Assembly (NCBI RefSeq): GCF_000735345.1
Contig: NZ_JMPJ01000074.1
Coordinates: forward strand, 1 to 63,938
Length of the DNA: 63,938 nucleotides
Direction: 5' to 3'
DNA from: Ewingella americana ATCC 33852
Lineage (GTDB): Bacteria; Pseudomonadota; Gammaproteobacteria; Enterobacterales; Enterobacteriaceae
Under the pieces are notes generated by a model, which did not search any database, was not told the DNA's origin, and saw only the letters and a program-made list of their open reading frames with translations. Positions 1-63,938 of this stretch are shown here, piece after piece. Made by a program: the position numbers and the translations under genes. Position 1 is the first letter of the stretch, and each line of letters starts with the position of its first letter.

Positions 1-255
1 CCCTTTGATGATCCGCGAGTTATGCCGGGTGGGCCAGGCGTTGATTATGTGGATATGGACGGTGAAAAGCAGAACATTGCTCCTGGCTCTGCTGGCCCTC
101 GATGGGGGTTAGAGTATATCGCGACAAAAGCCATAGGTGGTTTGACTGCAGAGCTTCTTACAAATTGGCAGGACATGCCCACCAGCGTGCCAGAAGTGAA
201 GAATTATAAAGGCTGGAGCCGAATGCAGTGTGACCCGAGTAAGGGGCTGAAGTAA
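1..255 (+). CDS. 3' end of an unidentified protein (partial)
   Basis: The frame is open from the first base of the window to the stop at 253-255, so this is the C-terminal 84 residues of a gene that begins outside. The piece is Gly/Pro-rich at its start (PGGPGVDY) and ends with a Trp- and Lys-containing tail (KGWSRMQCDPSKGLK). I do not recognise the family. An in-frame ATG at 22 exists, but it has no ribosome binding site and the frame continues upstream of it, so a start there is unlikely. The next gene, digH, is convergent and ends 126 bp away. Confidence 0.55.
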   Translation, partial: PFDDPRVMPGGPGVDYVDMDGEKQNIAPGSAGPRWGLEYIATKAIGGLTAELLTNWQDMPTSVPEVKNYKGWSRMQCDPSKGLK

Positions 256-381
256 CAGCCCCAAAAGGTGGGAAGATATAAGATGGAAAATGATAATCAT
301 TAAAGCGAGATTTTTTTTAAGCCACTCCAACTCAAGCCACGTGACACAGTACAAGTCCGCCACCCCATCCTCAGGAGATAA

Positions 382-1674
382 TCAACTCCCCCAGCGATTA
401 CGCAGGTAATTTACTGCTTGCTGGGTTTGCGGCTGGTTGAGGTAATCCTCGCGGAACAGAATGGTGCCGGAGATTTGCGGTACCGCGTCGTTGAGGTCGA
501 GCTGTTTTTTTAGCTCAGGCACGCCGCCGCTGACCATCCAGTCAGGCTCGTTTTTCGAGGGTTCGCCCACTTTGTACAGCGCAATACCTATGTAGAGGCG
601 AGTATGGGTCGGCTTCACTACGTCGGCCCACCATTTTGCCAGCACGTCGTAGCGAGCCGCGTCACGGGCGAACGGCCAATAGAGCTGTGGCGCGATGTAA
701 TCCAGCAACCCTTCTTGCACCCAAAGGCGAGTGTCGGCGTAGGATTCATCATAGGCCGCCGCGCCGCGAGTGTTGGAACCTGCCGGATCGTGCGAGCGAT
801 TGCGCCAGACGCCCGCCGGGCTGATACCAAATTCTACGTTAGGTTTCAGTTGCTTAATGGTGCGTGACACCTGCTCCACCAGCAGTTGAGTATTGTGGCG
901 ACGCCAGTCGGCTTTCGAGCTGAACCCCTGTCCGTATCTCCTGAAGGTTTGGCTATCGTCGAGCGTCGAGCCCGGCGACTCGGTGTAGAAATAATCGTCA
1001 AACTGCACGCCGTCGACCGGATAGCGCGACACCACTTCCGCTACGATGCTGGTTATCCAGTCGCGCGCTTCGGGAATGCCGGGGTCGAGCACAAAACGGT
1101 CACCGGCGGTGCGGATCCAGTCGCGGTGCAGCACAAAGACGCTGGCCGGATGCATTGACAGGGTGCGGTTTAGCTCCGCCACGGTTCTCGGCTTGGTATT
1201 GACAGATACGCGATAAGGGTTGAACCAAGCGTGGACCTTCATGCCGCGCTTGTGGGCTTCATCCAGCATAAACTGAAGGGGGTCGTAGCCGGGATCTTGA
1301 CCGATATTTCCCGTCATCACGTCTGACCAAGGCAGGATCTTTGAAGGCCAGAGCGCGGTGCCGTCAGGCTTCACTTGGAAAAATACCGTGTTGATGCCGA
1401 GACGTTTCAGCTTATCCAGTTTGTCAGTCAGCGCCTTCTGCTGCTGACTAATGCGAACCGCCGGATTGCTAACATTCACCGACGAGATCGGCGGCCAGTC
1501 GAGGCGAGACACCGTGGTCAGCCAGACGCCGCGCATCGGCTCTTGCGGGTGCGAGCTTTTATCCGGTAGTGGCTGCTTCGCCACTGGCGGTAGCGGGGTG
1601 ACCAGAGATTTTGGCGGCGTGGAGGAACAACTGGCAAGCCACAGGGCACCGGCAAAAAGTGCACCTAAGCGCAA
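382..1674 (-). CDS. digH: DigH, divisome-localised glycosyl hydrolase lipoprotein
   Basis: This is an outer-membrane lipoprotein that, in E. coli, binds and cleaves denuded glycan strands of septal peptidoglycan. The product is about 430 residues, close to E. coli DigH (YddW, 439). The N-terminus is a short lipoprotein signal ending in the lipobox LASC (Cys about residue 16 from the start used here). The rest is one GH10-like (GHL10/DUF4015-type) TIM barrel with the conserved stretches RLGINTVFFQVKPDGTA, HAWFNPYRVS, DGVQFDDYFY and GVWRNRSHDP, nearly identical to the E. coli protein as I recall it. Odd: the frame has no ATG ahead of the signal peptide. The start given is a TTG; a slightly longer N-terminus beginning at a CTG (1725) or an ATC after a GGAG (1716 or 1713) is possible. 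It is transcribed away from marR. Confidence 0.93.
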   Translation of the reverse strand: MRLGALFAGALWLASCSSTPPKSLVTPLPPVAKQPLPDKSSHPQEPMRGVWLTTVSRLDWPPISSVNVSNPAVRISQQQKALTDKLDKLKRLGINTVFFQVKPDGTALWPSKILPWSDVMTGNIGQDPGYDPLQFMLDEAHKRGMKVHAWFNPYRVSVNTKPRTVAELNRTLSMHPASVFVLHRDWIRTAGDRFVLDPGIPEARDWITSIVAEVVSRYPVDGVQFDDYFYTESPGSTLDDSQTFRRYGQGFSSKADWRRHNTQLLVEQVSRTIKQLKPNVEFGISPAGVWRNRSHDPAGSNTRGAAAYDESYADTRLWVQEGLLDYIAPQLYWPFARDAARYDVLAKWWADVVKPTHTRLYIGIALYKVGEPSKNEPDWMVSGGVPELKKQLDLNDAVPQISGTILFREDYLNQPQTQQAVNYLRNRWGS

Positions 1675-1796
1675 AACGCGAGTTAGCGCGGGAAAGCGAC
1701 GATGACGGGCGATGATATTCTCCAGTGTTTTCTGGTGGTCACGTGGGGATCGCCATTCTCTTATGAATCAGGCCGCAGCGGCAAGTTTTGTGCAGC

Positions 1797-2300
1797 TTAG
1801 TGATGGGATTGTGCTTCTTGGTACTCGGCAAGAAATTCGTCGGAAGCGACATGATCACTCAGCAATCTCAAGGTTGCCGCTGATTCCGCCCCCAATACGG
1901 CTTCAACCCGATTGTTTGCCGTTGACCAATACTCCAGCGCTTTACTCAATTGTGAAACGCCCAGCGGAGTTAAAAATGCACATTTCACTCGTTTATCGTT
2001 TTCATGTGCTTTGAGTGCCACCAGACCATCGCGGATCAATGGGCGAAGAGCATGGGTTACCGCAGAGATCTGAATAGAAAGCTTGTCGGCCAGACTTTGT
2101 AACGATGGTGATTGGCCTTCATTGCTCGCAGTTAACCTTTCAATTTCGGATAGCAAGCTGACCTGAGTCGCCTTTAGCCCAAGGGGAGCCAGCGCGTCGT
2201 CATACAAGTTGCTCAATCTGCGTGCAGCACGTCTCAATGCTGTGTTGGTACACGCAAGCACCTCAAAGACATTCATCTCTTTGTTTTCATTGCTTTTCAT
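1797..2300 (-). CDS. MarR-family transcriptional regulator
   Basis: The 167-residue product has the winged-helix MarR layout: an N-terminal dimer helix (ALRRAARRLSNLYDDALAPLGLK), the recognition region SLADKLSIQISAVTHALRPLI, a wing with the family's D-x-R signature (HENDKRVKCAFLTP) and a C-terminal dimer helix. The start at 2300 (MKSNENK) is chosen because it is close to the conserved core; an ATG at 2276 is an alternative, and a longer frame from 2381 would run into the divergent promoter. It is divergent from an SDR-MFS pair that carries two palindromic operators at its promoter, so it very likely represses that pair. The ligand is unknown. Confidence 0.85.
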   Translation of the reverse strand: MKSNENKEMNVFEVLACTNTALRRAARRLSNLYDDALAPLGLKATQVSLLSEIERLTASNEGQSPSLQSLADKLSIQISAVTHALRPLIRDGLVALKAHENDKRVKCAFLTPLGVSQLSKALEYWSTANNRVEAVLGAESAATLRLLSDHVASDEFLAEYQEAQSHH

Positions 2301-2368
2301 GACATTTACCGTCTTGGTTCTACTCAGGCATTTACCGAATATTGCAAGGATGGGGGAGTCCCATCCTC

Positions 2369-2397
2369 TTGACAAGGACAATTTATCTCATTATAAA
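2369..2397 (+). promoter_or_regulatory. Near-consensus sigma-70 promoter for the SDR-MFS unit
   Basis: TTGACA (2369-2374) and TATAAA (2392-2397) are separated by exactly 17 bp. The SDR start codon is 56 bp downstream of the -10 box. Just upstream lies a 7-bp inverted repeat (GGATGGG at 2348-2354, CCCATCC at 2360-2366), which would fall in the leader of the divergent marR gene. Confidence 0.85.
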
Positions 2398-2398
2398 C

Positions 2399-2431
2399 TT
2401 GAGCACTCAATTAAATTGATTGAGCACTCAA
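2399..2431. promoter_or_regulatory. Twin palindromic operator, probably for the MarR protein
   Basis: The sequence TTGAGCACTCAA, a dyad with arms TTGAG/CTCAA, occurs twice, at 2399-2410 and 2420-2431. The centres are 21 bp apart, two helical turns, so both sites face the same side of the DNA. The first copy begins one base after the -10 box and covers the expected transcription start. This is the placement expected for steric repression of the SDR-MFS unit. Binding by the neighbouring MarR protein is inferred. Confidence 0.8.
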
Positions 2432-2452
2432 CTTTATGCGGAAAAGAAAATT

Positions 2453-3253
2453 ATGTCTCCATTAAAAAAAACGGCAGTGGTAACCGGAGCATCTTCAGGT
2501 TTAGGCGCGGTGTATGCAGACCGTCTTGCTGCTCGTGGTTATAACCTCATCTTAGTGGCTCGTCGTGCTGACCGACTGACCACGCTCGCCAGCAAAATAT
2601 CTGCCGAGCATGGTGCCGAAGTTCAGGTTTTAGCGGCTGATCTTGAGAGCGAAGCCGACCTGCAAAATATCGAACAGATCCTGTCTACTGATAGTGAAAT
2701 CAGCCTCTTGGTTAATAACGCGGGGCTGGCGAAGTTGCGCCCACTGGCATCCTCTCCACTGCAAGATTCTACTACCCAGATTGGGGTGAATATCACCGCC
2801 CTGACGCGTCTTACTCATGCCTTATTACCGGGGATGGTGGCGCGCAAAGAGGGCGCGATTATCAATATTGCTTCGGTGCTAGCCGTGCATTCACTGGCGA
2901 CCAGTTCGGTTTACAGCGGCAGCAAAGCCTATGTGTTGGCTTTCAGCCGCGGCCTGCAAGCCGAGTTGGCTAATACCGGTGTGAAAGTACAGGTGGTGTT
3001 GCCGGCGTCCACCGCTACAGAGATTTGGAGTGAGGAGGTGTCTGGCGTACCGCTTTCGGCACTGCGCGAGGATACGGTCATGACGGCGGAAGATTGCGTG
3101 GATGCCGCGCTGACCGGCTTTGACATGGGCGAGTTGGTCACTTGGCCGTCCGTGGCCGACGCAGAATTGTGGAAAACCTTTGATGACGCACGCTTCACCC
3201 TGTTTGCCGCCACACAGGTAGGCACGCCAGCTCCGCGTTATCGCCAATCCTAA
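2453..3253 (+). CDS. SDR-family NAD(P)-dependent oxidoreductase
   Basis: This classical short-chain dehydrogenase/reductase has 266 residues. It has the nucleotide-binding motif TGASSGLG (residues 11-18), an NNAG motif (LLVNNAGLAKL) and the catalytic YxxxK (Tyr154, Lys158, in YSGSK). The ATG at 2453 is used because the dinucleotide-binding strand follows directly; an upstream in-frame ATG overlaps the operator. The substrate is unknown. It is followed by an MFS exporter after a 153-bp gap and is preceded by a MarR-type operator. This suggests a small stress or xenobiotic response module in which the reductase modifies the compound that the pump exports. Confidence 0.88.
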   Translation: MSPLKKTAVVTGASSGLGAVYADRLAARGYNLILVARRADRLTTLASKISAEHGAEVQVLAADLESEADLQNIEQILSTDSEISLLVNNAGLAKLRPLASSPLQDSTTQIGVNITALTRLTHALLPGMVARKEGAIINIASVLAVHSLATSSVYSGSKAYVLAFSRGLQAELANTGVKVQVVLPASTATEIWSEEVSGVPLSALREDTVMTAEDCVDAALTGFDMGELVTWPSVADAELWKTFDDARFTLFAATQVGTPAPRYRQS

Positions 3254-3286
3254 TTCTGGTCGTCAATTTAGATAAAGATGCATAGC

Positions 3287-3309
3287 TGGAGGCAAGCTGC
3301 TTGCCTCCA
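3287..3309. repeat. 23-bp inverted repeat between SDR and MFS genes
   Basis: Two 11-base arms (TGGAGGCAAGC and GCTTGCCTCCA) flank a single T. As RNA it would fold as a stem of about 9 bp with a 5-base loop. It lies 34 bp after the SDR stop. No run of T follows it, so it is not a classical terminator. It may be a weak attenuator, an mRNA processing site, or an operator for the MFS gene. Confidence 0.5.
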
Positions 3310-3406
3310 ATAATCCGCATCAGCTTGCTGCCAAATAGCACGTCAATACGTGTCATTAACGGACCAAAGTAGTCGATTAAAAGCGTTTCATTTTAAGGAA
3401 GTCACT

Positions 3407-4585
3407 ATGTCTTCATCATTTGATGTTGCCGAGAGCGCGCCAACCTATTCTTGGCTGGGGGTGCTGACTATCGCGCTCGGCGCACTGTCTCTTGTTGTCA
3501 CCGAGTTTTTACCCGTGGGCCTACTTCCCGGTATTAGCAGTGATCTAGGCATTGCGGAAGGTACTGCCGGCCTGATTGTCAGCGTCACTGCGATACTGGG
3601 GTTTATCGCCGCGCCTATTACCGCCGTTGCCATCGGCAAAATGGATAGAAAGCTTGTGCTGCTGGGCTTTACAGCCTTGCTGGTTATCTCCAGTCTGCTG
3701 TCATGGAAAGTCGAGAGCTTTACCATGCTGTTGATTGCTCGGGTGATTTTAGGGATTGCCATCGGTGGGTTCTGGGCCATATCTATTACCGCCGCCGCTA
3801 AACTTGTTCCCGCAGAAAAGGTGCATGCCGCATCCTCTTTAGTTTTTGCTGGCATTTCAATTGGATCTGTTGTGGCGGTTCCAGCCGGGTCTTACATCGG
3901 GGCTTATGCTAATTGGCGAGAGGGGTTTCTGGGAGCCAGCGCACTGGCGATTCTCTGTTTAATTTTACAGCTGATTTTCCTGCCAAAACTCAAAATGAAG
4001 CAGGGAGTGAGTGCTCGTGATTTCTTCAGTTTATTGAGGAATACCCGCGTGCTGGCTATTTTCCTGACCGTGATCCTATTTATTGGCGGGCAATATGCAG
4101 GTTATACCTTTGTGACGCCCTATTTAGAGCAAATTACCCATCTCAATACGGAAGTCATCAGTGTTTTACTGTTTGCCTACGGGGTGGCAACGGTGGTGGG
4201 CAATTTCTTCGGTGGGGCTTTAGCGGGCAAAAATCTACACCGTACCGTAGTCGCCACGGCGTGGCTATTTGTCTTGTCACTGGGCACGATAGCGACATTT
4301 GGCGGCAGCCCGATACTGGCAGGATTGGCGTTGATGGTATGGGCGATATCCTGGGGAATGGCGCCAGTAGGCACCCAACTGTGGCTATACAACGCAACGC
4401 TTGATGCCCCTGAAGCCGCACAGGCAATGAATACCAGCGTGTTCCAACTCTCTATCGGGCTTGGATCATTGGCGGGGAGCGTGGCCGTCAACAACTTCGG
4501 CTTGCACAGCTCAATGTGGCTAGGAACGCTGATTTTAATTCTGGCGCTGTTGGTCGTTTATATCGTCGGACGCATGAATCGATAA
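3407..4585 (+). CDS. MFS efflux transporter, DHA1/AraJ-like
   Basis: The 392-residue product has about twelve hydrophobic segments and resembles drug:H+ antiporter-1 family exporters. TEFLPVGLLPGISSDLGI in helix 1 and the loop 2-3 motif GKMDRKLVLLG are typical of that family. The ATG at 3407 is chosen because it is preceded by AAGGAAG at good spacing and matches the usual N-terminus; an earlier in-frame start at 3350 adds 19 non-hydrophobic residues. It probably belongs to the MarR-controlled unit with the upstream SDR. The exported substrate cannot be read from the sequence. Confidence 0.85.
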   Translation: MSSSFDVAESAPTYSWLGVLTIALGALSLVVTEFLPVGLLPGISSDLGIAEGTAGLIVSVTAILGFIAAPITAVAIGKMDRKLVLLGFTALLVISSLLSWKVESFTMLLIARVILGIAIGGFWAISITAAAKLVPAEKVHAASSLVFAGISIGSVVAVPAGSYIGAYANWREGFLGASALAILCLILQLIFLPKLKMKQGVSARDFFSLLRNTRVLAIFLTVILFIGGQYAGYTFVTPYLEQITHLNTEVISVLLFAYGVATVVGNFFGGALAGKNLHRTVVATAWLFVLSLGTIATFGGSPILAGLALMVWAISWGMAPVGTQLWLYNATLDAPEAAQAMNTSVFQLSIGLGSLAGSVAVNNFGLHSSMWLGTLILILALLVVYIVGRMNR

Positions 4586-4613
4586 ATATCATCAGTGAGT
4601 CATATTAATAGCC

Positions 4614-4633
4614 AAGGGGAATGATTTCCCCTT
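4614..4633 (+). terminator. Hairpin after the MFS gene, probable terminator
   Basis: A perfect 8-bp stem, AAGGGGAA (4614-4621) and TTCCCCTT (4626-4633), has a 4-base loop and lies 29 bp after the MFS stop. The following sequence (ACTTCATTTC) is only moderately T-rich, so termination strength is uncertain. Confidence 0.5.
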
Positions 4634-4939
4634 ACTTCATTTCACAGTTTCGGCGCCAGACAGTGCTTAGCTCAAGTGAGAGTCAGAACTCAAGTGATGC
4701 TCGCTACGTAACAAGGCATAGGCATCCCCCCATTCTCCTTTAAAGAAAAAGTCGAGACGGCCACGAAAAGTCGTAGGTCGGTTCTACACTTCCGTTAGGT
4801 CGGGGAAAATTGCTGCCATTCCACCCACAAACCTGCTGGTGGACATTCCCCAATAATCACCCTATAAAGTTCAATGTGGTTCTTTTGTTAAATTTATGAA
4901 AAAATAAATCACTAATACGAAATGTCTCAAGGAGTGAAA
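4634..4939. other. Intergenic region, no gene seen
   Basis: This is the rest of a 354-bp gap. The only structure I note is a 9-base direct repeat (CTCAAGTGA at 4671-4679 and 4689-4697). The last 60 bp before the next gene are AT-rich and probably hold its promoter, but I cannot place the boxes convincingly. Confidence 0.4.
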
Positions 4940-5236
4940 ATGCATCCACAATATAATTTGTACGTGATTATCGTGCCTATTTTAATCATCGCCCTGACGT
5001 GGTGGGATTGGCGTCGCAAGAAAAATGCCATTCTAAAAGACAGAGCAGATACCCATGGCCCTGATTTCCACGAGCCTTACGCTGAGTCGCAGGCCGAGGC
5101 AAAAGAGAGAGCACTTTCTGAAGTAAATCACAGAGAACAGTCTTTAGCTAAAACCCTAAAATATAGAATTGCTATTACCATTATCTTTATTTTGCCGATT
5201 TTGATGTACATAAGATTATATTTTTTACACAAGTAA
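4940..5236 (+). CDS. Small two-TM membrane protein, unknown function
   Basis: The 98-residue product has an N-terminal membrane segment (YVIIVPILIIALTWWDW), a charged central part rich in Glu, Lys and Arg, and a second membrane segment near the C-terminus (IAITIIFILPILMYI). The ATG at 4940 is preferred over 4922 because AAGGAG sits five bases before it. I do not recognise a family. The gene stands alone between a terminator-like hairpin and a long convergent hairpin. Confidence 0.6.
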   Translation: MHPQYNLYVIIVPILIIALTWWDWRRKKNAILKDRADTHGPDFHEPYAESQAEAKERALSEVNHREQSLAKTLKYRIAITIIFILPILMYIRLYFLHK

Positions 5237-5256
5237 GCTTATTGAGAATATTAAAG

Positions 5257-5295
5257 GGATGGATGCATAGCGGGGAAGAGGCTATGCATCCATCC
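5257..5295. terminator. 15-bp perfect-stem hairpin between convergent genes
   Basis: The arms GGATGGATGCATAGC (5257-5271) and GCTATGCATCCATCC (5281-5295) pair perfectly around a purine-rich 9-base loop. It lies between the small membrane protein gene and the convergent MFS gene, where a bidirectional terminator is expected. T-runs are weak on both strands. Confidence 0.65.
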
Positions 5296-5306
5296 TGATT
5301 AATTGA

Positions 5307-6497
5307 TTAAGAATTTAAACTGGCATCGCGCAACCTGCTCCAGCCAGCGACTAAAACAATCAGCATAATAAAACCGGCCGAGGTGCCAAGCAGCAAACCT
5401 GCCCGCGCTCCATAATGGTCCACCACCGCACCCGCCAGACCCGCACCAACCGCCACGCCAACGCTAATTCCGGTCATCATCCAAGTCAGCCCTTCGGTAA
5501 TTCTGCCCGGAGCAATAATTTTTGAGCCAATATTCAGCGCGACAATCATGGTTGGGGCGTAAGAGATGCCCGCCACAAATAGCGTCGCCACCAGCGCAAA
5601 GACAGTGTGAGAAAACACCGTAGGGACCATGGTCAGCGCGGTGAGCAGCGTGCCGATGAAAAACTGTTTTGGCATCGAGATAGAGAGCCGAAGGCCGCCA
5701 AACATCAGGCCAGACAAGATGGAACCCAGCGCATAGGCAGCGAGCATGATGCTGGCCGCCGTCGGCCAATGGTGTTCGTTGGCGAAGGCCACGGCTGACA
5801 CGTCAATGGTGCCGCCCATCACCCCCATGGTCAGCAGCACCAGCACAATAGTGGCGAGGCCGGGCGTGCGCAATACCGAGCTGCCGTCGCTGCTGCCGCC
5901 AGCCACCACCTTGGGTTCGGTCTTTCTTTGCATCAGAAAAGCCGTCACGCCCAAGATTTGCAGCAGCACGGCAATTAATGGCCCAGCCTCGGCAAACAGC
6001 CCAGAGCTGAGGGCAATGGCTAAAGGTGCGCCGACAATAAAGGTGATCTCCGCCAGTACGGTGTCGAGAGAGAAGGCGGTGTGCAAGTGATGGCTATCGC
6101 GGAACATCGCCGCCCAGCGTGCCCTGATCATGGCTGACATGCTGGGCATGGTCCCGGCGAGGACCGCCAGAAGATATAACATCGGTGCCGGGGCGGCGAG
6201 ATAAGCCGCGGCGACCAGCGATAGCAGCATCAGGGTGCTGAAAGCCGTGACCCAAGGCAGCACTCGGCGCTGCCCGTGGCTATCGACAAACTTCGCCACC
6301 CGGGGAGCAATCAGCGCGCTGGAAAGAGTGAAGGTCCCTGCCACCGTGCCCGCCAGCCCGTAGTGGTCCGTTTGCATGACCAGCATAGTAATAATGCCGA
6401 TACCCATCATGGCGTATGTCAGGCGAGCGATGGTCCCAGAGACAACCAATCCCAAAACGCCGGGAACGGCAAAAATCTCACGATAATGCTGAGTCAT
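5307..6497 (-). CDS. MFS transporter
   Basis: The 396-residue product has about twelve hydrophobic segments. A motif resembling the loop 2-3 signature (VAKFVDSHGQRRVLP) supports the major facilitator superfamily; Ala/Gly-rich helices and the C-terminal half look like sugar- or drug-efflux members. The ATG at 6497 is used because AAGGGA precedes it by eight bases, whereas the earlier ATG at 6506 directly abuts that site. No regulator is adjacent on its promoter side. The substrate is unknown. Confidence 0.82.
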   Translation of the reverse strand: MTQHYREIFAVPGVLGLVVSGTIARLTYAMMGIGIITMLVMQTDHYGLAGTVAGTFTLSSALIAPRVAKFVDSHGQRRVLPWVTAFSTLMLLSLVAAAYLAAPAPMLYLLAVLAGTMPSMSAMIRARWAAMFRDSHHLHTAFSLDTVLAEITFIVGAPLAIALSSGLFAEAGPLIAVLLQILGVTAFLMQRKTEPKVVAGGSSDGSSVLRTPGLATIVLVLLTMGVMGGTIDVSAVAFANEHHWPTAASIMLAAYALGSILSGLMFGGLRLSISMPKQFFIGTLLTALTMVPTVFSHTVFALVATLFVAGISYAPTMIVALNIGSKIIAPGRITEGLTWMMTGISVGVAVGAGLAGAVVDHYGARAGLLLGTSAGFIMLIVLVAGWSRLRDASLNS

Positions 6498-6955
6498 TAT
6501 ATTCATCCCTTAATTATTTGAGAGGATCAGCGAGATGCTCCCATTATTTTTAGGCACCACTAGCCTGTGGTGTAATGTATTTCACGGCGTAAGGTTAAAT
6601 AGTATTCAAGTATTTATTGGCGCTTTATTGAAGTCAATGCTTATTTCTTCGCCTGTTTTACATCGCATTATTTCCGCGTTTGAAAAAAGAAAATTAAAAG
6701 CATCGTTAATGAATAAAATGGAGTTGGTTTTATTCCGCTATGAAAAATCTTATTCATTTGGCCTTAAAACTTAGGATAAACCCCTGAGTTATGCTGTTGA
6801 CCTGAATTGAAGACCGATCATTGATTAGCAGGATTGAGTGTCGCCATGGAATGAACTTAGTACTCAATTTACAAAGAAATTACTTGGAATATTAATTTTC
6901 TGGCTTTACAGTAACCTTCTACAACCTAGCTATATCCAGATTATCAGGAGATCCC
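6498..6955. other. 458-bp AT-rich intergenic region
   Basis: This region lies between divergently transcribed genes and should hold the MFS and RidA-like gene promoters. It contains a 79-codon plus-strand frame (6535-6774) with no ribosome binding site and no recognisable family; I treat that as chance. I see no convincing operator. Confidence 0.4.
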
Positions 6956-7378
6956 ATGTCACAGCCAAGCTCATCAAAACTGGTCCATATCAATCCTCAA
7001 GGTCTGCATGATCCTACGCCGAGCTGTTACACCCACGTGGTGACCGCGCCACTGGCGGGGCGGACAATTTTCGCCTCTGGCCAGTGTGGAGACATTCACC
7101 ACAACGGCCAGCCCCTTGATTTTGCAGCACAATTAGACGGCGCGCTGGCTGGCATGAAAACGGTGATTCAGGCCGGTGGGGGAACCGTGCATGACATCGT
7201 GCGCATCAATCTCTATATCGTGAACCACACCGAGGCGCTGCTGCCGATTTGGTCTGCCGCCGCCAAGCGAATTTGGGGCGAGGGGCCTTATCCGGCCAGC
7301 ACCTTGGTGCCCGTGCCTCGACTGGCGCTCGACGGACTGCTGGTAGAGATAGAAGCCACGGCGGTGGTGCTGGAGTAA
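6956..7378 (+). CDS. Rid-family (YjgF/UK114) protein lacking the key Arg
   Basis: The 140-residue product has the Rid fold signatures (GRTIFASGQCG, VRINLYIV, LVEIEATAV). True RidA imine deaminases carry an Arg (Arg105 in E. coli RidA) in a P-A-R-S context that holds the substrate carboxylate. Here the aligned position reads P-A-S-T, with Ser115 in place of Arg. Members without this Arg do not show classical 2-aminoacrylate deaminase activity and often sit in catabolic operons. The start at 6956 follows CAGGAGAT. It heads a same-strand run with an aldehyde dehydrogenase, a tautomerase and an SDR, so a pathway-specific role, for example on an enamine or imine intermediate, is more likely than general housekeeping. 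Confidence 0.85.
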   Translation: MSQPSSSKLVHINPQGLHDPTPSCYTHVVTAPLAGRTIFASGQCGDIHHNGQPLDFAAQLDGALAGMKTVIQAGGGTVHDIVRINLYIVNHTEALLPIWSAAAKRIWGEGPYPASTLVPVPRLALDGLLVEIEATAVVLE

Positions 7379-7591
7379 TAAAAAGCGGGCGGAATTGCGC
7401 GAAAAATTGCCCAATACCGTCCGAATTCCATGGCCTAAATCCTTGCGTATACGGCATTGCTGCCATTGATGCGCCGAGCCTAAGATGGCGACAACGGACC
7501 GGCAGACTGGTCTTCTCGCCACTGCAAACCCTGAATACGCTGCATATAGTTGCCACAGGGGGCGTAATTATCTTAGATATCGGAGTCAATA

Positions 7592-8965
7592 ATGGCCTAT
7601 CAAACGATTAACCCGACCACCAACGAACTGCTGAAAACCTACGCCAACCACACTGATGCTGACATCGAAGCGGCGCTAGATACGGCACATAAACTGTATA
7701 AATCCCAATGGTCGAAAGGCCCCATTCAACCTCGTTTACAGGTGCTGGAACGTCTGGCGGACCTGATTGATGCCCGTAAAGAAGAGCTGGCGCGCATCGC
7801 CACCGTCGAGATGGGAAAACTTATCTCTGATGCACGTGACGAAGTATGGATCATTGCCGAAATCGCTCGTTACTATGCGCGCAATGCCGAAAAATTCTTA
7901 GCCCCGTCGAAAATTGATTCTCAGCTGGGCGAGGCCTGGGTCGAGAACCATCCGATTGGCGTACTGCTGGCGGTCGAGCCTTGGAACTTCCCTTATTATC
8001 AGCTGATGCGCGTATTTGCTCCGGCGATTGCGGCGGGCAACCCGGTGGTCGCCAAACATGCCAGCATCGTGCCGCACTGTGCGAGCGTGTTTGAAGAACT
8101 GGTCAACGAAGCCGGAGCGCCAAAAGGGGCGTGGAAAAACCTGTTTATTACCTCAACGCAGGTCGCCAACATCATTGCTGATGAGCGGGTGCAGGGCGCG
8201 GCGATGACCGGCTCCGAAGGGGCGGGTAGCGCGATTGCCGCGCAGGCTGGCAAATATTTGAAGAAATCGACGCTGGAAATGGGCGGCAACGACGTCTTTG
8301 TGGTGCTCGACGACGCAGACTTGGAGAAAGCCGTGGAAATCGGCGTCTTCTCCCGTCTTCATATCTCCGGTCAGGAGTGTATTTGTGCCAAACGCTTTGT
8401 TTTGCATGAGAACATTGCCGACGAATTCCTCGCAAGATTCACCACGGCGATGGCCACCGTCACCATCGGCGATCCGCTGGATGAGAGCACCAAGCTTGGT
8501 CCATTGTCTTCGGCAGAGGCAGTAAAAGGCCTGTCCAAACAGGTTGAACGCGCCCTGCAAAACGGCGCAACGCTGCATTTAGGTGGCAAAGCCATCGCGG
8601 GCAAAGGCAACTTCTTCGAGCCAACTATCCTGACTGACGTGACGCGCGACAACCCGGCTTACTTCGAAGAGTTCTTCGGCCCGGTGGCGCAGATTTACGT
8701 GGTGAAAAGCGATGACGAGGCGGTCGAACTGGCGAATGACTCCCGCTACGGTCTGGCTGGCGCAGTATTCTCACAGAATATCGAACGCGCTAAATCATTG
8801 GCGTCCCGTATCGAAACTGGCGCAGTTTGGATCAACACCTTCGCCAGCACCGCGCCGGAACTGCCGTTTGGCGGCGTGAAACGTTCGGGGTATGGCCGCG
8901 AGCTGTCTGAACTCGGCATTAAAGAGTTTGTGAACCAAAAACTGGTGCTGGTTGCCAAGTCTTAA
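7592..8965 (+). CDS. Aldehyde dehydrogenase, Sad/YneI-like succinate-semialdehyde type
   Basis: The 457-residue NAD(P)-dependent aldehyde dehydrogenase looks closest to E. coli Sad (YneI, 462 residues). The catalytic Glu229 (LEMGGND) and nucleophile Cys263 (SGQECICAKR) are present, as are PWNFP for cofactor binding and the C-terminal FGGVKRSGYGRE. It would oxidise an aldehyde, possibly succinate semialdehyde or a related short-chain semialdehyde, to the acid. The gap from the Rid-like gene is 213 bp, so it may have its own promoter. A strong hairpin separates it from the tautomerase gene downstream. The substrate within this cluster is not established. Confidence 0.9.
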   Translation: MAYQTINPTTNELLKTYANHTDADIEAALDTAHKLYKSQWSKGPIQPRLQVLERLADLIDARKEELARIATVEMGKLISDARDEVWIIAEIARYYARNAEKFLAPSKIDSQLGEAWVENHPIGVLLAVEPWNFPYYQLMRVFAPAIAAGNPVVAKHASIVPHCASVFEELVNEAGAPKGAWKNLFITSTQVANIIADERVQGAAMTGSEGAGSAIAAQAGKYLKKSTLEMGGNDVFVVLDDADLEKAVEIGVFSRLHISGQECICAKRFVLHENIADEFLARFTTAMATVTIGDPLDESTKLGPLSSAEAVKGLSKQVERALQNGATLHLGGKAIAGKGNFFEPTILTDVTRDNPAYFEEFFGPVAQIYVVKSDDEAVELANDSRYGLAGAVFSQNIERAKSLASRIETGAVWINTFASTAPELPFGGVKRSGYGRELSELGIKEFVNQKLVLVAKS

Positions 8966-8974
8966 GAACACATT

Positions 8975-9001
8975 TGGCCCCGCCACGTTACGGCGGGGCC
9001 A
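8975..9001 (+). repeat. GC-rich hairpin between ALDH and tautomerase genes
   Basis: TGGCCCCGCC (8975-8984) and GGCGGGGCCA (8992-9001) form a perfect 10-bp GC-rich stem with a 7-base loop. It begins nine bases after the ALDH stop and ends 20 bases before the tautomerase ATG. No T-run follows, so it more likely shapes mRNA stability or stoichiometry within the operon than ends transcription. Confidence 0.65.
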
Positions 9002-9021
9002 TGACCATTAAGGAGTTCACC

Positions 9022-9480
9022 ATGCCATCCTACGTCTGTTCTGTGCCGAATGGGCTGTTAAGCGACGCCCAGAAGCAGGAGATAGCAACCTGCATTACCC
9101 ATAGCCACTGTGAAGCCACCGGCGCGCCGCCTTTTTTTGTGCAGGTCATTATTGAAGAAGAGGGGACGCTGAAACGCTATATCGGAGCCCTCGCCACCAC
9201 CGAATACATCTGGATACGCGCCGATTTACGCGCCGGGCGGTCCGAAGAGCAGCTAAAAGCGCTGATGCTGCGCATTGTTGGCGACGTAAGCCGTATTTCG
9301 GGTATTCCCGCCGAAAATGTCTGGATCAATATGTGCATGCTCAACCCAACTGACATGGTGGAGTACGGTCGCGTGCTGCCGGGGCCGGGCGAGGAGCAGC
9401 AGTGGTTTGAGACTCTGCCTCAGCCGCTGCGCGAGAGGCTGGCAACCTTGGGGATCGACCAGCATAAATTCCAGCTTTAA
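9022..9480 (+). CDS. Tautomerase-superfamily protein with N-terminal Pro
   Basis: The 152-residue product resembles 4-oxalocrotonate tautomerase/cis-CaaD-type proteins in a double-length format. The start is fixed by two facts: AAGGAG lies seven bases before this ATG, and the second residue is Pro, the catalytic base of the family after Met removal (M-P-S-Y-V). A longer frame from 8974 would bury the Pro and is rejected. The motif RISGIPAENVWINM resembles the family's second-half strand. Substrates are likely 2-oxo or enol acids, or haloacrylate-like compounds. Its place after an ALDH and a Rid-like gene recalls meta-cleavage pathways, but no ring-cleavage dioxygenase is in view. Confidence 0.85.
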   Translation: MPSYVCSVPNGLLSDAQKQEIATCITHSHCEATGAPPFFVQVIIEEEGTLKRYIGALATTEYIWIRADLRAGRSEEQLKALMLRIVGDVSRISGIPAENVWINMCMLNPTDMVEYGRVLPGPGEEQQWFETLPQPLRERLATLGIDQHKFQL

Positions 9481-9546
9481 TTCTCCATCGCAAATCCCCT
9501 TCAGGGCACATCCTGCCTTTGTCAGGCAGTGAAAGCAGGGGCTAGG

Positions 9547-10314
9547 ATGAATGCTCCGGTACTGAACATTAAGGTGACAAATATGCAACCCACCGCAGTG
9601 ATTGTTGGCGTAGGTTCTGAAGAGGGGCTGGGCGGGGCGCTGGCTCGCCGCTTTGCTAAAGGCGGTTTTCACGTGATCGTCGCAGGGCGAACCGTTGAAA
9701 AAATTGAGTCCGTGGCGAAGAGCCTTGGCGAGGGCAATGGCACGGCGGTACAGGTCGACGTGACGCAGCCAGAAGAGGTGCGGCGGCTGTTTCAGACGGC
9801 ATCCGCGCCGGGCGCCGGGAGAGCACCGGCGAGCGCGGTGATTTTCAACGCGGGCAATAATCAGCATATCCCGTTCCGTGAATTGACCTCCGCTCAGGTT
9901 GAGGAGTTCTGGCGCGTCGGCTGCTTCGCAGGCTTCTTGGTGGCTCAAGAGGCGGTCAATCTGCTGCTGCCGCAGGGCAAGGGGAGCCTCATCTTTACCG
10001 GCGCATCCGCCAGCCTGCGCGGCCGTCCCGGCTATGCCCATTTCTCAGCCGCCAAGGCCGGGCTGCGTATGCTCAGCCAGAGTCTGGCCCGCGAGTTTGG
10101 GCCGCAGGGGCTGCACGTGGCTCATGTGTTGATAGACGGCGGCATCAATGGCAACCGGCTGAAGTCCGCGATGCCAGACGTCGTCGATAAGCGCGGTGTT
10201 AACGGGCTGCTGGACATTGATGCTATCGCCGAGACTTACTGGCACCTGCACCAGCAGCACCCTTCGGCGTGGACCCAGGAGATCGACCTGCGCCCCTTCA
10301 AAGAGTCATTTTAA
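9547..10314 (+). CDS. SDR-family protein with catalytic Tyr replaced by Phe
   Basis: The 255-residue short-chain dehydrogenase-like protein has an atypical glycine motif (GVGSEEGLGGALA) and the catalytic Ser region (GSLIFTGASAS). At the YxxxK site it reads F-S-A-A-K (Phe166, Lys170). A Tyr lies three residues earlier (GYAHF) but not in the canonical register. Some SDR-fold reductases work without this Tyr, so activity may be altered rather than lost. The start at 9547 is uncertain; an ATG at 9583 with AAGGTG before it would give a more typical N-terminus. It closes the RidA-ALDH-tautomerase-SDR run and is convergent with the citrate-synthase-like gene, 28 bp away. Confidence 0.82.
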   Translation: MNAPVLNIKVTNMQPTAVIVGVGSEEGLGGALARRFAKGGFHVIVAGRTVEKIESVAKSLGEGNGTAVQVDVTQPEEVRRLFQTASAPGAGRAPASAVIFNAGNNQHIPFRELTSAQVEEFWRVGCFAGFLVAQEAVNLLLPQGKGSLIFTGASASLRGRPGYAHFSAAKAGLRMLSQSLAREFGPQGLHVAHVLIDGGINGNRLKSAMPDVVDKRGVNGLLDIDAIAETYWHLHQQHPSAWTQEIDLRPFKESF

Positions 10315-10342
10315 GCCGATGAAACAGGCCACGGACGTGGCC

Positions 10343-11515
10343 TTAAAGCGCCTGAGGCGGGATGCCGACATAACGCGCTCGCGGGCGGATCAGCCGACTG
10401 GCGGCGACCTGCTCCAGCGCGTGGGCCAGCCAGCCGGAACAGCGGCTGACGGCAAACAGTATAAAGGGTGCTTCCTGTGGCAAGTTGTAGGTGTCCGCCA
10501 GCAGGGCGAGTGCGAAGTCGATGCTCGGGCGCTCGCCCGCTGCCTGTGCCACATACTCCATGAGTTCGCCGTAAGGCCCGCCGCTCGGCAACATTGCCAT
10601 GATGGCATTGGCTCGCACGTCTCCGTCGGGGTAGAGCGGGTGCCCAAAGCCCGGCAGTGTCCGCCCCTGCGCCAACCACTCCCTGACGGCCTGCTGCGCG
10701 CCGACTCGCCGGGTCGAGTCAACCAGCACGTTGAGCGAGCGCGAAGCACCGCCGTGCAGAGGCCCGGTCAAGGATGCCAGCCCGGAGAGCACCCCGGCGG
10801 CCAGCGACGCGCCGGTTGAGATAGTCACCCGCACGGCGAACGCCGAGGCATTCAACTCATGTTCGGCCAGCAGCACCAGCGTCTGGCGCAACACCTTTTC
10901 CGCTTCGGGGCATTGCCACGCCTGAGCCAAACTCTCGCTGAGCGTGCTTTCACTACTGGTTATGTCGATGCCGAGCATGGCTTCGGTCAGCGTGGCGAGT
11001 ACGCCTGCAGCCTCGGCACGCAGCACCGGCAGGGCGCGCCCCGTTGAAGGTAAATCTCTGCCGCTGCGCTCGGCCAGTGCTATCAGCCCAGCTGCCGAAG
11101 CCTGAGAAAAACCTTTGAAATGACGAGTGGGGCTGCCGCCAGCAACCAGCGCCTGCTGAAAGTCCGCCTGCGGATACTCCCACAGCAGCGCCGCGACTTG
11201 CTCCAACGACGCCGTGCGTGAAAGCGCCACCGCATCCTGCCCGCGATACCAAAGCCGCCCGTCAATCACCGTCGAAATCGCCGAAGGCAGCACCGGGTCA
11301 CCCCATTCAATGGCCTGCGCGGCCACCACTTCCAGCGTGCGGCGGCCGTTAGTTCGCTTCGCCATGCGCATCACATCTTCGCGGTGATAAAGGCTGCGAC
11401 GGCTGTCTTTGCTGTCCGGCTGCGCGCGGATTTTTCCCCGGCTGACATTGGCATAAAGCGTTTGCGGGCGGACATTTAAAATAGTCAGGGCTTCTGCAGC
11501 CGTTATCCACACCAT
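10343..11515 (-). CDS. HTH-citrate synthase fusion protein
   Basis: The 390-residue product has an N-terminal DNA-binding-like helix-turn-helix (residues about 3-50, WITAAEALTILNVRPQTLYA), followed by a complete citrate-synthase domain. The three catalytic positions are present: His254 (GPLHGGA), His292 (GFGHPLY) and Asp333 (RPSIDF). It should condense an acyl-CoA with an oxoacid, or run the reverse cleavage. The head resembles MerR/excisionase-type HTH modules and may bind DNA or only act structurally. The start at 11515 follows GAGGA at good spacing; longer frames are AT-rich and non-coding in character. It is divergent from a CoA-transferase gene, with a TTGACGTCAA palindrome between them. 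I infer a shared CoA-ester pathway. Confidence 0.88.
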   Translation of the reverse strand: MVWITAAEALTILNVRPQTLYANVSRGKIRAQPDSKDSRRSLYHREDVMRMAKRTNGRRTLEVVAAQAIEWGDPVLPSAISTVIDGRLWYRGQDAVALSRTASLEQVAALLWEYPQADFQQALVAGGSPTRHFKGFSQASAAGLIALAERSGRDLPSTGRALPVLRAEAAGVLATLTEAMLGIDITSSESTLSESLAQAWQCPEAEKVLRQTLVLLAEHELNASAFAVRVTISTGASLAAGVLSGLASLTGPLHGGASRSLNVLVDSTRRVGAQQAVREWLAQGRTLPGFGHPLYPDGDVRANAIMAMLPSGGPYGELMEYVAQAAGERPSIDFALALLADTYNLPQEAPFILFAVSRCSGWLAHALEQVAASRLIRPRARYVGIPPQAL

Positions 11516-11553
11516 GGCGATCCTCAGGTTGATGTTGATGATTAGAGTCAAGA

Positions 11554-11563
11554 TTGACGTCAA
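11554..11563. promoter_or_regulatory. Palindrome between citrate-synthase-like and CoA-transferase genes
   Basis: TTGACGTCAA is a perfect 10-bp dyad, 39 bp before the minus-strand start and 73 bp before the plus-strand start. Nearby TTGATG repeats (11529-11540) resemble its half-site. It is a candidate operator for the HTH-citrate synthase itself or for the LysR protein encoded downstream. Confidence 0.4.
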
Positions 11564-11635
11564 CATTAGCAAGATTATTCTGGGGTTAAAAGGCGGCCCA
11601 GTGCTCCCTTACACCCAGTGTAATCAGGCGGACAT

Positions 11636-13015
11636 ATGACGAATGCAACCATGACTTTTTTTGACCAAGCCCGACAGGCGCTGCATCTCCCTGAAGAAGC
11701 TTTAACCCAGTTCGATGTGCAAGGCACGGCGCAGTTGGCGTCTGAGTTCCCGGTGACTGATTTTGCCGTTGCGGCCATTGGCGCGGCGGGAATGGCGCTG
11801 AGCGAACTGATAAAAGTGCAGTTTGGGCAGCAGCCGCGGGTGGTGGTTGACCGCAAACTGGCTTCGCTGTGGTTTGGCTGGTCGATTCAGCCGATGGGCT
11901 GGCAGATGCCCGCCGCGTGGGACTCGATTGCCGGAGATTATAAAACCCAAGATGGCTGGATAAGGCTGCACACCAATGCGCCGCACCATAAGGCCGCCGC
12001 ACTTCAGGTATTGCAGTGTGCTGATGACCGCGCGGCGGTGGCAGAAGAGGTTGCCAAGTGGTCCGGTGAAGCGCTGGAAACGGCGGTGGTGGGGAACAAA
12101 GGCTGCGCGGCGGTAATGCGCAGTTTGGCCGAGTGGCAGGCCCATCCGCAGGGCAGAGCCGTGGCTGCGGAACCGCTGATTGCCTGGTCTTCAGCCGAGG
12201 CGGCATTTCCTTCATCATCTTGGCGACCTGAAGAAAAACGGCCATTGGCCGGGCTAAAAGTGCTGGATTTGACCCGCGTGCTGGCTGGCCCAATAGCCAC
12301 TCGATTCCTCGCCGGGTATGGGGCAGAAGTGCTGCGGCTGGACCCGCCAGAGTGGGATGAACCCTCGGTAGCCCCTGAGGTGACGCTAGGCAAACGCTGT
12401 GCACGACTGGATATTAAAACCCCCGCCGGACGCCAAATTTTCGAAGGATTGCTGGCGCAAGCCGACGTGTTGGTTCACGGCTATCGCCCCGACGCTCTTG
12501 CCCGGTTGGGCTATGGCGAAGCTGAAAGGCGCAGAATCAACCCCGGCCTGATTGATGTTTCTCTTAATGCCTATGGCTGGAGTGGCCCGTGGGCCGGGCG
12601 GCGCGGGTTTGATAGCCTGTTGCAGATGAGCTCCGGCATTGCCCACTGCGGCATGCAAGGGGCGCAATCGGACCGTCCTGTGCCGCTGCCGGTGCAAGCG
12701 CTGGATCACGCCACTGGCTATTTAATGGCGGCGGCGACTCTCCGCGCGCTGGTGCGGCGAGTGACAGAAAGGCAGGCATCCACCGCGCGGCTGTCACTGG
12801 CACGCGTGGCGCATTCGCTGATTGCGCTACCGCGAGGTCACGTCGAGGCAAAAGATCTAGAAATCGGCCCCGACGACCTATCTCCAACAGTAGAAAAAAC
12901 GCCGTGGGGCGAGGCCAAACGCTGCAAATCTCCACTGACCGTCGGCGGCTTGCCTCTGGTTTGGGAAATCCCCGCCTCGCGACTTGGCTCGGCTGAGGCG
13001 AAATGGGGGGAGTGA
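11636..13015 (+). CDS. CaiB/BaiF family CoA-transferase
   Basis: This 459-residue class III CoA-transferase moves CoA between carboxylic acids. The core signature starts at about residue 205 (LAGLKVLDLTRVLAGPIATRFLAGYGAEV), followed by LGKRCARLDIKTPAGR and a GWSGPWAGRRGFDSL stretch typical of the family. The N-terminal 200 residues are a long extension resembling a degenerate second CaiB-like half, as in longer members. It is divergent from the citrate-synthase-like gene and is followed after 49 bp by a LysR gene on the same strand. It would activate an acid to a CoA ester that the citrate-synthase-like enzyme could use; this link is inferred. Confidence 0.88.
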   Translation: MTNATMTFFDQARQALHLPEEALTQFDVQGTAQLASEFPVTDFAVAAIGAAGMALSELIKVQFGQQPRVVVDRKLASLWFGWSIQPMGWQMPAAWDSIAGDYKTQDGWIRLHTNAPHHKAAALQVLQCADDRAAVAEEVAKWSGEALETAVVGNKGCAAVMRSLAEWQAHPQGRAVAAEPLIAWSSAEAAFPSSSWRPEEKRPLAGLKVLDLTRVLAGPIATRFLAGYGAEVLRLDPPEWDEPSVAPEVTLGKRCARLDIKTPAGRQIFEGLLAQADVLVHGYRPDALARLGYGEAERRRINPGLIDVSLNAYGWSGPWAGRRGFDSLLQMSSGIAHCGMQGAQSDRPVPLPVQALDHATGYLMAAATLRALVRRVTERQASTARLSLARVAHSLIALPRGHVEAKDLEIGPDDLSPTVEKTPWGEAKRCKSPLTVGGLPLVWEIPASRLGSAEAKWGE

Positions 13016-13016
13016 A

Positions 13017-13025
13017 TGTTATAAT
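13017..13025 (+). promoter_or_regulatory. Extended -10 promoter for the LysR gene
   Basis: TGTTATAAT gives a consensus -10 box (13020-13025) with the TG extension, immediately after the CoA-transferase stop and 40 bp before the LysR ATG. No good -35 box is present, as is common for extended -10 promoters. Confidence 0.6.
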
Positions 13026-13064
13026 CACTGGCAGGAAAAAGTGCGTCATCCATAGAAGGTGTAA

Positions 13065-13973
13065 ATGAATAAGCTGCAGGCAATGGAAGTGTTTGTTCAG
13101 GTGGTCGACACCGGCGGTTTTACCCGCGCGTCGGAAAATCTCAAGCTTCCAAAGGCGACGGTTTCTACTCTGATTCAGTCGCTAGAAGCCTCTCTGTCGG
13201 TGAAACTGCTGAACAGAACCACTCGCCACGTGAGCGTGACGGCTGACGGTGCGGCTTATTATGAGCGCTGTATCCGCATTTTATCTGAAGTGCGGGACGC
13301 TGAAGACTCGGTGGGGCGCAATCGCCTGAGTCCGGCGGGGCGCTTGCGGGTTGATGCGCCTACCGGCTTGGCCAGCACGGTGATTATCCCCGCGCTTCCT
13401 GAGTTTTTTGCCCGTTATCCCGATATTCAGCTGGAGCTGGGGTGCAGCGATCGTCAGGTTGATTTGGTTGAAGAAGGGGTAGATTGCGCGATACGCGGTG
13501 GTCGCCGATTGGCCGACTCACGGCTGGTTGCCCGGCGGGTCGGAACGATGAATTATGTCACCTGCGCCTCTCCGGCCTATTTGGAGCAATACGGGCGACC
13601 TATACACCCTAATGACTTGGTTAATCATCGCTGTGTTAACTATTTCTCAGCGCGCACCGGCAAGGTGTTTGACTGGTATTTCACCCAAAATGAGCAGCGG
13701 CTTCAGGTCACGCTGTCGAGCCATATGGCGGTGAGTGACAGCTATGCTTATACGGCTGCCGGGCTGAGCGGTCTGGGGATCATCCAAATGGCGGATTTTC
13801 TGATGGTGGAGATGATTGCCGAGGGGCGTTTAATATCGATTTTGGATGATTGGAGCAACGAGCCGCTGCCTATTCACGTGGTGTATCCGCAAAACCGCCA
13901 TCTTTCGGCCAAAGTGCGGGTGTTTGTTGATTGGGCAACAGAGCTATTCTCGCGCCACCCGACGCTGTCTTGA
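13065..13973 (+). CDS. LysR-family transcriptional regulator
   Basis: The 302-residue product has the LysR winged HTH at residues about 1-60 (MNKLQAMEVFVQVVDTGGFT, LPKATVSTLIQSLE) and a substrate-binding-like effector domain from about 90 to the C-terminus. It looks like the large group of LysR proteins that often control a neighbouring reductase or pump. It lies 49 bp after the CoA-transferase gene and has its own extended -10 promoter. Its target is probably the CoA-transferase/citrate-synthase pair, the ALDH run, or both; the sequence does not decide. Confidence 0.88.
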   Translation: MNKLQAMEVFVQVVDTGGFTRASENLKLPKATVSTLIQSLEASLSVKLLNRTTRHVSVTADGAAYYERCIRILSEVRDAEDSVGRNRLSPAGRLRVDAPTGLASTVIIPALPEFFARYPDIQLELGCSDRQVDLVEEGVDCAIRGGRRLADSRLVARRVGTMNYVTCASPAYLEQYGRPIHPNDLVNHRCVNYFSARTGKVFDWYFTQNEQRLQVTLSSHMAVSDSYAYTAAGLSGLGIIQMADFLMVEMIAEGRLISILDDWSNEPLPIHVVYPQNRHLSAKVRVFVDWATELFSRHPTLS

Positions 13974-13981
13974 ACCGAGTT

Positions 13982-14022
13982 CGGCAGCTCGCAAGTCATC
14001 CATTCTGACCCTTGAGCTGCCG
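13982..14022. terminator. Long-loop inverted repeat between convergent genes
   Basis: CGGCAGCTC (13982-13990) and GAGCTGCCG (14014-14022) could pair over a 23-base loop in the 58-bp gap between the LysR gene and the convergent GST gene. The position suits a terminator, but the loop is long and no T-run is present. Confidence 0.35.
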
Positions 14023-14031
14023 CCTGCTGGG

Positions 14032-14643
14032 TTATTTAACCAGCAGCCCCTCTGCTTCCAGAGCCGCCCGAACGCTTGGGCGTTTTTCCATATTGATCAT
14101 AAACTTCTGAATCGATTTGTAGCCCGAAATGTCAATTCCCACGCGCGGCGGCCAGCACAGCACATTGTAGAGATAGGTATCGGCCACGGAGAACTGCTCA
14201 CCTAACAGATAAGTGTTGTGAGCCAGATGCTCATCGATGTAACGCCATCTTTCGCCTAAGTTAATGTCGGCGAAGTTAGCTTTCGATTTAGCATCAATTA
14301 ATGGCGAGAACATCACCGCCATACCCTTATGCAAATCGCTGGCAATGTAGTTCAGCCATTCCAGCACGGTGTAGCGCTCTCTGCTGCCAAATTCCGGCAG
14401 CAGCTTGCTCTGCGGGTGATTATCAGCAATCCACTGTAATATGATGGCAACTTCAGTGATCACGTCGCCATTTTCCAGTTTTAACGCCGGGACGAAGCCT
14501 TTAGGCGTGACGTGATAGTAATTGCCTTCAACCGTCTGCTTGGTGCTGAAATCGACTTTGATCAACTCGAAGGTTTGGCCAGCCTCACGCAACGCAATCT
14601 GTGGACCTAAACCGCAGGAACCCGGCGAAAAATATAATTTCAT
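14032..14643 (-). CDS. gstA: Beta-class glutathione S-transferase, GstA-like
   Basis: The 203-residue cytosolic glutathione transferase closely resembles E. coli GstA (201 residues). The N-terminal thioredoxin-like domain has the beta-class Cys10 (MKLYFSPGSCGLG) and the cis-Pro segment (GFVPAL). The C-terminal helical domain contains EWLNYIASDLHKG and FSVADTYLY, the latter being the N-capping motif. The start at 14643 is the only Met fitting the fold. A yghU-type gene lies 12 bp upstream on the same strand, so the two are probably co-transcribed. Confidence 0.9.
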   Translation of the reverse strand: MKLYFSPGSCGLGPQIALREAGQTFELIKVDFSTKQTVEGNYYHVTPKGFVPALKLENGDVITEVAIILQWIADNHPQSKLLPEFGSRERYTVLEWLNYIASDLHKGMAVMFSPLIDAKSKANFADINLGERWRYIDEHLAHNTYLLGEQFSVADTYLYNVLCWPPRVGIDISGYKSIQKFMINMEKRPSVRAALEAEGLLVK

Positions 14644-14655
14644 TACAACCTCTTT

Positions 14656-15525
14656 CTATTTAAACAACGTTTTAAAATCAGCGTCATCATGACGCTCACG
14701 CAAAAACTCACCCGGCGCGCCGGAAGTGCGGTTTACGATGCGGCCGCGAGTCACCGCCGGGCGCTGAGCAATGGCTTTGTACCAACGCAGCAAATGGGTG
14801 TATTGCTCGACCTCGAGGAACTCGTGGGTGCCATACACGCCATACAGGCTGCCCGGATACCAAGGCCAGACGGCCATATCCGCGATGGTGTATTGGTCGC
14901 CAGCGAGATATTCATGTGTCGCCAGATGTGTATCAAGCACGTGCAGCTGGCGTTTGGTTTCCATGGCGTAACGGTCAATGGCGTACTCAATTTTGATCGG
15001 AGCATAGGCGTAGAAGTGCCCCAAGCCGCCGCCGACAAAAGGCGCTGAGCCCATCTGCCACATCAGCCAATTAAAGGTTTCGGCCCGCGCCAGCGGCGTG
15101 GTCGGCAGGAAGGCCCCGAAACGTTCCGCAAGGTAGACCAGAATGGAGCCACTCTCGAATACGCGGGTTGGCGGATTGGTCGAGTGGTCAACCAGCGCAG
15201 GGATTTTGGAGTTAGGATTGATGTCCACGAAGCCGCTGCCGAATTGATCGCCTTTGAAGATATCGATCAGCCATGCGTCGTATTCAGCGTCTGAATAGCC
15301 CGCTTCAAGCAGCTCTTCAAGCATGATGGTTATCTTCTGGCCGTTTGGCGTGCCCTGAGAGTAGAGCTGCAATGGATGCTTGCCGACCGGCAGTTCCTGC
15401 TGGAATCTGGCACCGGATTCCGGGCGATTGATGGTGGCAAACTGGCCGCCGTGATCGGTTTTTGGGCGCCATACCTTGGCGGGTTCGTAGCCTTTTGGCT
15501 GGTTATCGCGCGTCGTCTCTTTCAT
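14656..15525 (-). CDS. yghU: YghU-type glutathione-dependent disulfide-bond oxidoreductase
   Basis: The 289-residue product matches E. coli YghU (288 residues) along its length (LPVGKHPLQLYS, GTPNGQKITIMLEELL, NPNSKIPALVDH, VFESGSILVYLAERFG, GRIVNRTSG). The family binds two glutathione molecules and reduces disulfides such as 2-hydroxyethyl disulfide. The start at 15525 aligns with the YghU N-terminus; a further 44 upstream codons are open but are AT-rich and cross a likely operator. It is first of a two-gene GST unit. Confidence 0.93.
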   Translation of the reverse strand: MKETTRDNQPKGYEPAKVWRPKTDHGGQFATINRPESGARFQQELPVGKHPLQLYSQGTPNGQKITIMLEELLEAGYSDAEYDAWLIDIFKGDQFGSGFVDINPNSKIPALVDHSTNPPTRVFESGSILVYLAERFGAFLPTTPLARAETFNWLMWQMGSAPFVGGGLGHFYAYAPIKIEYAIDRYAMETKRQLHVLDTHLATHEYLAGDQYTIADMAVWPWYPGSLYGVYGTHEFLEVEQYTHLLRWYKAIAQRPAVTRGRIVNRTSGAPGEFLRERHDDADFKTLFK

Positions 15526-15631
15526 GGAGTGTTCTATCCTGTTTCGATATTTAAATTCTATTTCCGGGCGGTTCACCGGGGCTGAAAAAATATTATCGAA
15601 ACTATAATTCGGGATAAACCGCGATAACTCG

Positions 15632-15663
15632 AATTGACTGTTCGGATTACTGAACAATCAATT
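15632..15663. promoter_or_regulatory. 12-bp inverted repeat upstream of the GST operon
   Basis: The arms AATTGACTGTTC (15632-15643) and GAACAATCAATT (15652-15663) match at 11 of 12 positions across an 8-base spacer, about 107 bp upstream of yghU. This length and spacing fit a dimeric repressor or activator site. No regulator gene abuts it; the nearest candidates are the LysR at 13 kb and the TetR at 16.5 kb. Confidence 0.5.
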
Positions 15664-15793
15664 GATGGCGTAAATAAGTGGTGGTGGGTTTAAAAACAAA
15701 AAAAACACATCGGCTGAGAATAATAAAGATTCATCGCAGCACCCGTGTTTTAGCTTGTAAATATAGGGAAATATATTAGCGGAGGGAGAGGGG

Positions 15794-16417
15794 TTATTCT
15801 ACCTGTGGCGTTTCCAGCCAGGCTTTGCTTGGCAGGTCGAAACGCATTCTTTTACGCACATCCAAACTATTTTCGGTAGTAGTAAGGCGTTCAAGCAGCC
15901 AAAATGCCACTTCCACCGCAGTACCCGGACCGCTGGACGTCGCGAAGTTGCCATCGACTACCACGGGGCGATCCACAAACTGAGCGCCGGTATCGACAAG
16001 TTGCTGCTTTCGCATGCCTCCAACTTTATGATAAACCGTGGCATTTTTGCCAACCAGCACGCCCGCCATGCCCAACGATATTGATGAGACACAGACGCTG
16101 GCAATAGGTTTACCAGCATCGGCGAAGTGTTTGATAGCGGACAGATAAGGCTCGCTAAGAGACTCTTCATAGAAACCCGCTGGCCCAAATCCGCCGGGCA
16201 GCGCCAGCGCATCGTAGTCATTGAGGTCCAGATCGCTGAGTAAATTATCAATACTCAGTTTTAAACCAAAAGTAGTGACAATATTTGGCCTCAGTCCGGC
16301 ATGAATAAGTTTTACCGGCTCATTGCCGATTAATTCGGCCCAGCCCATAATATCAGTAAAAGCCGCGACTTCCATTGGCTCTACGCCATTGGCCAGAATC
16401 ATTAAAATACGTTTCAT
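15794..16417 (-). CDS. DJ-1/PfpI family protein
   Basis: The 207-residue single-domain protein has the DJ-1/ThiJ fold signatures: an N-terminal acidic residue in GVEPME (Glu13), ALALPGGFGP, and the nucleophile-elbow Cys109 in PIASVCVSS. Members include glyoxalase III/protein deglycase-like enzymes, amidases and regulators; the elbow lacks the usual CHG/CHA triad sequence (C-V-S here), so the precise activity is uncertain. It ends with a charged tail. It lies downstream of the TetR gene on the opposite side from the TetR operator and may be a stress gene linked with the GSTs. Confidence 0.82.
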   Translation of the reverse strand: MKRILMILANGVEPMEVAAFTDIMGWAELIGNEPVKLIHAGLRPNIVTTFGLKLSIDNLLSDLDLNDYDALALPGGFGPAGFYEESLSEPYLSAIKHFADAGKPIASVCVSSISLGMAGVLVGKNATVYHKVGGMRKQQLVDTGAQFVDRPVVVDGNFATSSGPGTAVEVAFWLLERLTTTENSLDVRKRMRFDLPSKAWLETPQVE

Positions 16418-16515
16418 CAGGAACTCCTGAATTTAGAATAAATAAATCGGCAGGGGTTCAGGTGATTGTTTATATCATGGAATAACAATAGGGGATATTT
16501 CACCCACTATTGCGT

Positions 16516-17094
16516 TTATATTGGGTCACGGTTGTGGAGTATGATATTCGGCAGTCTGGCAAGCATTCTTTTGAAAATAGCCAAATCAGCCACGCCACGA
16601 GACACAACCAGCGCGCCTTGCAACTCAATTAACACTTGCTCCGCGCGAACCTCAGCTGCGTCAGCCGTGGCACCCGACTGTTTCGCGACGTTGGTCAGAC
16701 TGGCTAATAATTGACGAAACGTTGTCGCGATGGCATCCCCGCATGAGTTGGTTTGGCCTCGTGGCGGTGAAAGCATGTTCAACAAACAAGATTCCGCGCC
16801 GTGCAGGTAAATCTGGCTCATGGCAGAGGCAAAAAAGTCCATTTTTTGCGCTGGTGGCAGATTGCCGTCAAGCACGGGGAACACCTCGGCATCCAGATAG
16901 CGCCGGGTATGCTTCAGTACTTCTTCAGCAATCTGTTCCTTTCCATCAGGGAAGCGATGATAGAGACTGGACTTGGTGAGTCCGGCCGCGTCTGAAAGCA
17001 TGGCCATCGAAGCACCTTCAAAGCCTACATCTTTGAATTTCTTGCTAAGACGCTCAATCAGCACATCGTCTTCAACTTTACGTAATTTAGCCAT
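16516..17094 (-). CDS. TetR-family transcriptional regulator
   Basis: The 192-residue product has an N-terminal TetR HTH (VGFEGASMAMLSDAAGLTKSSLYHRFPDGKEQ broken here only by the usual turn, residues about 23-55) and a helical ligand domain with Cys residues (ESCLLNMLSPP). The start at 17094 is the first Met before the HTH. A textbook TetR palindrome lies 132 bp upstream, so autoregulation is likely. There is no divergent target gene on the other side of that palindrome; its regulated partner may be the DJ-1 gene downstream or a lost neighbour. Confidence 0.88.
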   Translation of the reverse strand: MAKLRKVEDDVLIERLSKKFKDVGFEGASMAMLSDAAGLTKSSLYHRFPDGKEQIAEEVLKHTRRYLDAEVFPVLDGNLPPAQKMDFFASAMSQIYLHGAESCLLNMLSPPRGQTNSCGDAIATTFRQLLASLTNVAKQSGATADAAEVRAEQVLIELQGALVVSRGVADLAIFKRMLARLPNIILHNRDPI

Positions 17095-17226
17095 TTGTCG
17101 TCGAAAACCCTTAGTAAAACCGAATTTTTCATTTTGGCATCCTATTCCTGAGCATTGCTAGGTTTTGCCCAAAGAAACAACCACTCACCCTGTCCCGCGA
17201 TATCGCACTCACCTGAATCACATTTA

Positions 17227-17242
17227 TACCGAACGTTCGGTA
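17227..17242. promoter_or_regulatory. Perfect 16-bp TetR-type operator
   Basis: TACCGAACGTTCGGTA is a perfect palindrome of the kind recognised by many TetR repressors (core ACCGAACGTTCGGT). It sits 132 bp upstream of the TetR gene and 104 bp past the 3' end of a LysR gene that points toward it. It is the only clear TetR site here, so autoregulation is the simplest reading. Confidence 0.78.
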
Positions 17243-17345
17243 CAAATGAATTATTGTTCACGACAAAACTTGCCGTCAAGCATAAATTTTGTCAGTGAAC
17301 CTAGGGGGCTCTCGCAAGCAGCAAGCAAGTTAGTGGCTGGGATCT

Positions 17346-18260
17346 TCAGCTTTTACGAGAGAAATGGGCCAATGACTCGCGCAGGCGTGGCCCGGAAAAA
17401 TCTAAAAATCGGCGCATTTTCAGCGGCATATGGCTATGCGCTGCGTGCAACAGATGGATGGGAAAGGGCGGTAGCTCGTACTCTTCAAGCACCAGAGATA
17501 GTTTCCCCGACTGAAGGGCATCGTAAGCCTGATAGTGCAGCAGTCGAGCAATGCCAACGCCGTCAACCGCCGCATCCCTCAGTGCGCCCGCGGAAGTTTG
17601 GAGCCGAAGGGCAACGGCCAGTTCAATCGGGGAGCCTTTGTCAGGATCGACGAAGCGCCAGCCAGAGGTCAAATGGGTGCCGTAGGTGGAGATGCAGGGC
17701 ATTTTAGTCAGATCCTGTGGCCTTCGCGGCGCGCCGTGAGCCTGCAAAAATTCAGGGCTGGCGCATATCACGCCGCGCACTGAGCCGACGCGGGTGGCTA
17801 TCATGCCGCTGTCAGGCAGATGTCCGATGCGCACAACCATATCGATTTGTTCGTCGAGTAAGTCGAGATTGCGGTCGCTCAACACCAGCTTGATATTGAT
17901 TTCTGGATAGTTTTTTAGGAACTCGGTGATAACCGGCAGCACGTAAAGTCGCCCAAAAAGCTCGGGGGCGGATAACACCAAGTCTCCGCGCGGTTCGACA
18001 AACTCACCTGCGGCGATGCGCTCGGCGTCGGCAATCTGTTCCAGAATCACTTTCGCGGCGGCCACGTAGGCGGCACCGGCATCCGTCAGGCTTATTTTTC
18101 GCGTGGTGCGGGTTAAAAGCTGAGTCCCAATGTAGCGTTCAAGGTCGGCCACGTTGCGACTTATCGTCTGCACGGGGATCCGTAGCGTGCGTCCGGCCGC
18201 CGAAAAGCTCCCGGTTTCAACGGTAGTTAATAGCATGGTCATAGCTTCAATACGGTCCAT
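17346..18260 (-). CDS. LysR-family transcriptional regulator
   Basis: The 304-residue product has the LysR HTH (residues about 4-60: VETGSFSAAGRTLRIPVQTIS, LLTRTTRKISLT) and an effector-binding domain. It is divergent from a secreted alpha/beta hydrolase gene, with 230 bp between the starts, which makes that gene its most likely target. The intergenic region is AT-rich and I cannot single out a T-N11-A box with confidence. Confidence 0.87.
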   Translation of the reverse strand: MDRIEAMTMLLTTVETGSFSAAGRTLRIPVQTISRNVADLERYIGTQLLTRTTRKISLTDAGAAYVAAAKVILEQIADAERIAAGEFVEPRGDLVLSAPELFGRLYVLPVITEFLKNYPEINIKLVLSDRNLDLLDEQIDMVVRIGHLPDSGMIATRVGSVRGVICASPEFLQAHGAPRRPQDLTKMPCISTYGTHLTSGWRFVDPDKGSPIELAVALRLQTSAGALRDAAVDGVGIARLLHYQAYDALQSGKLSLVLEEYELPPFPIHLLHAAHSHMPLKMRRFLDFSGPRLRESLAHFSRKS

Positions 18261-18490
18261 TTCCCCAGCCTTATAATCAAAATTAGCCCTAGAGCCGTTA
18301 ATTCAATGATTTATAAACCAGCAAATACCTCCCAGCAACTTATCTTCCCATTTTTATTGGAGGTGATTCGCAATTTCACCGGATTATCAAGGTTATCGTG
18401 AATATGCATACTGGCTCTACCAAGGGGCTGGGAGAGTGTTGAGTTATCTCTCTAGGCTTTCATTAATCATTTTATGAGCAGGTAGAAGCT

Positions 18491-19477
18491 ATGAAATTCA
18501 ATAGGTTGTTTATGGCGATGTGCACCGTGGCGCTGGTGAATTACGGGGTAGGGATGATGAGCGCTAACGCGGCTACCGAGAAAACCATCAGCGCAAAGGT
18601 GGAATCGGCGGATCAGGTGCACTATCGCTACGCGAAAGTGCAAGAGGTCAATGTGTTTTATCGCGAGGCGGGTGACCCAGCGAACCCGAGTATTATTTTA
18701 CTGCACGGCTTCCCATCCTCCTCTTTCATGTATCGCAATCTTATCCCGATGCTGGCAAAACGTTACCACGTGATAGCACCTGACCTGCCGGGCTTTGGCT
18801 TAACAGAGAGCCCGCCGCGCGGCCAGTACGCTTACACCTTTGAGAATATCTCTAATACCATCGATCAGTTTACCCAGACGCTGGGCTTAAAAACCTATGC
18901 GCTGGAGGTTTTCGACTACGGAGCGCCGGTGGGTTGGCGTTTGGCGGTCAAACACCCGGAACGCATTACGGCGATCGTTTCCCAAAATGGTAACGCGTAT
19001 GTTGAAGGCTTGAGTCAGGGCTGGGCCCCGGTGCAGAAGTATTGGGAAAATCCTTCCGAGGCCAACCGTAATGCGCTTCGAGCCACCTTGCAGGGCGGCG
19101 CAATCAAGGAGCAATACGTGCATGGCACACCGGATCCGAGTCTGATAGCGCCTGAGACTTACATGATGGATATCGCTCACGTCTCTGACCCTGCTAACGC
19201 AGAGATTCAGCTCGACCTGTTCTGCGATTACAAAACCAATGTCGATATGTACCCGCAGCTTCAGCAATATTTCCGTGATAAGCAGCCACCATTGCTGGCG
19301 GTGTGGGGTAAAAACGACCCAATTTTCATCCCGGCGGGAGCAGAGGCCTTCAAGCGTGATTTAAAGCATGCCGATGTACGCCTGTTCGACACCGGCCACT
19401 TCGCGCTTGAGACCCATGTGGATGAAATCGGCAAGGATATTCTTGAGTTCCTCGACCGCAATGTGAAACGCAACTAA
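18491..19477 (+). CDS. Exported alpha/beta hydrolase with Asp nucleophile
   Basis: The 328-residue product has a Sec signal peptide (about residues 1-27, ending SANA), so it should be periplasmic. The mature part is an alpha/beta hydrolase of the epoxide hydrolase/haloalkane dehalogenase branch: oxyanion motif HGFPSS, nucleophile Asp142 in VFDYGAPVG, a late Asp in GKNDPIF and the catalytic His in DTGHFALE. These enzymes open epoxides or remove halides through an aspartyl-ester intermediate. Export is less usual for this group. It is divergent from a LysR gene and followed by a strong terminator, so it is a one-gene unit. Confidence 0.88.
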   Translation: MKFNRLFMAMCTVALVNYGVGMMSANAATEKTISAKVESADQVHYRYAKVQEVNVFYREAGDPANPSIILLHGFPSSSFMYRNLIPMLAKRYHVIAPDLPGFGLTESPPRGQYAYTFENISNTIDQFTQTLGLKTYALEVFDYGAPVGWRLAVKHPERITAIVSQNGNAYVEGLSQGWAPVQKYWENPSEANRNALRATLQGGAIKEQYVHGTPDPSLIAPETYMMDIAHVSDPANAEIQLDLFCDYKTNVDMYPQLQQYFRDKQPPLLAVWGKNDPIFIPAGAEAFKRDLKHADVRLFDTGHFALETHVDEIGKDILEFLDRNVKRN

Positions 19478-19495
19478 TCATTATTGTGTCTGACC

Positions 19496-19542
19496 AAGGC
19501 CGCTATATTCCGCTCTGAAAGTGCGGAGTAGCGGCCTTTTTT
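19496..19542 (+). terminator. Rho-independent terminator after the hydrolase gene
   Basis: AAGGCCGCTA (19496-19505) pairs with TAGCGGCCTT (19529-19538), with an inner CCGC/GCGG stem, and is followed by four more T. It is positioned 18 bp after the hydrolase stop. Confidence 0.9.
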
Positions 19543-19722
19543 GTCAGGCTAATAATTCTGTGCAAATTAGGACAAGAAATAATCGTATTAACGGGAGCGG
19601 GGGGCAACCGGCTGTCCAGATAAGTGAGCGGTGCGGTTTTGCAGGACATACGCCATCATGTTCTGCACAATGATCAGGCAAAAGCACCAAGAGACGATGC
19701 GTTACTTTCCATGGGGATGATG

Positions 19723-20151
19723 ATGAAAAATAACTCTAAAATGAGCTGTCTTATAGTGCTAACCTCCGTGTTTTTGCTCGCTGGATGTCCGGGTTCAGGT
19801 GACAGATTGAAAGCAGACGAAACAACTACGGTAAGCAAGGTCGGAGAAAATATATGTTTCCAAGTTCCAGATGCAAGGAATTACCGGCCATCTTTGATAG
19901 CAATAAACCCTAGAGGGACGCCTGCACAAAAGTTATCCGCAACTGATTCACCTGATTTAGCGATAAACAATGGGGAGTTATGTATTCCACCCAGCTTTTA
20001 TCACTTCCCGGAAAATGGACAGTACGTTGTGCAGTATATACTCGAAGCTCCGAATGAACGGCAGTCGCCGAGAAGTGTGGTTGCAGGCATCAAGTTTTCC
20101 GATGGTCGGGTTGAAAACATAACTCTTACTGATAGCGAAACAACTCGCTAA
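19723..20151 (+). CDS. Lipoprotein resembling T6SS periplasmic immunity proteins
   Basis: The 142-residue product has a lipoprotein signal with lipobox LLAGC (Cys about residue 21). The mature part follows the pattern GDRL, V-G-x-N-I-C-F-x-V-P, LCIPPSFYHFP and YVVQYIL, which I associate with the family named putative T6SS immunity periplasmic lipoprotein. Such proteins protect cells from periplasm-acting effectors. The start at 19723 is preferred because GGGG lies six bases before it; several nearby ATGs are alternatives. No effector, Hcp or VgrG gene is adjacent, so it would be an orphan immunity gene. The family assignment is from memory of the pattern and needs a profile search. Confidence 0.68.
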   Translation: MKNNSKMSCLIVLTSVFLLAGCPGSGDRLKADETTTVSKVGENICFQVPDARNYRPSLIAINPRGTPAQKLSATDSPDLAINNGELCIPPSFYHFPENGQYVVQYILEAPNERQSPRSVVAGIKFSDGRVENITLTDSETTR

Positions 20152-20194
20152 TTGAATCGCCAACTCAAAATGTGACCTCTAAGCATCCCTATAA

Positions 20195-20221
20195 CGAATC
20201 GTTGGCTAGACCAACGATTCG
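20195..20221 (+). terminator. Hairpin after the lipoprotein gene
   Basis: CGAATCGTTGG (20195-20205) and CCAACGATTCG (20211-20221) form a perfect 11-bp stem with a 5-base loop, 43 bp past the stop. A C-rich run rather than a T-run follows, so termination would be imperfect. Confidence 0.55.
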
Positions 20222-20322
20222 ACCAATCCCCCCCTTTCTTGACGCCATTCCGAGACGCGTCGCATGGTGGCTAAGACATTCACTGATTCATAATTGAGCA
20301 AATTCTTTGATTTGAGCAATCT

Positions 20323-21585
20323 ATGCGTTCGACTTACACCAGACATATCACCCAGCCAGCGAAACCTACTGCATTGAAGCAAGACAAGCTGCGCAAACTT
20401 TCAAACCAGTTCAATCATGCTATGTCTCAGCGTGATTTTTCACTGGCGCGTTTAAGCTGTGAAGAAGTTCTTAAAATGATGCCCAACAATATGGCGGTGC
20501 TGAGTGATTATGGACTTAGCCTAATGCGTGAGGGTAACTACCAAAAATCTTACAAAGTTTATAAGCGGATCTATAACTCATCCAATCAAGACCAAGCGGC
20601 GGAAAGTTGGCTTGATGGGTTAGCAGAAGTCTGTGGCTGGCTTAACAAGCCTTCTGAATTGCAGCGATATGGTCATGAGTCTCTTCGCTTAGCTGACGAT
20701 CATTTCAAGTCTGTACCGGCCCAATGGTTACCGCTTACTCCTATCAAGCCTCTAAACACTGAGTTACCTTTTAAGAACATTATTGCTTTTAGCCTTTATG
20801 GGGCAGACCCACGCTATTGCGAGACATTGATTAAGAATGTTGAGACCGCAAAAGAACTCTATCCGTCTTGGGTATGTCGTATCTATCTGGACGACACCGT
20901 GCCTCAGCATATTTGGTCACGCCTACAACAGGTTAACGCGCAGCTTGTTGATATGACCTCTGAAAAAGAGATACCCCCAACGCTTTGGCGGTTCTTGGTT
21001 ATGGATGATCTCTCTGTCGAGCGTTTCATGGTACGAGATGCGGATTCATTAATTGCTGAGCGTGAGCAGGCTGCTGTTGAAGCCTGGTTAAAATCTCCTT
21101 ACTACTTCCATCATATGCGGGATTACTTTACTCATACTGAACTGCTGCTAGCGGGAATGTGGGGTGGGGTAAATGGACTGCTGTCAAATATTGAACAAAA
21201 AATTCGAAGCTTTGTTGTGCAATATAAAGGACGGGAGCGTTTTACAGACCAATACTTTTTGAAGGCAGTACTTTGGTCAACAATACGTCAAAGCATTCTT
21301 AACCATGATGAACTGTTTGATTTCCATCAGGCACAGCCTTGGCCTACGCATCCTCCCATTCGCTGGAAAACGAAAGAGTTCCATGTTGGAAGTAATGCGG
21401 GGTATCAATATGTCGTCGGTCGCTCATCTTTGATTGAGAAGAGTATGCAGCCCATTAATCTCGTGATAAACGGAAAACCTTATACCTACTATAGTGTAGT
21501 GCGGGACGGCCAGTGGAGACTTACTTTGCCATTTTTCTTAGTAGATGATTTCCAAGCCGGTTTGATTGAGATTAATCCTGTATAA
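20323..21585 (+). CDS. TPR protein with a glycosyltransferase-like C-terminal part
   Basis: The 420-residue product has an N-terminal helical region with TPR-like spacing (about residues 25-120: FSLARLSCEEVLKMMPNN, LSDYGLSLMREGNYQKSYKV). The larger C-terminal part has features of a GT-A type glycosyltransferase: an early beta strand (IIAFSLYG), a central strand with R-D-A-D-S (a DxD-like metal site near residue 240) and a Trp/Phe-rich acceptor side. No membrane segment or signal peptide is visible. Function is unknown; I can only say it may modify a sugar or protein target. It stands alone between terminator-like hairpins next to the immunity-like lipoprotein. Confidence 0.65.
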   Translation: MRSTYTRHITQPAKPTALKQDKLRKLSNQFNHAMSQRDFSLARLSCEEVLKMMPNNMAVLSDYGLSLMREGNYQKSYKVYKRIYNSSNQDQAAESWLDGLAEVCGWLNKPSELQRYGHESLRLADDHFKSVPAQWLPLTPIKPLNTELPFKNIIAFSLYGADPRYCETLIKNVETAKELYPSWVCRIYLDDTVPQHIWSRLQQVNAQLVDMTSEKEIPPTLWRFLVMDDLSVERFMVRDADSLIAEREQAAVEAWLKSPYYFHHMRDYFTHTELLLAGMWGGVNGLLSNIEQKIRSFVVQYKGRERFTDQYFLKAVLWSTIRQSILNHDELFDFHQAQPWPTHPPIRWKTKEFHVGSNAGYQYVVGRSSLIEKSMQPINLVINGKPYTYYSVVRDGQWRLTLPFFLVDDFQAGLIEINPV

Positions 21586-21603
21586 GAATCTTCATTAAAT
21601 GAA

Positions 21604-21639
21604 AAAGAAAAAATTGCAGTTATCTGTGGTTTTTTCTTT
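21604..21639 (+). terminator. A/T-rich terminator-like hairpin after the TPR gene
   Basis: AAAGAAAAAA (21604-21613) and TTTTTTCTTT (21630-21639) pair around a 16-base loop that itself contains CAG/CTG. It lies 18 bp after the stop and ends in a T-rich run, compatible with a weak intrinsic terminator. A 32-codon frame starting at 21599 overlaps it but has no ribosome binding site. Confidence 0.4.
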
Positions 21640-21880
21640 AAAAGATGAGCTGCTTGCGAACTATAATTCTGGCGAGTTGATTATTGATTTATGTTAATAA
21701 AATCTAGGTGCGTATAATATTGATTATGTTAAATAGGCTGTGCGCAGTCATAACTTCACGGTCCTCATAACCCTTCAATCTTCTGATAGCTCCCTCTTGT
21801 CGAACAATTGCCTCTCTTTACGCAGATCAGCTAAAGTAGCCACTCCACTCGTGCGATGATTCTGCCTTAAGGATCCCCAA

Positions 21881-22363
21881 ATGGCCCGATTTCATCAACT
21901 TACCGCCACAACTTTGAGGGGCGAGCTTATCTCTATGGCCGACTACGCGGGTAAGGTGGTTCTGGTGGTGAATACCGCCAGCCATTGCGGTTTTACGCCA
22001 CAGTACCGTGGTCTTGAAACTCTCTACAAGAAATATGCCGCCCAAGGTTTGATGGTGCTGGGGTTTCCCTGCAATCAGTTCGGTAAACAGGAGCCCGGCG
22101 GCGCAGACGAAATAACTCAGACTTGCCAGATTAACTATGGAGTGACCTTCCCTATATTCGAGAAAGTCGAGGTTAACGGAAGCGCAGCGCATCCGGTATT
22201 TCGTTATCTGAAAAAAGAATTGCCCGGCGTGTTGGGTGGAAGAATCAAGTGGAACTTTACTAAGTTCTTGATAGGGCGCGACGGTAAACCGCTGAAGCGT
22301 TTTGCACCGACCACCACCCCTGAGAAAATGGAAGCCGCAATCCTTGCTGCGCTTGCAAACTAG
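21881..22363 (+). CDS. Glutathione peroxidase-family thiol peroxidase
   Basis: The 160-residue protein has the glutathione-peroxidase signature with Cys rather than selenocysteine: peroxidatic Cys36 (NTASHCGFTP), Gln66 (CNQFGKQ) and Trp124 (KWNFTKF). Cys82 lies where resolving cysteines of thioredoxin-using members are found. It would reduce peroxides in the cytoplasm, much like BtuE, though it is shorter than E. coli BtuE (183 residues). AAGGATCC precedes the start. It is monocistronic; its 3' end touches a toxin remnant on the other strand. Confidence 0.9.
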   Translation: MARFHQLTATTLRGELISMADYAGKVVLVVNTASHCGFTPQYRGLETLYKKYAAQGLMVLGFPCNQFGKQEPGGADEITQTCQINYGVTFPIFEKVEVNGSAAHPVFRYLKKELPGVLGGRIKWNFTKFLIGRDGKPLKRFAPTTTPEKMEAAILAALAN

Positions 22364-22587
22364 GTTGACTGCTTCAATGCTTTAGCAATATTCCAAACAT
22401 CCATGTTCCCCTGCGCGGCTGCAACAGTCAGCTCTTCATGACTTGGGGAAAATCGAAGCAGGAACCCATTGCGACGCAGGAATAAAGCAGATGAAGCAAA
22501 CGCGGTTCTCTTATTTGCATCATTGAAACATTTCAAGTCGCCTGAATGCTCAATCATATCTTTGTAATAATTGAGCTGTTTACACAT
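22360..22587 (-). pseudogene. Remnant of a Doc/Fic-type toxin gene
   Basis: The 75-codon frame matches only the C-terminal half of death-on-curing toxins. The Fic/Doc signature is recognisable as CFNDANKRTA, followed by ALFLRRNGF, but the residue that should be the catalytic His two positions before the Phe is Lys. The N-terminal part is missing and no Phd-type antitoxin gene is next to it. The frame begins just past the terminator of the inverse autotransporter gene, with no promoter visible. I read it as a decayed toxin gene. Confidence 0.7.
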
Positions 22588-22589
22588 TG

Positions 22590-22620
22590 AAAAAGGGGTT
22601 CTGTTTGCACAGAACCCCTT
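22590..22620 (-). terminator. Rho-independent terminator of the inverse autotransporter gene
   Basis: Read on the minus strand, a 12-bp perfect stem (AAGGGGTTCTGT/ACAGAACCCCTT) with a 4-base loop is followed by further T residues. It lies 35 bp beyond the autotransporter stop. Confidence 0.88.
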
Positions 22621-22654
22621 GGTTTTATTAATTGTTAGCTGATTTTACCCAAAA

Positions 22655-25600
22655 CTATTTTATACAGGTGTAGCTTTCGCCTTCCCAGTCTTCAGTGCGT
22701 CCCACATTACCGTAAAGATCGACGGTTCTGGTTGTCCACTGACCAGCATAACGGTACCACTTGTCTAAATATTCGCCGTCACTCGTCGATTTGGTATTGT
22801 AGTTGCCGCCACCATTTTTAAAGTCGGCAAGGTCAGTTTCTTCTAACACACGCCCACCGCCGTAAAGAGCACATTTCGCCTGTGCTCCGGCTTCGTTAGT
22901 GTCGTTCAGATTAGTCATTGACCAGTAAAAGCGAGTGCCAACCTGCACAACCGTTCGAACAGTAATATTCGCCGTTTTATTGCCAGCGACGGCCGTTGCG
23001 GTAACCGTTGCCGATGTGTTTGTCGATGCAGTACGTGTGATGCCGGACAGCGTACTGACTGCCTGACCACTGCTGTTGGTGGTTGATGTTGCATTACTCA
23101 TGCTGCCCGAAGTGGTACCCCAGCTCACGTCAGCGCCTTCAACCAGGTTGTTATGTGCATCTTTCACCGTGGCGGTATAAATTGCCCCTGCGGTGCCATT
23201 ACCAATGAGATTTACCACGTTTGAAGCCAGCGTAACGACTTTCGCCGTGGCGATATCCCCCTTCAGCGTGGCGGTAGCCGCCGTCACGCCGAAGGCTGCG
23301 CCGCCCACTTTGGTGGTGATGGTCGTAGAGCCGGACGTCGTGCCTTTTAGCGACGCGCTGTAAGTGCCGTCGCCGTGGTCGGTTACGAGGCCGATGGCGC
23401 TGTTAGTCAGGCTGCTTAAGAAAGTGACCGTCAGACCCTTGACCGGGTTGTTATGCACATCTTTCAGACTCAGCGTGACGGTAGAGCTGTCAGTGCCGTT
23501 TGCCACGAAGCTGTCCGGAGCGGCCACCAGCATCGAGTTTGCTGTAGACAGATTGCCGCTGTCCGCCGTCAGAGTGACAGAGGCCGCGCTGACGCCAAAT
23601 GGCGTGCCGCCAATGTTGGCGGTGATACTGCTATCACCCGCCGTGGTGCCGATCAGCGACGCGGTATAAGTGCCGTCGTTGTGATCGGTTACGCCACCCA
23701 CACTGCTGTTAGGCAGGCTGCTGTCAAAGGTGACCGTCAGGCCTTTCACCGGGTTGTTGTGTACATCCTTCAGGGTCAGCGTGATGGTAGATGCGGTGGT
23801 GCCGTTGGCCACAATGCTGACCGGGTTTCCGACCAGCGTCGAGTTGGCCGTAGACAGGTTGTCTTTGTCCGCCGTCAGAGTGACAGAGGCCGCGGTCACG
23901 CCGAACGGATTACCATCAATGGTGGTGGTGATATTCGCGGTACCCGCCGTGGTGCCGATCAGCGTTGCGGTATAGATGCCATTGCCTGGGTTGCTCACGG
24001 TGCCTACGCTACTGTTCGGGAGGTCGCTGTTGAATGCGACGTTCAGACCATCCACCGGGTTGTTGTTGCCATCCTTTAAAGTCAACTGAACAGTGGAACC
24101 GGCGGTGCCGTTAGCCACGATGCTGAGTGGCGCAGCTACCAGCGTCGAGTTCGCCGTAGACAGGTTGTCTTTGTCCGCCGTCAGAGTGACTGAAGCTGCT
24201 GTCACGCCGAACGGATTACCATCAATGGTGGTGGTGATATTCGCGGTACCCGCCGTGGTGCCGATCAGTGTTGCGGTATAGATGCCATTGCCTGAGTTGC
24301 TCATGGTACCTACGCTACTGTTCGGGAGGTCGCTGTTGAATGCGACGTTCAGACCATCCACCGGGTTGTTGTTGGCATCCTTTAAAGTCAATTGAACAGT
24401 GGAACCGGTGGTGCCGTCCGCCACAATAGTGTCTGGGGTTGCTGCCAGAATAGAGTTGGCCGCAGACAGGTTATTTTTATCTGCCGTCAGGGTCATCGAG
24501 GTCGCCGCCACGCCAAAGGCGCTGTTCTCCACCGTGGTGGTGATATTGGTGGTTCCCGCGGTGGTGCCGGTCAGCAGTGCGCTGTAGGTACCGTCCCCGT
24601 GGTCATTTACCGTGCCCACGCTGCTGTTAGCAAGGTCGCTGTTGAATGCCACACTCAACCCCTTAACCGGGTTGTTATTCGCATCCTTCAGGTTCAGCGT
24701 GATCGTCGCGGTTGTCGCGCCATCGGCCACAATACTCGTCGGAGCAGCGCCCAGCGTCGAGTAGGTCGGAGACAGGTTATTGCTGTCCGCCGTCAGAGTG
24801 ACAGAGGCCGCGCTGACGCTGAACGGACTACCGCCGACGGTGGTGGTGAGGGTGGTGATACCCGCCGTGGTGCCAATCAGCGACGCACTATAGGTGCCGT
24901 CATCGTTGTCAGTCACTGTGCCCATGCTGCTGTTTGGAAGGTCGCTGGCGAAGCCCACGTTCAGGCCGCTGACGGCGTTGTTATGCGCGTCTTTTAGGCT
25001 CAGGGTAATGATGGATGCTGCAATACCGTTGGCCACGATGCTCGGTTCACTTGCCGTCAGGGCGGAATTCGCCGTTGACAGATTCGTGCTGTCCGCTTTC
25101 ACGGTGACCGTGGTCGCCGTCGCGCCAAAGGTGCTGCCGCCTACGTTGGCGGTGATGCTCGCCGCGCCCGCCGTGGTGCTGGTAAACTGTGCGCTGTAAG
25201 TGCCGTCGCCGTTGTCGGTCACGGCACCAAAATTGCCGCCAAGGCTACTGCTAAAGGTGACTGCTTGACTCGTAACGGGGTTGTTATTGCCGTCTTTCAA
25301 CGCCAGTTGGATGGTTGATGCTTCGATGTCGTTTGCTACGATAGTATCCGGCGTGGCTGCCAGCGCGGAGTTCGCCGCAGACAGGTTGCCGCTATCACCT
25401 TTGAAGTTAACCACCGGCGCATTGATGCTGCCGGAGTTACCCACCGATGCCGCCACCTGCGCGGCTTCTGCCACGGTGTGCTTCAGCGTCACCGTCGCTT
25501 CGCCGTTTTCATTGGTATCGCTGCTATTTGCAGACAAGCTGCCTTTGTCGTTGCTCCAGTTAACGGTGAATTTCGGCACCGGGTTGCCGTTGGCGTCTTT

Positions 25601-27673
25601 CACCACAGCCTTGAAGGTGGCGAAGTCGACGTTGTTGGCGACCACCTCGTTTTTATCCACGCCGAGGTCGCCGTTGTTTATGCTGGCAGTATTGGCGTCG
25701 GCGATAAAGTGGGTATCAATGCTGCCCGAGTTGCCGTTTTCCAGCGTGGCGGTGACGGTGACTTTCTCGGCCACTTTGTTGATGAAGCGGATACCCACTC
25801 GGCCTTTTTCATCGGTCATGGCATTAAGGGATGAGCCCGGTGCCACGGTAGCTGAGCCTGTCAGTGAGAAGGTCACCGGCGCGTTAGGCAGCGGGTTGCT
25901 CCCTGAGTCGGTGATCACCGCATTGACTTCATTCATTGAACTGTCGTTTGCCGCGCTGTTGTCGGTCGCCACTAAAATAGCGCCGCTGTCGATATGGCCG
26001 GTGGCCGCATCGGCAGACTGGGTGATGGTGATGTCCGGTAAGGCGATGTCGTTGAACTGCGAGGAGACCACCGCAGTGCCTGCGCGGGTACCTGCCGTAA
26101 CCACTGCCTGATAAACGCCCGGAGAAGTCTCTTCAATCGGGCCGACGACCGCCGACTGCACCGGAGCCGTAGAGGCCTGCTTAGCAGCCAACGTCTCTTT
26201 GATGGAAGAGGTTAAAGATTTGCCCATGCCCGGCACGGGATTGCCTTCGGCATCGAACAGGCCGATGCTCAGCGTCGAGGTGTTGGTACCATTGGCTGTA
26301 ATCGTGGTTGGGTTGGCGCTCACCGTGGTGGCTCCGGCGCTAACCTCGCCCACTTCCACATGCAGCTCGCCGGTGGCGCTGCCGCTGTTGCCTTTGGCGT
26401 CATAGGCCACGCCTGCGAAGCGATAGACGTTGCTGCCCGCTGCCTGATAGGGCGGCATAGTGATACTCAGTTGGTTACTGCCAACCTGCGTCAACGAGCC
26501 GCCTGCGGCGACCAGCGACGAGGCATCCCAGTCGATGCGCTGCAGCGGGTTTTTGGTTTCAACGGTGAAGCTGACCGGCACCGTGCTGCGGCTCTTGCCC
26601 GAGGTCTTCTCCGGCACAACCAGCTTGACGGTTTCCTGCTTGCGGTAGTCGAGCACGATGCTGTTGTTACGCTCAACCAAATCGTAGCGAGTGCCGTTGA
26701 GGGTGCGCGACGCGCCCACCAGATTCGGGTCAACCTGCTTGCTCCACGACTCGCCGAGACGATAGTTCATCTGCAAGGAAAGCTGGGAATCGCTCTGGCC
26801 GTCTTTACCGGCGCGGTGCTGCGCGGCGAGGGTCAGCAGAGGAATTGGCGTGTAGTTGACGCCGCCGGTGAAGGCCCACGGATCTTTCTGGCGATTATCT
26901 TTGCCGAACAGGGCGACTTCGTCACCCTGGTACTGCTCATACATCACTTTGGCACCGAGCTGCGGGAAGCTTGGCAGCCAGCCTTCGGCGCGCAGGTCGT
27001 AACCGTTAGCCGGGCGCTCGTCGTAGTCTTCAAAATCGCGCGACTGATGCCAATCGCTGAGGCGAATATAGCTGTTGGCAGACAGTTTTAGGTAGTCGCG
27101 CCACGCTTCCACACCGACGCCCATGCGGCGGTTCTCGCCGGTAAAATCGTTATCAAAGAAGGTGTTAGCGCCGAGCATCCAGTCGCCGGTGAAGTGACGC
27201 ACGCCGAGGCCGAGGTTACCTGTGTTGCGTTCGTCCTTGTGGCGGAAACCAAGCTGGGTGAACAGAATATTGTCTTTATTTTCATACAGCGGCACCAGCA
27301 GGTCAGCTTCGCTGCCCTCGGTTTTAAACTTGTCGTCTAGATTGAGCTGGACGCGGGCGGTGCCGAACTGGCCCAGCCACTCCTCAATGGAATTATTCAC
27401 CGCGCCGGTAGCAGCGGAGCGCGCCATGCCTGCGGCATTGCCTTCGGACAGGGCCGAGCCGGAAGAGGCCAAAGTGTCAGAATGATTTTCAAAAATTGAT
27501 TGGGCATTCAGGTCGTTATTACCAGACTGATACCATTTAGCAGCAGGATCTTGTGCCGCGTGAACCAGGGGTGCATAGGCAAAACTCAGAGGCAAGGCCG
27601 CCTGAGTGAAAATCGTCAGCCAGCCGACGACGGCCGTGCGACGCTTAATAAAGTGCGCAGATGAAACCTTCAT
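22655..27673 (-). CDS. Inverse autotransporter adhesin, intimin/invasin family
   Basis: This 1672-residue surface protein has a long signal sequence (cleavage near VHAAQ, about residue 40), then an inverse-autotransporter beta-barrel domain (about residues 75-335: VQLNLDDKFKTEGSEADLL, FRHKDERNTGNLGLGVRH, NRRMGVGVEAW). The exported part is a chain of Ig-like Big_1/invasin domains: several divergent ones (about 340-760), then seven near-identical 102-residue units (about 760-1480), one divergent unit, and a C-terminal cap with a Cys pair (KCALYGG and YTCIK) that could form a lectin-like tip. It would be anchored in the outer membrane and bind host or neighbouring cells. No LysM domain is evident. 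A strong terminator follows. Confidence 0.93.
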   Translation of the reverse strand: MKVSSAHFIKRRTAVVGWLTIFTQAALPLSFAYAPLVHAAQDPAAKWYQSGNNDLNAQSIFENHSDTLASSGSALSEGNAAGMARSAATGAVNNSIEEWLGQFGTARVQLNLDDKFKTEGSEADLLVPLYENKDNILFTQLGFRHKDERNTGNLGLGVRHFTGDWMLGANTFFDNDFTGENRRMGVGVEAWRDYLKLSANSYIRLSDWHQSRDFEDYDERPANGYDLRAEGWLPSFPQLGAKVMYEQYQGDEVALFGKDNRQKDPWAFTGGVNYTPIPLLTLAAQHRAGKDGQSDSQLSLQMNYRLGESWSKQVDPNLVGASRTLNGTRYDLVERNNSIVLDYRKQETVKLVVPEKTSGKSRSTVPVSFTVETKNPLQRIDWDASSLVAAGGSLTQVGSNQLSITMPPYQAAGSNVYRFAGVAYDAKGNSGSATGELHVEVGEVSAGATTVSANPTTITANGTNTSTLSIGLFDAEGNPVPGMGKSLTSSIKETLAAKQASTAPVQSAVVGPIEETSPGVYQAVVTAGTRAGTAVVSSQFNDIALPDITITQSADAATGHIDSGAILVATDNSAANDSSMNEVNAVITDSGSNPLPNAPVTFSLTGSATVAPGSSLNAMTDEKGRVGIRFINKVAEKVTVTATLENGNSGSIDTHFIADANTASINNGDLGVDKNEVVANNVDFATFKAVVKDANGNPVPKFTVNWSNDKGSLSANSSDTNENGEATVTLKHTVAEAAQVAASVGNSGSINAPVVNFKGDSGNLSAANSALAATPDTIVANDIEASTIQLALKDGNNNPVTSQAVTFSSSLGGNFGAVTDNGDGTYSAQFTSTTAGAASITANVGGSTFGATATTVTVKADSTNLSTANSALTASEPSIVANGIAASIITLSLKDAHNNAVSGLNVGFASDLPNSSMGTVTDNDDGTYSASLIGTTAGITTLTTTVGGSPFSVSAASVTLTADSNNLSPTYSTLGAAPTSIVADGATTATITLNLKDANNNPVKGLSVAFNSDLANSSVGTVNDHGDGTYSALLTGTTAGTTNITTTVENSAFGVAATSMTLTADKNNLSAANSILAATPDTIVADGTTGSTVQLTLKDANNNPVDGLNVAFNSDLPNSSVGTMSNSGNGIYTATLIGTTAGTANITTTIDGNPFGVTAASVTLTADKDNLSTANSTLVAAPLSIVANGTAGSTVQLTLKDGNNNPVDGLNVAFNSDLPNSSVGTVSNPGNGIYTATLIGTTAGTANITTTIDGNPFGVTAASVTLTADKDNLSTANSTLVGNPVSIVANGTTASTITLTLKDVHNNPVKGLTVTFDSSLPNSSVGGVTDHNDGTYTASLIGTTAGDSSITANIGGTPFGVSAASVTLTADSGNLSTANSMLVAAPDSFVANGTDSSTVTLSLKDVHNNPVKGLTVTFLSSLTNSAIGLVTDHGDGTYSASLKGTTSGSTTITTKVGGAAFGVTAATATLKGDIATAKVVTLASNVVNLIGNGTAGAIYTATVKDAHNNLVEGADVSWGTTSGSMSNATSTTNSSGQAVSTLSGITRTASTNTSATVTATAVAGNKTANITVRTVVQVGTRFYWSMTNLNDTNEAGAQAKCALYGGGRVLEETDLADFKNGGGNYNTKSTSDGEYLDKWYRYAGQWTTRTVDLYGNVGRTEDWEGESYTCIK
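23225..25395 (-). repeat. Seven 306-bp tandem repeats in the adhesin gene
   Basis: The unit is 306 bp (102 residues), measured from copies of the TADKDNLSTANS-coding segment at about 23841 and 24147. Units begin with variants of NLSxANSxL and contain V-A-N-G, LKDxxNNPV, NSSVG and GTTAGxxxITT. Adjacent copies around 23.8-24.4 kb are almost identical at DNA level, suggesting recent duplication or gene conversion. Copy number is likely to vary between strains, and short-read assemblies may collapse the array. Confidence 0.88.
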
Positions 27674-27977
27674 AATATGTACTCATGAGAAGTAGGATTT
27701 TATTAAAAGGAATATATGCTGGTATTTAGAGAAGGCATTCCTTTTAACCAGTTCCAAATGAATGAGGAAATACAACATCCGTATTGAGTAAAAATATCCT
27801 TATAGAAAAGAATTTTTACTGGGTGTATTAGACTTTATTAAGAGGAATCGCAGAATAAGAAAAGTCACCATGGAATGTAGGAAATGGACTACTAGGCCGT
27901 GCCAATATCTTTTTGGATGAGTAATGTTCTTATAAATCAATAGATTGATAAGTTTCTTCCGCTATTAGGAGAAGGTG

Positions 27978-28049
27978 ATGGCGAATAAATATCAGGCAAG
28001 ATGGTGGGTTATTCTCATCGCCAGTGCTGAGAAAGTTCATGCGTGGTGA
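27978..28049 (+). CDS. Candidate 23-residue hydrophobic small protein
   Basis: AGGAG lies six bases before an ATG that opens a 23-codon frame with a central hydrophobic stretch WWVILIASA and a short basic start (MANKYQAR). Small single-pass membrane peptides have this form. No conservation can be checked here, and the frame is short enough to be chance; the ribosome binding site is the main support. It lies upstream of and divergent to the adhesin gene. Confidence 0.28.
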   Translation: MANKYQARWWVILIASAEKVHAW

Positions 28050-28364
28050 ATATATGCAGGGCTAAATTCCGATAATGGGAATGCTGGGTAATTTCTTAGA
28101 AAAATATTGCCCAACTCAGGGGCGTTTTCAATTATAAATGGCACGTTCCCTCTACAGGCAATTGGCCTACCTTCCTTGTCTGCAACATTGTTTATGGTCT
28201 TGAAGCAATCAGTTAACCCTGCGGCATACTGCCTACGCAGCGGCAGACCCTATTGCTGACGGATGCGTCCTCGGAAATCGCCTCATTGGCGAACTTGCCG
28301 ATGCCTACCGCCCTCGCCTCATCCAGTCGCTGGCACTTGTTCCCTCATCTTGCATACCAAGCAT

Positions 28365-28553
28365 CTACTTTTGGGCTAGCCGGGTGGCTTTTTTATTACG
28401 GGCTTGGTCATACTTGCGACTGGGCAGCTTAAAGCGGTTGACCTGAGATCCTGTCAGCGCCGGGCAGGTCACGGCGTGCCCCTGCAACTCGAGCATGCTC
28501 TTCAAGCCTTTGAGTAATGGACACAATAAATCGCAGAGATAATGACCCTTTAT
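28365..28553 (-). pseudogene. Coding-like remnant or small frame, unknown
   Basis: A 62-codon open stretch runs from a TAA pair near 28554 to a TAG at 28365-28367. It reads like real protein, for example KGLKSMLELQGHAVTCPALTG, and then a basic tail FKLPSRKYDQARNKKATRLAQK. The only ATG (28496) would give 43 residues, with no ribosome binding site. The LELQGHAV-x-x-PALTG piece vaguely recalls an alpha/beta-hydrolase N-terminus, but I do not claim that. It could be the 3' end of a deleted gene. Confidence 0.35.
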
Positions 28554-29004
28554 TTATTATTTCTTCATATGTTCTGTTAATTATACCGGATTGCCGTGCA
28601 GGTGGTTTTATAAGATACTTGTTCACGTCAAGTGGTCGAAAAAAATAACATAACTTCCGACGTTGGGTAATTAGTATAGAAGAAGTGGTTATTTTGTGAG
28701 TAAGCGTTAAATAATTATTGGTCATTGTATTTGATGTCATGCCATTTGATTGCTCTGAAGTATTATTAAAAGTTTTTTATTGTTATAAGTTGAACATAAA
28801 TTAAATTCGCCTTAATTATTAGCCGTGCGGTATTGCCCCTAATTATTATGCGATGATGAGATTAGCAGCAATAACGACCGACGCAGAGGGCTTTTCTAAG
28901 AACAGGAAACGGATCGCTGCGTCAGGATGGGAGGATCCGTTCTCAAGTCGTCTGCTTAACGAAAATATATTTTTTAAACGTGTAACTAATGGAGATTTAC
29001 CACT

Positions 29005-29667
29005 ATGGAAAGCAATATCAAATCAGTACTGAAAATGACCTCTCTGGCTTGCCTGTTGGCGGCCACCACTTCTGCGATGGCAGTTCCTCAGGCCACCCTG
29101 CGCATTACTGGTACCATCACGCCGGGTGCCTGTTCACCTGTGCTGACCAACAGCGGTATCATCGACTTCGGCGAAACTTCTGTTGACCAGTTGCCGGCCA
29201 CCGGTACCTTTGCACTGGCGGGTAAATCTATCACCGCTACCGTGACCTGTACCACAGCGACCAAAGTAGCTATGAGCTTTGTAGACAACCGTGCAGACTC
29301 CGTGCCTACTCATACTAATGAGCCGACCGCGGCAGCTACAGCCTTCGGCCTGGGCAAAGCGGGCGACATCAAAATCGGTTCCTATGGTCTGAGTGTTACC
29401 GCTATTCAGGGTGACGGCACCGCCGGCGACCTGCTGATGAGCTCCGACAAAACGACCTGGAGCAAAATGACGCTGGACACCTTCGCCAATAACAATACGT
29501 CGCAGCAGTACCTGACTTTTGCAGCAACCGGAAGTACGACACCAAAAGATGCGACGGTATTCACCTTTAGCCTGAAAGCGACACCGGCGCTGAGTTCTGC
29601 ACTAGGCGGTATCACCGAAACGGCGAACCTAGACGGTAACACCACCATCAACTTCGAATATCTGTAA
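29005..29667 (+). CDS. DUF1120 family fimbria-like secreted protein
   Basis: The 220-residue product has a signal peptide (cleavage near AMA-VPQ, about residue 27). The mature part is beta-rich with a Cys pair (TPGACSPVL and ATVTCTTA) and ends in NTTINFEYL. Pilin-like proteins of the DUF1120 family (E. coli GltF and YhcF relatives) share the G-x-I-x-P-G-A-C start, the G-x-I-D-F/Y-G motif and an aromatic C-terminus. It may be a surface or periplasmic subunit, but no chaperone or usher gene is adjacent. GGAG precedes the start. It is followed after 85 bp by a paralogue. Confidence 0.82.
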   Translation: MESNIKSVLKMTSLACLLAATTSAMAVPQATLRITGTITPGACSPVLTNSGIIDFGETSVDQLPATGTFALAGKSITATVTCTTATKVAMSFVDNRADSVPTHTNEPTAAATAFGLGKAGDIKIGSYGLSVTAIQGDGTAGDLLMSSDKTTWSKMTLDTFANNNTSQQYLTFAATGSTTPKDATVFTFSLKATPALSSALGGITETANLDGNTTINFEYL

Positions 29668-29694
29668 CAGAGAGAGACGTTGATAAGCTAAATG

Positions 29695-29719
29695 ATTCGG
29701 TCCAAATAATGGGCCGAAT
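29695..29719 (+). repeat. Hairpin between the two DUF1120 genes
   Basis: ATTCGGTCC (29695-29703) and GGGCCGAAT (29711-29719) form a 9-bp stem with one G-T pair and a 7-base loop. The following sequence is AT-rich but has no long T-run. It may attenuate read-through or protect the first message, giving unequal subunit levels. Confidence 0.5.
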
Positions 29720-29752
29720 TAATAAATAACTTAATCAAGGGATGCGATTGAA

Positions 29753-30460
29753 ATGACCAGCAAGGCAATGAAAAATACATTGAAAGTCTCAACACTATTT
29801 TGCCTGATAGTAGCGAGCTTAAATACCATGGCTGCTCCAGGTCCTAGTACGAACTTGTCGATAAAAGGAACGGTGAAAACGGGTGCCTGTATGCTCACGC
29901 TGGAAAATGGCGGTGTGGTGGATTACGGAAATATAAGCACTGATGATCTTAATGAAAGGGATAACCAGCTGGAGCATAAATATATAAATTTAAATTTCAC
30001 ATGCGCTACGGCCACCACTTTTACTTTCTCGGCGATGGATAACCGTAATACTACAGAATCGAACGCAATTATTAAAGGAGCTGGTATCAATGGTGATGAT
30101 CAGAGAACTTTTAACGTTCAACAATATGGACTAGGAAAGAATTCGAGCGGACACCCGATCGGTGCTTTCGCAATGGCCTACGATTATACCCGAACGGTCG
30201 CTAACGGAAAGTCAGTACGTATAATGTTTAGCAACAGTGGAAGTCCATGGGGTTACCCTTTAGCAGCGTTCGTTAATGGCGATAATAATCAACAGTTTGC
30301 TTTTACAAGCAAGGAAAATGACAAAAAAGAATTTATAGCAGTAACTACAGCAGTCGTGCCGGTTAAAATATCAGCCGCATTGTCTAGCCGAACAGCATTG
30401 GGAATAAACGAACAAGTGCATATGGATGGAAATGCAACATTTAGTATAAATTATTTATAA
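29753..30460 (+). CDS. DUF1120 family protein, second copy
   Basis: The 235-residue paralogue of the preceding gene has the same layout: signal peptide ending near TMAAPG, KTGACMLTLENGGVVDYG, a second Cys in NFTCATA, a G-x-x-G-AFAMAYDYT segment and the terminal NATFSINYL. Its codon use is more AT-rich than its neighbour's, so the two diverged or came from different sources. AAGGG lies 11 bases before the ATG at 29753; an ATG at 29768 is an alternative. No usher or chaperone is present. Confidence 0.8.
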   Translation: MTSKAMKNTLKVSTLFCLIVASLNTMAAPGPSTNLSIKGTVKTGACMLTLENGGVVDYGNISTDDLNERDNQLEHKYINLNFTCATATTFTFSAMDNRNTTESNAIIKGAGINGDDQRTFNVQQYGLGKNSSGHPIGAFAMAYDYTRTVANGKSVRIMFSNSGSPWGYPLAAFVNGDNNQQFAFTSKENDKKEFIAVTTAVVPVKISAALSSRTALGINEQVHMDGNATFSINYL

Positions 30461-30680
30461 TAAAATCATCATTTTTTAGATGAAATGTAGTCAGGGGCAT
30501 TTTTTGATAAATTTTTAAAAATAAGGGTGAGTGAGAAATTGGCACTCGCCTTATCCTACGTGTTTGATGACTTTCTATATGACTTAGGTCATCCCCTAAT
30601 AACAAACCCATATTTAATTATATTGCGGAGCAAATAGGGTATGCGGATGTAGTTCCCCTGTAAATATGTCTCCGGCATAG

Positions 30681-31610
30681 TTATGCGGAGTGCGAAGCGC
30701 GCACAGCCAGTCTCCAAGCTTTGGGGGACAGACCGGTCTCTCGTTTAAAAATGGTATTGAAAGCACTCACCGAAGCATAACCCAGTGAGTGAGCCACCAC
30801 GGCAATCTGCTCTTCTCCTTCGGACAATGCGCGTTCGGCAAGACGCACGCGCCATTGAGTCAGATAGGCAATTGGGGTCATGCCCGCAATTACCCTGAAA
30901 TTTTGCGCAAAGGTGGTGCGTGACATGGCACAGGATTTAGCCAGCTCTTCCAGATGCCATTTACGGGCCGGATCGCCGTGTATCAGCTGTAATGCCGGAA
31001 CCAGACGTTTATCTGCAAGTATCCGCAACCACCCAGAAGATAGAACATCGCTGGTTTGCACATATTCTCTCAGGATATGAATAAACAGTAACTGCGCTAA
31101 GTGCGCGGAGGCCAGCTGTGAGCCAGCCCGAGCGTTACGGCGCTCCAGCACCAGTTGGTCGAGCAGCCAGCGAAAAGAGGCGGCTTGGTCTGAGGCTGCC
31201 GGTATGTGGATCCACGGCGGGAGGACATGCATTAGCAGCTTGCCGCTGGTGGGATTGAGCAGTATATGGCCCCCAATATGCTCAAAATCATCCCCTTCCC
31301 CCACGGCAACATCGACTTTACCTGCACCAGAAAACACGCTCATGGCGTCAACTGGCTCAACATCCGGATGGCTAGCGAGGATAAAAGATCGCTTGGCGCT
31401 CAGCAGCCCCACATCCCCCGTCGAAAACCGCACCGGGGCTGGCTCCCCTTGCAAAATGACCCAACAACTGCCTTTTACGATGGCGAAAAATTTGATTTTA
31501 TCCGGGGCAGGAAAGCGCAGCGCCCACTGACCACCCGCGGTAAAACCGCCAGTAACCAAAGACTGGGCCTGCGTGAGCTTGATGATGTCAGAAAATGGAT
31601 CATTGTTCAT
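30681..31610 (-). CDS. AraC-family regulator with N-terminal cupin domain
   Basis: The 309-residue product has a cupin-like ligand domain at about residues 20-190 (FFAIVKGSCWVILQGE, FSTGDVGLL) and a C-terminal AraC HTH pair (WHLEELAKSCAMSRTTFAQNFR and IAVVAHSLGYASVSAFNTIFKRETGLSPKAWR). The ATG at 31610 is used; the frame opens slightly earlier at a TTG. It is divergent from an extended-SDR gene with 113 bp between starts and probably activates it. This AraC subgroup commonly sits beside a reductase gene. Confidence 0.88.
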   Translation of the reverse strand: MNNDPFSDIIKLTQAQSLVTGGFTAGGQWALRFPAPDKIKFFAIVKGSCWVILQGEPAPVRFSTGDVGLLSAKRSFILASHPDVEPVDAMSVFSGAGKVDVAVGEGDDFEHIGGHILLNPTSGKLLMHVLPPWIHIPAASDQAASFRWLLDQLVLERRNARAGSQLASAHLAQLLFIHILREYVQTSDVLSSGWLRILADKRLVPALQLIHGDPARKWHLEELAKSCAMSRTTFAQNFRVIAGMTPIAYLTQWRVRLAERALSEGEEQIAVVAHSLGYASVSAFNTIFKRETGLSPKAWRLAVRASHSA

Positions 31611-31723
31611 TTCCGTACTATCCAGCAACTAATCCGGACTATCAAGGATTTTAAGTACGCCCATCCTCCTCTAAGCTGTTTAGCAACGGGATTAATGCGA
31701 CACAACATCAAGAGGTTAACGTG

Positions 31724-32758
31724 ATGAGTAAAGAAAAAGTATTGGTGACGGGCGGTACAGGTTTTATCGCGCAGCACTGCATTATTGCTTTGTTGAACAG
31801 CGGCTATCAGGTTCGGACCACCGTGCGTTCTCTCGAGCGCGAGGCTGAAGTCCGGCAGCATCTGCATCAGGGCGGCGTTGACGCGCAGGATAATCTGACC
31901 TTTGTGGTCGCTGATTTGATGTCGGACGCGGGCTGGGACGAGGCGGCGGCAGGCTGTACTTATGTCATGCACGGCGCGTCGCCTACCCCTTCTGGTGGCC
32001 AAGTGACGGAAGACGATTGGGTCAAGCCGGCGATTGAGGGCAACCTGCGGGTTCTGCGTGCGGCGCATAATGCGGGGGTTAAACGTGTGGTTCTAACCTC
32101 GGCGTTTGGTGCCATCGGGGTCGGCCACCCGGCTGATTATCGCCGCCCTTTCGACGAAAACGACTGGAGCGACATCAGTGGCGATGTCTGGCCTTACCAG
32201 AAATCAAAAACCTTGTCGGAACGCGCCGCGTGGGACTTTATCGCCAGCGTTCAGGGCGAACTTGAGCTTGCCTCTGTTAACCCGGTTGCGGTGCTAGGCC
32301 CGGTGTTGGGCGGCGACTACTCCCACTCCACTCGCATAATAAAGAATATGCTGGAAGGCGAGCCGGGCTGCCCAAACATCAACTCCTGCTTTGTCGATGT
32401 GCGGGATGTGGCTGATTTGCACTTGTTGGCGATGACCCATCCGGCGGCCAATGGCGAAAGATTTCTTGCCAGCTCGGGTAACAGTCTGACTCTATTGCAG
32501 GTGGCGCAGACGTTGCGCGATAACTTGGGCGAGGAGTCTCGCAAGGTATCGACTCTGGCATTGAGTGATGACATGGTGCGGGCCGCCGCCGATAAAAACC
32601 CGGTCATGCTGGGGATGGTCAAACTGCTGGGCGTTGATATGAATGTGACCAATGCCAAGGCACGAAGCTTGTTGGGCTGGGCGCCTCGCTCCCCTGAACA
32701 GGCGATTATTGCCACGGCGAAAAGCTTAATTGAACTGGGACTTGTCGATAACAAGTAA
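31724..32758 (+). CDS. Extended SDR, NAD(P)-dependent epimerase/reductase
   Basis: The 344-residue extended short-chain dehydrogenase is related to dihydroflavonol 4-reductase-like aldehyde/ketone reductases. It has the Rossmann motif VTGGTGFIAQH near the N-terminus, an Ser-containing strand (VVLTSAFGAIG) and the catalytic Tyr/Lys in PYQKSK. The substrate is unknown; relatives reduce aldehydes such as methylglyoxal-type compounds or flavonols. The start at 31724 follows AAGAGG. It is divergent from the AraC/cupin regulator and ends at a hairpin. Confidence 0.85.
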   Translation: MSKEKVLVTGGTGFIAQHCIIALLNSGYQVRTTVRSLEREAEVRQHLHQGGVDAQDNLTFVVADLMSDAGWDEAAAGCTYVMHGASPTPSGGQVTEDDWVKPAIEGNLRVLRAAHNAGVKRVVLTSAFGAIGVGHPADYRRPFDENDWSDISGDVWPYQKSKTLSERAAWDFIASVQGELELASVNPVAVLGPVLGGDYSHSTRIIKNMLEGEPGCPNINSCFVDVRDVADLHLLAMTHPAANGERFLASSGNSLTLLQVAQTLRDNLGEESRKVSTLALSDDMVRAAADKNPVMLGMVKLLGVDMNVTNAKARSLLGWAPRSPEQAIIATAKSLIELGLVDNK

Positions 32759-32767
32759 CTTTCTTTC

Positions 32768-32794
32768 GATGAAGCGTCGTCATGGCGCTTCATC
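32768..32794 (+). terminator. Hairpin after the extended-SDR gene
   Basis: GATGAAGCG (32768-32776) and CGCTTCATC (32786-32794) form a perfect 9-bp stem with a 9-base loop, ten bases after the stop. An AATTATTC stretch follows, so the T-run is weak. Confidence 0.55.
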
Positions 32795-32917
32795 AATTAT
32801 TCACTTAATGGGTAAATCAACTTCATCGCTGATCATACAATTTCACTTAATCCTTGGCTCTCCCCCTGCATTCTCTGTTAGGGTCTTACCCTGAATTGCT
32901 AATCCAAGGTCCCCTAC

Positions 32918-34153
32918 ATGCTCCTGACCCTCGTCTACCGCAGCCAAATCAGCAGCAACACCCAGCTTGATGATTTGGACAATATGGTCGCTAAAGCCAG
33001 CATGACCAATAGCCAATCCTCGGTCACCGGCATCTTGTTGCATGATGACACCCACTTTTTCCAGCTGTTGGAAGGTCCAGAGGACGCCGTAGACAGCATC
33101 TTCGCTAAGATTGCTGCCGATAAGCGCCATAACAATGTGGTGGAGCTGATGCGTGACCATGCCCCTGCTCGACGCTTCGGCAAGGTCGGCATGGAGCTTT
33201 TCGACCTCAGAACCTACAGCGAAGACGTGGTATTTCAGGCCGTGCTCGATAAAGGCACGTCAAAGTATCGCTTAACCTACGATGACCGCGCATTGCAGTT
33301 CCTTTCCACTTTTGTGCAGGCGCGCGAAAAAGAAAACTATCTTGATATTCCCTCGCCTGAGAGCTGGTCCTTTGTGGTCGATAGCTCTCAGTCCTACCCG
33401 GTGCAGGCATCGTCTTCCCCAGAGTGCAGCTATGCATTCCAGCCGGTGGTCGATCCGCTGAAAAAGCAGATTGTTTCATTTGTCGCCACGCTCTGTGACC
33501 CGCAAGGCGGCTCGCCGCTGGGGTATTACGCGCGGTCTGAACATAAGAATATCTACAGCGCTGATCTCGAGTCCAAGCGCCACGCGTTCGCGATGGCTAG
33601 CGAATTCGGCATTGGTGATAAAAGTCTGACTATCTCACTGCTGCCAATGACCCTGTCCAATGCGCCGAACGCGGTGGAGTTTCTGCTGCAGGAGATAGCC
33701 GCCAGCGGACTGGTGCCGGAACAGGTAGTTATCGCCTTAACTGAAAACGGCTCAGTTACGGCGGAAGAGCCGTTTTATCTGGCGATGAAAAAGCTCAAGG
33801 CTTCCGGCATGCGGCTGGCGGTGGAGAACTTCGGCGCAGGCTCTGCGGGCTTGCTACAGCTGACCCAGATGCAGCCCGACAAGCTGATGATTGAACCGAG
33901 CCTTATCCAAGACGTGCATAAAAGCGGACCGAAGCAGGCGATTGTGCTTTCCATCATTAAGTTCTGCTCGTCGCTTGAGATCTCGCTGACCGCCACCGGC
34001 GTAGAACAGGTCGAGGAGTGGATGTGGCTAGAAGCGGCAGGCATTTGCCATTTTCAGGGCAGCCTGTTTGCCAAGCCGGGGCTAAATCGCCTGCCTCTTA
34101 TCGCCTGGCCCGAACTCGATGACGAGTTTGGCCAGCGTGAGAAGGTGGTGTAA
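32918..34153 (+). CDS. bluF: BluF blue-light sensor with degenerate EAL domain
   Basis: The 411-residue product matches E. coli BluF (403 residues). The BLUF domain (about 1-95) has the FAD-photocycle residues Tyr7, Asn31 and Gln49, with the spacing seen in AppA-type BLUF domains. The second half is an EAL fold (YAFQPVVDP, LLPMTL, IALTEN, ENFGAGSAGL, MWLEAAGI), but the EAL signature position reads VATLCDP, so cyclic-di-GMP hydrolysis is not expected. In E. coli BluF binds and releases the MerR-type repressor BluR in blue light. No bluR or ycgZ-ymgABC genes are in the window, so its partner here must be encoded elsewhere or differ. Confidence 0.93.
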   Translation: MLLTLVYRSQISSNTQLDDLDNMVAKASMTNSQSSVTGILLHDDTHFFQLLEGPEDAVDSIFAKIAADKRHNNVVELMRDHAPARRFGKVGMELFDLRTYSEDVVFQAVLDKGTSKYRLTYDDRALQFLSTFVQAREKENYLDIPSPESWSFVVDSSQSYPVQASSSPECSYAFQPVVDPLKKQIVSFVATLCDPQGGSPLGYYARSEHKNIYSADLESKRHAFAMASEFGIGDKSLTISLLPMTLSNAPNAVEFLLQEIAASGLVPEQVVIALTENGSVTAEEPFYLAMKKLKASGMRLAVENFGAGSAGLLQLTQMQPDKLMIEPSLIQDVHKSGPKQAIVLSIIKFCSSLEISLTATGVEQVEEWMWLEAAGICHFQGSLFAKPGLNRLPLIAWPELDDEFGQREKVV

Positions 34154-34223
34154 AACCCGCAGCCGCTCTGGCCTGCGGGGGAGAGTCTATAACCTTGTGG
34201 GCTTGAGTTCTGTCTGGCTCATT

Positions 34224-35111
34224 TTATAGTGAAGTAAAGCGATTCAAAAATTCGACAATCAGCTTTGTGGTCAGTTGTGGCTGCTCTTCCGTGATCCAGT
34301 GGCCACATTCAGGGATGATTTCCTCCTGAACGTTTGCCGCAACGCAATTGATCACTGAGCCAATCATTGGGCCGAAAGAAGCTGAACCGCCCAAAGCCAA
34401 CACCGGCATGGATAATTTGCCCTTCATTCTCAGTTTCTCGTTGTTTATTGCATCCTGACTGAATGCCAGAAAATGAGCGAAGCTGGCTCTCATCGCGCCC
34501 GGCTGAGCATATAACTGCGCATAGTGCTGACGCTTAGCCTCGTCGAAACGGGCGGGCTCGTAAGAGAGTTCATTCCAGAATCGGTCGAGATAAATCCGTT
34601 CGCGCCCTTCAACCATTCGCTCCATATCATGGCCACCAAATCCAAAATGCCACATGCTTGGGTCTTGGAGGATCTCCTTCCATGGCCCTATTCCCGGCAA
34701 AGGAGCATCAATAGCTACCCACTCACTCACCCTTTCAGGATGTGCCGCCGCAAAGGCGTACCCGACCATAATGCCGATATCATGAGTTATTAATCTGACC
34801 ACATTTATGCCTAGGGCATTAAGCACCCCGGCAATATCGCCTGCCTGTGTTTCTTTATCGTAGCCAGATTCGGTCACCGAGGAGAGGCCCAAACCTCGTA
34901 AGTCTGGGATAATAAGCGTGTGATCTTGAATTAACGCGCTCGCCAAATGGCCCCACATGTCACCCGTTGTGCCAAAGCCGTGCAGCATAAGCACCGCGGG
35001 GCCACTTCCCCCCATTCGCACATGTATGGAGGCGCCATTCACCTCGATTTTCTGTGAATGCATTGAGGTTGGGAAAGGATAAATACCGTCTACTGGTTCA
35101 TATTCGCTCAT
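34224..35111 (-). CDS. Alpha/beta hydrolase, epoxide hydrolase/dehalogenase-like
   Basis: The 295-residue cytosolic alpha/beta hydrolase has oxyanion motif HGFGTT, Asp nucleophile at Asp111 (LITHDIGIMVG) and the late His in PECGHWI. The usual acid after strand 6 is not obvious (ALGGSASFG), so the triad may use an acid elsewhere. It resembles haloacetate dehalogenase or soluble epoxide hydrolase relatives. It is a second, unrelated-looking Asp-nucleophile hydrolase in this window beside the exported one at 18.5 kb. The neighbouring gene 183 bp upstream is a secreted protein on the same strand. Confidence 0.85.
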   Translation of the reverse strand: MSEYEPVDGIYPFPTSMHSQKIEVNGASIHVRMGGSGPAVLMLHGFGTTGDMWGHLASALIQDHTLIIPDLRGLGLSSVTESGYDKETQAGDIAGVLNALGINVVRLITHDIGIMVGYAFAAAHPERVSEWVAIDAPLPGIGPWKEILQDPSMWHFGFGGHDMERMVEGRERIYLDRFWNELSYEPARFDEAKRQHYAQLYAQPGAMRASFAHFLAFSQDAINNEKLRMKGKLSMPVLALGGSASFGPMIGSVINCVAANVQEEIIPECGHWITEEQPQLTTKLIVEFLNRFTSL

Positions 35112-35293
35112 ATTTAAACTCCACGCGTACTGTTTTTAAGAGGGTGAAAAACCATTAATTTTCTTTTAAATTAATTTATGTCCAGAGGTATTAATTAAAT
35201 GAGATTCATCTATTTTATCTAAAGCATAAACTCTCATTAAAAATCATGTATTGTTTACGCGATTAATAATGCAAGTAATAAGGGATTTAAATA

Positions 35294-35908
35294 TTAGAAG
35301 GCTGGGACAATGCCGTCTTTCTCAACGAATAACACCTGCGCGTCATAAACGCCGCTATTTGTTGGTGTGACGACCAGAAAGACTTTCTTGCCTTTTATTA
35401 AATCATCTTTACTTGCTGGAACCGGCGTCACCACGGGAACATTGGTGGGGACTGTCACGGTGCTCGTGCCTCCTTTATATGAAAGGTGAAGTTCACGCCC
35501 GGATGAGCCGGTAACCACCGACACCACGTTTGCGTTGGTCATGGTGCTTTTTGGGCCGAAATCATACTGGAAGTGCCCTTCAGCCGTGCCGCGTGCCGCT
35601 TCTGGGAAAATTATCATTGATGTCGCGATTAGTTTGCCATTGCTGTGGGTGATCGCCGGTGTGCCGACGTAAGTACCGGGCTTCGCGTCGGAAAGCATGG
35701 CTGGTTTGAAAGATGAAACGCCAACGTTAGGTTTTAGGTCAATAGTGACGGTGTCACCGGCCGTGCGATGCACCGTTAATATTTCACCTTTAAAAGAAAT
35801 AATATCGCCACGAATACGTTCAGGCTGAATATCTTGCGTTTGAGCAGATGCCAGGTTGGACACTGACATTGCTGCTAATAAAATGCCAAATTTGTATTTA
35901 TTCAACAT
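35294..35908 (-). CDS. Exported protein of unknown function, DUF5666-like
   Basis: The 204-residue product has a signal peptide (cleavage near NLASA-QTQ, about residue 22). The mature part is all-beta, with a small OB-like start (IRGDIISFKGEILTVHRT) as in DUF5666-type proteins, and a KGKKVFLVVTP motif near the end. No enzymatic motif is visible. It shares orientation with a quinol-monooxygenase-like gene upstream and a hydrolase gene downstream, so they may form a loose unit. Function unknown. Confidence 0.7.
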   Translation of the reverse strand: MLNKYKFGILLAAMSVSNLASAQTQDIQPERIRGDIISFKGEILTVHRTAGDTVTIDLKPNVGVSSFKPAMLSDAKPGTYVGTPAITHSNGKLIATSMIIFPEAARGTAEGHFQYDFGPKSTMTNANVVSVVTGSSGRELHLSYKGGTSTVTVPTNVPVVTPVPASKDDLIKGKKVFLVVTPTNSGVYDAQVLFVEKDGIVPAF

Positions 35909-36004
35909 AACACACCTCTAGAATAAAATTATTAATATGGAACATCAGACTTTACTTATTCATCAACAACTGACGACGCACATCTCGAAGAAATTAAATT
36001 AAAG

Positions 36005-36313
36005 CTATTGGCACCAAGCGTTCTTCATACCTAAAACATCAATGAATTCGATTGATGGCGGTTTAACCAGTAATTTATCAGCGTGGTCCGCTAATTTTTT
36101 GGCTAATACACCTTGAAGATGTATTTGGCGGTCTTCTTCGCTTGAGAAAGCATCGAAGATGCCAAAGGTACTTGGCGAAAGTTTCAGAGCAAACCAGAGT
36201 GGCGTGGTCTCTTCGACATTAGTGAGTTCTAGCCCGATGGAAAGGAAATCGGCTACCGCCTGTTCTTTTCCCGGTTTTGCTTCCAGACGGACAAATAACG
36301 CATGTTTAATCAT
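36005..36313 (-). CDS. ABM-domain putative quinol monooxygenase
   Basis: The 102-residue product fits the antibiotic-biosynthesis-monooxygenase dimeric ferredoxin-like fold (VRLEAKPGKEQAVADFL, FDAFSSEEDRQIHL). Such small enzymes oxidise quinols or aromatic substrates without cofactors. The last third ends in EFIDVLGMKNAWCQ. It is divergent from a GlxA-like AraC regulator with 106 bp between starts, and that regulator is its probable controller. Confidence 0.8.
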   Translation of the reverse strand: MIKHALFVRLEAKPGKEQAVADFLSIGLELTNVEETTPLWFALKLSPSTFGIFDAFSSEEDRQIHLQGVLAKKLADHADKLLVKPPSIEFIDVLGMKNAWCQ

Positions 36314-36419
36314 CTTTAATCTCCTATTGCATCAGCATCTTGTTCAGCGATATCGACTATACGGAGGGAGGATAACGACGTATATTGTCCCAATCGACAA
36401 TAATGGTATCTATTTTGAC

Positions 36420-37379
36420 ATGAGAATTTACGTGCTGGTCCTTGAAGGCGTGTTCGACACCGGTTTAACCGCCGTGCTGGATAGTCTGTCGATGGCTAAT
36501 AATTTGTCTCAGGCTTCGGGGATCGCCACTGCCGGATTTGATATCACTATCGCCGGAGTACGGCAGGAGGTGCATACGGCTCTAGGGATGAGGGTGCCTG
36601 TCTGCGATATTGCCAACTCACCTACTCCAGACTGGGTGATCTTACCTGCGCTGAATTACACCAATGCTGAAGCACTGCTGCCGGTGCTTGAAAGAGAGGA
36701 CGTTGTCGATGCTTTAGCCATTTTGCGTAAATGGCACAAAGAGGGAGCGGGGATTGCGGCAGCCTGTACGGGCACATTCTTGCTTGCTGAGAGTGGGCTG
36801 CTCGATGGCCTTGCTGCGACAACCACCTGGTGGCTCTCATCAGTGTTTCGTCAGCGTTACCCAAACATAAACGTAGATTCGCACAGAATTGTGGTTCCCA
36901 ATAACCGAATAGTGACGGCGGGCGCGGCACTGAGTCATCTCGATCTTACCCTGTCTTTGATCCGCAATTGCAGCCCTGAATTAGCGGCAATCGTTGCCAA
37001 ATATATGGTATTCGATACGCGTGTCTCGCAATCGGTCTATGCGATATCTGACCATATTGACCATTCTAATCCGCTGGTGGAGCGCTTTGACCGCTGGGTG
37101 CGAGAAAACCTTTGCTCAGCCATTTCCGTGGATAACGCCGCTGATGCGCTTGGCACCACAAAGCGAACCCTCGCACGTCATTTAAATGCCGCGCTGGGTA
37201 AAACTCCGGTTGAATACATTCAGGATCTGAGGATAGAGCGCGCCGTACATCTGCTTAGAACCAGCAAACACACCGTTGATTACATTGCTGAACAAGTGGG
37301 TTATGCCGATGGCGTCACCCTGCGAACTTTGCTGCGACGCAGAATTGGCCGAGGGGTGCGTGAGCTGCGGGCGTCTTGA
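36420..37379 (+). CDS. GlxA-family AraC transcriptional regulator
   Basis: The 319-residue product combines an N-terminal DJ-1/PfpI-like amidotransferase domain (about 1-190; IAAACTGTFLLAESGLLDG around the nucleophile elbow) with a C-terminal AraC HTH pair (VDNAADALGTTKRTLARHL, VDYIAEQVGYADGVTLRTLLRRRIG). The start at 36420 gives a standard beta-strand beginning (MRIYVLVLEGVF); longer upstream frames overlap the divergent ABM gene and are non-coding. Likely targets are the ABM-type gene and its downstream neighbours. Confidence 0.88.
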   Translation: MRIYVLVLEGVFDTGLTAVLDSLSMANNLSQASGIATAGFDITIAGVRQEVHTALGMRVPVCDIANSPTPDWVILPALNYTNAEALLPVLEREDVVDALAILRKWHKEGAGIAAACTGTFLLAESGLLDGLAATTTWWLSSVFRQRYPNINVDSHRIVVPNNRIVTAGAALSHLDLTLSLIRNCSPELAAIVAKYMVFDTRVSQSVYAISDHIDHSNPLVERFDRWVRENLCSAISVDNAADALGTTKRTLARHLNAALGKTPVEYIQDLRIERAVHLLRTSKHTVDYIAEQVGYADGVTLRTLLRRRIGRGVRELRAS

Positions 37380-37397
37380 GGTCTGTTGCAGTGAAAT

Positions 37398-37420
37398 CAC
37401 CGAGCCCAAAGGGCTCGGTG
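37398..37420. terminator. Bidirectional terminator-like hairpin
   Basis: CACCGAGCCC and GGGCTCGGTG form a perfect 10-bp GC-rich stem around AAA, between the GlxA-like gene and the convergent SRPBCC gene. T-runs are weak on both sides. Confidence 0.7.
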
Positions 37421-37427
37421 TGGATTA

Positions 37428-37844
37428 TCAGGCAACGAAGTTGTTTTTCAGTGCTTGAAGGCCGCCTTCAAAAATACCGCTGAACAGAGCTTCAGCTTCT
37501 GCATTACTGACATTCACTGGCGTGAAGCGTCCGGACCATTCGACGCGGCTGACATTGTCATCTGCGGTAGGATGAACAGACAGCGTAGCGAGATAATCTA
37601 CGACAGGGAAAGGTGCCTGCAAGATGGAATAGCTGTAGCTTTTTGCCTGATTGTCGAAAGATTGCAGGCGCTCAACCACGGTGCCGCCGTCTTCCGTTGT
37701 CAGGCTGCGCACTCGCCCGCCTTCGGTTATCTCGCTTTTAGGGATAAACGGCAGCCAGTCTGGCAGTGAGTCGAAACCACCCATCAGTTGCCATACTTGA
37801 TCGGGTGATGCAGGAATTTCGATAGAAACGCTAACGTGTGACAT
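37428..37844 (-). CDS. SRPBCC-family (polyketide cyclase-like) protein
   Basis: The 138-residue START-like fold protein has IEIPASPDQVWQLMGGFDSLPDWLP at its start, the hallmark of polyketide-cyclase/dehydrase SRPBCC proteins, and a long C-terminal helix (GIFEGGLQALKNNF). It forms a hydrophobic ligand cavity; a catalytic role is not evident. It lies 26 bp after an SDR gene on the same strand, so the two are probably co-transcribed, with the aldo/keto reductase gene further upstream. Confidence 0.83.
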   Translation of the reverse strand: MSHVSVSIEIPASPDQVWQLMGGFDSLPDWLPFIPKSEITEGGRVRSLTTEDGGTVVERLQSFDNQAKSYSYSILQAPFPVVDYLATLSVHPTADDNVSRVEWSGRFTPVNVSNAEAEALFSGIFEGGLQALKNNFVA

Positions 37845-37870
37845 TTTATTACTCCATAAAATTTAGTGAG

Positions 37871-38668
37871 TTACATTGCTAAGGTGTCAACCACACCGCC
37901 ATCAACGCGCAGTGCTGCACCCGTGGTCGCCGAAGACAGCGGGGAGGCGATATACACCACAAGATTTGCGACCTCTCCCACTTCTGCGGCCCGTTGTATG
38001 ATGGAACTTGGGCGCGAGACTTTAACGAACTCATCGGCCTGTTCGCGGCGAGTTTTGCCCGATTGCGCGGCGGCATCGGCCAGCATTTCCCCTAAACCAT
38101 CCGTATAGGTAGGCCCCGGTAAAATGGCGTTAACCGTCACGCCCGTTCCTGCCAGCCGTTTTGCCAAGCCGTGAGAAACGGCAAGGTTGGCGCTTTTGGT
38201 CACGCCGTAGTTGATCATGTCAGCCGGAATGGCGACGCCAGATTCGGAGGAGATGAAAATAACTCTGCCCCACCCCTTCTCGACCATTCCTTGCGCGTAG
38301 TGGCGTGAAAGACGAACGCCAGAGACCACGTTTACGTCGTAAAAACGCGCCCACTCGTCATCTTCTACTGCAAAGAAATCGACATCGTTATAAATACCAA
38401 GATTGTTCACTAATACATCGGCCCGCGGTATGGCGGCAAACAGGGTTTTAGCCCCTTGTTCTGTGGTCAGGTCAGCGACCACGCTTTGCAAGCGGGCATC
38501 CGGTTGGTGGCGAATAATAGTGGCGACCGCGGCGTCAACGCCTTGCTGATGGCGGCCAACAATCACCACTGTCGCCCCCGCCTGAGCCAGCCCGCTGGCG
38601 ATGCCCAAACCAATGCCGGAGGTGGAACCACTCACCACGGCAATTTTGTCCGTTAGATCTAATTTCAT
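37871..38668 (-). CDS. SDR-family oxidoreductase
   Basis: The 265-residue classical SDR has a TGxxxGIG-type motif (SGSTSGIGLGIA), NNLG in place of NNAG, the catalytic Ser (ISSESG) and YxxxK in YGVTK. The C-terminus (TTGAALRVDGGVVDTL) is standard. The substrate is unknown. It sits between the SRPBCC and aldo/keto reductase genes on the same strand, with 56 bp upstream spacing, suggesting a three-gene reductase operon. Confidence 0.87.
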   Translation of the reverse strand: MKLDLTDKIAVVSGSTSGIGLGIASGLAQAGATVVIVGRHQQGVDAAVATIIRHQPDARLQSVVADLTTEQGAKTLFAAIPRADVLVNNLGIYNDVDFFAVEDDEWARFYDVNVVSGVRLSRHYAQGMVEKGWGRVIFISSESGVAIPADMINYGVTKSANLAVSHGLAKRLAGTGVTVNAILPGPTYTDGLGEMLADAAAQSGKTRREQADEFVKVSRPSSIIQRAAEVGEVANLVVYIASPLSSATTGAALRVDGGVVDTLAM

Positions 38669-38724
38669 TAGGCATTCCTCATAGGCAAGTCCGCTGCCAT
38701 TGCGCAGCGGCCGCCTATGTTTAA

Positions 38725-39738
38725 TTAACGAAGAACAGGTAAAGGTGCGTTTTCAGCAATCAGTTTCTGGTGGCGTAATTCCGCCCAGAAATCTGCCGGG
38801 ATCACTGCTTTCAGTGCCGCTAAGTCCTCAGCGATACGGCCCGGACGGCTAGACCCTGGGATCACTGCCGCCACGGCTGGGTTAGCTAAAGAGAATTGCA
38901 GGGCAGCGGCCTTCACATCCACGTTGAAGCGAGCAGCGATCTGTTTGATTTTCGATACTTTCTGCAAGATCTCTGGAGACGCTTTCTGGTATTCAAAATG
39001 CTCGCCACCCGCTATCACGCCGGAGTTGTAAGGGCCACCGACCACGATATCGACGTTGTGCTGCAAGGCTTCAGGCATCAAGCGCTGTAGCGCACGTTCG
39101 TGATCCAAAATTGAATAGCGCCCAGCCAACAGGAAGGCATCAGGCTGTGCTTCGTTTAAGCCGAGGGCCAATTCACAAGGTTCAACGCGGTTTACGCCCA
39201 AGCCCCAAGCTTTAATCACCCCTTCATCACGCAAACGCGTCAGAGCACGGAACGCCCCGGTGCGAGCAATGTTGAACTGTTCAAGCCAGCTATCACCGTA
39301 GAAGTCTTGGGCTGGATCGTGGATCCAAACAATATCCAGACGGTCGGTTTTTAAACGCTTAAGGCTATCTTCAATGGAGCGCATCGTGGCGTCAGCGGAG
39401 TAATCATTAACGATTTTGTTTGGCAGGCCATGTTCAAACAGGCCGCCCTTGTCGCCCAAATCGCGTGATGAAGTGTCTTCAATCTCATCAAGCATGATGC
39501 GGCCCACTTTGGTGCTCAGAATGTATTCATCGCGAGGATATTGAGACAGTGCCTCACCCATGCGAATTTCTGACAGGCCAGAGCCGTACAGCGGTGCGGT
39601 ATCAAAGTAGCGCACGCCGTGGTCCCATGCGTCACTCACTGCGGCTAGGGCTTCTTCTTGCGGTATGGCGCGGAACATGTTGCCAAGCGGTGCGCCGCCA
39701 AAACCAATGTTTGCCGGTAAAATATGTCGAATACTCAT
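38725..39738 (-). CDS. Aldo/keto reductase
   Basis: The 337-residue NADPH-type aldo/keto reductase has the tetrad Asp46, Tyr51, Lys77 and His140 (YFDTAPLYG, LSTKVGR, IVWIHD) and the C-terminal VIPGSSRPGRI cofactor segment. It resembles the D-threo-aldose/pyridoxal dehydrogenase-like branch. The ATG at 39738 is used; an earlier frame reaches 39783 but adds a basic stretch overlapping the divergent LysR promoter. It heads the AKR-SDR-SRPBCC unit and is divergent from a LysR gene, its probable regulator. Confidence 0.9.
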   Translation of the reverse strand: MSIRHILPANIGFGGAPLGNMFRAIPQEEALAAVSDAWDHGVRYFDTAPLYGSGLSEIRMGEALSQYPRDEYILSTKVGRIMLDEIEDTSSRDLGDKGGLFEHGLPNKIVNDYSADATMRSIEDSLKRLKTDRLDIVWIHDPAQDFYGDSWLEQFNIARTGAFRALTRLRDEGVIKAWGLGVNRVEPCELALGLNEAQPDAFLLAGRYSILDHERALQRLMPEALQHNVDIVVGGPYNSGVIAGGEHFEYQKASPEILQKVSKIKQIAARFNVDVKAAALQFSLANPAVAAVIPGSSRPGRIAEDLAALKAVIPADFWAELRHQKLIAENAPLPVLR

Positions 39739-39761
39739 AACGATATGTCCTCTATTTGCAC

Positions 39762-39777
39762 TCTTCCCTCGGGAAGA
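39762..39777. repeat. Small palindrome in the AKR/LysR intergenic region
   Basis: TCTTCCC and GGGAAGA flank TC, a 16-bp dyad 24 bp upstream of the AKR start. It may be part of the LysR binding region or a leader hairpin. Confidence 0.35.
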
Positions 39778-39896
39778 AATCATTTTTCAGTTCAGCACGT
39801 GACCGTGTCTGCTCTGTCTTCGAGGCAAAATATAGTTTGATCACTTATGACTTGATAGGACATAATTTGTCTAACTTGAGTCCTTTAGGGTCTAGC

Positions 39897-40793
39897 ATGA
39901 TTGATTTACGCCAGTTGAAATACTTTGTCGCGGTAGCAGAAGAGGAGCACGTGGGGCGCGCGGCGGAACGGCTGCACATCTCGCAGTCCCCATTAAGTCG
40001 GCAAATAGCGCAGCTTGAAGAGCGTTTAGGGTTGATGTTATTTGAACGAAATCAGCAACGTATCCGTTTAACTCGAGATGGCCACACGTTTTTAGCGGAA
40101 ACGCGAGCCTTGCTGACCCACGCCAACCGATTGGAATCTTTGGGTCGCCGATTGGGGCGCGGGGAAGATGGCGGCTTGTGCATTGGTTATATTGAAAACG
40201 CCATGCATTCAGGCGTGTTATCCAATGCGCTGCGTAAATTGCGTCTATCAAGACCCGACGTACACATCGTTTTGTACAGCCAGCCTTCATCCATGCAGCT
40301 CGAAGGCCTTCGCCAACGCAGCCTTGATATCGCCTTGGTGAACACGCAGCCGGATGTCGACGATCCCGATCTTGAGTTCGCGCAGGTGCTTGATGACCGT
40401 ATGTTGCTCGCGCTGCCGGAGCTGCATCCCTTGGTCGATAAAGACAATCTTCAGCCTGCTGACTTAATCGAGCAGGATTGGATCTCGGTGATTCATAAAG
40501 AAGATGCCAATTCGAGAGATGATTTTGTCGCGGCGTGCGTTAAAACCGGATTTAGCCCGAATATTAAGCTGGAAGCAGGGGAACCGCTGACGGCATTAGG
40601 ATTGGTAGCTGCGGGATTAGGGTTGACGCTTATCCAACATAGCCTGCGCCACAACGCCCCCGAAGGCGTGGTGCTGCGTGAAATTCCATGGATGTTCTAC
40701 ACCACGCAATTATGGGCGGTATGGCATAAAGCCAATCTTCGCCCATTGGTGACTCATTTCCGGGAAGTCTTGGTTGAAGATAATGCGCAATAA
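39897..40793 (+). CDS. LysR-family regulator, BenM/CatM-like
   Basis: The 298-residue product starts MIDLRQLKYFVAVAEEEHVGRAAERLHISQ, broken only by a family-typical turn, then SPLSRQIAQLEERLG; this start pattern is common in BenM/CatM and similar aromatic-acid responsive LysR proteins. The effector domain follows from about residue 90. The ATG at 39897 has AGGG eight bases before it. It is divergent from the aldo/keto reductase gene (158 bp apart), the likely target, and is followed eight bases later by the end of a convergent FUSC gene. Confidence 0.9.
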   Translation: MIDLRQLKYFVAVAEEEHVGRAAERLHISQSPLSRQIAQLEERLGLMLFERNQQRIRLTRDGHTFLAETRALLTHANRLESLGRRLGRGEDGGLCIGYIENAMHSGVLSNALRKLRLSRPDVHIVLYSQPSSMQLEGLRQRSLDIALVNTQPDVDDPDLEFAQVLDDRMLLALPELHPLVDKDNLQPADLIEQDWISVIHKEDANSRDDFVAACVKTGFSPNIKLEAGEPLTALGLVAAGLGLTLIQHSLRHNAPEGVVLREIPWMFYTTQLWAVWHKANLRPLVTHFREVLVEDNAQ

Positions 40794-40800
40794 TGTGCAA

Positions 40801-42861
40801 CTACATATCCGTCTCAACCCTATTCAAGCTCGGCCAGTGCGAGCGCGAGAACAGCACCAGCCGGATGTTAAACAGTGACAGCATCGGGGCGTAATAGCGG
40901 GCATCTTTGCTGGATTGCGCCTCCAGCTTAATCAGCAACAGGTCTATTTCCCTGAGCAATTTCGGGTGTGGCGAAGCCTGAAACGATTTTAAACGCGCTT
41001 TCAGGTAGCCTTTGAGTTCATAGAATATGCGGTCAGTGGCGTGGATATGGTCGGCCAATAATTCCTGATTCTTCATATGAAAATCGTAATAGTTAGCGCC
41101 GAGCCACACTTCGGTTATCAAATCTCCGCCTGAAGCCAATTCCTCCGTCGTGTCATTCTTCTTCCTTGGCAAAATCACATTCACTTTATCCAGCATTCTG
41201 GCGACAAAGCGCTGGCGTGTATTGAGCGAGGCGCGATGCAGCTTAATCTCGGCCAAGAACTGAATCAGCTCTTTTATTCCCCTGAGCAATGCCCGTCTGG
41301 CGGTCCATGATGGCCGCTTGCTGCGAATAATCGCCGTCACCACCACGCCAATCAACACGCCAACCAGACTTGAAATCGCGCCGTTCAAGGTCGCCAGCGG
41401 GTCAGGCTTAAAGTGATGGCCCAGACTGATTAAGCCCGGTATCTGAGTGGCGATGATCAGGCCCAGCAAGTTGGTCGCCGGGTTGGCGATGAGCACGCCC
41501 AGCACAAACAAACCGGGAAACAGGCAGATCACCAAGGCTTCGAAGGTGGTGGTCAGCGGGATAAGCATCGAGACATAGAAGATGCTGATGGCGGTGGCCA
41601 CCACCACGCCGGTCAAAAATACCTTCATCGGTGCCACGGGGTTGTCCATCGCGGCAAAGAAAGAACAGAGGATGGCTGCCATCATCGGCGCGGTTGCTCC
41701 GTCTTTCCAGCCGGATCCAATCCAAAACAAGCAGCACAGGAACGTGACCAAAAACGCGGTAAATGACGAGAGCAGCAGCATCCCTTTGTCGATATGCCAG
41801 TGGGCCGTGGAGCGTTTTGCCTTGTTATCATCAAAATTGTCGACGCGCTTACCGACACTAAAATTAGCCTCGGCGATCCTGACAAAGTCCCCTAGCCTGT
41901 CCAGCAAGCCATTGAGCAGCAGACTGTCTTCAACATTCATCGCATTAGACTGATGAGCCTGTTGCAGCTCGGTCTGAGTCTGGGCGATATTTTGCTGAAT
42001 GGTTGCGCTGTCTTCGGCTTTATCATTATTGTTCAGCCAAAGCAGAAAATGGCGGAATGTCTGTTGCACGTTCTCCGGGAAAGCGATTTGTCGCTGGGCT
42101 AACATGTTCAGTCGCAGCTCAATGGATGTCAGCGTTGGCACCAGATAAGAGAGATGCTGATATTGCACCGTCACCAGACGAATCAGCTTGCGTGCCGCAT
42201 TACCTTCAAAGATACAGTGGGTGATCAGCACTTCGACATTGGCGGGGTAACCGGCCATCTGGATCAGAATATTTTCATGGTCCGGCGACTTCTCCGGCGT
42301 CGGCGCGGTAAGCAGCGCGTTGCACAGCTTCTTGGCACTGTCGTACCAGTCGGTGATGCTTTTTTCCAGAATATTGCTCATGGAAACCGGCAAAATCAGG
42401 CTATGTATCAGGCTGCTACACACAATCGCCACGCCGATCTCCTCAATACGTGACAGCACTGTGTAAGTGATAGCCTGCGGAGAGGTCACGTCGGGGAATC
42501 CCATGATCGCGGCGCTGTACCCTGCCAGCATAAACACATAGCTTCTTGGAGTGCGATCGTGCAGCGAGAGGTACAAACACAGGGCTACCCACGCAGAAAC
42601 GCACAGGCTGAACAGCAGCGGGAGCTGAACCGTCGCCGGATAAATCAGCAGAATAAACAGCCCTCCCAGCATCGTCCCCAGCAAGCGGAAGACTGATTTT
42701 GAGAGTGTGGAAGCAGAATATAACTGTGAAGCGATGAAAACTGAGGCTATTGACCAGGCAGGTTTGTCTAAATTAAGAGCCAGTGCGATGTATAGTGCGA
42801 GAAATGCGGCAAAACAGGTTTTAAGCGAGAACAGGACTGCGCTTTTGGAGAACCATTTCAT
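40801..42861 (-). CDS. FUSC-family efflux protein, AaeB/YdhK-like, unpaired
   Basis: The 686-residue product has two sets of membrane helices separated by cytoplasmic domains, as in AaeB (655 residues) of the p-hydroxybenzoate efflux pump. N-terminal helices include LKTCFAAFLALYIALALNL and PSQLYS-type segments, then RTPRSYVFMLAGYSAA; the second set contains LLLSSFTAFLVTFLCCLF and LGLIIATQIPGL. Family members work with an HlyD-type adaptor, but none is adjacent here, unlike the complete set at 60.7-63.8 kb. It is monocistronic. It may recruit an adaptor from elsewhere. Confidence 0.87.
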   Translation of the reverse strand: MKWFSKSAVLFSLKTCFAAFLALYIALALNLDKPAWSIASVFIASQLYSASTLSKSVFRLLGTMLGGLFILLIYPATVQLPLLFSLCVSAWVALCLYLSLHDRTPRSYVFMLAGYSAAIMGFPDVTSPQAITYTVLSRIEEIGVAIVCSSLIHSLILPVSMSNILEKSITDWYDSAKKLCNALLTAPTPEKSPDHENILIQMAGYPANVEVLITHCIFEGNAARKLIRLVTVQYQHLSYLVPTLTSIELRLNMLAQRQIAFPENVQQTFRHFLLWLNNNDKAEDSATIQQNIAQTQTELQQAHQSNAMNVEDSLLLNGLLDRLGDFVRIAEANFSVGKRVDNFDDNKAKRSTAHWHIDKGMLLLSSFTAFLVTFLCCLFWIGSGWKDGATAPMMAAILCSFFAAMDNPVAPMKVFLTGVVVATAISIFYVSMLIPLTTTFEALVICLFPGLFVLGVLIANPATNLLGLIIATQIPGLISLGHHFKPDPLATLNGAISSLVGVLIGVVVTAIIRSKRPSWTARRALLRGIKELIQFLAEIKLHRASLNTRQRFVARMLDKVNVILPRKKNDTTEELASGGDLITEVWLGANYYDFHMKNQELLADHIHATDRIFYELKGYLKARLKSFQASPHPKLLREIDLLLIKLEAQSSKDARYYAPMLSLFNIRLVLFSRSHWPSLNRVETDM

Positions 42862-43126
42862 AGGTGGAGACTAACTCACAAGAACTGCATTTTATCGTTA
42901 TCCGCGCATAATATCCGAAGCCGATCACGGCAGCATTTTTAAATTTCATACAATTTATTTCCAGTAAAAGTCACAGTGTCACCTTGCTGACTTTAGTAAT
43001 TAAAAACAGCGCGCGTTAATTTAAATAGCTCTGTTTTTTTTGATTTTAAATTGTGCATTTGCTCGAAAGTTAAGCAGCAAAGGCTATGATAAAAACCGGT
43101 GATTAATGAAGGATAAAGGGGAGCTA

Positions 43127-43669
43127 ATGGTGGATTGTATCTTTCTGATAGGCCCCGGTGGCGCGGGGAAAAGCACCGTGGGTCAACTCCTGGCCGAACA
43201 ACTCGGCTATGTGGCGATAGATCTTGATGATGTGTTCTGCGCAAGGATTGCCAACATCAGAGAATATATAAAATCCCACGGTTATGAGTCCTATCTTGAG
43301 CAGAATTCAACATTATTAAGAACGCTGCTGGTGGAATATGCCGGACATAATCGGTTATTTATCCTCTCTTCGGGTTTCTTATCAACGGATATGCGTCCAG
43401 ATATTGTAGACACTAATAGGAAAATGGTGAGTGAGCAGGGTCTTAGCGTATTGCTGATGCCGTCGCGAAACTATGCTGAAGCACTTGGCTGTATTATTAA
43501 CAGGCAGCTTAACCGAGGTTTTGGTCTGGTGAGGGAAAAAGAAGAACTGAAATTTAGCCAACGCTTTGATGAATATAGCCAGATGGGTGACCTAAAGATT
43601 TTCTCGATGCAAGCCCCTGAACTTATCGCGGCCAAAATAGTGGACGAGCTTGCCACCCGTTCGGCGTAA
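43127..43669 (+). CDS. P-loop kinase, shikimate-kinase-like
   Basis: The 180-residue product has Walker A GPGGAGKST at residues 9-17 and DLDDVFC after strand 2, as in shikimate kinases and related small-molecule kinases. It is similar in length to AroL/AroK but lacks enough visible shikimate-binding residues for me to assign that substrate. The ATG at 43127 is chosen because AAGGGGAG lies just before it; an ATG at 43106 is possible. It is convergent with the TonB receptor gene across a shared hairpin. Confidence 0.75.
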   Translation: MVDCIFLIGPGGAGKSTVGQLLAEQLGYVAIDLDDVFCARIANIREYIKSHGYESYLEQNSTLLRTLLVEYAGHNRLFILSSGFLSTDMRPDIVDTNRKMVSEQGLSVLLMPSRNYAEALGCIINRQLNRGFGLVREKEELKFSQRFDEYSQMGDLKIFSMQAPELIAAKIVDELATRSA

Positions 43670-43671
43670 AA

Positions 43672-43706
43672 AATGGTGCTACACAGCCCCGCCATGTAGC
43701 ACCATT
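43672..43706 (-). terminator. Terminator shared by convergent kinase and receptor genes
   Basis: AATGGTGCTACA (43672-43683) and TGTAGCACCATT (43695-43706) form a 12-bp perfect stem with an 11-base loop. On the minus strand it runs into a run of T, fitting an intrinsic terminator of the TonB-receptor gene; on the plus strand the T-run is lacking. Confidence 0.82.
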
Positions 43707-43734
43707 CCCCTGCTCTTCAGCGAGCCATCAACCG

Positions 43735-46155
43735 TTAGAAATCAACATTGACGCCCAACTGGAAATTACGCCCCGGCATGACGGCCAGCGCCTTGTTGTA
43801 GGCATCCTGATTGCTGGTATCAGTCAGAGTGCGGCTGCTGAGGTAATCCCAGTATTTACGGTCGGTGATGTTATACACGCCGCCGCTGAGTTTGACGTTT
43901 TTGGCGACCTGCCAGTAGGCAGTGGCATCAAGCATGCCGAAGCCCGGCACGTTCATGTAATCCGTGCTGGAGTCAGTGAGTGGTGCCCCGCTATTGTTGT
44001 AACTTTGGCGGTTAGTGGCCTCGGCTTTTTTACCTTTGACGAATGTCGCGGTCAGCGCAGTACCGTAAATGCCTGATGGATCATCCCACGCCACGCCCGC
44101 TACCAGCTTCATTGGCGGGACGCTATCGAGGTCGACGTATTTATCCCCCGCATAGCTGGACTTGGATTCGCCCTGCGCGTAACCCAGCGCGAAGCTGGTG
44201 CTCAGGCCATTTACCGCGCTGAACCAAGTGCCATAGTTGATTTTGGTGGTCAAGTCAGCGCCATAGATGAAAGCGTTATCGCGGTTTTCGGCCTGATAAA
44301 TGGTGTAAATATTGGATGGTACGTTGCCAAACAGCTCTGGATTCGCCTTGCGGGTGTAGCGCGTATTGGCGATGAAGTTCTTGTAAGTGTTGTAGAATGC
44401 GGAGGTTTTGAAGGTCACGCCTTCGCTCAACTCGCCCTTCATTCCCCACTCGAAGTTGTTGCTGGTCTCCGTTTTCAGGTTGGTATTACCTATCAAGGCG
44501 TATTGGGCAGAACCGGCGTAGGAGGAGCCAAGGTTCCATGAGCCGTAGAGCTGGCTGGCATCCGGGAACTGGGCTCCACGCTGATATTGCAGGTAAGTCA
44601 TCAGCTTAGGCGTGATGTCGTAGGTGAATGCCAGAGAGGGCAGAGCCTGCGTATCCGAGTTCGCCTTGTTGTATAAGGTTGAAACCTGCCCAGCTGAAAC
44701 CACGCCATTAGCCAAGTCCGACAAGTCCCGCGCCTCGGTGTTCTGGTGAGCAACGCGCACCGCCGGGACAATGGCAAAGTTGTGGCCATCGAGGTCAAAC
44801 TTCACGGTGTCCTGCACGAAGCCGCCCAGAATATAGGTCCGGCTATCAGCTTCAGGCTGCATCAGGGTGTTGAAAATATCCTGCGTCGGGCTTTGACGGA
44901 ACGGACGCTCGGTGTTGGACACCCGGCCATTCAGCCCCGCGCTCAGCTCGTGGCGCCCTACCGTTTTCAGCCAGCTGGTTTCAGCGCCGTAGGTGTCAAC
45001 GTCATAGTTGGAATAGACGTTGATCATCTGGTCGCTGGAGTTTGGCAGATAGGTATTATCGTGCGCTTGGGTGTACTGGTAATAGACTTTAGACACCACG
45101 GCATCGACATAATCGTTGAACGGCGTCCACTCATCCTTCAGGCTTATCCCCCAGCGGCGGGTATTACTCTGCTGCTGAGCGGTGCCCAAAATGGTGTTTC
45201 CAGAACCGTCCCACGCGTCGTAATGGGTGTGGTTCACCTTCTCATAGTAATCAAGCGTGCCGGTGAACTTGTGCTCATCGGTCGGCTGCCAGATGACCGA
45301 TGACATCACCGCGTCGGAGTGCCAGTTCTCAGGATAGGCGTCATGCGTGCCGCTGTTGTTGCTGGTTTCCTGACCGTCGCGACGGCTAATGGCTATCAGG
45401 CCGCGTAATGTGTCGTCCCCGGCGGCGGCGGTGATGCCGTTGTGCCACGAGCGATCTGCCGAGTCATAATCGGACTGATAACCGAAGTAGGTCTCTTTAC
45501 CGGGATGCAGGTAGTCATCGGCAGATTTTGGCAAGAAGGAGACTTCGCCGCCGATGGAAGTGTTGGCGCGCTCGGCTGAGGTTGCGCCAGACTGAATATC
45601 AACTTGGCCGTACATGTACGGGTCAATATAGTCACGGCCGATGCCAAAGGTCCCCAAACCCGCGCGGCTGACATAGCTGCGGCCGGTGGCGTTGGGTTGC
45701 GGAATGCCATCGACGTCAATGCCGACGCGGTTGCTTTCCAGCCCGCGAATGTTGTAGCCGGTATAGCCACTGCGGTCGAAGCCGCTTTTGCCATTCCCCG
45801 AACCGCCGCTGGAGCCAGTGGCAGAGATCAACGGCTGATAGCGCATGATGGTGCCGAAATCGTTACCGCCGTTCTTCTGCATATCTGCCGCAGAAATCGA
45901 GGTTTTCGAGCCCGGTTTCTTATCCGGCAGCGTCTCGGTGATGGTCATCACGTCTTCATTATTCTGCAACGGAGCCTGCGCTTTGCGAGCTACCGGTTTC
46001 TTTTTGACACGAGGAGCCGTCTGGGTTTCCCCGACGTTGGATTGATTATTGTCTTTAACCGTTTCCGCTGCGTTAGCCTGCAAAGTGGTACTGAGGACAA
46101 TCCCCGGTAAAATGACGTTTCTAATAATTCCCTGCACTTTAAAAGGTTTGAGCAT
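43735..46155 (-). CDS. TonB-dependent receptor, haem/haemoglobin type
   Basis: The 806-residue outer-membrane receptor has a signal peptide (cleavage near LQANA-AET), a TonB-box-like stretch (DVMTITET, about residues 68-75), a plug domain (about 80-200: NIRGLESNRVGIDVDGIPQP, VDIQSGATSAERANTSIGGEV) and a 22-strand-type barrel ending in FQLGVNVDF with a terminal Phe. GLESNRVGIDVDGIPQPN is the pattern of haem, haemoglobin or transferrin/lactoferrin receptors of the HasR/HmuR group. The exact ligand is not readable. No haem transport or TonB genes are adjacent. A Fur-like sequence lies upstream. Confidence 0.88.
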   Translation of the reverse strand: MLKPFKVQGIIRNVILPGIVLSTTLQANAAETVKDNNQSNVGETQTAPRVKKKPVARKAQAPLQNNEDVMTITETLPDKKPGSKTSISAADMQKNGGNDFGTIMRYQPLISATGSSGGSGNGKSGFDRSGYTGYNIRGLESNRVGIDVDGIPQPNATGRSYVSRAGLGTFGIGRDYIDPYMYGQVDIQSGATSAERANTSIGGEVSFLPKSADDYLHPGKETYFGYQSDYDSADRSWHNGITAAAGDDTLRGLIAISRRDGQETSNNSGTHDAYPENWHSDAVMSSVIWQPTDEHKFTGTLDYYEKVNHTHYDAWDGSGNTILGTAQQQSNTRRWGISLKDEWTPFNDYVDAVVSKVYYQYTQAHDNTYLPNSSDQMINVYSNYDVDTYGAETSWLKTVGRHELSAGLNGRVSNTERPFRQSPTQDIFNTLMQPEADSRTYILGGFVQDTVKFDLDGHNFAIVPAVRVAHQNTEARDLSDLANGVVSAGQVSTLYNKANSDTQALPSLAFTYDITPKLMTYLQYQRGAQFPDASQLYGSWNLGSSYAGSAQYALIGNTNLKTETSNNFEWGMKGELSEGVTFKTSAFYNTYKNFIANTRYTRKANPELFGNVPSNIYTIYQAENRDNAFIYGADLTTKINYGTWFSAVNGLSTSFALGYAQGESKSSYAGDKYVDLDSVPPMKLVAGVAWDDPSGIYGTALTATFVKGKKAEATNRQSYNNSGAPLTDSSTDYMNVPGFGMLDATAYWQVAKNVKLSGGVYNITDRKYWDYLSSRTLTDTSNQDAYNKALAVMPGRNFQLGVNVDF

Positions 46156-46555
46156 TTTAGTTTTATTCCGTACTAATTATTAAAATATGCTCATCAATTG
46201 CTGCCTTACCCATCACCGAAGAACAAATGAGGTTGGGTAAAAAATTATTTTAATTAGTGTCTTCTGTAAGTCTTCTCAACCCTAAGTAAGCCATTTATCC
46301 TTATAATTTATGATATTATTATTACGGTGATTCATATTGGCTTGCTGCCGATAATAATCTTTATCAAAAAAATGACAAATAAAAATAGCTTCCTTGACGA
46401 AACTTTTTCAAAAGAGGCGTTAACTCCACATGGAATATATAACTATAAAAGTAACGGATTCTACTAATAATAGAAGAGAGGGATTGAACACCTTCTAACC
46501 CTTATTAATTAAAAGGTGTTCTTATTGTACAGCCACCGAAGATGGTTGCACTCAG
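46156..46555. other. 400-bp AT-rich region between TonB receptor and EamA genes
   Basis: The region is very AT-rich, holds the receptor's promoter and contains a Fur-like site listed separately. Near the EamA stop, GAACACCTT (46486-46494) and AAGGTGTTC (46513-46521) could form a 9-bp stem with an 18-base loop, a weak terminator candidate for the EamA gene. No gene is seen. Confidence 0.4.
46350..46365. promoter_or_regulatory. Fur-box-like sequence upstream of the TonB receptor
   Basis: GATAATAATCTTTATC resembles the GATAATGATAATCATTATC Fur consensus in its ends and AT centre. It lies 195 bp upstream of the receptor start. A match this loose in AT-rich DNA could be chance; iron control is expected for such receptors. 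Confidence 0.35.
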
Positions 46556-47470
46556 TTACTTCACCGTCGCGCTTTTCACCACCATCGCTTGTTTTCCGGG
46601 GCTGGCTATCATCCATACGGCGACGCCGACTATGATGGCGCCGATGACGAAACCTTTGGTAATGGTCTCGCCCAGCGCGAGGTATCCCCAGAGCACGCCG
46701 AAGGGTGGGATCAGGAAGGTTACGGTCAATGAACGCAGTGGACCGATATCGGCAATTAGCCGGAAATAGAGAATATAGGCCAAGGCGGTGCAGACCAGGC
46801 CGACGGCAAGCACGCTGGCCCACGCGTCAATTTGCTGCCAATCAACCACCGGGCCGCTGGTCATCGACCATGCAAAGAAAGGCAGAAGGAATAGCGTTGC
46901 CCCCATCTGGCTGCCAAAGGCGACCATCTTAGGATCAAGCCCGCCTCGGTTGGATATCCACCGGCGAGTCAAAAAGCCCGCCACGCCGTAACAGCTGGTG
47001 GCCACCAAGCAGGCCAGAATACCGTACAGCATGCCGCTGGCCGAGTTTATATCCCCGATGGTGGTGATCACTATTATTCCCACTAATCCTAATACCACTC
47101 CACCCCATTTACGGGCGGTCAGTTTCTCGCTGAAAAACGCAAAACCTATAATCGCGCCCATTAGCGGCGTCGTGGCGTTGAATATTGCCGAATAACCGGC
47201 GGGCAGCCACTGGGCGGCAAAACAATACATTAGGAAAGGTAAACCGGAATTAATAACCCCGAGGAACAGTGATGATTTAAATTTATTCTCGAAATTAAAT
47301 GAAGAACGCATTACTAAAAGAATCGTGCCAAGTCCAATAAAGCCGAAAAGCACCCGCAAAAATGCCGTATTCACCGCTCCAAAATGCGGAACCGCAATTC
47401 TCATGAAAATGAAACTCGCCCCCCAGATTGCGGCAAGAAGGAGTAATCGTAGGTAATCTGCAATACGCAT
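46556..47470 (-). CDS. EamA-family (DMT) transporter
   Basis: The 304-residue product has ten predicted membrane helices in two EamA repeats (AIWGASFIFMRIA at the start of the first; YGVAGFLTRRWI region opening the second; PPFGVLWGYLALGE near the end). The family exports amino acids or other metabolites. The gene is monocistronic, between the TonB-receptor promoter and yjfB-like. The substrate is unknown. Confidence 0.88.
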   Translation of the reverse strand: MRIADYLRLLLLAAIWGASFIFMRIAVPHFGAVNTAFLRVLFGFIGLGTILLVMRSSFNFENKFKSSLFLGVINSGLPFLMYCFAAQWLPAGYSAIFNATTPLMGAIIGFAFFSEKLTARKWGGVVLGLVGIIVITTIGDINSASGMLYGILACLVATSCYGVAGFLTRRWISNRGGLDPKMVAFGSQMGATLFLLPFFAWSMTSGPVVDWQQIDAWASVLAVGLVCTALAYILYFRLIADIGPLRSLTVTFLIPPFGVLWGYLALGETITKGFVIGAIIVGVAVWMIASPGKQAMVVKSATVK

Positions 47471-47728
47471 GCTTTAGGCCCCTTTATATGCTTCCACATA
47501 TTTTTTATAAGATGTAATGATGACAACTGCGCGATGAACTCAGTATGCAAGGTAGAATATCTTTTAACAGGCCAGGATAGCACTCCGCTTCTTGCTTTTT
47601 TTTCAATGAACTTGCCCACCAGCAGTTGGCGGCCATGCTGGCTTTGAAGAGGAAAACGGCTATCAAAGGAGGGAAGCGATGGGAGAAGTTATCCCGCCAC
47701 CGCTTATCTTACGTCGGACATTGATGAC

Positions 47729-47917
47729 TCAGACGGCGATATTAATATTGCGGCCGATAGCTGGGTTAGCAGGCAACGGCGGAATGGCATCAAGCAGGCT
47801 GGCGGCCGTAGTCTGTTGGTTATCCAGCGCTTTTTTTAGCAGGATAGTGTTCACCTTACTGCCGAGATCCAGGTTATCAAGCCCGGTCGCAACTGAAGCA
47901 ATCTGCGATACATCCAT
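47729..47917 (-). CDS. YjfB-like putative motility protein
   Basis: The 62-residue product (MDVSQIASVATGLDNL, then LLKKALDNQQTTAASLLDAIP) fits the small YjfB family often annotated as a putative motility protein. The start at 47917 follows AAGGAG at seven bases; a longer frame to 47950 is less likely. No flagellar genes are in the window. It may be a small unit, with no other gene close on the same strand. Role unknown. Confidence 0.75.
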   Translation of the reverse strand: MDVSQIASVATGLDNLDLGSKVNTILLKKALDNQQTTAASLLDAIPPLPANPAIGRNINIAV

Positions 47918-48159
47918 TCTATTCTCCTTTTCAAAACAAAAATTGCTCACGGCTTGGACCCAAGCCTGAAGATGTTATCGGCATTTTATGGGGATTCTTT
48001 AGGTCTGTTTCAGGAACGAATGCTATACAGTAGGACATGGAGTTAAATGCTTTCTCCTACTTCTTAAAAAATCTTTCATCAGGCAGCGGCGGTAAAGATT
48101 TTGGCATTCCGTAGTTATTAACTATGTGAAGGAACATTATCAAAGTTGGAGTTTCGAAA

Positions 48160-48330
48160 TTGTTCATTCAGACCTCAGAATCAGGTGAAACCGATGTTCA
48201 GGCCCAAGCCATAGAGCTTCAGGCGAATGCGCTGCTTAAATTTTCTATGCTGGCAAAACAGGAAATTCTTCAGGGCCGAGGTATGTCAGTTAAAGAAGCA
48301 CGTCAGATACTGCGTGATGCGCGTAAATAA
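48160..48330 (+). CDS. Unannotated 56-residue protein with TTG start
   Basis: A plus-strand frame of 57 codons opens at TTG (48160), with GGAG eight bases before it, and ends at TAA 48328-48330. Upstream of the TTG the frame continues a few codons to a TGA with no ATG. The peptide (FIQTSESGETDVQAQAIEL; KFSMLAKQEILQGRGMSVKE; ARQILRDARK) is helix-rich with a basic C-terminus, resembling small antitoxin- or regulator-like proteins; a VKEARQILR motif near the end supports a real helix. Amino-acid use is ordinary for a coding region. It has no visible partner toxin. Confidence 0.6.
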   Translation: MFIQTSESGETDVQAQAIELQANALLKFSMLAKQEILQGRGMSVKEARQILRDARK

Positions 48331-48400
48331 AAGGCTTTGGGATTAGAGTCGCTAGAACAGCAGCATTGTCCCTCGCACTGAAAAGATAGCACTAACCCAA

Positions 48401-48455
48401 AACAACTCAGCCCAGAAGGCAATCTATTCGATTGCACATTCCGGGCTGAGTTGTT
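48401..48455 (-). terminator. Intrinsic terminator after mesD
   Basis: AACAACTCAGCCC (48401-48413) and GGGCTGAGTTGTT (48443-48455) form a 13-bp stem, with an inner GCAATC/GATTGC stem. On the minus strand a T-run follows, 25 bp beyond the mesD stop. Confidence 0.88.
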
Positions 48456-48480
48456 TCATCTTAAAGCGCGTTTGGCGGAA

Positions 48481-49512
48481 TTATTTAGCCAGCAGCTCTT
48501 TACGGACGATTTCTGCACCTGCACTCAGGGCATCCAGCTTGCCGCGCGCTACGCCGCGAGGAAGTGGGATCATGCCGCAGTTGGTGCATGGGTAGAGCTT
48601 GTCGGCGTCAACGAATTGCAGCGCTTTGCGGAGCGTGGCGGCAACTTCCTCTGGGGTTTCAACGGTGTTGCTTGCCACATCAATCGCGCCAACCATCACT
48701 TTCTTACCGCGAATCAGCTCCATCAACTCCATTGGAACGTGGGAGTTGTGGCATTCCAGAGAGATAATATCGATGTTGGATTTTTGCAGTTTCGGGAAGA
48801 TCTCTTCGTACTGTCTCCACTCGGTGCCCAGCGTCTTTTTCCAATCGGTGTTGGCTTTGATGCCGTAGCCGTAGCAGATATGCACCGCGGTTTCGCATTT
48901 CAGGCCCTCGATGGCGCGTTCCAGAGTAGCAATACCCCAGTCATTCACTTCATCGAAGAATACGTTAAAGGCTGGCTCGTCGAACTGGATGATATCCACA
49001 CCTGCGGCTTCCAACTCTTTGGCTTCTTCGTTGAGGATTTTTGCAAATTCCCACGCCAGTTTTTCGCGGCTTTTGTAGTGGTTGTCATAAAGGGTGTCGA
49101 TCATGGTCATAGGACCCGGCAGCGCCCACTTGATTGGTTGGTCAGTCTGCTTACGCAAGAACTTGGCATCTTCAACAAACACCGACTTCTGGCGGCTTAC
49201 CGGGCCAACCACGGTTGGGACGCTGGCTTCATAGCGGTCGCGGATTTTAACGATTTCACGTTTCTCAAAATCCACACCGTTCAGGTGCTCAATAAAGGTG
49301 GTCACGAAGTGCTGACGCGTTTGCTCGCCGTCGCTGACGATATCAATACCAGCCTGCTGTTGATCTTCCAGACACAGACGCAGAGCATCCTGCTTGCCGT
49401 CGATGAGTTCTTGATCTTGCAATTTCCAAGGTGACCAAAGCTGCTCTGGCTGTGCCAGCCATGAAGGCTTAGGTAAGCTGCCAGCCGTTGAAGTCGGTAA
49501 TAACTTTTTCAT
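48481..49512 (-). CDS. mesD: MesD, core-MetE-type folate-independent methionine synthase
   Basis: The 343-residue product corresponds to the C-terminal catalytic half of cobalamin-independent methionine synthase (MetE, about 750 residues). The zinc ligands are all present: His211 and Cys213 (VHICYG), Glu253 (ISLECHN) and Cys312 (PCTNCGM). It lacks the N-terminal folate-binding half. Core MetE proteins beside a DUF1852 gene (mesX) were described as MesD, which makes methionine without folate and depends on MesX. The ATG at 49512 is preferred over 49542, which overlaps mesX; AGGG precedes it. It follows mesX by 26 bp in one operon, with a MetJ operator upstream. Confidence 0.9.
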   Translation of the reverse strand: MKKLLPTSTAGSLPKPSWLAQPEQLWSPWKLQDQELIDGKQDALRLCLEDQQQAGIDIVSDGEQTRQHFVTTFIEHLNGVDFEKREIVKIRDRYEASVPTVVGPVSRQKSVFVEDAKFLRKQTDQPIKWALPGPMTMIDTLYDNHYKSREKLAWEFAKILNEEAKELEAAGVDIIQFDEPAFNVFFDEVNDWGIATLERAIEGLKCETAVHICYGYGIKANTDWKKTLGTEWRQYEEIFPKLQKSNIDIISLECHNSHVPMELMELIRGKKVMVGAIDVASNTVETPEEVAATLRKALQFVDADKLYPCTNCGMIPLPRGVARGKLDALSAGAEIVRKELLAK

Positions 49513-49538
49513 AATAGATGACCCTGTGTTTTGGTTAA

Positions 49539-50519
49539 TCAAAGAACGGAATTAGCAGACCACTGCTCAAGAATAGTTTGGTGCGGTTTAATGAATTCTT
49601 CTTCAGTAAACTTCCCCTGCTCAACAGCTAATTGGCTACGTTCTTCGCGATCATAAACAATGCGAGTGAGTGAATAATCTTGCTGATTCAGGCTTGGCTG
49701 ATAGCAGCGACCCGCCGGAGAGTTGGCGTTATAAATCTCCGGGCGATAAATCTTCTGGAAGGTTTCCATGGTGCTGATGGTGCTGATCAGTTCCAGATTG
49801 GTGTAATCGCTGAGCAAATCACCGGCGAAATAGAACGCCAGCGGCGCAACGCTACCCGCAGGCATGAAGTAGCGAGCCTGCAAACCCATTCTGCCGAAAT
49901 AGAGGTCAGTCAAAGAGGATTGGTCATCTTGCTCATATTCAATGCCCAGGATCGGGTGAACATTGCCAGTGCGGTTATAAACATTCTTGCTTGAGACGCT
50001 CAGACAGATAACCGGCGTCTTGTTGAAGTTGTTCTTGTAGGCTTCTGAATTAATGAAGCATTTGAAGATGTTGCCGTGCAACTCACCAAAGTTTTCTGGG
50101 ATGGTGAATTGGTTTTTGCCCTTATTGTGCTCGGACAGCAACACGCTGAAGTCGTAATCGCGCACATAAGAGGAGAAGTTATTGCCGACAATACCTTCAA
50201 TGCGCTCGTTGGTTTTTTTATCAACGATATTGGTTTTCAAAATTTCAATAACCGGGAAGGAAGTGCCTGCGCTTTCAATCTTCAATTCAACGGAAATGAT
50301 GTCCAGTTCAACGGCGTAGCGATCTGATTTTGGGTTATCCCAGTTCGCCAGAGAGTTGAAACGATTGTCGATCATCACTAATGCGTTGTGCAGGTTCTCT
50401 TGGCGTTTCTCGCCGCGAGCCAAATTAGCAAAGTTAGTCGTAATGCGCGTGCTATTCGAGGGATTGTAATTCTCGTCAAAACGCAAACTTTTGGTCGTAA
50501 ATGTGAAATTATTATTCAT
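49539..50519 (-). CDS. mesX: MesX (DUF1852), partner of MesD
   Basis: The 326-residue product is a DUF1852 protein (SLRFDENYNPSNSTRITTNFA near the start, VYNRTGNVHPILGIEYEQDD, MPAGSVAPLAFYFAGDLLSD). This family is found next to core MetE and is required for methionine synthesis by MesD in the few species tested; its chemistry, thought to involve oxygen, is not settled. No signal peptide is visible. It is first in the mesX-mesD unit. The leader upstream is about 200 bases long and contains an 11-codon reading frame and a tandem met box. Confidence 0.9.
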   Translation of the reverse strand: MNNNFTFTTKSLRFDENYNPSNSTRITTNFANLARGEKRQENLHNALVMIDNRFNSLANWDNPKSDRYAVELDIISVELKIESAGTSFPVIEILKTNIVDKKTNERIEGIVGNNFSSYVRDYDFSVLLSEHNKGKNQFTIPENFGELHGNIFKCFINSEAYKNNFNKTPVICLSVSSKNVYNRTGNVHPILGIEYEQDDQSSLTDLYFGRMGLQARYFMPAGSVAPLAFYFAGDLLSDYTNLELISTISTMETFQKIYRPEIYNANSPAGRCYQPSLNQQDYSLTRIVYDREERSQLAVEQGKFTEEEFIKPHQTILEQWSANSVL

Positions 50520-50570
50520 TGTAATTTGGTTCCTAACTTCCGGTATAAAATATGGTTAATTGCTCTTTAC

Positions 50571-50606
50571 TCAGGACTTCCTAATTTTCTGTTTTAGTTT
50601 TGTCAT
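50571..50606 (-). CDS. Candidate 11-residue leader peptide before mesX
   Basis: On the minus strand AAGGG lies seven bases before an ATG that opens MTKLKQKIRKS and a TGA stop. It is in the mesX leader, 51 bases before the mesX start. The peptide has no run of Met codons. It could be a translated leader or chance. Confidence 0.3.
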   Translation of the reverse strand: MTKLKQKIRKS

Positions 50607-50716
50607 AAAGTCGCCCTTATGTGATCTACAGCAAATCTCTGAAGACAATTTATGCCCTAGTCGCTGGATGAGGAAAAGTGATTTTATTTCATTGAACATG
50701 AGCTATTTTCATGTCC

Positions 50717-50732
50717 AGACGTATAGACGTCT
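50717..50732. promoter_or_regulatory. MetJ operator (two tandem met boxes) before mesX
   Basis: AGACGTAT (50717-50724) is directly followed by AGACGTCT (50725-50732), the exact consensus met box. The pair matches the consensus at 15 of 16 positions, and weaker partial boxes flank it. MetJ with S-adenosylmethionine binds such tandem 8-bp sites and represses methionine genes. The site is 198 bp upstream of mesX. Confidence 0.88.
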
Positions 50733-50833
50733 GTAACGCTATACGAAACCCTTTGCCACTAAGGGCTTACGGCCATTTTTGCTAAATGAGCGGCGAGAGA
50801 AATTTTGGTAAGTCTTTGTATCATGAAAAAATT

Positions 50834-50855
50834 AAAGCGCCCCGAGAGGCGCTTT
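50834..50855 (-). terminator. Intrinsic terminator after the LysR gene
   Basis: AAAGCGCC and GGCGCTTT form an 8-bp stem with a 6-base loop. Read toward lower coordinates it runs into AATTTTTTC. It lies 74 bp past the LysR stop. Confidence 0.75.
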
Positions 50856-50928
50856 ATTAGGTTTTGGATGATGAAAAAACGGCAATTATCAGAAAATCTG
50901 AGTCATGGCGAAAGCCGATCCTAGGCAC

Positions 50929-51804
50929 CTAACTCTCCTCATGCCGCGTCAGCCACTCCTCCAACCTTTTCAATGTGACTTCTTTCGGGCTGTCTTCATT
51001 CCACACCAGATAATAGGTCAGAGAACCACAGTCCAGTTGATGGTTTTCCATGGCAATCAGGGTGCCTGAACGCAGCTCATCTTCAACCAGTACGCGCTGC
51101 GCCAGCGCGATACCCTGTCCCTCCAGTGCTGCCTGATAGGCCAGTGCTGAACTCTCCATATCCCGCCGGTGCGGCAGCTGGTTCATATCGACATTAAAAG
51201 CCCGGCACCACAACTGCCAATCATCCGGACGCCCGCGCACCATCAGCAGCGTGTGCTGTGACAAACCTTCAAGTGCCATATTTGCCTTGCGCCCCTCGGT
51301 CGGTCGGCACACCGGCACCAAGACGTTTTTCACCAGCGGCGCGGCATGGCGCTGTGGCCAAACTCCGTTACCAAGCCGGATCGCCGCGTCGCAGTCCGTG
51401 GCGTCATCCCACTCAGATGCCGTGGTCAGGCGGACGTCGATATCGGGATATGCCATTTGGAATTTCGCCAGTCGCGGGATAAGCCAGCGAGTGGCAAAAG
51501 TAGTGAAGGAGTGCAGGCGGATCACCGACCGCCCGGCGTTACGGTGCAGCACCTGACCCGCGCGGCGCAGCCCCTCAAAGTGTTCGCTAATTTGCTGAAA
51601 ATAGGCATTGCCGGGGTGTGTGAGGATTAACCCGCGCCCCTGCCGCTGAAAAAGCGCGGTGCCGAAGTGGTCTTCAAGCAGCCGAATTTGTCGGCTGACC
51701 GCGCCCGGCGTCACCGACATGCTTTCCGCCGCCGCGCGCACGCTGCCGGTTTTGGCAACGAATTCAAAAGCTAATAAAGCATTTAAGGGAGGGAGTTCAC
51801 GCAT
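50929..51804 (-). CDS. LysR-family regulator, GcvA-like
   Basis: The 291-residue product has the LysR HTH (LPPLNALLAFEFVAKTGSVR, SVTPGAVSRQIRLLEDHFG) and the effector domain with the W-P-Q-R-H-A/APLVKNVLVPVC pattern common in GcvA-like members. The start at 51804 is preferred; a longer frame to 51900 lies over the intergenic region. It is divergent from an aldehyde dehydrogenase gene, with an inverted repeat between them, and probably regulates the ALDH-MFS pair. Confidence 0.88.
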   Translation of the reverse strand: MRELPPLNALLAFEFVAKTGSVRAAAESMSVTPGAVSRQIRLLEDHFGTALFQRQGRGLILTHPGNAYFQQISEHFEGLRRAGQVLHRNAGRSVIRLHSFTTFATRWLIPRLAKFQMAYPDIDVRLTTASEWDDATDCDAAIRLGNGVWPQRHAAPLVKNVLVPVCRPTEGRKANMALEGLSQHTLLMVRGRPDDWQLWCRAFNVDMNQLPHRRDMESSALAYQAALEGQGIALAQRVLVEDELRSGTLIAMENHQLDCGSLTYYLVWNEDSPKEVTLKRLEEWLTRHEES

Positions 51805-51828
51805 GGGGTTCAACCGTTTAGTTTTTCT

Positions 51829-51858
51829 CAACAATCGAGCAATTTTAATCGATTGTTG
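51829..51858. promoter_or_regulatory. Inverted repeat between LysR and ALDH genes
   Basis: CAACAATCGA (51829-51838) and TCGATTGTTG (51849-51858) are perfect 10-bp arms with a 10-base AT-rich spacer. The arms and spacing suit a LysR-type dimer site; it lies 24 bp from the LysR start and 109 bp from the ALDH start. Confidence 0.6.
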
Positions 51859-51967
51859 GGAAATTGCTACCGCCGCATTATCAGCCTCGTTAGAACGCAC
51901 CGGACAAAAGTATTTGCCGGTGCACCTCCGCTGAGGCTCAGCGTCACCTGCTTAGGAATATCTCTCG

Positions 51968-53347
51968 ATGATTAAAGTCACTAACCCTGCTGACGGCAGC
52001 ATTGTCGGCCAAATACCCTTCCTTGATGCCACCGAAGTGGCGTCCGCGATTAACCGCACCTGTGATGCATTCCCGGCCTGGGCGCGCAGAACGGCTAAAG
52101 AGCGCGGCGACCTGTTGCGCGGCTGGTACGACCTAGTTCGCGCCGACAAACACGTTTTCGCCGAGCTGCTGGTAAAAGAAAACGGCAAATGCCTGAGCGA
52201 AGCGCTGGGTGAAATCGAATATGGACTGGGCTTTATCGAATGGTACGCCGAAGAAGCCAAGCGCCTGAACGGCGATACCCTGCCGTCGCACGATCCCAAC
52301 GCCTCGGTGCTGGTGGTCAAAGAGCCGGTTGGGCCTACTGCGGCTATTACTCCGTGGAACTTCCCGTTCATGATGATCACCCGCAAAATCGCTACCGCGC
52401 TGGCGGCGGGATGCACCATGATCATCAAACCTGCGGAAGAGACGCCGCTGACCGCCTATAAGCTGCTGGAATATGCGCGTCAGGCCGGTATTCCAAAAGG
52501 TGTGTTTGAGGTGGTGAGTGGCGATGCGAAATCCATTGGTGAAGCCTTCACCAAGGATGAGCGGATCCACAAAATCTCCTTCACCGGCTCTACTCGCGTG
52601 GGCAAGCTGCTGGCACAAAGCTGCGGCGAAACCCTGAAGAAAATGACCATGGAGCTGGGCGGTAACGCACCTTTTATCGTCTTCGACGACAGCCCAATTG
52701 AAGAGACCGTTGCCGGTTTGGTGAGCGCCAAGCTGCGTAACTCCGGTCAGGTGTGTATCTCTCCTAACCGTATCTTCTTGCAGGACGGCATCTACGATGA
52801 GTTCGTTAAACAGCTGGTTGCCGCGGTCGCCAAAATCCCTGTCGATCAGGGGATGCAAAAGGACTTCGTGGTTGGCCCGCTGATTAACCAGATGGCGATT
52901 GATAAAGTTGCTTCGCTGGTGAATGAGTCCGTGCTTAACGGCGCGACGGTACGTCTGGGCGGTAAACCGCATCAGAAAGGCGGCCTGTTCTATGAGCCGA
53001 CCATTCTTTGCGATCTGGACGACACCTTTGCGGTTCACAACACCGAAATCTTCGGGCCGGTATTTGCTATCTATCGCTTTAGCACGGAAGAAGAAGCGAT
53101 CCGCTGCGCTAATAACACCGAATACGGTCTGGTGGCCTACGCCTGGACCAAGGATTTAGGCCGCGCTTTCCGCCTCTCCAAGCAGTTGGAAGCCGGGATG
53201 GTTATCCTCAACTCCGGTTCAGTGGGCACAGCCTCAGTGCCGTTCGGCGGTATCAAGCACTCCGGTTATGGTCGTGAAGGCGGTCATTACGGTATCGAAG
53301 AGTACGTGCATGTGAAATACGTGCTGATGGCGGGTCAAAACCGCTAA
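51968..53347 (+). CDS. Aldehyde dehydrogenase, GabD-like succinate-semialdehyde type
   Basis: The 459-residue NAD(P)-dependent aldehyde dehydrogenase has catalytic Glu229 (MELGGNAPF) and Cys263 (NSGQVCISP), PWNFPF, GSTRVGK and the C-terminal FGGIKHSGYGREGG of the GabD branch. GabD-type enzymes oxidise succinate semialdehyde from GABA. It is shorter than E. coli GabD (482). No GABA aminotransferase or permease is adjacent; instead an MFS gene follows, so the substrate may be another semialdehyde. It is divergent from a LysR regulator. Confidence 0.9.
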   Translation: MIKVTNPADGSIVGQIPFLDATEVASAINRTCDAFPAWARRTAKERGDLLRGWYDLVRADKHVFAELLVKENGKCLSEALGEIEYGLGFIEWYAEEAKRLNGDTLPSHDPNASVLVVKEPVGPTAAITPWNFPFMMITRKIATALAAGCTMIIKPAEETPLTAYKLLEYARQAGIPKGVFEVVSGDAKSIGEAFTKDERIHKISFTGSTRVGKLLAQSCGETLKKMTMELGGNAPFIVFDDSPIEETVAGLVSAKLRNSGQVCISPNRIFLQDGIYDEFVKQLVAAVAKIPVDQGMQKDFVVGPLINQMAIDKVASLVNESVLNGATVRLGGKPHQKGGLFYEPTILCDLDDTFAVHNTEIFGPVFAIYRFSTEEEAIRCANNTEYGLVAYAWTKDLGRAFRLSKQLEAGMVILNSGSVGTASVPFGGIKHSGYGREGGHYGIEEYVHVKYVLMAGQNR

Positions 53348-53353
53348 TTCCCT

Positions 53354-53384
53354 CAGGGAGAGCGACGCAACGTGGCTCTCCCTG
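53354..53384 (+). terminator. Hairpin after the GabD-like gene
   Basis: CAGGGAGAGC (53354-53363) and GCTCTCCCTG (53375-53384) form a perfect 10-bp stem with an 11-base loop, six bases past the stop, followed by CCTACTCCTTTT. This gives a moderate intrinsic terminator or attenuator before the MFS gene. Confidence 0.6.
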
Positions 53385-53406
53385 CCTACTCCTTTTGGCA
53401 CAACGC

Positions 53407-53426
53407 CATCACTTCGTGAAGTGATG
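53407..53426. repeat. Palindrome upstream of the MFS gene
   Basis: CATCACTTC and GAAGTGATG are perfect 9-bp arms flanking GT, 35 bp before the MFS start. It may be an operator or leader hairpin and could set separate regulation for the pump. Confidence 0.5.
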
Positions 53427-53461
53427 CGAACTGCTGCATTCTACTTTTGAGGCACGACAGC

Positions 53462-54649
53462 ATGGCGCTACACCCCCGCGTTCTCCCGGTTGCCACGCCG
53501 TGGCAAATCATCGTGATGTCGATGATGGCCGGCGTAACCATCGCCAATATCTACTACTGCCAACCCATTCTGGCGCTTATCGCCGCATCGCTAGCTATTT
53601 CTGCGCATCAGACCGGCATGTTACCTGTCTGGACTCAGGTTGGTTACGGCATTGGGCTGTTTTTCATTGCGCCGCTAGGGGATATGTTTGACCGCAAAAA
53701 GCTGATTATTCTGTTGCAGGTACTGATGCTGGGGATCCTATTCGCAGCAACTCAGGTACATTCGATGATTGGCCTGTCGCTGGTCTGCTTCGGCATAGGT
53801 TTACTGGGCGTTTCGGTGCAAATTGTGGTGCCGATGGCCGCCTCGCTGGCACTGCCGACGGGTAAAGGCCGAGTGGTGGGGATGGTGTTCACCGGCACGC
53901 TGACGGGGATTTTAGCCGCGCGCGTGGTTAGCGGATACATAGCCGAATGGCTCGGCTGGCGCTGGGTTTTTGGCTTCTCAATGCTACTGGTTCTGCTGGT
54001 CACACTGCTGTTTATCGTGTTTTTGCCGAATACAAAATCGACCCATAGCAGCCACTATCTGTCTCTGCTGCGCTCAACGCTGCAACAGGGTACACGCTTT
54101 AGCCAGTTGCGCCGTTTATCCCTGCTTGGCGCGCTGATCTTCGGCGCTTTCTGCTCATTCTGGACCACCCTGACGCTAAAACTCTCCGCCGAGCCTTTTC
54201 ACTTTTCCAGTGGCACCATTGGGTTGTTCGGGCTGATTGCGGTGGCCGGCACGCTGCTAGCCCCGTGGTTCGGCAAAATATCTGACAGTGCCGACCCGCG
54301 ACGCACGCAAATCTACAGCGTGCTGCTGATGGTCTTGGGGGCGTTAACGCTGCAACTGTGGCACAGCGCCATTACTGCCATTGTGGTTGCTACCCTGCTG
54401 CTGGACATCGGCATGCAAATCACCCAAGTGAACAACCTCTCGCAAATCTACCGGCTGGATGAATCGGCGCACAGTCGCATCAACACCTTCTTTATGACCA
54501 GCCTGTTTTGGGGAGGCGCGATTGGCACGGGGGCGGGAGTGGCCGCCTGGAACTACGGCGGCTGGACGCTGGTCTGCTGGCAACTGCTGCTGTGGACGGG
54601 GCTTGCGCTAACTGTGACCTTAAAGGCTGGGAAGGCGATTAAGGCTTAA
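53462..54649 (+). CDS. MFS transporter
   Basis: The 395-residue product has about twelve hydrophobic segments, the start AGVTIANIYYCQPILALIAASLAIS-type (seen in DHA1-like exporters), and the loop 2-3 motif DMFDRKKLII. The ATG at 53462 is used; GAGG lies before it. It follows the GabD-like gene with a terminator-like hairpin and palindrome between. Its 3' end overlaps the convergent TetR gene by 11 bp. The substrate is unknown. Confidence 0.85.
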   Translation: MALHPRVLPVATPWQIIVMSMMAGVTIANIYYCQPILALIAASLAISAHQTGMLPVWTQVGYGIGLFFIAPLGDMFDRKKLIILLQVLMLGILFAATQVHSMIGLSLVCFGIGLLGVSVQIVVPMAASLALPTGKGRVVGMVFTGTLTGILAARVVSGYIAEWLGWRWVFGFSMLLVLLVTLLFIVFLPNTKSTHSSHYLSLLRSTLQQGTRFSQLRRLSLLGALIFGAFCSFWTTLTLKLSAEPFHFSSGTIGLFGLIAVAGTLLAPWFGKISDSADPRRTQIYSVLLMVLGALTLQLWHSAITAIVVATLLLDIGMQITQVNNLSQIYRLDESAHSRINTFFMTSLFWGGAIGTGAGVAAWNYGGWTLVCWQLLLWTGLALTVTLKAGKAIKA

Positions 54650-55271
54650 TCGCCTCGGGCCAAGCGCCGATCGCCACGTCCACCACGCCGAGCAGGTCCT
54701 CACGCGTTGCGCCGTGCTGGGCCTGCAAAGCCAGACCGTGAATGACCACGGTATAAAAACCGGCGAGCCGGGAAATCTCTGTGCTTTCCGGCAATTCTCC
54801 CTTCTCCACCGCCTGCTGAACATGGCGTTGCAACAGCACCTCGAGCGTCTCACGGTGGCGTGCAAAGGCGAGACGAGATTCCTGCGCAACGCTCAGTTTA
54901 TCCAAGGGGCCTTGGGTCATAAAACAGACGCCATTGACCTCTTGAGAGGTAAAACGCTCAACGCAGTCGGTCAGTAGAGTGAGTAAGCCCTGTTTGGCAT
55001 TGCCGTTGGCTAAGCAGCGCGCGCCATCCTCTTCGGCTAATTTTGTGTAGCGGGCAAATGCGCGTAAAAACAGCGCCTCTTTGTTGCCAAAAGTGGCATA
55101 CATGCTGACGCGATTAATGCCCATCGCCTCCGTCAACGCCGTCAGCGACGCAGCCTCATAACCATAGGCAGCAAACACCTCCATCGCCGCGTCTAGGGCT
55201 TGATCCTCGTTAAAGGCTTTAGGTCGCCCGACTCGGGAAACCGCGTTTTTTTCCTGACTGACTTTTGACAT
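54639..55271 (-). CDS. TetR-family regulator
   Basis: The 210-residue product has the TetR HTH (AMEVFAAYGYEAASLTALTE, INRVSMYATFGNKEALF) and a helical ligand domain with the ComR-like segment NGVCFMTQGPL. It is divergent from an SDR-MFS pair, with a 22-bp palindrome between them, and should repress that pair. Its 3' end overlaps the neighbouring MFS gene by 11 bp. Confidence 0.9.
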   Translation of the reverse strand: MSKVSQEKNAVSRVGRPKAFNEDQALDAAMEVFAAYGYEAASLTALTEAMGINRVSMYATFGNKEALFLRAFARYTKLAEEDGARCLANGNAKQGLLTLLTDCVERFTSQEVNGVCFMTQGPLDKLSVAQESRLAFARHRETLEVLLQRHVQQAVEKGELPESTEISRLAGFYTVVIHGLALQAQHGATREDLLGVVDVAIGAWPEAIKP

Positions 55272-55325
55272 AAAAACTCTTTGCTCGAAATGGTTGCTTG
55301 ACTACCCGTATATTATGCGCAAATA

Positions 55326-55347
55326 TTTCTTACCGGTCGGTAAGAAA
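55326..55347. promoter_or_regulatory. TetR-type operator, 10-bp arms
   Basis: TTTCTTACCG and CGGTAAGAAA flank GT, a perfect dyad between the TetR gene (55 bp away) and the SDR gene (129 bp away). The TTACCG/CGGTAA core is a well-known type of TetR site. A TTGACT possible -35 element lies just upstream at 55298-55303. Confidence 0.85.
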
Positions 55348-55475
55348 CTAGCTGAAAAGTCGTTGCGACGCCATAAGTGTGAGCCAGCAAGCTTTGAGAT
55401 AGTGAGCCGACCGTGGAAAAAGGGTGTTTTTCACCCTTCCGCATTTCGCAAAAAACAGTCAGTGGAGCAGTCAAC

Positions 55476-56225
55476 ATGAGCCAAATTTTACATGCCAAAG
55501 TGGCCGTTGTTACGGGAGGCTCCAAAGGTATTGGCGCTGCAATCGCTCGCGACTTAGCGCTGAATGGCGCTTATGTGGTGGTGAACTACGCGTCGAGCAA
55601 GGCGGGAGCCGATGCCGTGGTGGCGGACATTGAGTCTCACGGCGGCAAAGCCGTTGCCGTGCAGGGTGATGTGTCACTGGCAGCAGACGCGCAGCGGGTG
55701 GTTGAGGCCGCGGTGGCGACCTATGGCCGCCTCGACATCTTGGTCAACAATGCCGGTATCTATGAGTTCAATCCGTTGGAAGCCATTACCGAGGAGCATT
55801 TCCATCGCACCTTCAATATCAACGTCTTGTCTCCGATCCTGATGATTCAGGCCGCCGCTAAACACCTCACAGCCGGTGGATCAATTATTAACATTGGCTC
55901 CAATATCACCAGCATGGCACCGCCGTCGTCGACAGTGTACGCCGCCAGCAAAAAAGCCGCAGAGGGCATTACCGTGGTGCTGGCTAAAGAGCTGGGCGCA
56001 AGACAAATCAGAGTAAACAGCGTCAGCCCCGGCCCGACGCAGACTGAAGGCACCGCCGCATTTATGTCGCAGCCCAATGAGATGACGCAGGCCATCATCG
56101 CGCAGACCCCGCTGGGCCGCATGGGGCTGCCAGAAGACATCGCCCCCGCCGTCACCTTCTTGGCTTCAGACCATGCCCGATGGATAACCGGCGAAGTCAT
56201 CACCGTCAGCGGCGGCCACAAGTGA
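55476..56225 (+). CDS. SDR-family oxidoreductase in a TetR-controlled unit
   Basis: The 249-residue classical SDR has VTGGSKGIGAAIARDLA, NNAGIYEFNPLE, catalytic Ser (INIGSNI) and YxxxK in YAASKKA, and ends with WITGEVITVSGGHK. It resembles 3-oxoacyl reductase/glucose dehydrogenase-like enzymes. The ATG at 55476 follows GGAG. It is first in a likely two-gene unit with a Bcr/CflA pump 62 bp downstream, repressed by the divergent TetR protein. Confidence 0.9.
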   Translation: MSQILHAKVAVVTGGSKGIGAAIARDLALNGAYVVVNYASSKAGADAVVADIESHGGKAVAVQGDVSLAADAQRVVEAAVATYGRLDILVNNAGIYEFNPLEAITEEHFHRTFNINVLSPILMIQAAAKHLTAGGSIINIGSNITSMAPPSSTVYAASKKAAEGITVVLAKELGARQIRVNSVSPGPTQTEGTAAFMSQPNEMTQAIIAQTPLGRMGLPEDIAPAVTFLASDHARWITGEVITVSGGHK

Positions 56226-56287
56226 TAGCGCTGGCGCGCTTTTACGCTTTCGACCCTACCTACCCCATCCCTATGAGTTTGTAACAG

Positions 56288-57484
56288 ATGCAATCCAAAT
56301 CATTTTTTAAAATGGCCATCGTGCTTGGCCTGCTGTCGGCCATCGGCCCTTTCGCCGTCGACATGTATTTACCTGCCCTGCCTTCCATTGGCACCAGCCT
56401 GCACGCCGATATCGGCACCGTGCAGATGAGCTTGACCGCATTCTTTCTCGCCCTTGGCGCGGGCCAGTTGCTGTATGGCCCGCTGTCGGACATGTATGGG
56501 CGTAAGCCGCCGCTGTATGTGGGGTTGGTGCTCTTCACCCTCGCCAGCATTGGCTGTGCGCTGGCTAAAGACATGCATATGCTTATCTTGCTGCGCTTTT
56601 TACAAGGACTGGGGGCTGCTGCCGGGTTGGCTATTCCACGAGCCATCGTGCGAGATTTGCATACCGGGGCGGATGCCGCGCGGCTGATGTCTTTGCTGTT
56701 GCTGGTGTTTAGCGTGTCACCGATTTTGGCGCCGCTGGTGGGAAGCGCGGTGATTGCCTTTGTTAATTGGCGCGGCGTATTTTGGGCAGTGACCCTTGCG
56801 GCGTTAGTTGCGCTGGTGATGATGTCTAAGATGCTGCATGAGACGCGCCCGGCTTCGGAACGCATTCATAGTAGCCTGACAAGTGGACTGGCCGCATACG
56901 GACGCTTGCTGCGCGATCGCCATTTCCTGCTGCTGGTATTTATTGGCAGTTTCACCATGGCGGGGTTCTTCACCTTTTTGGCCAACTCATCCTTCGTGAT
57001 GATTGACCACTATGGCCTTTCACCCACGGTTTACAGCGTATGCTTTGCCGCCAACGCCGTGTTTCTCATCGGCAGCGCGCAGTTCACGGCAATCTTGAGT
57101 AAACGTTTTGGCATGGTGACACTGGTTAAAATGGCCGTTTGCGGCTGCACCGTGGCCACGCTGACCATGCTTGCCTACTTCGCCAGCGGCGGTGACAACA
57201 TGTGGATGCTGATCCTGCCCTATTTTGTGGCTTCGGCATTTATGGGGTTGGTCATTCCAACCACCAGCGTATTGGCCCTCGACCAGCACGGCGCGAACGC
57301 CGGTACCGCCTCGGCACTCATGGGTACGCTACAAATGCTGACCGGCGCAATCATGGTTGCCGTGGTCGGAGTGTTCACCAACGGACGCCCGCTTCCTATG
57401 GTGGCAGGAATGGCCGCTGGGTCGTTTATCGCCCTGATACTGGCATCAGCCAATCTCACCACGCAATCTGATCAAGAGCATTAA
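56288..57484 (+). CDS. Bcr/CflA-family multidrug efflux MFS transporter
   Basis: The 398-residue product has the Bcr/CflA start (GPFAVDMYLPALPSIGTSL), the loop 2-3 motif GPLSDMYGRKPPLYVG, RFLQGLGAAAGLAIPRAIVRDL, and twelve hydrophobic segments. Members export chloramphenicol, bicyclomycin and similar compounds. It follows the SDR gene by 62 bp and is likely co-regulated by the TetR protein. I cannot name its substrates. Confidence 0.9.
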   Translation: MQSKSFFKMAIVLGLLSAIGPFAVDMYLPALPSIGTSLHADIGTVQMSLTAFFLALGAGQLLYGPLSDMYGRKPPLYVGLVLFTLASIGCALAKDMHMLILLRFLQGLGAAAGLAIPRAIVRDLHTGADAARLMSLLLLVFSVSPILAPLVGSAVIAFVNWRGVFWAVTLAALVALVMMSKMLHETRPASERIHSSLTSGLAAYGRLLRDRHFLLLVFIGSFTMAGFFTFLANSSFVMIDHYGLSPTVYSVCFAANAVFLIGSAQFTAILSKRFGMVTLVKMAVCGCTVATLTMLAYFASGGDNMWMLILPYFVASAFMGLVIPTTSVLALDQHGANAGTASALMGTLQMLTGAIMVAVVGVFTNGRPLPMVAGMAAGSFIALILASANLTTQSDQEH

Positions 57485-57496
57485 TGTGATGGGCCG

Positions 57497-57964
57497 TTAC
57501 TGCTGATTTTTACCACGGGTGTAAATGTCAGGTCGGGTAATGGTCCACGCATAATTTTCTCTATTGACGGGCTCATAGCCTAACTTTTCATACAGCCACG
57601 GGGCGGTGGTGGTGAACAACATGATCCGGCGCAGTTTCTCAAACAGCGGATGAGCATGAACACATTCCATAAGCCATCTCCCTAGCCCTTCCCTCTGATA
57701 TTCCTCAAGAACGTAGACATCGCAGAGGTAAGCGAAGGTCGCATAGTCGGTTATCAGGCGCGCAAAACCTATTTGCGAGCCATCATGGTAAACGCCAAAG
57801 TTAAGGCTGTTCTCTATGGACGCCGTGACGGTTTCAAGGCTGATGCCCTGCGCCCACGTGGATCGCGTCAAATACTGGTGGACTGCCTGCACATTCAACT
57901 TTTCACTATCGGTGCTGACCAGATAGTTATTCTCACGCCATTCATGGTTCGCTGAATTGTTCAC
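57497..57964 (-). CDS. GNAT-family N-acetyltransferase
   Basis: The 155-residue product has the GNAT fold with the acetyl-CoA-binding loop in YQREGLGRWLM (Q/R-x-x-G-x-G). The middle (DVYVLEEYQREGLGRW) and C-terminus (WLYEKLGYEPV) are typical of yeast/bacterial GNAT enzymes with unknown acceptors. It is convergent with the Bcr/CflA gene. The start at 57964 is the first Met of the frame. Confidence 0.85.
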   Translation of the reverse strand: MNNSANHEWRENNYLVSTDSEKLNVQAVHQYLTRSTWAQGISLETVTASIENSLNFGVYHDGSQIGFARLITDYATFAYLCDVYVLEEYQREGLGRWLMECVHAHPLFEKLRRIMLFTTTAPWLYEKLGYEPVNRENYAWTITRPDIYTRGKNQQ

Positions 57965-58054
57965 TTTGCTACCTGCTCAGGGGATTGTGTAGGGATTAAC
58001 CCTATCTTTGCATAGAGAAAGCCATGCTGCCCGACCCAATATTTTCAGCGGCTT

Positions 58055-58768
58055 TTATATACTTCGCTGATTCACTCTGGCCGACAGCTGCTCGGCGCTT
58101 TCCTTTCTCTCGCTGTAGCGATCGGTAAGGTAGGCGGCGTGCCCGCGCGTCAGCACGGTAAACTTCATCAACTCTTCCATCACGTCGACAATACGGTCGT
58201 AATAGGCAGACGGCTTCATCCTTCCCGCTTCGTCAAACTCCGCCCAAGCCTTGGCCACCGATGATTGATTGGGGATGGTGACCATCCGCATCCAGCGCCC
58301 CAGAATACGCATCTGATTGACGGCGTTAAACGACTGAGAGCCGCCGCTGACCTGCATAACTGCCAACGTCTTGCCCTGCGACGGACGCACCGCGCCCATT
58401 GACAGCGGGATCCAGTCAATCTGCGCCTTCATCATTCCAGTCATCGCGCCGTGACGTTCCGGCGAGCACCACACCATGCCTTCGGACCACAATACCAGCT
58501 CGCGCAGCTCGGCGACTTTAGGGTGGGTTTCAGGGGCATCGTCGGGCAAAGGCAGGCCGGACGGATTAAAAATTTTGACCTCGGCCCCCATTGCCTCCAG
58601 CAGGCGCGCTGCCTCTTCTGTCGCAAAACGGCTGAATGAGCGCTCACGCACTGAGCCATACAGCAGCAGTATGCGCGGTGGGTGTGCTGGCTGGGCGGCC
58701 GCTAGCTTCTCAGCGGTGATCGGCGCGTCAAAAAGTTGTTTATCCAAATTATTCATCTGCATATCCAT
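58055..58768 (-). CDS. arsH: ArsH NADPH-dependent FMN reductase
   Basis: The 237-residue product has the flavodoxin-like ArsH signature with [11 protein letters not shown] at the FMN-phosphate site and [12 protein letters not shown] in the middle. ArsH reduces quinones and oxidises trivalent methyl- or aryl-arsenicals. The frame may start at 58768 or at 58753 (MNNLDKQ). It overlaps the arsR gene end by up to 20 bp, so the two are translationally coupled. No arsB, arsC or acr3 is in view. Confidence 0.93.
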
Positions 58769-59099
58769 TGGATTTTCCTCCTAGATCTGTTGGCAAACGA
58801 ATGTCGCATCCCCCGTCCCCCGAGCAGCACTCCTCGACCAGAAACACCAATAACTGCTCAAGCCGCTGATACTGCGGCAGGCAAAAAAGCGTGCGGCCTT
58901 GTCGCTCTTGGCGGATAAGCCCGACGGTCAACAGCGCCGAGAGATGGTGACTCAGAGTCGAAGCCGGAATATCCAGCTGCGCCTGCAACTCGCCGACCGG
59001 CAACCCGCCGTGCCCCGCCTTGACCAGCGCCTTGTAGACAGCCAGTCGCGTAGGATGACCAAGCTCTTTTAACGCACTGGCCGCTGTGTTGAGATCCAT
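58749..59099 (-). CDS. arsR: ArsR-family arsenic-responsive repressor
   Basis: The 116-residue ArsR/SmtB winged-helix repressor has [26 protein letters not shown] and a wing with RQGRTLF. The inducer site is unlike the classical helix-3 CVCDLC; instead, Cys91, Cys92 and Cys98 (ECCSGDGGC) lie at the C-terminus, as in the Acidithiobacillus ferrooxidans ArsR type (Cys95, Cys96, Cys102). This suggests As(III) binding there. It is followed by arsH with overlap, and an inverted repeat lies just upstream of its start. Confidence 0.92.
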
Positions 59100-59114
59100 A
59101 ATGCCTCCTTGAAA

Positions 59115-59142
59115 CTATATTTCTAGAATAGTCGAAATATAG
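59115..59142. promoter_or_regulatory. Inverted repeat upstream of arsR
   Basis: CTATATTTC (59115-59123) and GAAATATAG (59134-59142) are perfect 9-bp arms with a 10-base spacer containing TTCTAGAA at its edge. It lies 16 bp upstream of the arsR start, the place of the ArsR operator and promoter. The 149-bp gap to the Nudix gene holds no gene. Confidence 0.65.
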
Positions 59143-59248
59143 AGTAAGTCAAGGCGCAATGGTGATAGTGAGGAATCATAGACCTAATGCTCTCTATGGC
59201 TATATCTTCCTTGAGTTTGTAATTCCTGCGTGTCTTAAAGCTGAAATC

Positions 59249-59692
59249 CTACAGTTTGCCAAGGGTGTCGATGAGTAACTCGCGTGGAAATATAGTTTCA
59301 TCACTGTGTTTGAGTACCTCAATTGTCCACCAATGATGATTGCCAATGACTTCCTTTTCATTGGCGGTCCACCCTAAATTATCTATATCTACTCTCTCTG
59401 TATGAATGATAAAGAAACGCTCATCAGCAGCAACGGTTTCGCCGCTCGGCAGCAACAGGGTGAAGTTTCTGGAGGCGACTTGTTGCCCCACAGAACCTAC
59501 CGTTAAACCCGTTTCTTCCTGCAATTCACGCATCGCAGCCTGTTCAAAAGATTCATTTGGCTCAAGCCCACCACCGGGAGTTGCCCAGTAAGATTCTCCA
59601 CTCAAGGCATCATTTTTGTGGCAGAAACGAAATAGCAGGACGCGGTTGTCAGGTGAAATGACGATGAGACGTGATGACGGGCGAGTGCGCAT
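59249..59692 (-). CDS. Nudix hydrolase
   Basis: The 147-residue product carries the Nudix box with all key residues: G-G-L-E-P-N-E, then R-E-L-Q-E-E-T-G-L (Gx5Ex7REUxEExGU). Members hydrolyse nucleoside diphosphates linked to other groups. The start at 59692 is the first Met. It stands alone, separated from arsR by 149 bp. Confidence 0.9.
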   Translation of the reverse strand: MRTRPSSRLIVISPDNRVLLFRFCHKNDALSGESYWATPGGGLEPNESFEQAAMRELQEETGLTVGSVGQQVASRNFTLLLPSGETVAADERFFIIHTERVDIDNLGWTANEKEVIGNHHWWTIEVLKHSDETIFPRELLIDTLGKL

Positions 59693-59788
59693 GGGGAAGT
59701 CCTTGAGAGGTTACCGGTACTGTCTAGTGTTAAGTGCTTACAATGAGCCAAGGGGCTATATATTCATGAGGATTCAACATTAGCCTGC

Positions 59789-60583
59789 TTATATCCTTCC
59801 TTCCACCCGCCCCCCAAAATACTGCGCCGGTGTGCTCCCCATCGCCTTACTGAACATAGTAATAAAGGCGTTTACTGACTCATAGCCTAATTTCGCGGCG
59901 ACGTTTTGTACGGATTCTCCGCTGGCTAACTCCCTGAGCGCGATGATCAAATAGAGCTGCTGACGCCAGCGGCCGAAGGTGAGGCCGGTTTCGCGTTGCA
60001 TCAGTCGCGCCAGCGAACGCTCGCTGACTGCCAGCCGTTTTGCCCACTGTTTAAAGGTGCTTCTGTCTTCGGGATTACCCACTAGCGCGTCGGCCATGGT
60101 GCGTATCTTCGCATTCGCTGAGACCGGCAGGCTGAATTGTTGCTGTGGCATAGCGGCGAGTTCGTCGAGGGTGACGCGGGTCAGCCGGGCGACGTGGCTA
60201 TCTGGCGGGTAGTCCACGCCCTCGCGAGTTAAGCGATCCACTAACTCCTTGACCAACTGTGAAATCGCCAGCGTGCAGCATCTATCCGGTAACGCGGCCG
60301 CGCCCGGCTCAATGAATAGATAGTTGAGGTGGGCATTCCACGTGGCTTTGGCGCTGTGGGGAACACCACCCGGGATCCACACCGCGCAGTCGGGCGGCAC
60401 TATCCAAATCTCATTCTCGGCACGGCAGATCACTGCGCCGAACAGCGCAATAATCAATTGTCCTTTGCGATGAGTATGCACCGGCACTTCGGCCTGATAA
60501 TCCACGAAATCCAGACGGCGTGCCACCGCCGGGCACGGAGTAGAGTCAGGATCGTATAGCGTTGTGGCTAAGTTGGTAGGCAT
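59789..60583 (-). CDS. AraC-family regulator, NimR-like
   Basis: The 264-residue product has an N-terminal cupin-type domain (DYQAEVPVHTHRKGQLIIAL, GGVPHSAK) and a C-terminal AraC HTH pair (QWAKRLAVSERSLARLMQRETG, VQNVAAKLGYESVNAFITMFSKAMGSTPAQYF). It resembles NimR (YeaM), which controls an exporter. It is divergent from a FUSC-DUF1656-HlyD efflux operon, 76-152 bp apart depending on the operon start, and is its probable regulator. Confidence 0.88.
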   Translation of the reverse strand: MPTNLATTLYDPDSTPCPAVARRLDFVDYQAEVPVHTHRKGQLIIALFGAVICRAENEIWIVPPDCAVWIPGGVPHSAKATWNAHLNYLFIEPGAAALPDRCCTLAISQLVKELVDRLTREGVDYPPDSHVARLTRVTLDELAAMPQQQFSLPVSANAKIRTMADALVGNPEDRSTFKQWAKRLAVSERSLARLMQRETGLTFGRWRQQLYLIIALRELASGESVQNVAAKLGYESVNAFITMFSKAMGSTPAQYFGGRVEGRI

Positions 60584-60734
60584 AGAATTGGCAGCATTTA
60601 GATATTTTTTGACAGAATATAGGATTTAACGGTGCTCGCAAGCCGGTAATAATCCCGGCATGAGCAAATTAGACTTCAATCACTTTTATATATTGCGGGT
60701 TCTGGGCGAGGCGTTGCACCGTGCCGGGGAGGTT

Positions 60735-62720
60735 ATGACCTCCTCCCGCCTGTTGAGCGACGCCAGTGCCCTGCTGTTCTCCGCCAAGAGCTTCGCCGCC
60801 GCAATGCTCGCCTATTACCTCGCCCTTTCAATTGGCCTTGAAAGGCCATCTTGGGCGATCATTACTGTTTATATCGTCTCCCAGACCTCGGTTGGCGCTT
60901 CACTGAGTAAAAGCCTTTATCGTCTGGTCGGCACCCTGATTGGTGCGGGGGCCACGGTGCTGATAGTGCCCGCCTTTGTGAATATGCCGGTGCTGTGCAG
61001 TGTGGTTCTCGCCGGCTGGATCTGCCTGTGCCTCTATTTCTCGCTGCTGGAACGCACTCCCCGCGCTTACGCCTTCTTGCTGGCGGGCTACACCGCGAGC
61101 CTGATTGGTTTTCCCGAAGTGCAGCACCCCGGCGAAATTTTTGACACCGCCATTGCTCGCGTGCAGGAGATAGTCATTGGCATTATTTGCGCGGGAGTGA
61201 TGCATCGCTATGTTCTGCCAAAACGGATATCCGGGCTGTTTAACAGCAAGATGGCGGAAACGCTGCGCGATGCACGGCGGATGCTCGCCAATGCTCTGAC
61301 TAACCCGCCCCAGCTGGCCTCGGGGGATCTGCGCATGGCCTCAGCGTTGCAGTTTTTGCAGGGGGTGAGTCACCATGTTCCCTATGACTTTGCGCTGTCA
61401 ATTCCGGTACGAAATGCCAGAAACAGGCTTCACGATAAGCTGGCGCGCCTGCTGGTGGTGAGTAGCGAGCTGCGCGATGGCGTGCAGAGAATAGTCGCAA
61501 TGCCTGCCCCTTTGCTCGAGTTGCGGGATGAGGTCACCAACTGGCTGGGCGTTGAGCAAGCGAGCGAACGCAGGCTGGCAGGAGACATGCTGCAACAGCG
61601 CAGTGCGGCGTTAACCGCGCAGTTGGCCGCTGATGCGCAAGGCTTTGATGATGAGCTAGCAGTGAGTTTTTGCCGCTATCTCAACGAGGCAGTTAGCCTG
61701 CTGTTGCAATGCGAAAGGCTTTTTGCCGCACTTCACCAGACGGCGTTCAATACATCCGAGAAGAGAACAAAATCCGCCAAAGGCTATGTTTATCATCGGG
61801 ATAGCCTGTCCGCTGCGCGAACCTCGCTGGGTGCTTTTACCATCATTCTGAGTAGCTGCCTGCTGTGGATCTACTCTGCCTGGCCCGATGGCGGCACGGC
61901 GGTGTCGGTGATTGGTGTGTGCTGCACGCTGTTTGGCAATTTTGATACCCCGGCACCGCACATCGGCAAATACATGCTGGGTTCGGCCTACGGGGTGATG
62001 CTCAGCTTGCTCTACAGCTTTGCTCTTCTGCCCCAAGTGACTGAGTTCTGCGTGTTGGTGGCGGTGCTCGCCCCGGCCTATTTACTGGCGGGCTCGTTAC
62101 AGGCCCGGCCGCAGACCACCTTTATGGCGATGGGCATCACCCTGACTCTGCCGATTTTGTCCGAGCTGGGGTTTCAATACAGCGCCGACTTCACCTCAGC
62201 CCTCAATACCGCCATCGCCCTCTTTGCCGGGACTGGCTTTGCTTTTGTCAGCATGAGTCTGCTGCAAACGGTGCAGGCAGACGCGGCGATCAATCGGTTA
62301 TTGCGCATCTGCCGTAGTGATATCAGGCGCAGCGTGAAAGGTATTTTTGCCCGCGACGAGCTGTACTGGACCAATCTGATGATGGATAGAACCGCGCTGC
62401 TGCTACCACGCCTGTCGCGTAGCGAACAATCCTCCGAGCAGATACTTAGTCAGATGCTGCACTATCTGCGACTAGGCCTCGCCGCGCGCCAGTTACGGCG
62501 GCTAATGCCTCAGCTTGAGAACAAAACCGCGTCAGAAGTGAATCAACTGCTTGGGCAATTGGCTCACGAGAAAAGGCCGGACGCCCTGCGTCCTCGGATT
62601 GAATCGATGATTAACCTTTATTCTCCGACGCAGAGTGAAACCGCGCACCGGCTGATTGGCGGGCTGGTTGCGTTGCACGGCGCGTTGCAAGAAGCCCCTC
62701 AGGAGCAAGTCGATGATTAA
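60735..62720 (+). CDS. FUSC-family inner-membrane efflux protein (AaeB/YdhK-like)
   Basis: The 661-residue product is the transport subunit of an aromatic-acid-type efflux system. It has N-terminal helices (SAKSFAAAMLAYYLALSIGLERPSW, then RTPRAYAFLLAGYTAS), a cytoplasmic domain and a second helix set (TSLGAFTIILSSCLLWIY). The ATG at 60735, with GGGGAGG before it, is preferred; the frame could start at 60660. The next genes overlap it by 8 and 4 bp, forming a FUSC-DUF1656-HlyD operon, a rearranged version of ydhIJK. It is a paralogue of the unpaired FUSC gene at 40.8 kb. Confidence 0.9.
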   Translation: MTSSRLLSDASALLFSAKSFAAAMLAYYLALSIGLERPSWAIITVYIVSQTSVGASLSKSLYRLVGTLIGAGATVLIVPAFVNMPVLCSVVLAGWICLCLYFSLLERTPRAYAFLLAGYTASLIGFPEVQHPGEIFDTAIARVQEIVIGIICAGVMHRYVLPKRISGLFNSKMAETLRDARRMLANALTNPPQLASGDLRMASALQFLQGVSHHVPYDFALSIPVRNARNRLHDKLARLLVVSSELRDGVQRIVAMPAPLLELRDEVTNWLGVEQASERRLAGDMLQQRSAALTAQLAADAQGFDDELAVSFCRYLNEAVSLLLQCERLFAALHQTAFNTSEKRTKSAKGYVYHRDSLSAARTSLGAFTIILSSCLLWIYSAWPDGGTAVSVIGVCCTLFGNFDTPAPHIGKYMLGSAYGVMLSLLYSFALLPQVTEFCVLVAVLAPAYLLAGSLQARPQTTFMAMGITLTLPILSELGFQYSADFTSALNTAIALFAGTGFAFVSMSLLQTVQADAAINRLLRICRSDIRRSVKGIFARDELYWTNLMMDRTALLLPRLSRSEQSSEQILSQMLHYLRLGLAARQLRRLMPQLENKTASEVNQLLGQLAHEKRPDALRPRIESMINLYSPTQSETAHRLIGGLVALHGALQEAPQEQVDD

Positions 62721-62928
62721 CGACATAAATCTGGCTGGCGTGTTCTTCCCGGCTCTGCTGGTTATCGCTTTCGCGGCCTTGCTCTGCGCCATGCTGCTGG
62801 TCTCCTTTCTCAATCTCAGCAAGCTTTACCGCCGTCTGCCCTTACGGCCGCTGGTGGATTTCACTACTTATATCCTGACCTTTTTCCTGCTAATGCAGGG
62901 AGTTAACGCACTGGGGCTAATCATATGA
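62713..62928 (+). CDS. DUF1656 small membrane protein (AaeX/YdhI-like)
   Basis: The 71-residue product has two membrane segments (LAGVFFPALLVIAFAALLCAMLLVSFLN and DFTTYILTFFLLMQGVNA) and the DUF1656 pattern of AaeX/YdhI. These small proteins always accompany FUSC and HlyD partners. The ATG at 62713 overlaps the FUSC stop by 8 bp; its own stop overlaps the HlyD start by ATGA. The overlaps imply translational coupling. Confidence 0.88.
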   Translation: MINDINLAGVFFPALLVIAFAALLCAMLLVSFLNLSKLYRRLPLRPLVDFTTYILTFFLLMQGVNALGLII

Positions 62929-63788
62929 CATCGTTTTTCTCTCTGTTGGGCCGCTATGTCCTGACCCTCGGCGCAACTGCCGCTGCGGCACTGATCGCCT
63001 TTATGCTGTGGAAGCATTATGCGCAGACGCCATGGACGCGCGATGGCCGAGTGCGGGCAGAAGTGGTGCAAATCGCGCCTGATGTCTCTGGGCCGGTGAG
63101 CAGCGTGGCGGTGAAAGATAACCAGTGGGTGAAGCGCGGCGAGGTGCTTTATTCAATTGACCCGCGCTGGCTGAAGTTGGCGGTCTTGAGCGCGCAGGCC
63201 GACGTTGAGGTAAGACGCCATGAGATGTCGATGCGTCAAGACGCCGCGAGGAGGCGCACTCAGCTTCAGGGCGTGATCTCTAAAGAGGATTTGCAGCAAA
63301 CCAACAGCGCGGCGAACGTCGCGGTTGCCAATTACCAAGGCGCGCTGGCGGCGCTAGAGTTGGCACAACTCAACTTATCTCACGCCACCGTGGTGTCGCC
63401 GGTGGATGGCTATATCACCCATCTGCGGCTGCGACCCGGCGATTATGCCAGCGCTGGCGAGACTAAAGTGGCGATCATCGACGCCAGCAGCTTCTGGGTG
63501 GTGGGTTATTTTGAAGAGACCAAGCTGCGACATATTCACGTGGGAAGCCGCGCACAAATAGCGCTAATGGGCTTCGACCCTGTGATTGCTGGTCATGTGG
63601 AGAGCATCGGGCGCGGTATTGGCGACAGCAATGACGAGACGGGCGAACTCGGCCTGCCAGACGTCAACCCGACCTTTAACTGGGTGCGATTGGCGCAGCG
63701 AGTCCCGGTTCGCATTCAAATCGATAAGCTACCAGCAGGCATTGAGCTGGTGGCGGGATTGTCTGCCAGCGTGTCGGTTACGCCTTAG
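62925..63788 (+). CDS. HlyD-family membrane fusion protein of the FUSC pump
   Basis: The 287-residue adaptor has an N-terminal membrane helix (about 8-28), the lipoyl-half motifs (VKDNQWVKRGEVLYSID and ATVVSPVDGYITHLRLRPGDYAS), a short coiled hairpin with Gln/Arg-rich helices between them, and a beta-barrel tail. It links the inner-membrane pump to an outer-membrane channel, as AaeA/YdhJ do. Its ATG overlaps the DUF1656 stop. The 3' end overlaps the convergent cupin gene by 11 bp. Confidence 0.92.
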   Translation: MTSFFSLLGRYVLTLGATAAAALIAFMLWKHYAQTPWTRDGRVRAEVVQIAPDVSGPVSSVAVKDNQWVKRGEVLYSIDPRWLKLAVLSAQADVEVRRHEMSMRQDAARRRTQLQGVISKEDLQQTNSAANVAVANYQGALAALELAQLNLSHATVVSPVDGYITHLRLRPGDYASAGETKVAIIDASSFWVVGYFEETKLRHIHVGSRAQIALMGFDPVIAGHVESIGRGIGDSNDETGELGLPDVNPTFNWVRLAQRVPVRIQIDKLPAGIELVAGLSASVSVTP

Positions 63789-63938
63789 AGGCGAGCACGT
63801 CAAAATCCAACTCGGGCATCATGATCACGCTTTCCTGCTCGTTGGCGTCGGTGCGGGAAATCACCACCACGGCGGGCGTGTCGGTGTTGTTGTATGGCAG
63901 ATGGGGCATGTTTTTCGGGATGTAGAAGAAGCTGCCTG
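63778..63938 (-). CDS. Cupin-domain protein, C-terminal part only
   Basis: The minus-strand frame is open from the window edge to a TAA at 63778-63780, giving 52 residues plus the stop. It reads SFFYIPKNMPHLPYNNTDT, then AVVVISRTDANEQES and a VIMMPELDFDVLASKA tail. The FYIPKNMPHLPYN segment with its His is typical of the last strands of a cupin barrel. The gene starts outside the window. It overlaps the HlyD gene by 11 bp, convergently. Confidence 0.72.
   Translation of the reverse strand, partial: GSFFYIPKNMPHLPYNNTDTPAVVVISRTDANEQESVIMMPELDFDVLASKA

Follow-up and report, generated by a model that had tools for sequence, protein, structure and literature searches.

The mesXD Locus

The window, i.e., the whole stretch of 63,938 nucleotides that was analysed, carries mesXD, an intact two-gene operon whose features are collected in Table 1. 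The first gene, mesX, encodes a DUF1852 protein of family PF08908, now named MesX in Pfam and described there as a 'putative oxygenase'. It is the sole PF08908 match in the 4.87-Mb genome, a second MesX gene being absent, and no clear relative of the MesX model was found among solved structures. MesX is thought to be the partner protein that supplies MesD with its methyl group. The second gene, mesD, follows after a gap of 26 bp and encodes a core methionine synthase consisting of the catalytic domain alone: Meth_synt_2 extends over 5–328, and the N-terminal folate-binding domain was not found in MesD (Meth_synt_1, 21.8 bits, below the cut-off of 27). The nearest solved chain is 3rpd_A, with 704.5 bits over residues 3–342. 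In an alignment with the genome's own MetE the MesD zinc ligands H211, C213, E253, and C312 line up with those of MetE, and S12, E63, and D178 were assigned as homocysteine residues; the roles of both sets were described by Price et al. 2021 (PMC7857596). The family matches and this alignment confirm the initial annotation, which had read the pair as a core MetE-type MesD with these four ligands, located 26 bp after a DUF1852 MesX. In a set of 80 named loci, listed from 588 confirmed ones, mesD is the next gene after mesX in all 80, with an identity of 84–97%.

Table 1. Features of the mesXD locus and strong MetJ operators upstream of mesX in this and other genomes.
Feature	Position	Strand	Details
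Inverted repeat behind mesD, probable terminator	48400–48456		opposite-strand self match 81%
mesD, core methionine synthase	48481–49512	minus	343 aa; NCBIfam NF006589, 707.3 bits (cut-off 392)
mesX (DUF1852, PF08908)	49539–50519	minus	326 aa; Pfam MesX, 597.5 bits (cut-off 25)
mesX 5' leader	50520–50640	minus	diverged, without the covarying stem of relatives
−10-like element GGCATAAAT	50648–50656	minus	
Second, weaker MetR-like box TGAAATAAAATCAC	50678–50691	minus	
Putative MetR site ATGAAAATAGCTCAT	50698–50712	minus	4 bp from the met boxes
Putative MetJ operator, two tandem met boxes AGACGTATAGACGTCT	50717–50732	plus	15/16 positions
Terminator-like hairpin behind the upstream LysR gene, separating it from mesXD	50833–50856	minus	
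Strong MetJ operator, window and G169 (same genus)	−213		
Strong MetJ operator, Pantoea rwandensis (L063)	−88		
Strong MetJ operator, Rheinheimera pacifica (L112)	−48		

The inverted repeat behind mesD was not listed by the terminator scan. Beyond it lies a small frame on the plus strand (48191–48331), annotated as YjfB family in the Ewingella plasmid pB61a, which is described below. On the other side of the operon, the best NCBIfam match of the adjacent LysR gene (50929–51804) is GcvA, at 257.3 bits below the cut-off of 288. This gene is not favoured as a regulator of mesXD, since the terminator-like hairpin lies between them, and it is also disfavoured because approximately 7.5 kb separates it from mesX in pB61a.

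A reading under MetJ, such as that put forward in the initial annotation, presupposes a metJ gene, and the genome search found one (PF01340, 192.6 bits) along with complete metE (1124.5 bits) and metH (1900.7 bits) in the genome profile search. Also present is metR, beside metE and divergent from it (NF011950, 656 bits against a cut-off of 382). As metE and metH exist besides mesXD, the latter is the third methionine synthase of this genome, and according to Price et al. 2021 (PMC7857596) MesD is commonly an additional methionine synthase. A search of the window for relatives of the Acinetobacter and Shinella flavin reductases found none, and two flavin reductase genes are located elsewhere in the genome, away from mesXD. 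Such a gene follows mesD in 8 of the 80 named loci (of 588; three of the 80 were too short to judge), all from Acinetobacter, Rhizobium, or Shinella and none of them enteric.

The Putative MetR Site and Promoter Layout

Leyn et al. 2014 (PMC4239095) give the MetR motif as ATGAA-N5-TTCAT. The putative site ATGAAAATAGCTCAT agrees with it at 9 of 10 positions in the strict form and at 10 of 10 when Y is allowed, that is, when C is also accepted at the sixth defined position, a relaxation introduced once the scores for the strict form were known. A match of this kind arises by chance in 26 of 100 window shuffles, and the evidence for the site is therefore its conservation. Of the 80 named loci (of 588), 71 contain the strict motif with at most one mismatch (9/10 or 10/10), compared with 65 of 1600 shuffles. 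When upstream regions of mesX were pooled to 112, ATGAAN5YTCAT was matched at 10/10 in 93 of them and at 9/10 in a further 16, whereas control stretches inside mesX (n = 109) gave two matches at 10/10 and none at 9/10. These 112 regions are mutually related, 105 being distinct in the last 200 nt, and two of them, G198 and L046, apparently come from one genome (Ewingella americana E4), their mesX coordinates being the same, and this genome is thus counted twice. As for the loci from the family, 30 of the 51 MesX-bearing genomes gave loci and 29 were used; L031 was dropped owing to a misplaced mesX start.

The layout around the site is conserved as well. Spacing was counted in 108 regions, 4 of the 112 having been dropped: 100 of the 108 regions have a second box that follows the first after 6–8 bp, versus 8 of 2160 shuffles, and in 96 of the 108, versus 32 of 2160 shuffles, GGCATAAA follows the first box after 41–43 bp. 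No promoter was listed at the mesX −10-like element by a sigma-70 consensus scan. Judged from sequence, the two MetR-type boxes and the −10 element are the conserved mesX promoter in the regions examined.

This agrees with Leyn et al. 2014 (PMC4239095), where the PF08908-metE2 pair is a well-conserved predicted MetR target. In the account given by the same source the Moraxellaceae lack MetR; MetR-like boxes are nevertheless found in the Acinetobacter mesX upstream regions L106, L108, and L116, so another factor may read the motifs in some lineages. In L106 an upstream LysR gene (1262–2131) could read them. In A. baumannii methylcobalamin is reported to reduce transcription of the DUF1852 gene, by log2 8.3 in one strain and 8.1 in another (PMC12892962), as would be expected if the homocysteine level drives the DUF1852 gene.

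The Putative MetJ Operator

The met-box scan confirmed the tandem met boxes claimed by the initial annotation: AGACGTATAGACGTCT differs from two met boxes by a single mismatch. With at most one mismatch allowed, just two places are found in the 4.87-Mb genome, upstream of mesX and of metN, against approximately 0.06 expected by arithmetic in random sequence of this size. At up to three mismatches the window contains one match (0.09 expected; 9 of 100 shuffles reach one), and the genome contains 10 places as opposed to 12 for a reversed control pattern. As there is no excess at this level, weight is given only to near-perfect matches. The three-mismatch places include the upstream regions of metA, metJ-metB, and metF (these names and that of metN were read off translations, without a family search). 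None of 1600 shuffles reached 13/16, and the score never exceeded 11 in the stretches inside mesX (n = 109).

A strong operator, i.e., at least 14/16, is rare, being present in 4 of the 112 mesX upstream regions. The operator of the window is identical in G169 and in plasmid pB61a, and the two strong operators outside Ewingella, from L063 and L112, sit at other positions than that of Ewingella. Two other genomes of the genus, G024 and G198, contain the MetR site and no strong MetJ operator. From this distribution the strong operators look like separate gains. L070 (13/16 at −323), L102, and L111 (both 12/16) were left out of the count, which misses degenerate operators (by hand count, the upstream region of the genome's own metE scores 12/16), and weak MetJ control of other mesX genes may therefore occur. 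The tie to MetJ drawn in the initial annotation stands insofar as a putative operator is present in a metJ-bearing genome, but the conserved regulatory link of mesXD is the MetR site, which that annotation had overlooked. In Leyn et al. 2014 (PMC4239095) metE2 is a predicted genome-specific MetJ target. Reading towards mesX, the first MetR box comes 4 bp after the operator and the −10 element approximately 60 bp after it; as operator and −10 element do not overlap, repression by MetJ is not obvious.

The mesX Leader

In many relatives complementary leader arms, e.g., ATGAAGACTG and CAGTTTTCAT, are present between the promoter and mesX, and a long-range covarying stem was observed at about 2385–2500 in the mesX leaders of the named relatives L041–L120. 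In an unselected swap test, the leader's own pairing was better than swapped pairing (near-duplicates removed, 71 of 79 named leaders; p = 5 × 10^−8, with a mean difference of −2.77 kcal/mol), while five other region pairs used as controls gave p values of 0.23 to 0.98. With the family loci added (87 of 110 leaders), p was 1 × 10^−9. Both p values are too small because the sequences are related, and no more than 32 of 87 leaders had their own pairing in the top tenth of the swaps. The swap test is independent of alignment A2, which comprises 34 leaders picked by eye from the 80 named loci and whose counts consequently lean towards the stem. In A2, 9 of the 12 stem pairs are changed on both sides, the covariation score is 0.249 versus 0.156 for shuffled alignments (none of 500 reached it) and no higher than 0.105 on sliding, and RNAalifold recovers eight of the same pairs. 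A mechanical alignment of 101 of the 110 leaders gave no structure in RNAalifold.

No plausible Rfam match was found in the window at 50500–50800, nor any match up to an E-value of 1 in the leaders of 10 relatives, absence from Rfam not being equivalent to novelty. A leader model, R1, which is mainly a sequence model, had matches in 52 of 70 sources at E ≤ 1 (42 of them at E < 0.005), every one in a mesX leader; four of the 70 test sources (L041, L045, L046, and L071) were among its 34 building sequences. The window leader matches R1 weakly (19.2 bits, E = 0.27), as do those of G169 and pB61a (22.8 and 21.6 bits, respectively). Its pairing is no better than the swaps (rank 0.6), and its folding is like that of shuffled sequences (z-score 0.05). 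Taken together, these results indicate that this lineage, which has the MetJ operator, lacks the leader stem. One reading is that in many Enterobacterales the mesX messenger has a structured leader, with a long-range stem joining its beginning to the segment directly ahead of the ribosome-binding site, which senses a metabolite of the methionine cycle or a regulatory RNA, and that it decayed in the Ewingella plasmid lineage of the window, where a more recently acquired MetJ operator assumed the end-product control. This is considered unlikely, if conceivable; a change of control mode from leader stem to MetJ is only a suggestion, one such lineage being well covered. A leader peptide was also considered and rejected: the window contains an 11-codon frame, and by eye no peptide is kept among the relatives' leaders listed.

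Probable Plasmid Setting and Ancestry

The best plasmid match for MesX is a protein of 99.7% identity encoded by pB61a (NZ_CP048244.1), a 331-kb plasmid of Ewingella americana B6-1. Collinear blocks of 95–98% identity with this plasmid are found between positions 30685 and 59152 of the window, and the collinearity is weaker over 1–24000, of which 37% is covered. In pB61a mesX and the LysR gene are separated by an additional segment of approximately 7.5 kb that contains autotransporter genes (L157, 12203–19750, compared with 50770–50928 in the window), and the MetJ and MetR sites are intact despite this stretch just upstream of them. The collinearity of this draft contig with pB61a indicates that mesXD is most likely located on a large Ewingella plasmid. 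Large plasmids often carry mesX: MesX genes were observed on 209 of 72,556 plasmid records, mainly from Pantoea (71), Acinetobacter (28), and Agrobacterium (21).

The enteric copies are common, MesX being present in 51 of 198 genomes of the family, and it was not found in two of the six genomes of the genus. The description of mesXD as a native enteric copy thus had to be qualified: it is not rare, nor, given the collinearity with pB61a, is it clearly chromosomal. A tree of MesX proteins pairs the window with G169 at the end of a long stem (100/100, 0.23) and separates both from G024, G198, and E. americana E4, although the backbone is weak. MetE is 93% identical between this genome and G024/G198, whereas mesX diverges more, with 81% identity to that of E4.

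Proposed Mechanism and Its Alternatives

The best explanation, in our assessment quite probable, is that mesXD is an O2-dependent methionine operon on a probable plasmid, activated by MetR and, in this lineage, turned down by MetJ with SAM; it joins the observed genes, residues, sites, and conservation to binding, direction of control, hindrance, and plasmid location, which are inferred from them. The operon would convert homocysteine into methionine with the use of oxygen and without methyl-folate or B12. Homocysteine would be bound by MesD as a zinc thiolate, and the methyl group would be delivered by MesX through an oxygen-requiring reaction, as deduced here from homologues. In these, genetics showed that MesD requires MesX and oxygen but not MetF or cobalamin, and in E. 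coli MesD and MesX yield methionine without MetF only in air; the source of the methyl group of MesX is left unsettled in that work (Price et al. 2021, PMC7857596). MetR would activate a weak mesX promoter at the two boxes, 20–22 bp apart, and the operon is accordingly proposed to be switched on when homocysteine builds up. In the plasmid lineage MetJ with SAM would turn mesXD down via the operator upstream of the first MetR box, and since this operator lies so far from the −10 element, MetJ probably acts by hindering MetR.

Three other explanations were weighed. MetJ could be the main regulator, with the MetR motif incidental; its 15/16 operator equals that of metN in quality and is retained in three Ewingella records (the window, G169, and pB61a). 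This is nonetheless very unlikely, as nearly all regions scanned contain the MetR site, the second box, and the −10 element, a strong MetJ operator being present in just 4 of 112, and as two congeneric genomes, G024 and G198, have the MetR site without such an operator. Conversely, the met boxes could be a chance or inert match and MetR the sole controller, which would suit their position some 60 bp upstream of the −10 element, the absence of any genome excess over the reversed pattern at three mismatches or fewer, and the shuffles of the window (9 of 100) that contain one match at that level. An inert match is somewhat less improbable than a leading role for MetJ, but still improbable: at one mismatch or fewer the operator shares the genome with a single other place, before metN, and a score of 15/16 exceeds all shuffle and coding controls.

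The operon might also be an idle plasmid passenger without a role in methionine synthesis, given that metE and metH are present and would suffice, that two of the six genomes of the genus do without MesX, and that no flavin reductase gene lies beside mesXD. Yet both frames are intact and MesX is 99.7% identical to the pB61a copy, the ligands and the promoter are retained, and two flavin reductase genes exist elsewhere in the genome; an idle operon is accordingly regarded as a poor prospect, on a par with MetJ as the main regulator. A methionine operon under MetR, with MetJ added in this lineage, remains the preferred reading.

Relation to Known Systems

The Ewingella mesXD resembles the MesD-MesX systems of Acinetobacter baylyi (ACIAD3523-3524) and Sphingomonas koreensis described by Price, Deutschbauer and Arkin in 2021, in which the core synthase likewise lacks the folate-binding half; the zinc and homocysteine residues and the adjacent DUF1852 partner are common to all of them. 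Unlike the Acinetobacter system, mesXD has no flavin reductase gene alongside, and it differs from the systems of Price et al. in its location on a probable plasmid and in its putative MetJ operator. PDB 3RPD, identified as MesD with bound selenomethionine (PMC7857596), bears on structure only and not on regulation. Plasmid pB61a shares with the window MesX at 99.7% identity, the MetJ and MetR sites, and collinear neighbours, and differs by the additional 7.5 kb or so with autotransporter genes.

The links to MetJ and MetR are not new, as both were predicted by Leyn et al. 2014 (PMC4239095). Their MetR regulon includes a MetR motif before the same gene pair, to which the two-box and −10 layout measured here over 108 regions is an addition to what is found in that source; their MetJ regulon likewise includes tandem met boxes before the same kind of gene, metE2, and in the Ewingella mesXD these are placed upstream of the MetR boxes. 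The regulation of mesXD is thus mainly as predicted in 2014 and the system is known in outline; the present analysis adds how the MetR promoter is laid out, how rarely a strong MetJ operator occurs, the probable location on a plasmid, and the covarying leader stem seen in relatives.

Enteric mesXD operons are found in tractable relatives of E. coli under predicted control by MetR, and here also by MetJ, so that known mutations could be used to set their expression for the study of MesX chemistry. The strong MetJ operators, rare and variously placed, illustrate on a small scale how a repressor site can be gained more than once next to an activator site that is conserved. Should the leader stem prove genuine and regulatory, it would count as a novel RNA element associated with a methionine gene; failing that, mesXD belongs to a known type of system, with some regulation particular to its lineage. 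In a study of an ompR mutant of Klebsiella, VK055_0304-0305, encoding a DUF1852 protein and a methionine synthase, are reported as upregulated together with gcvTHP (PMC10269446).
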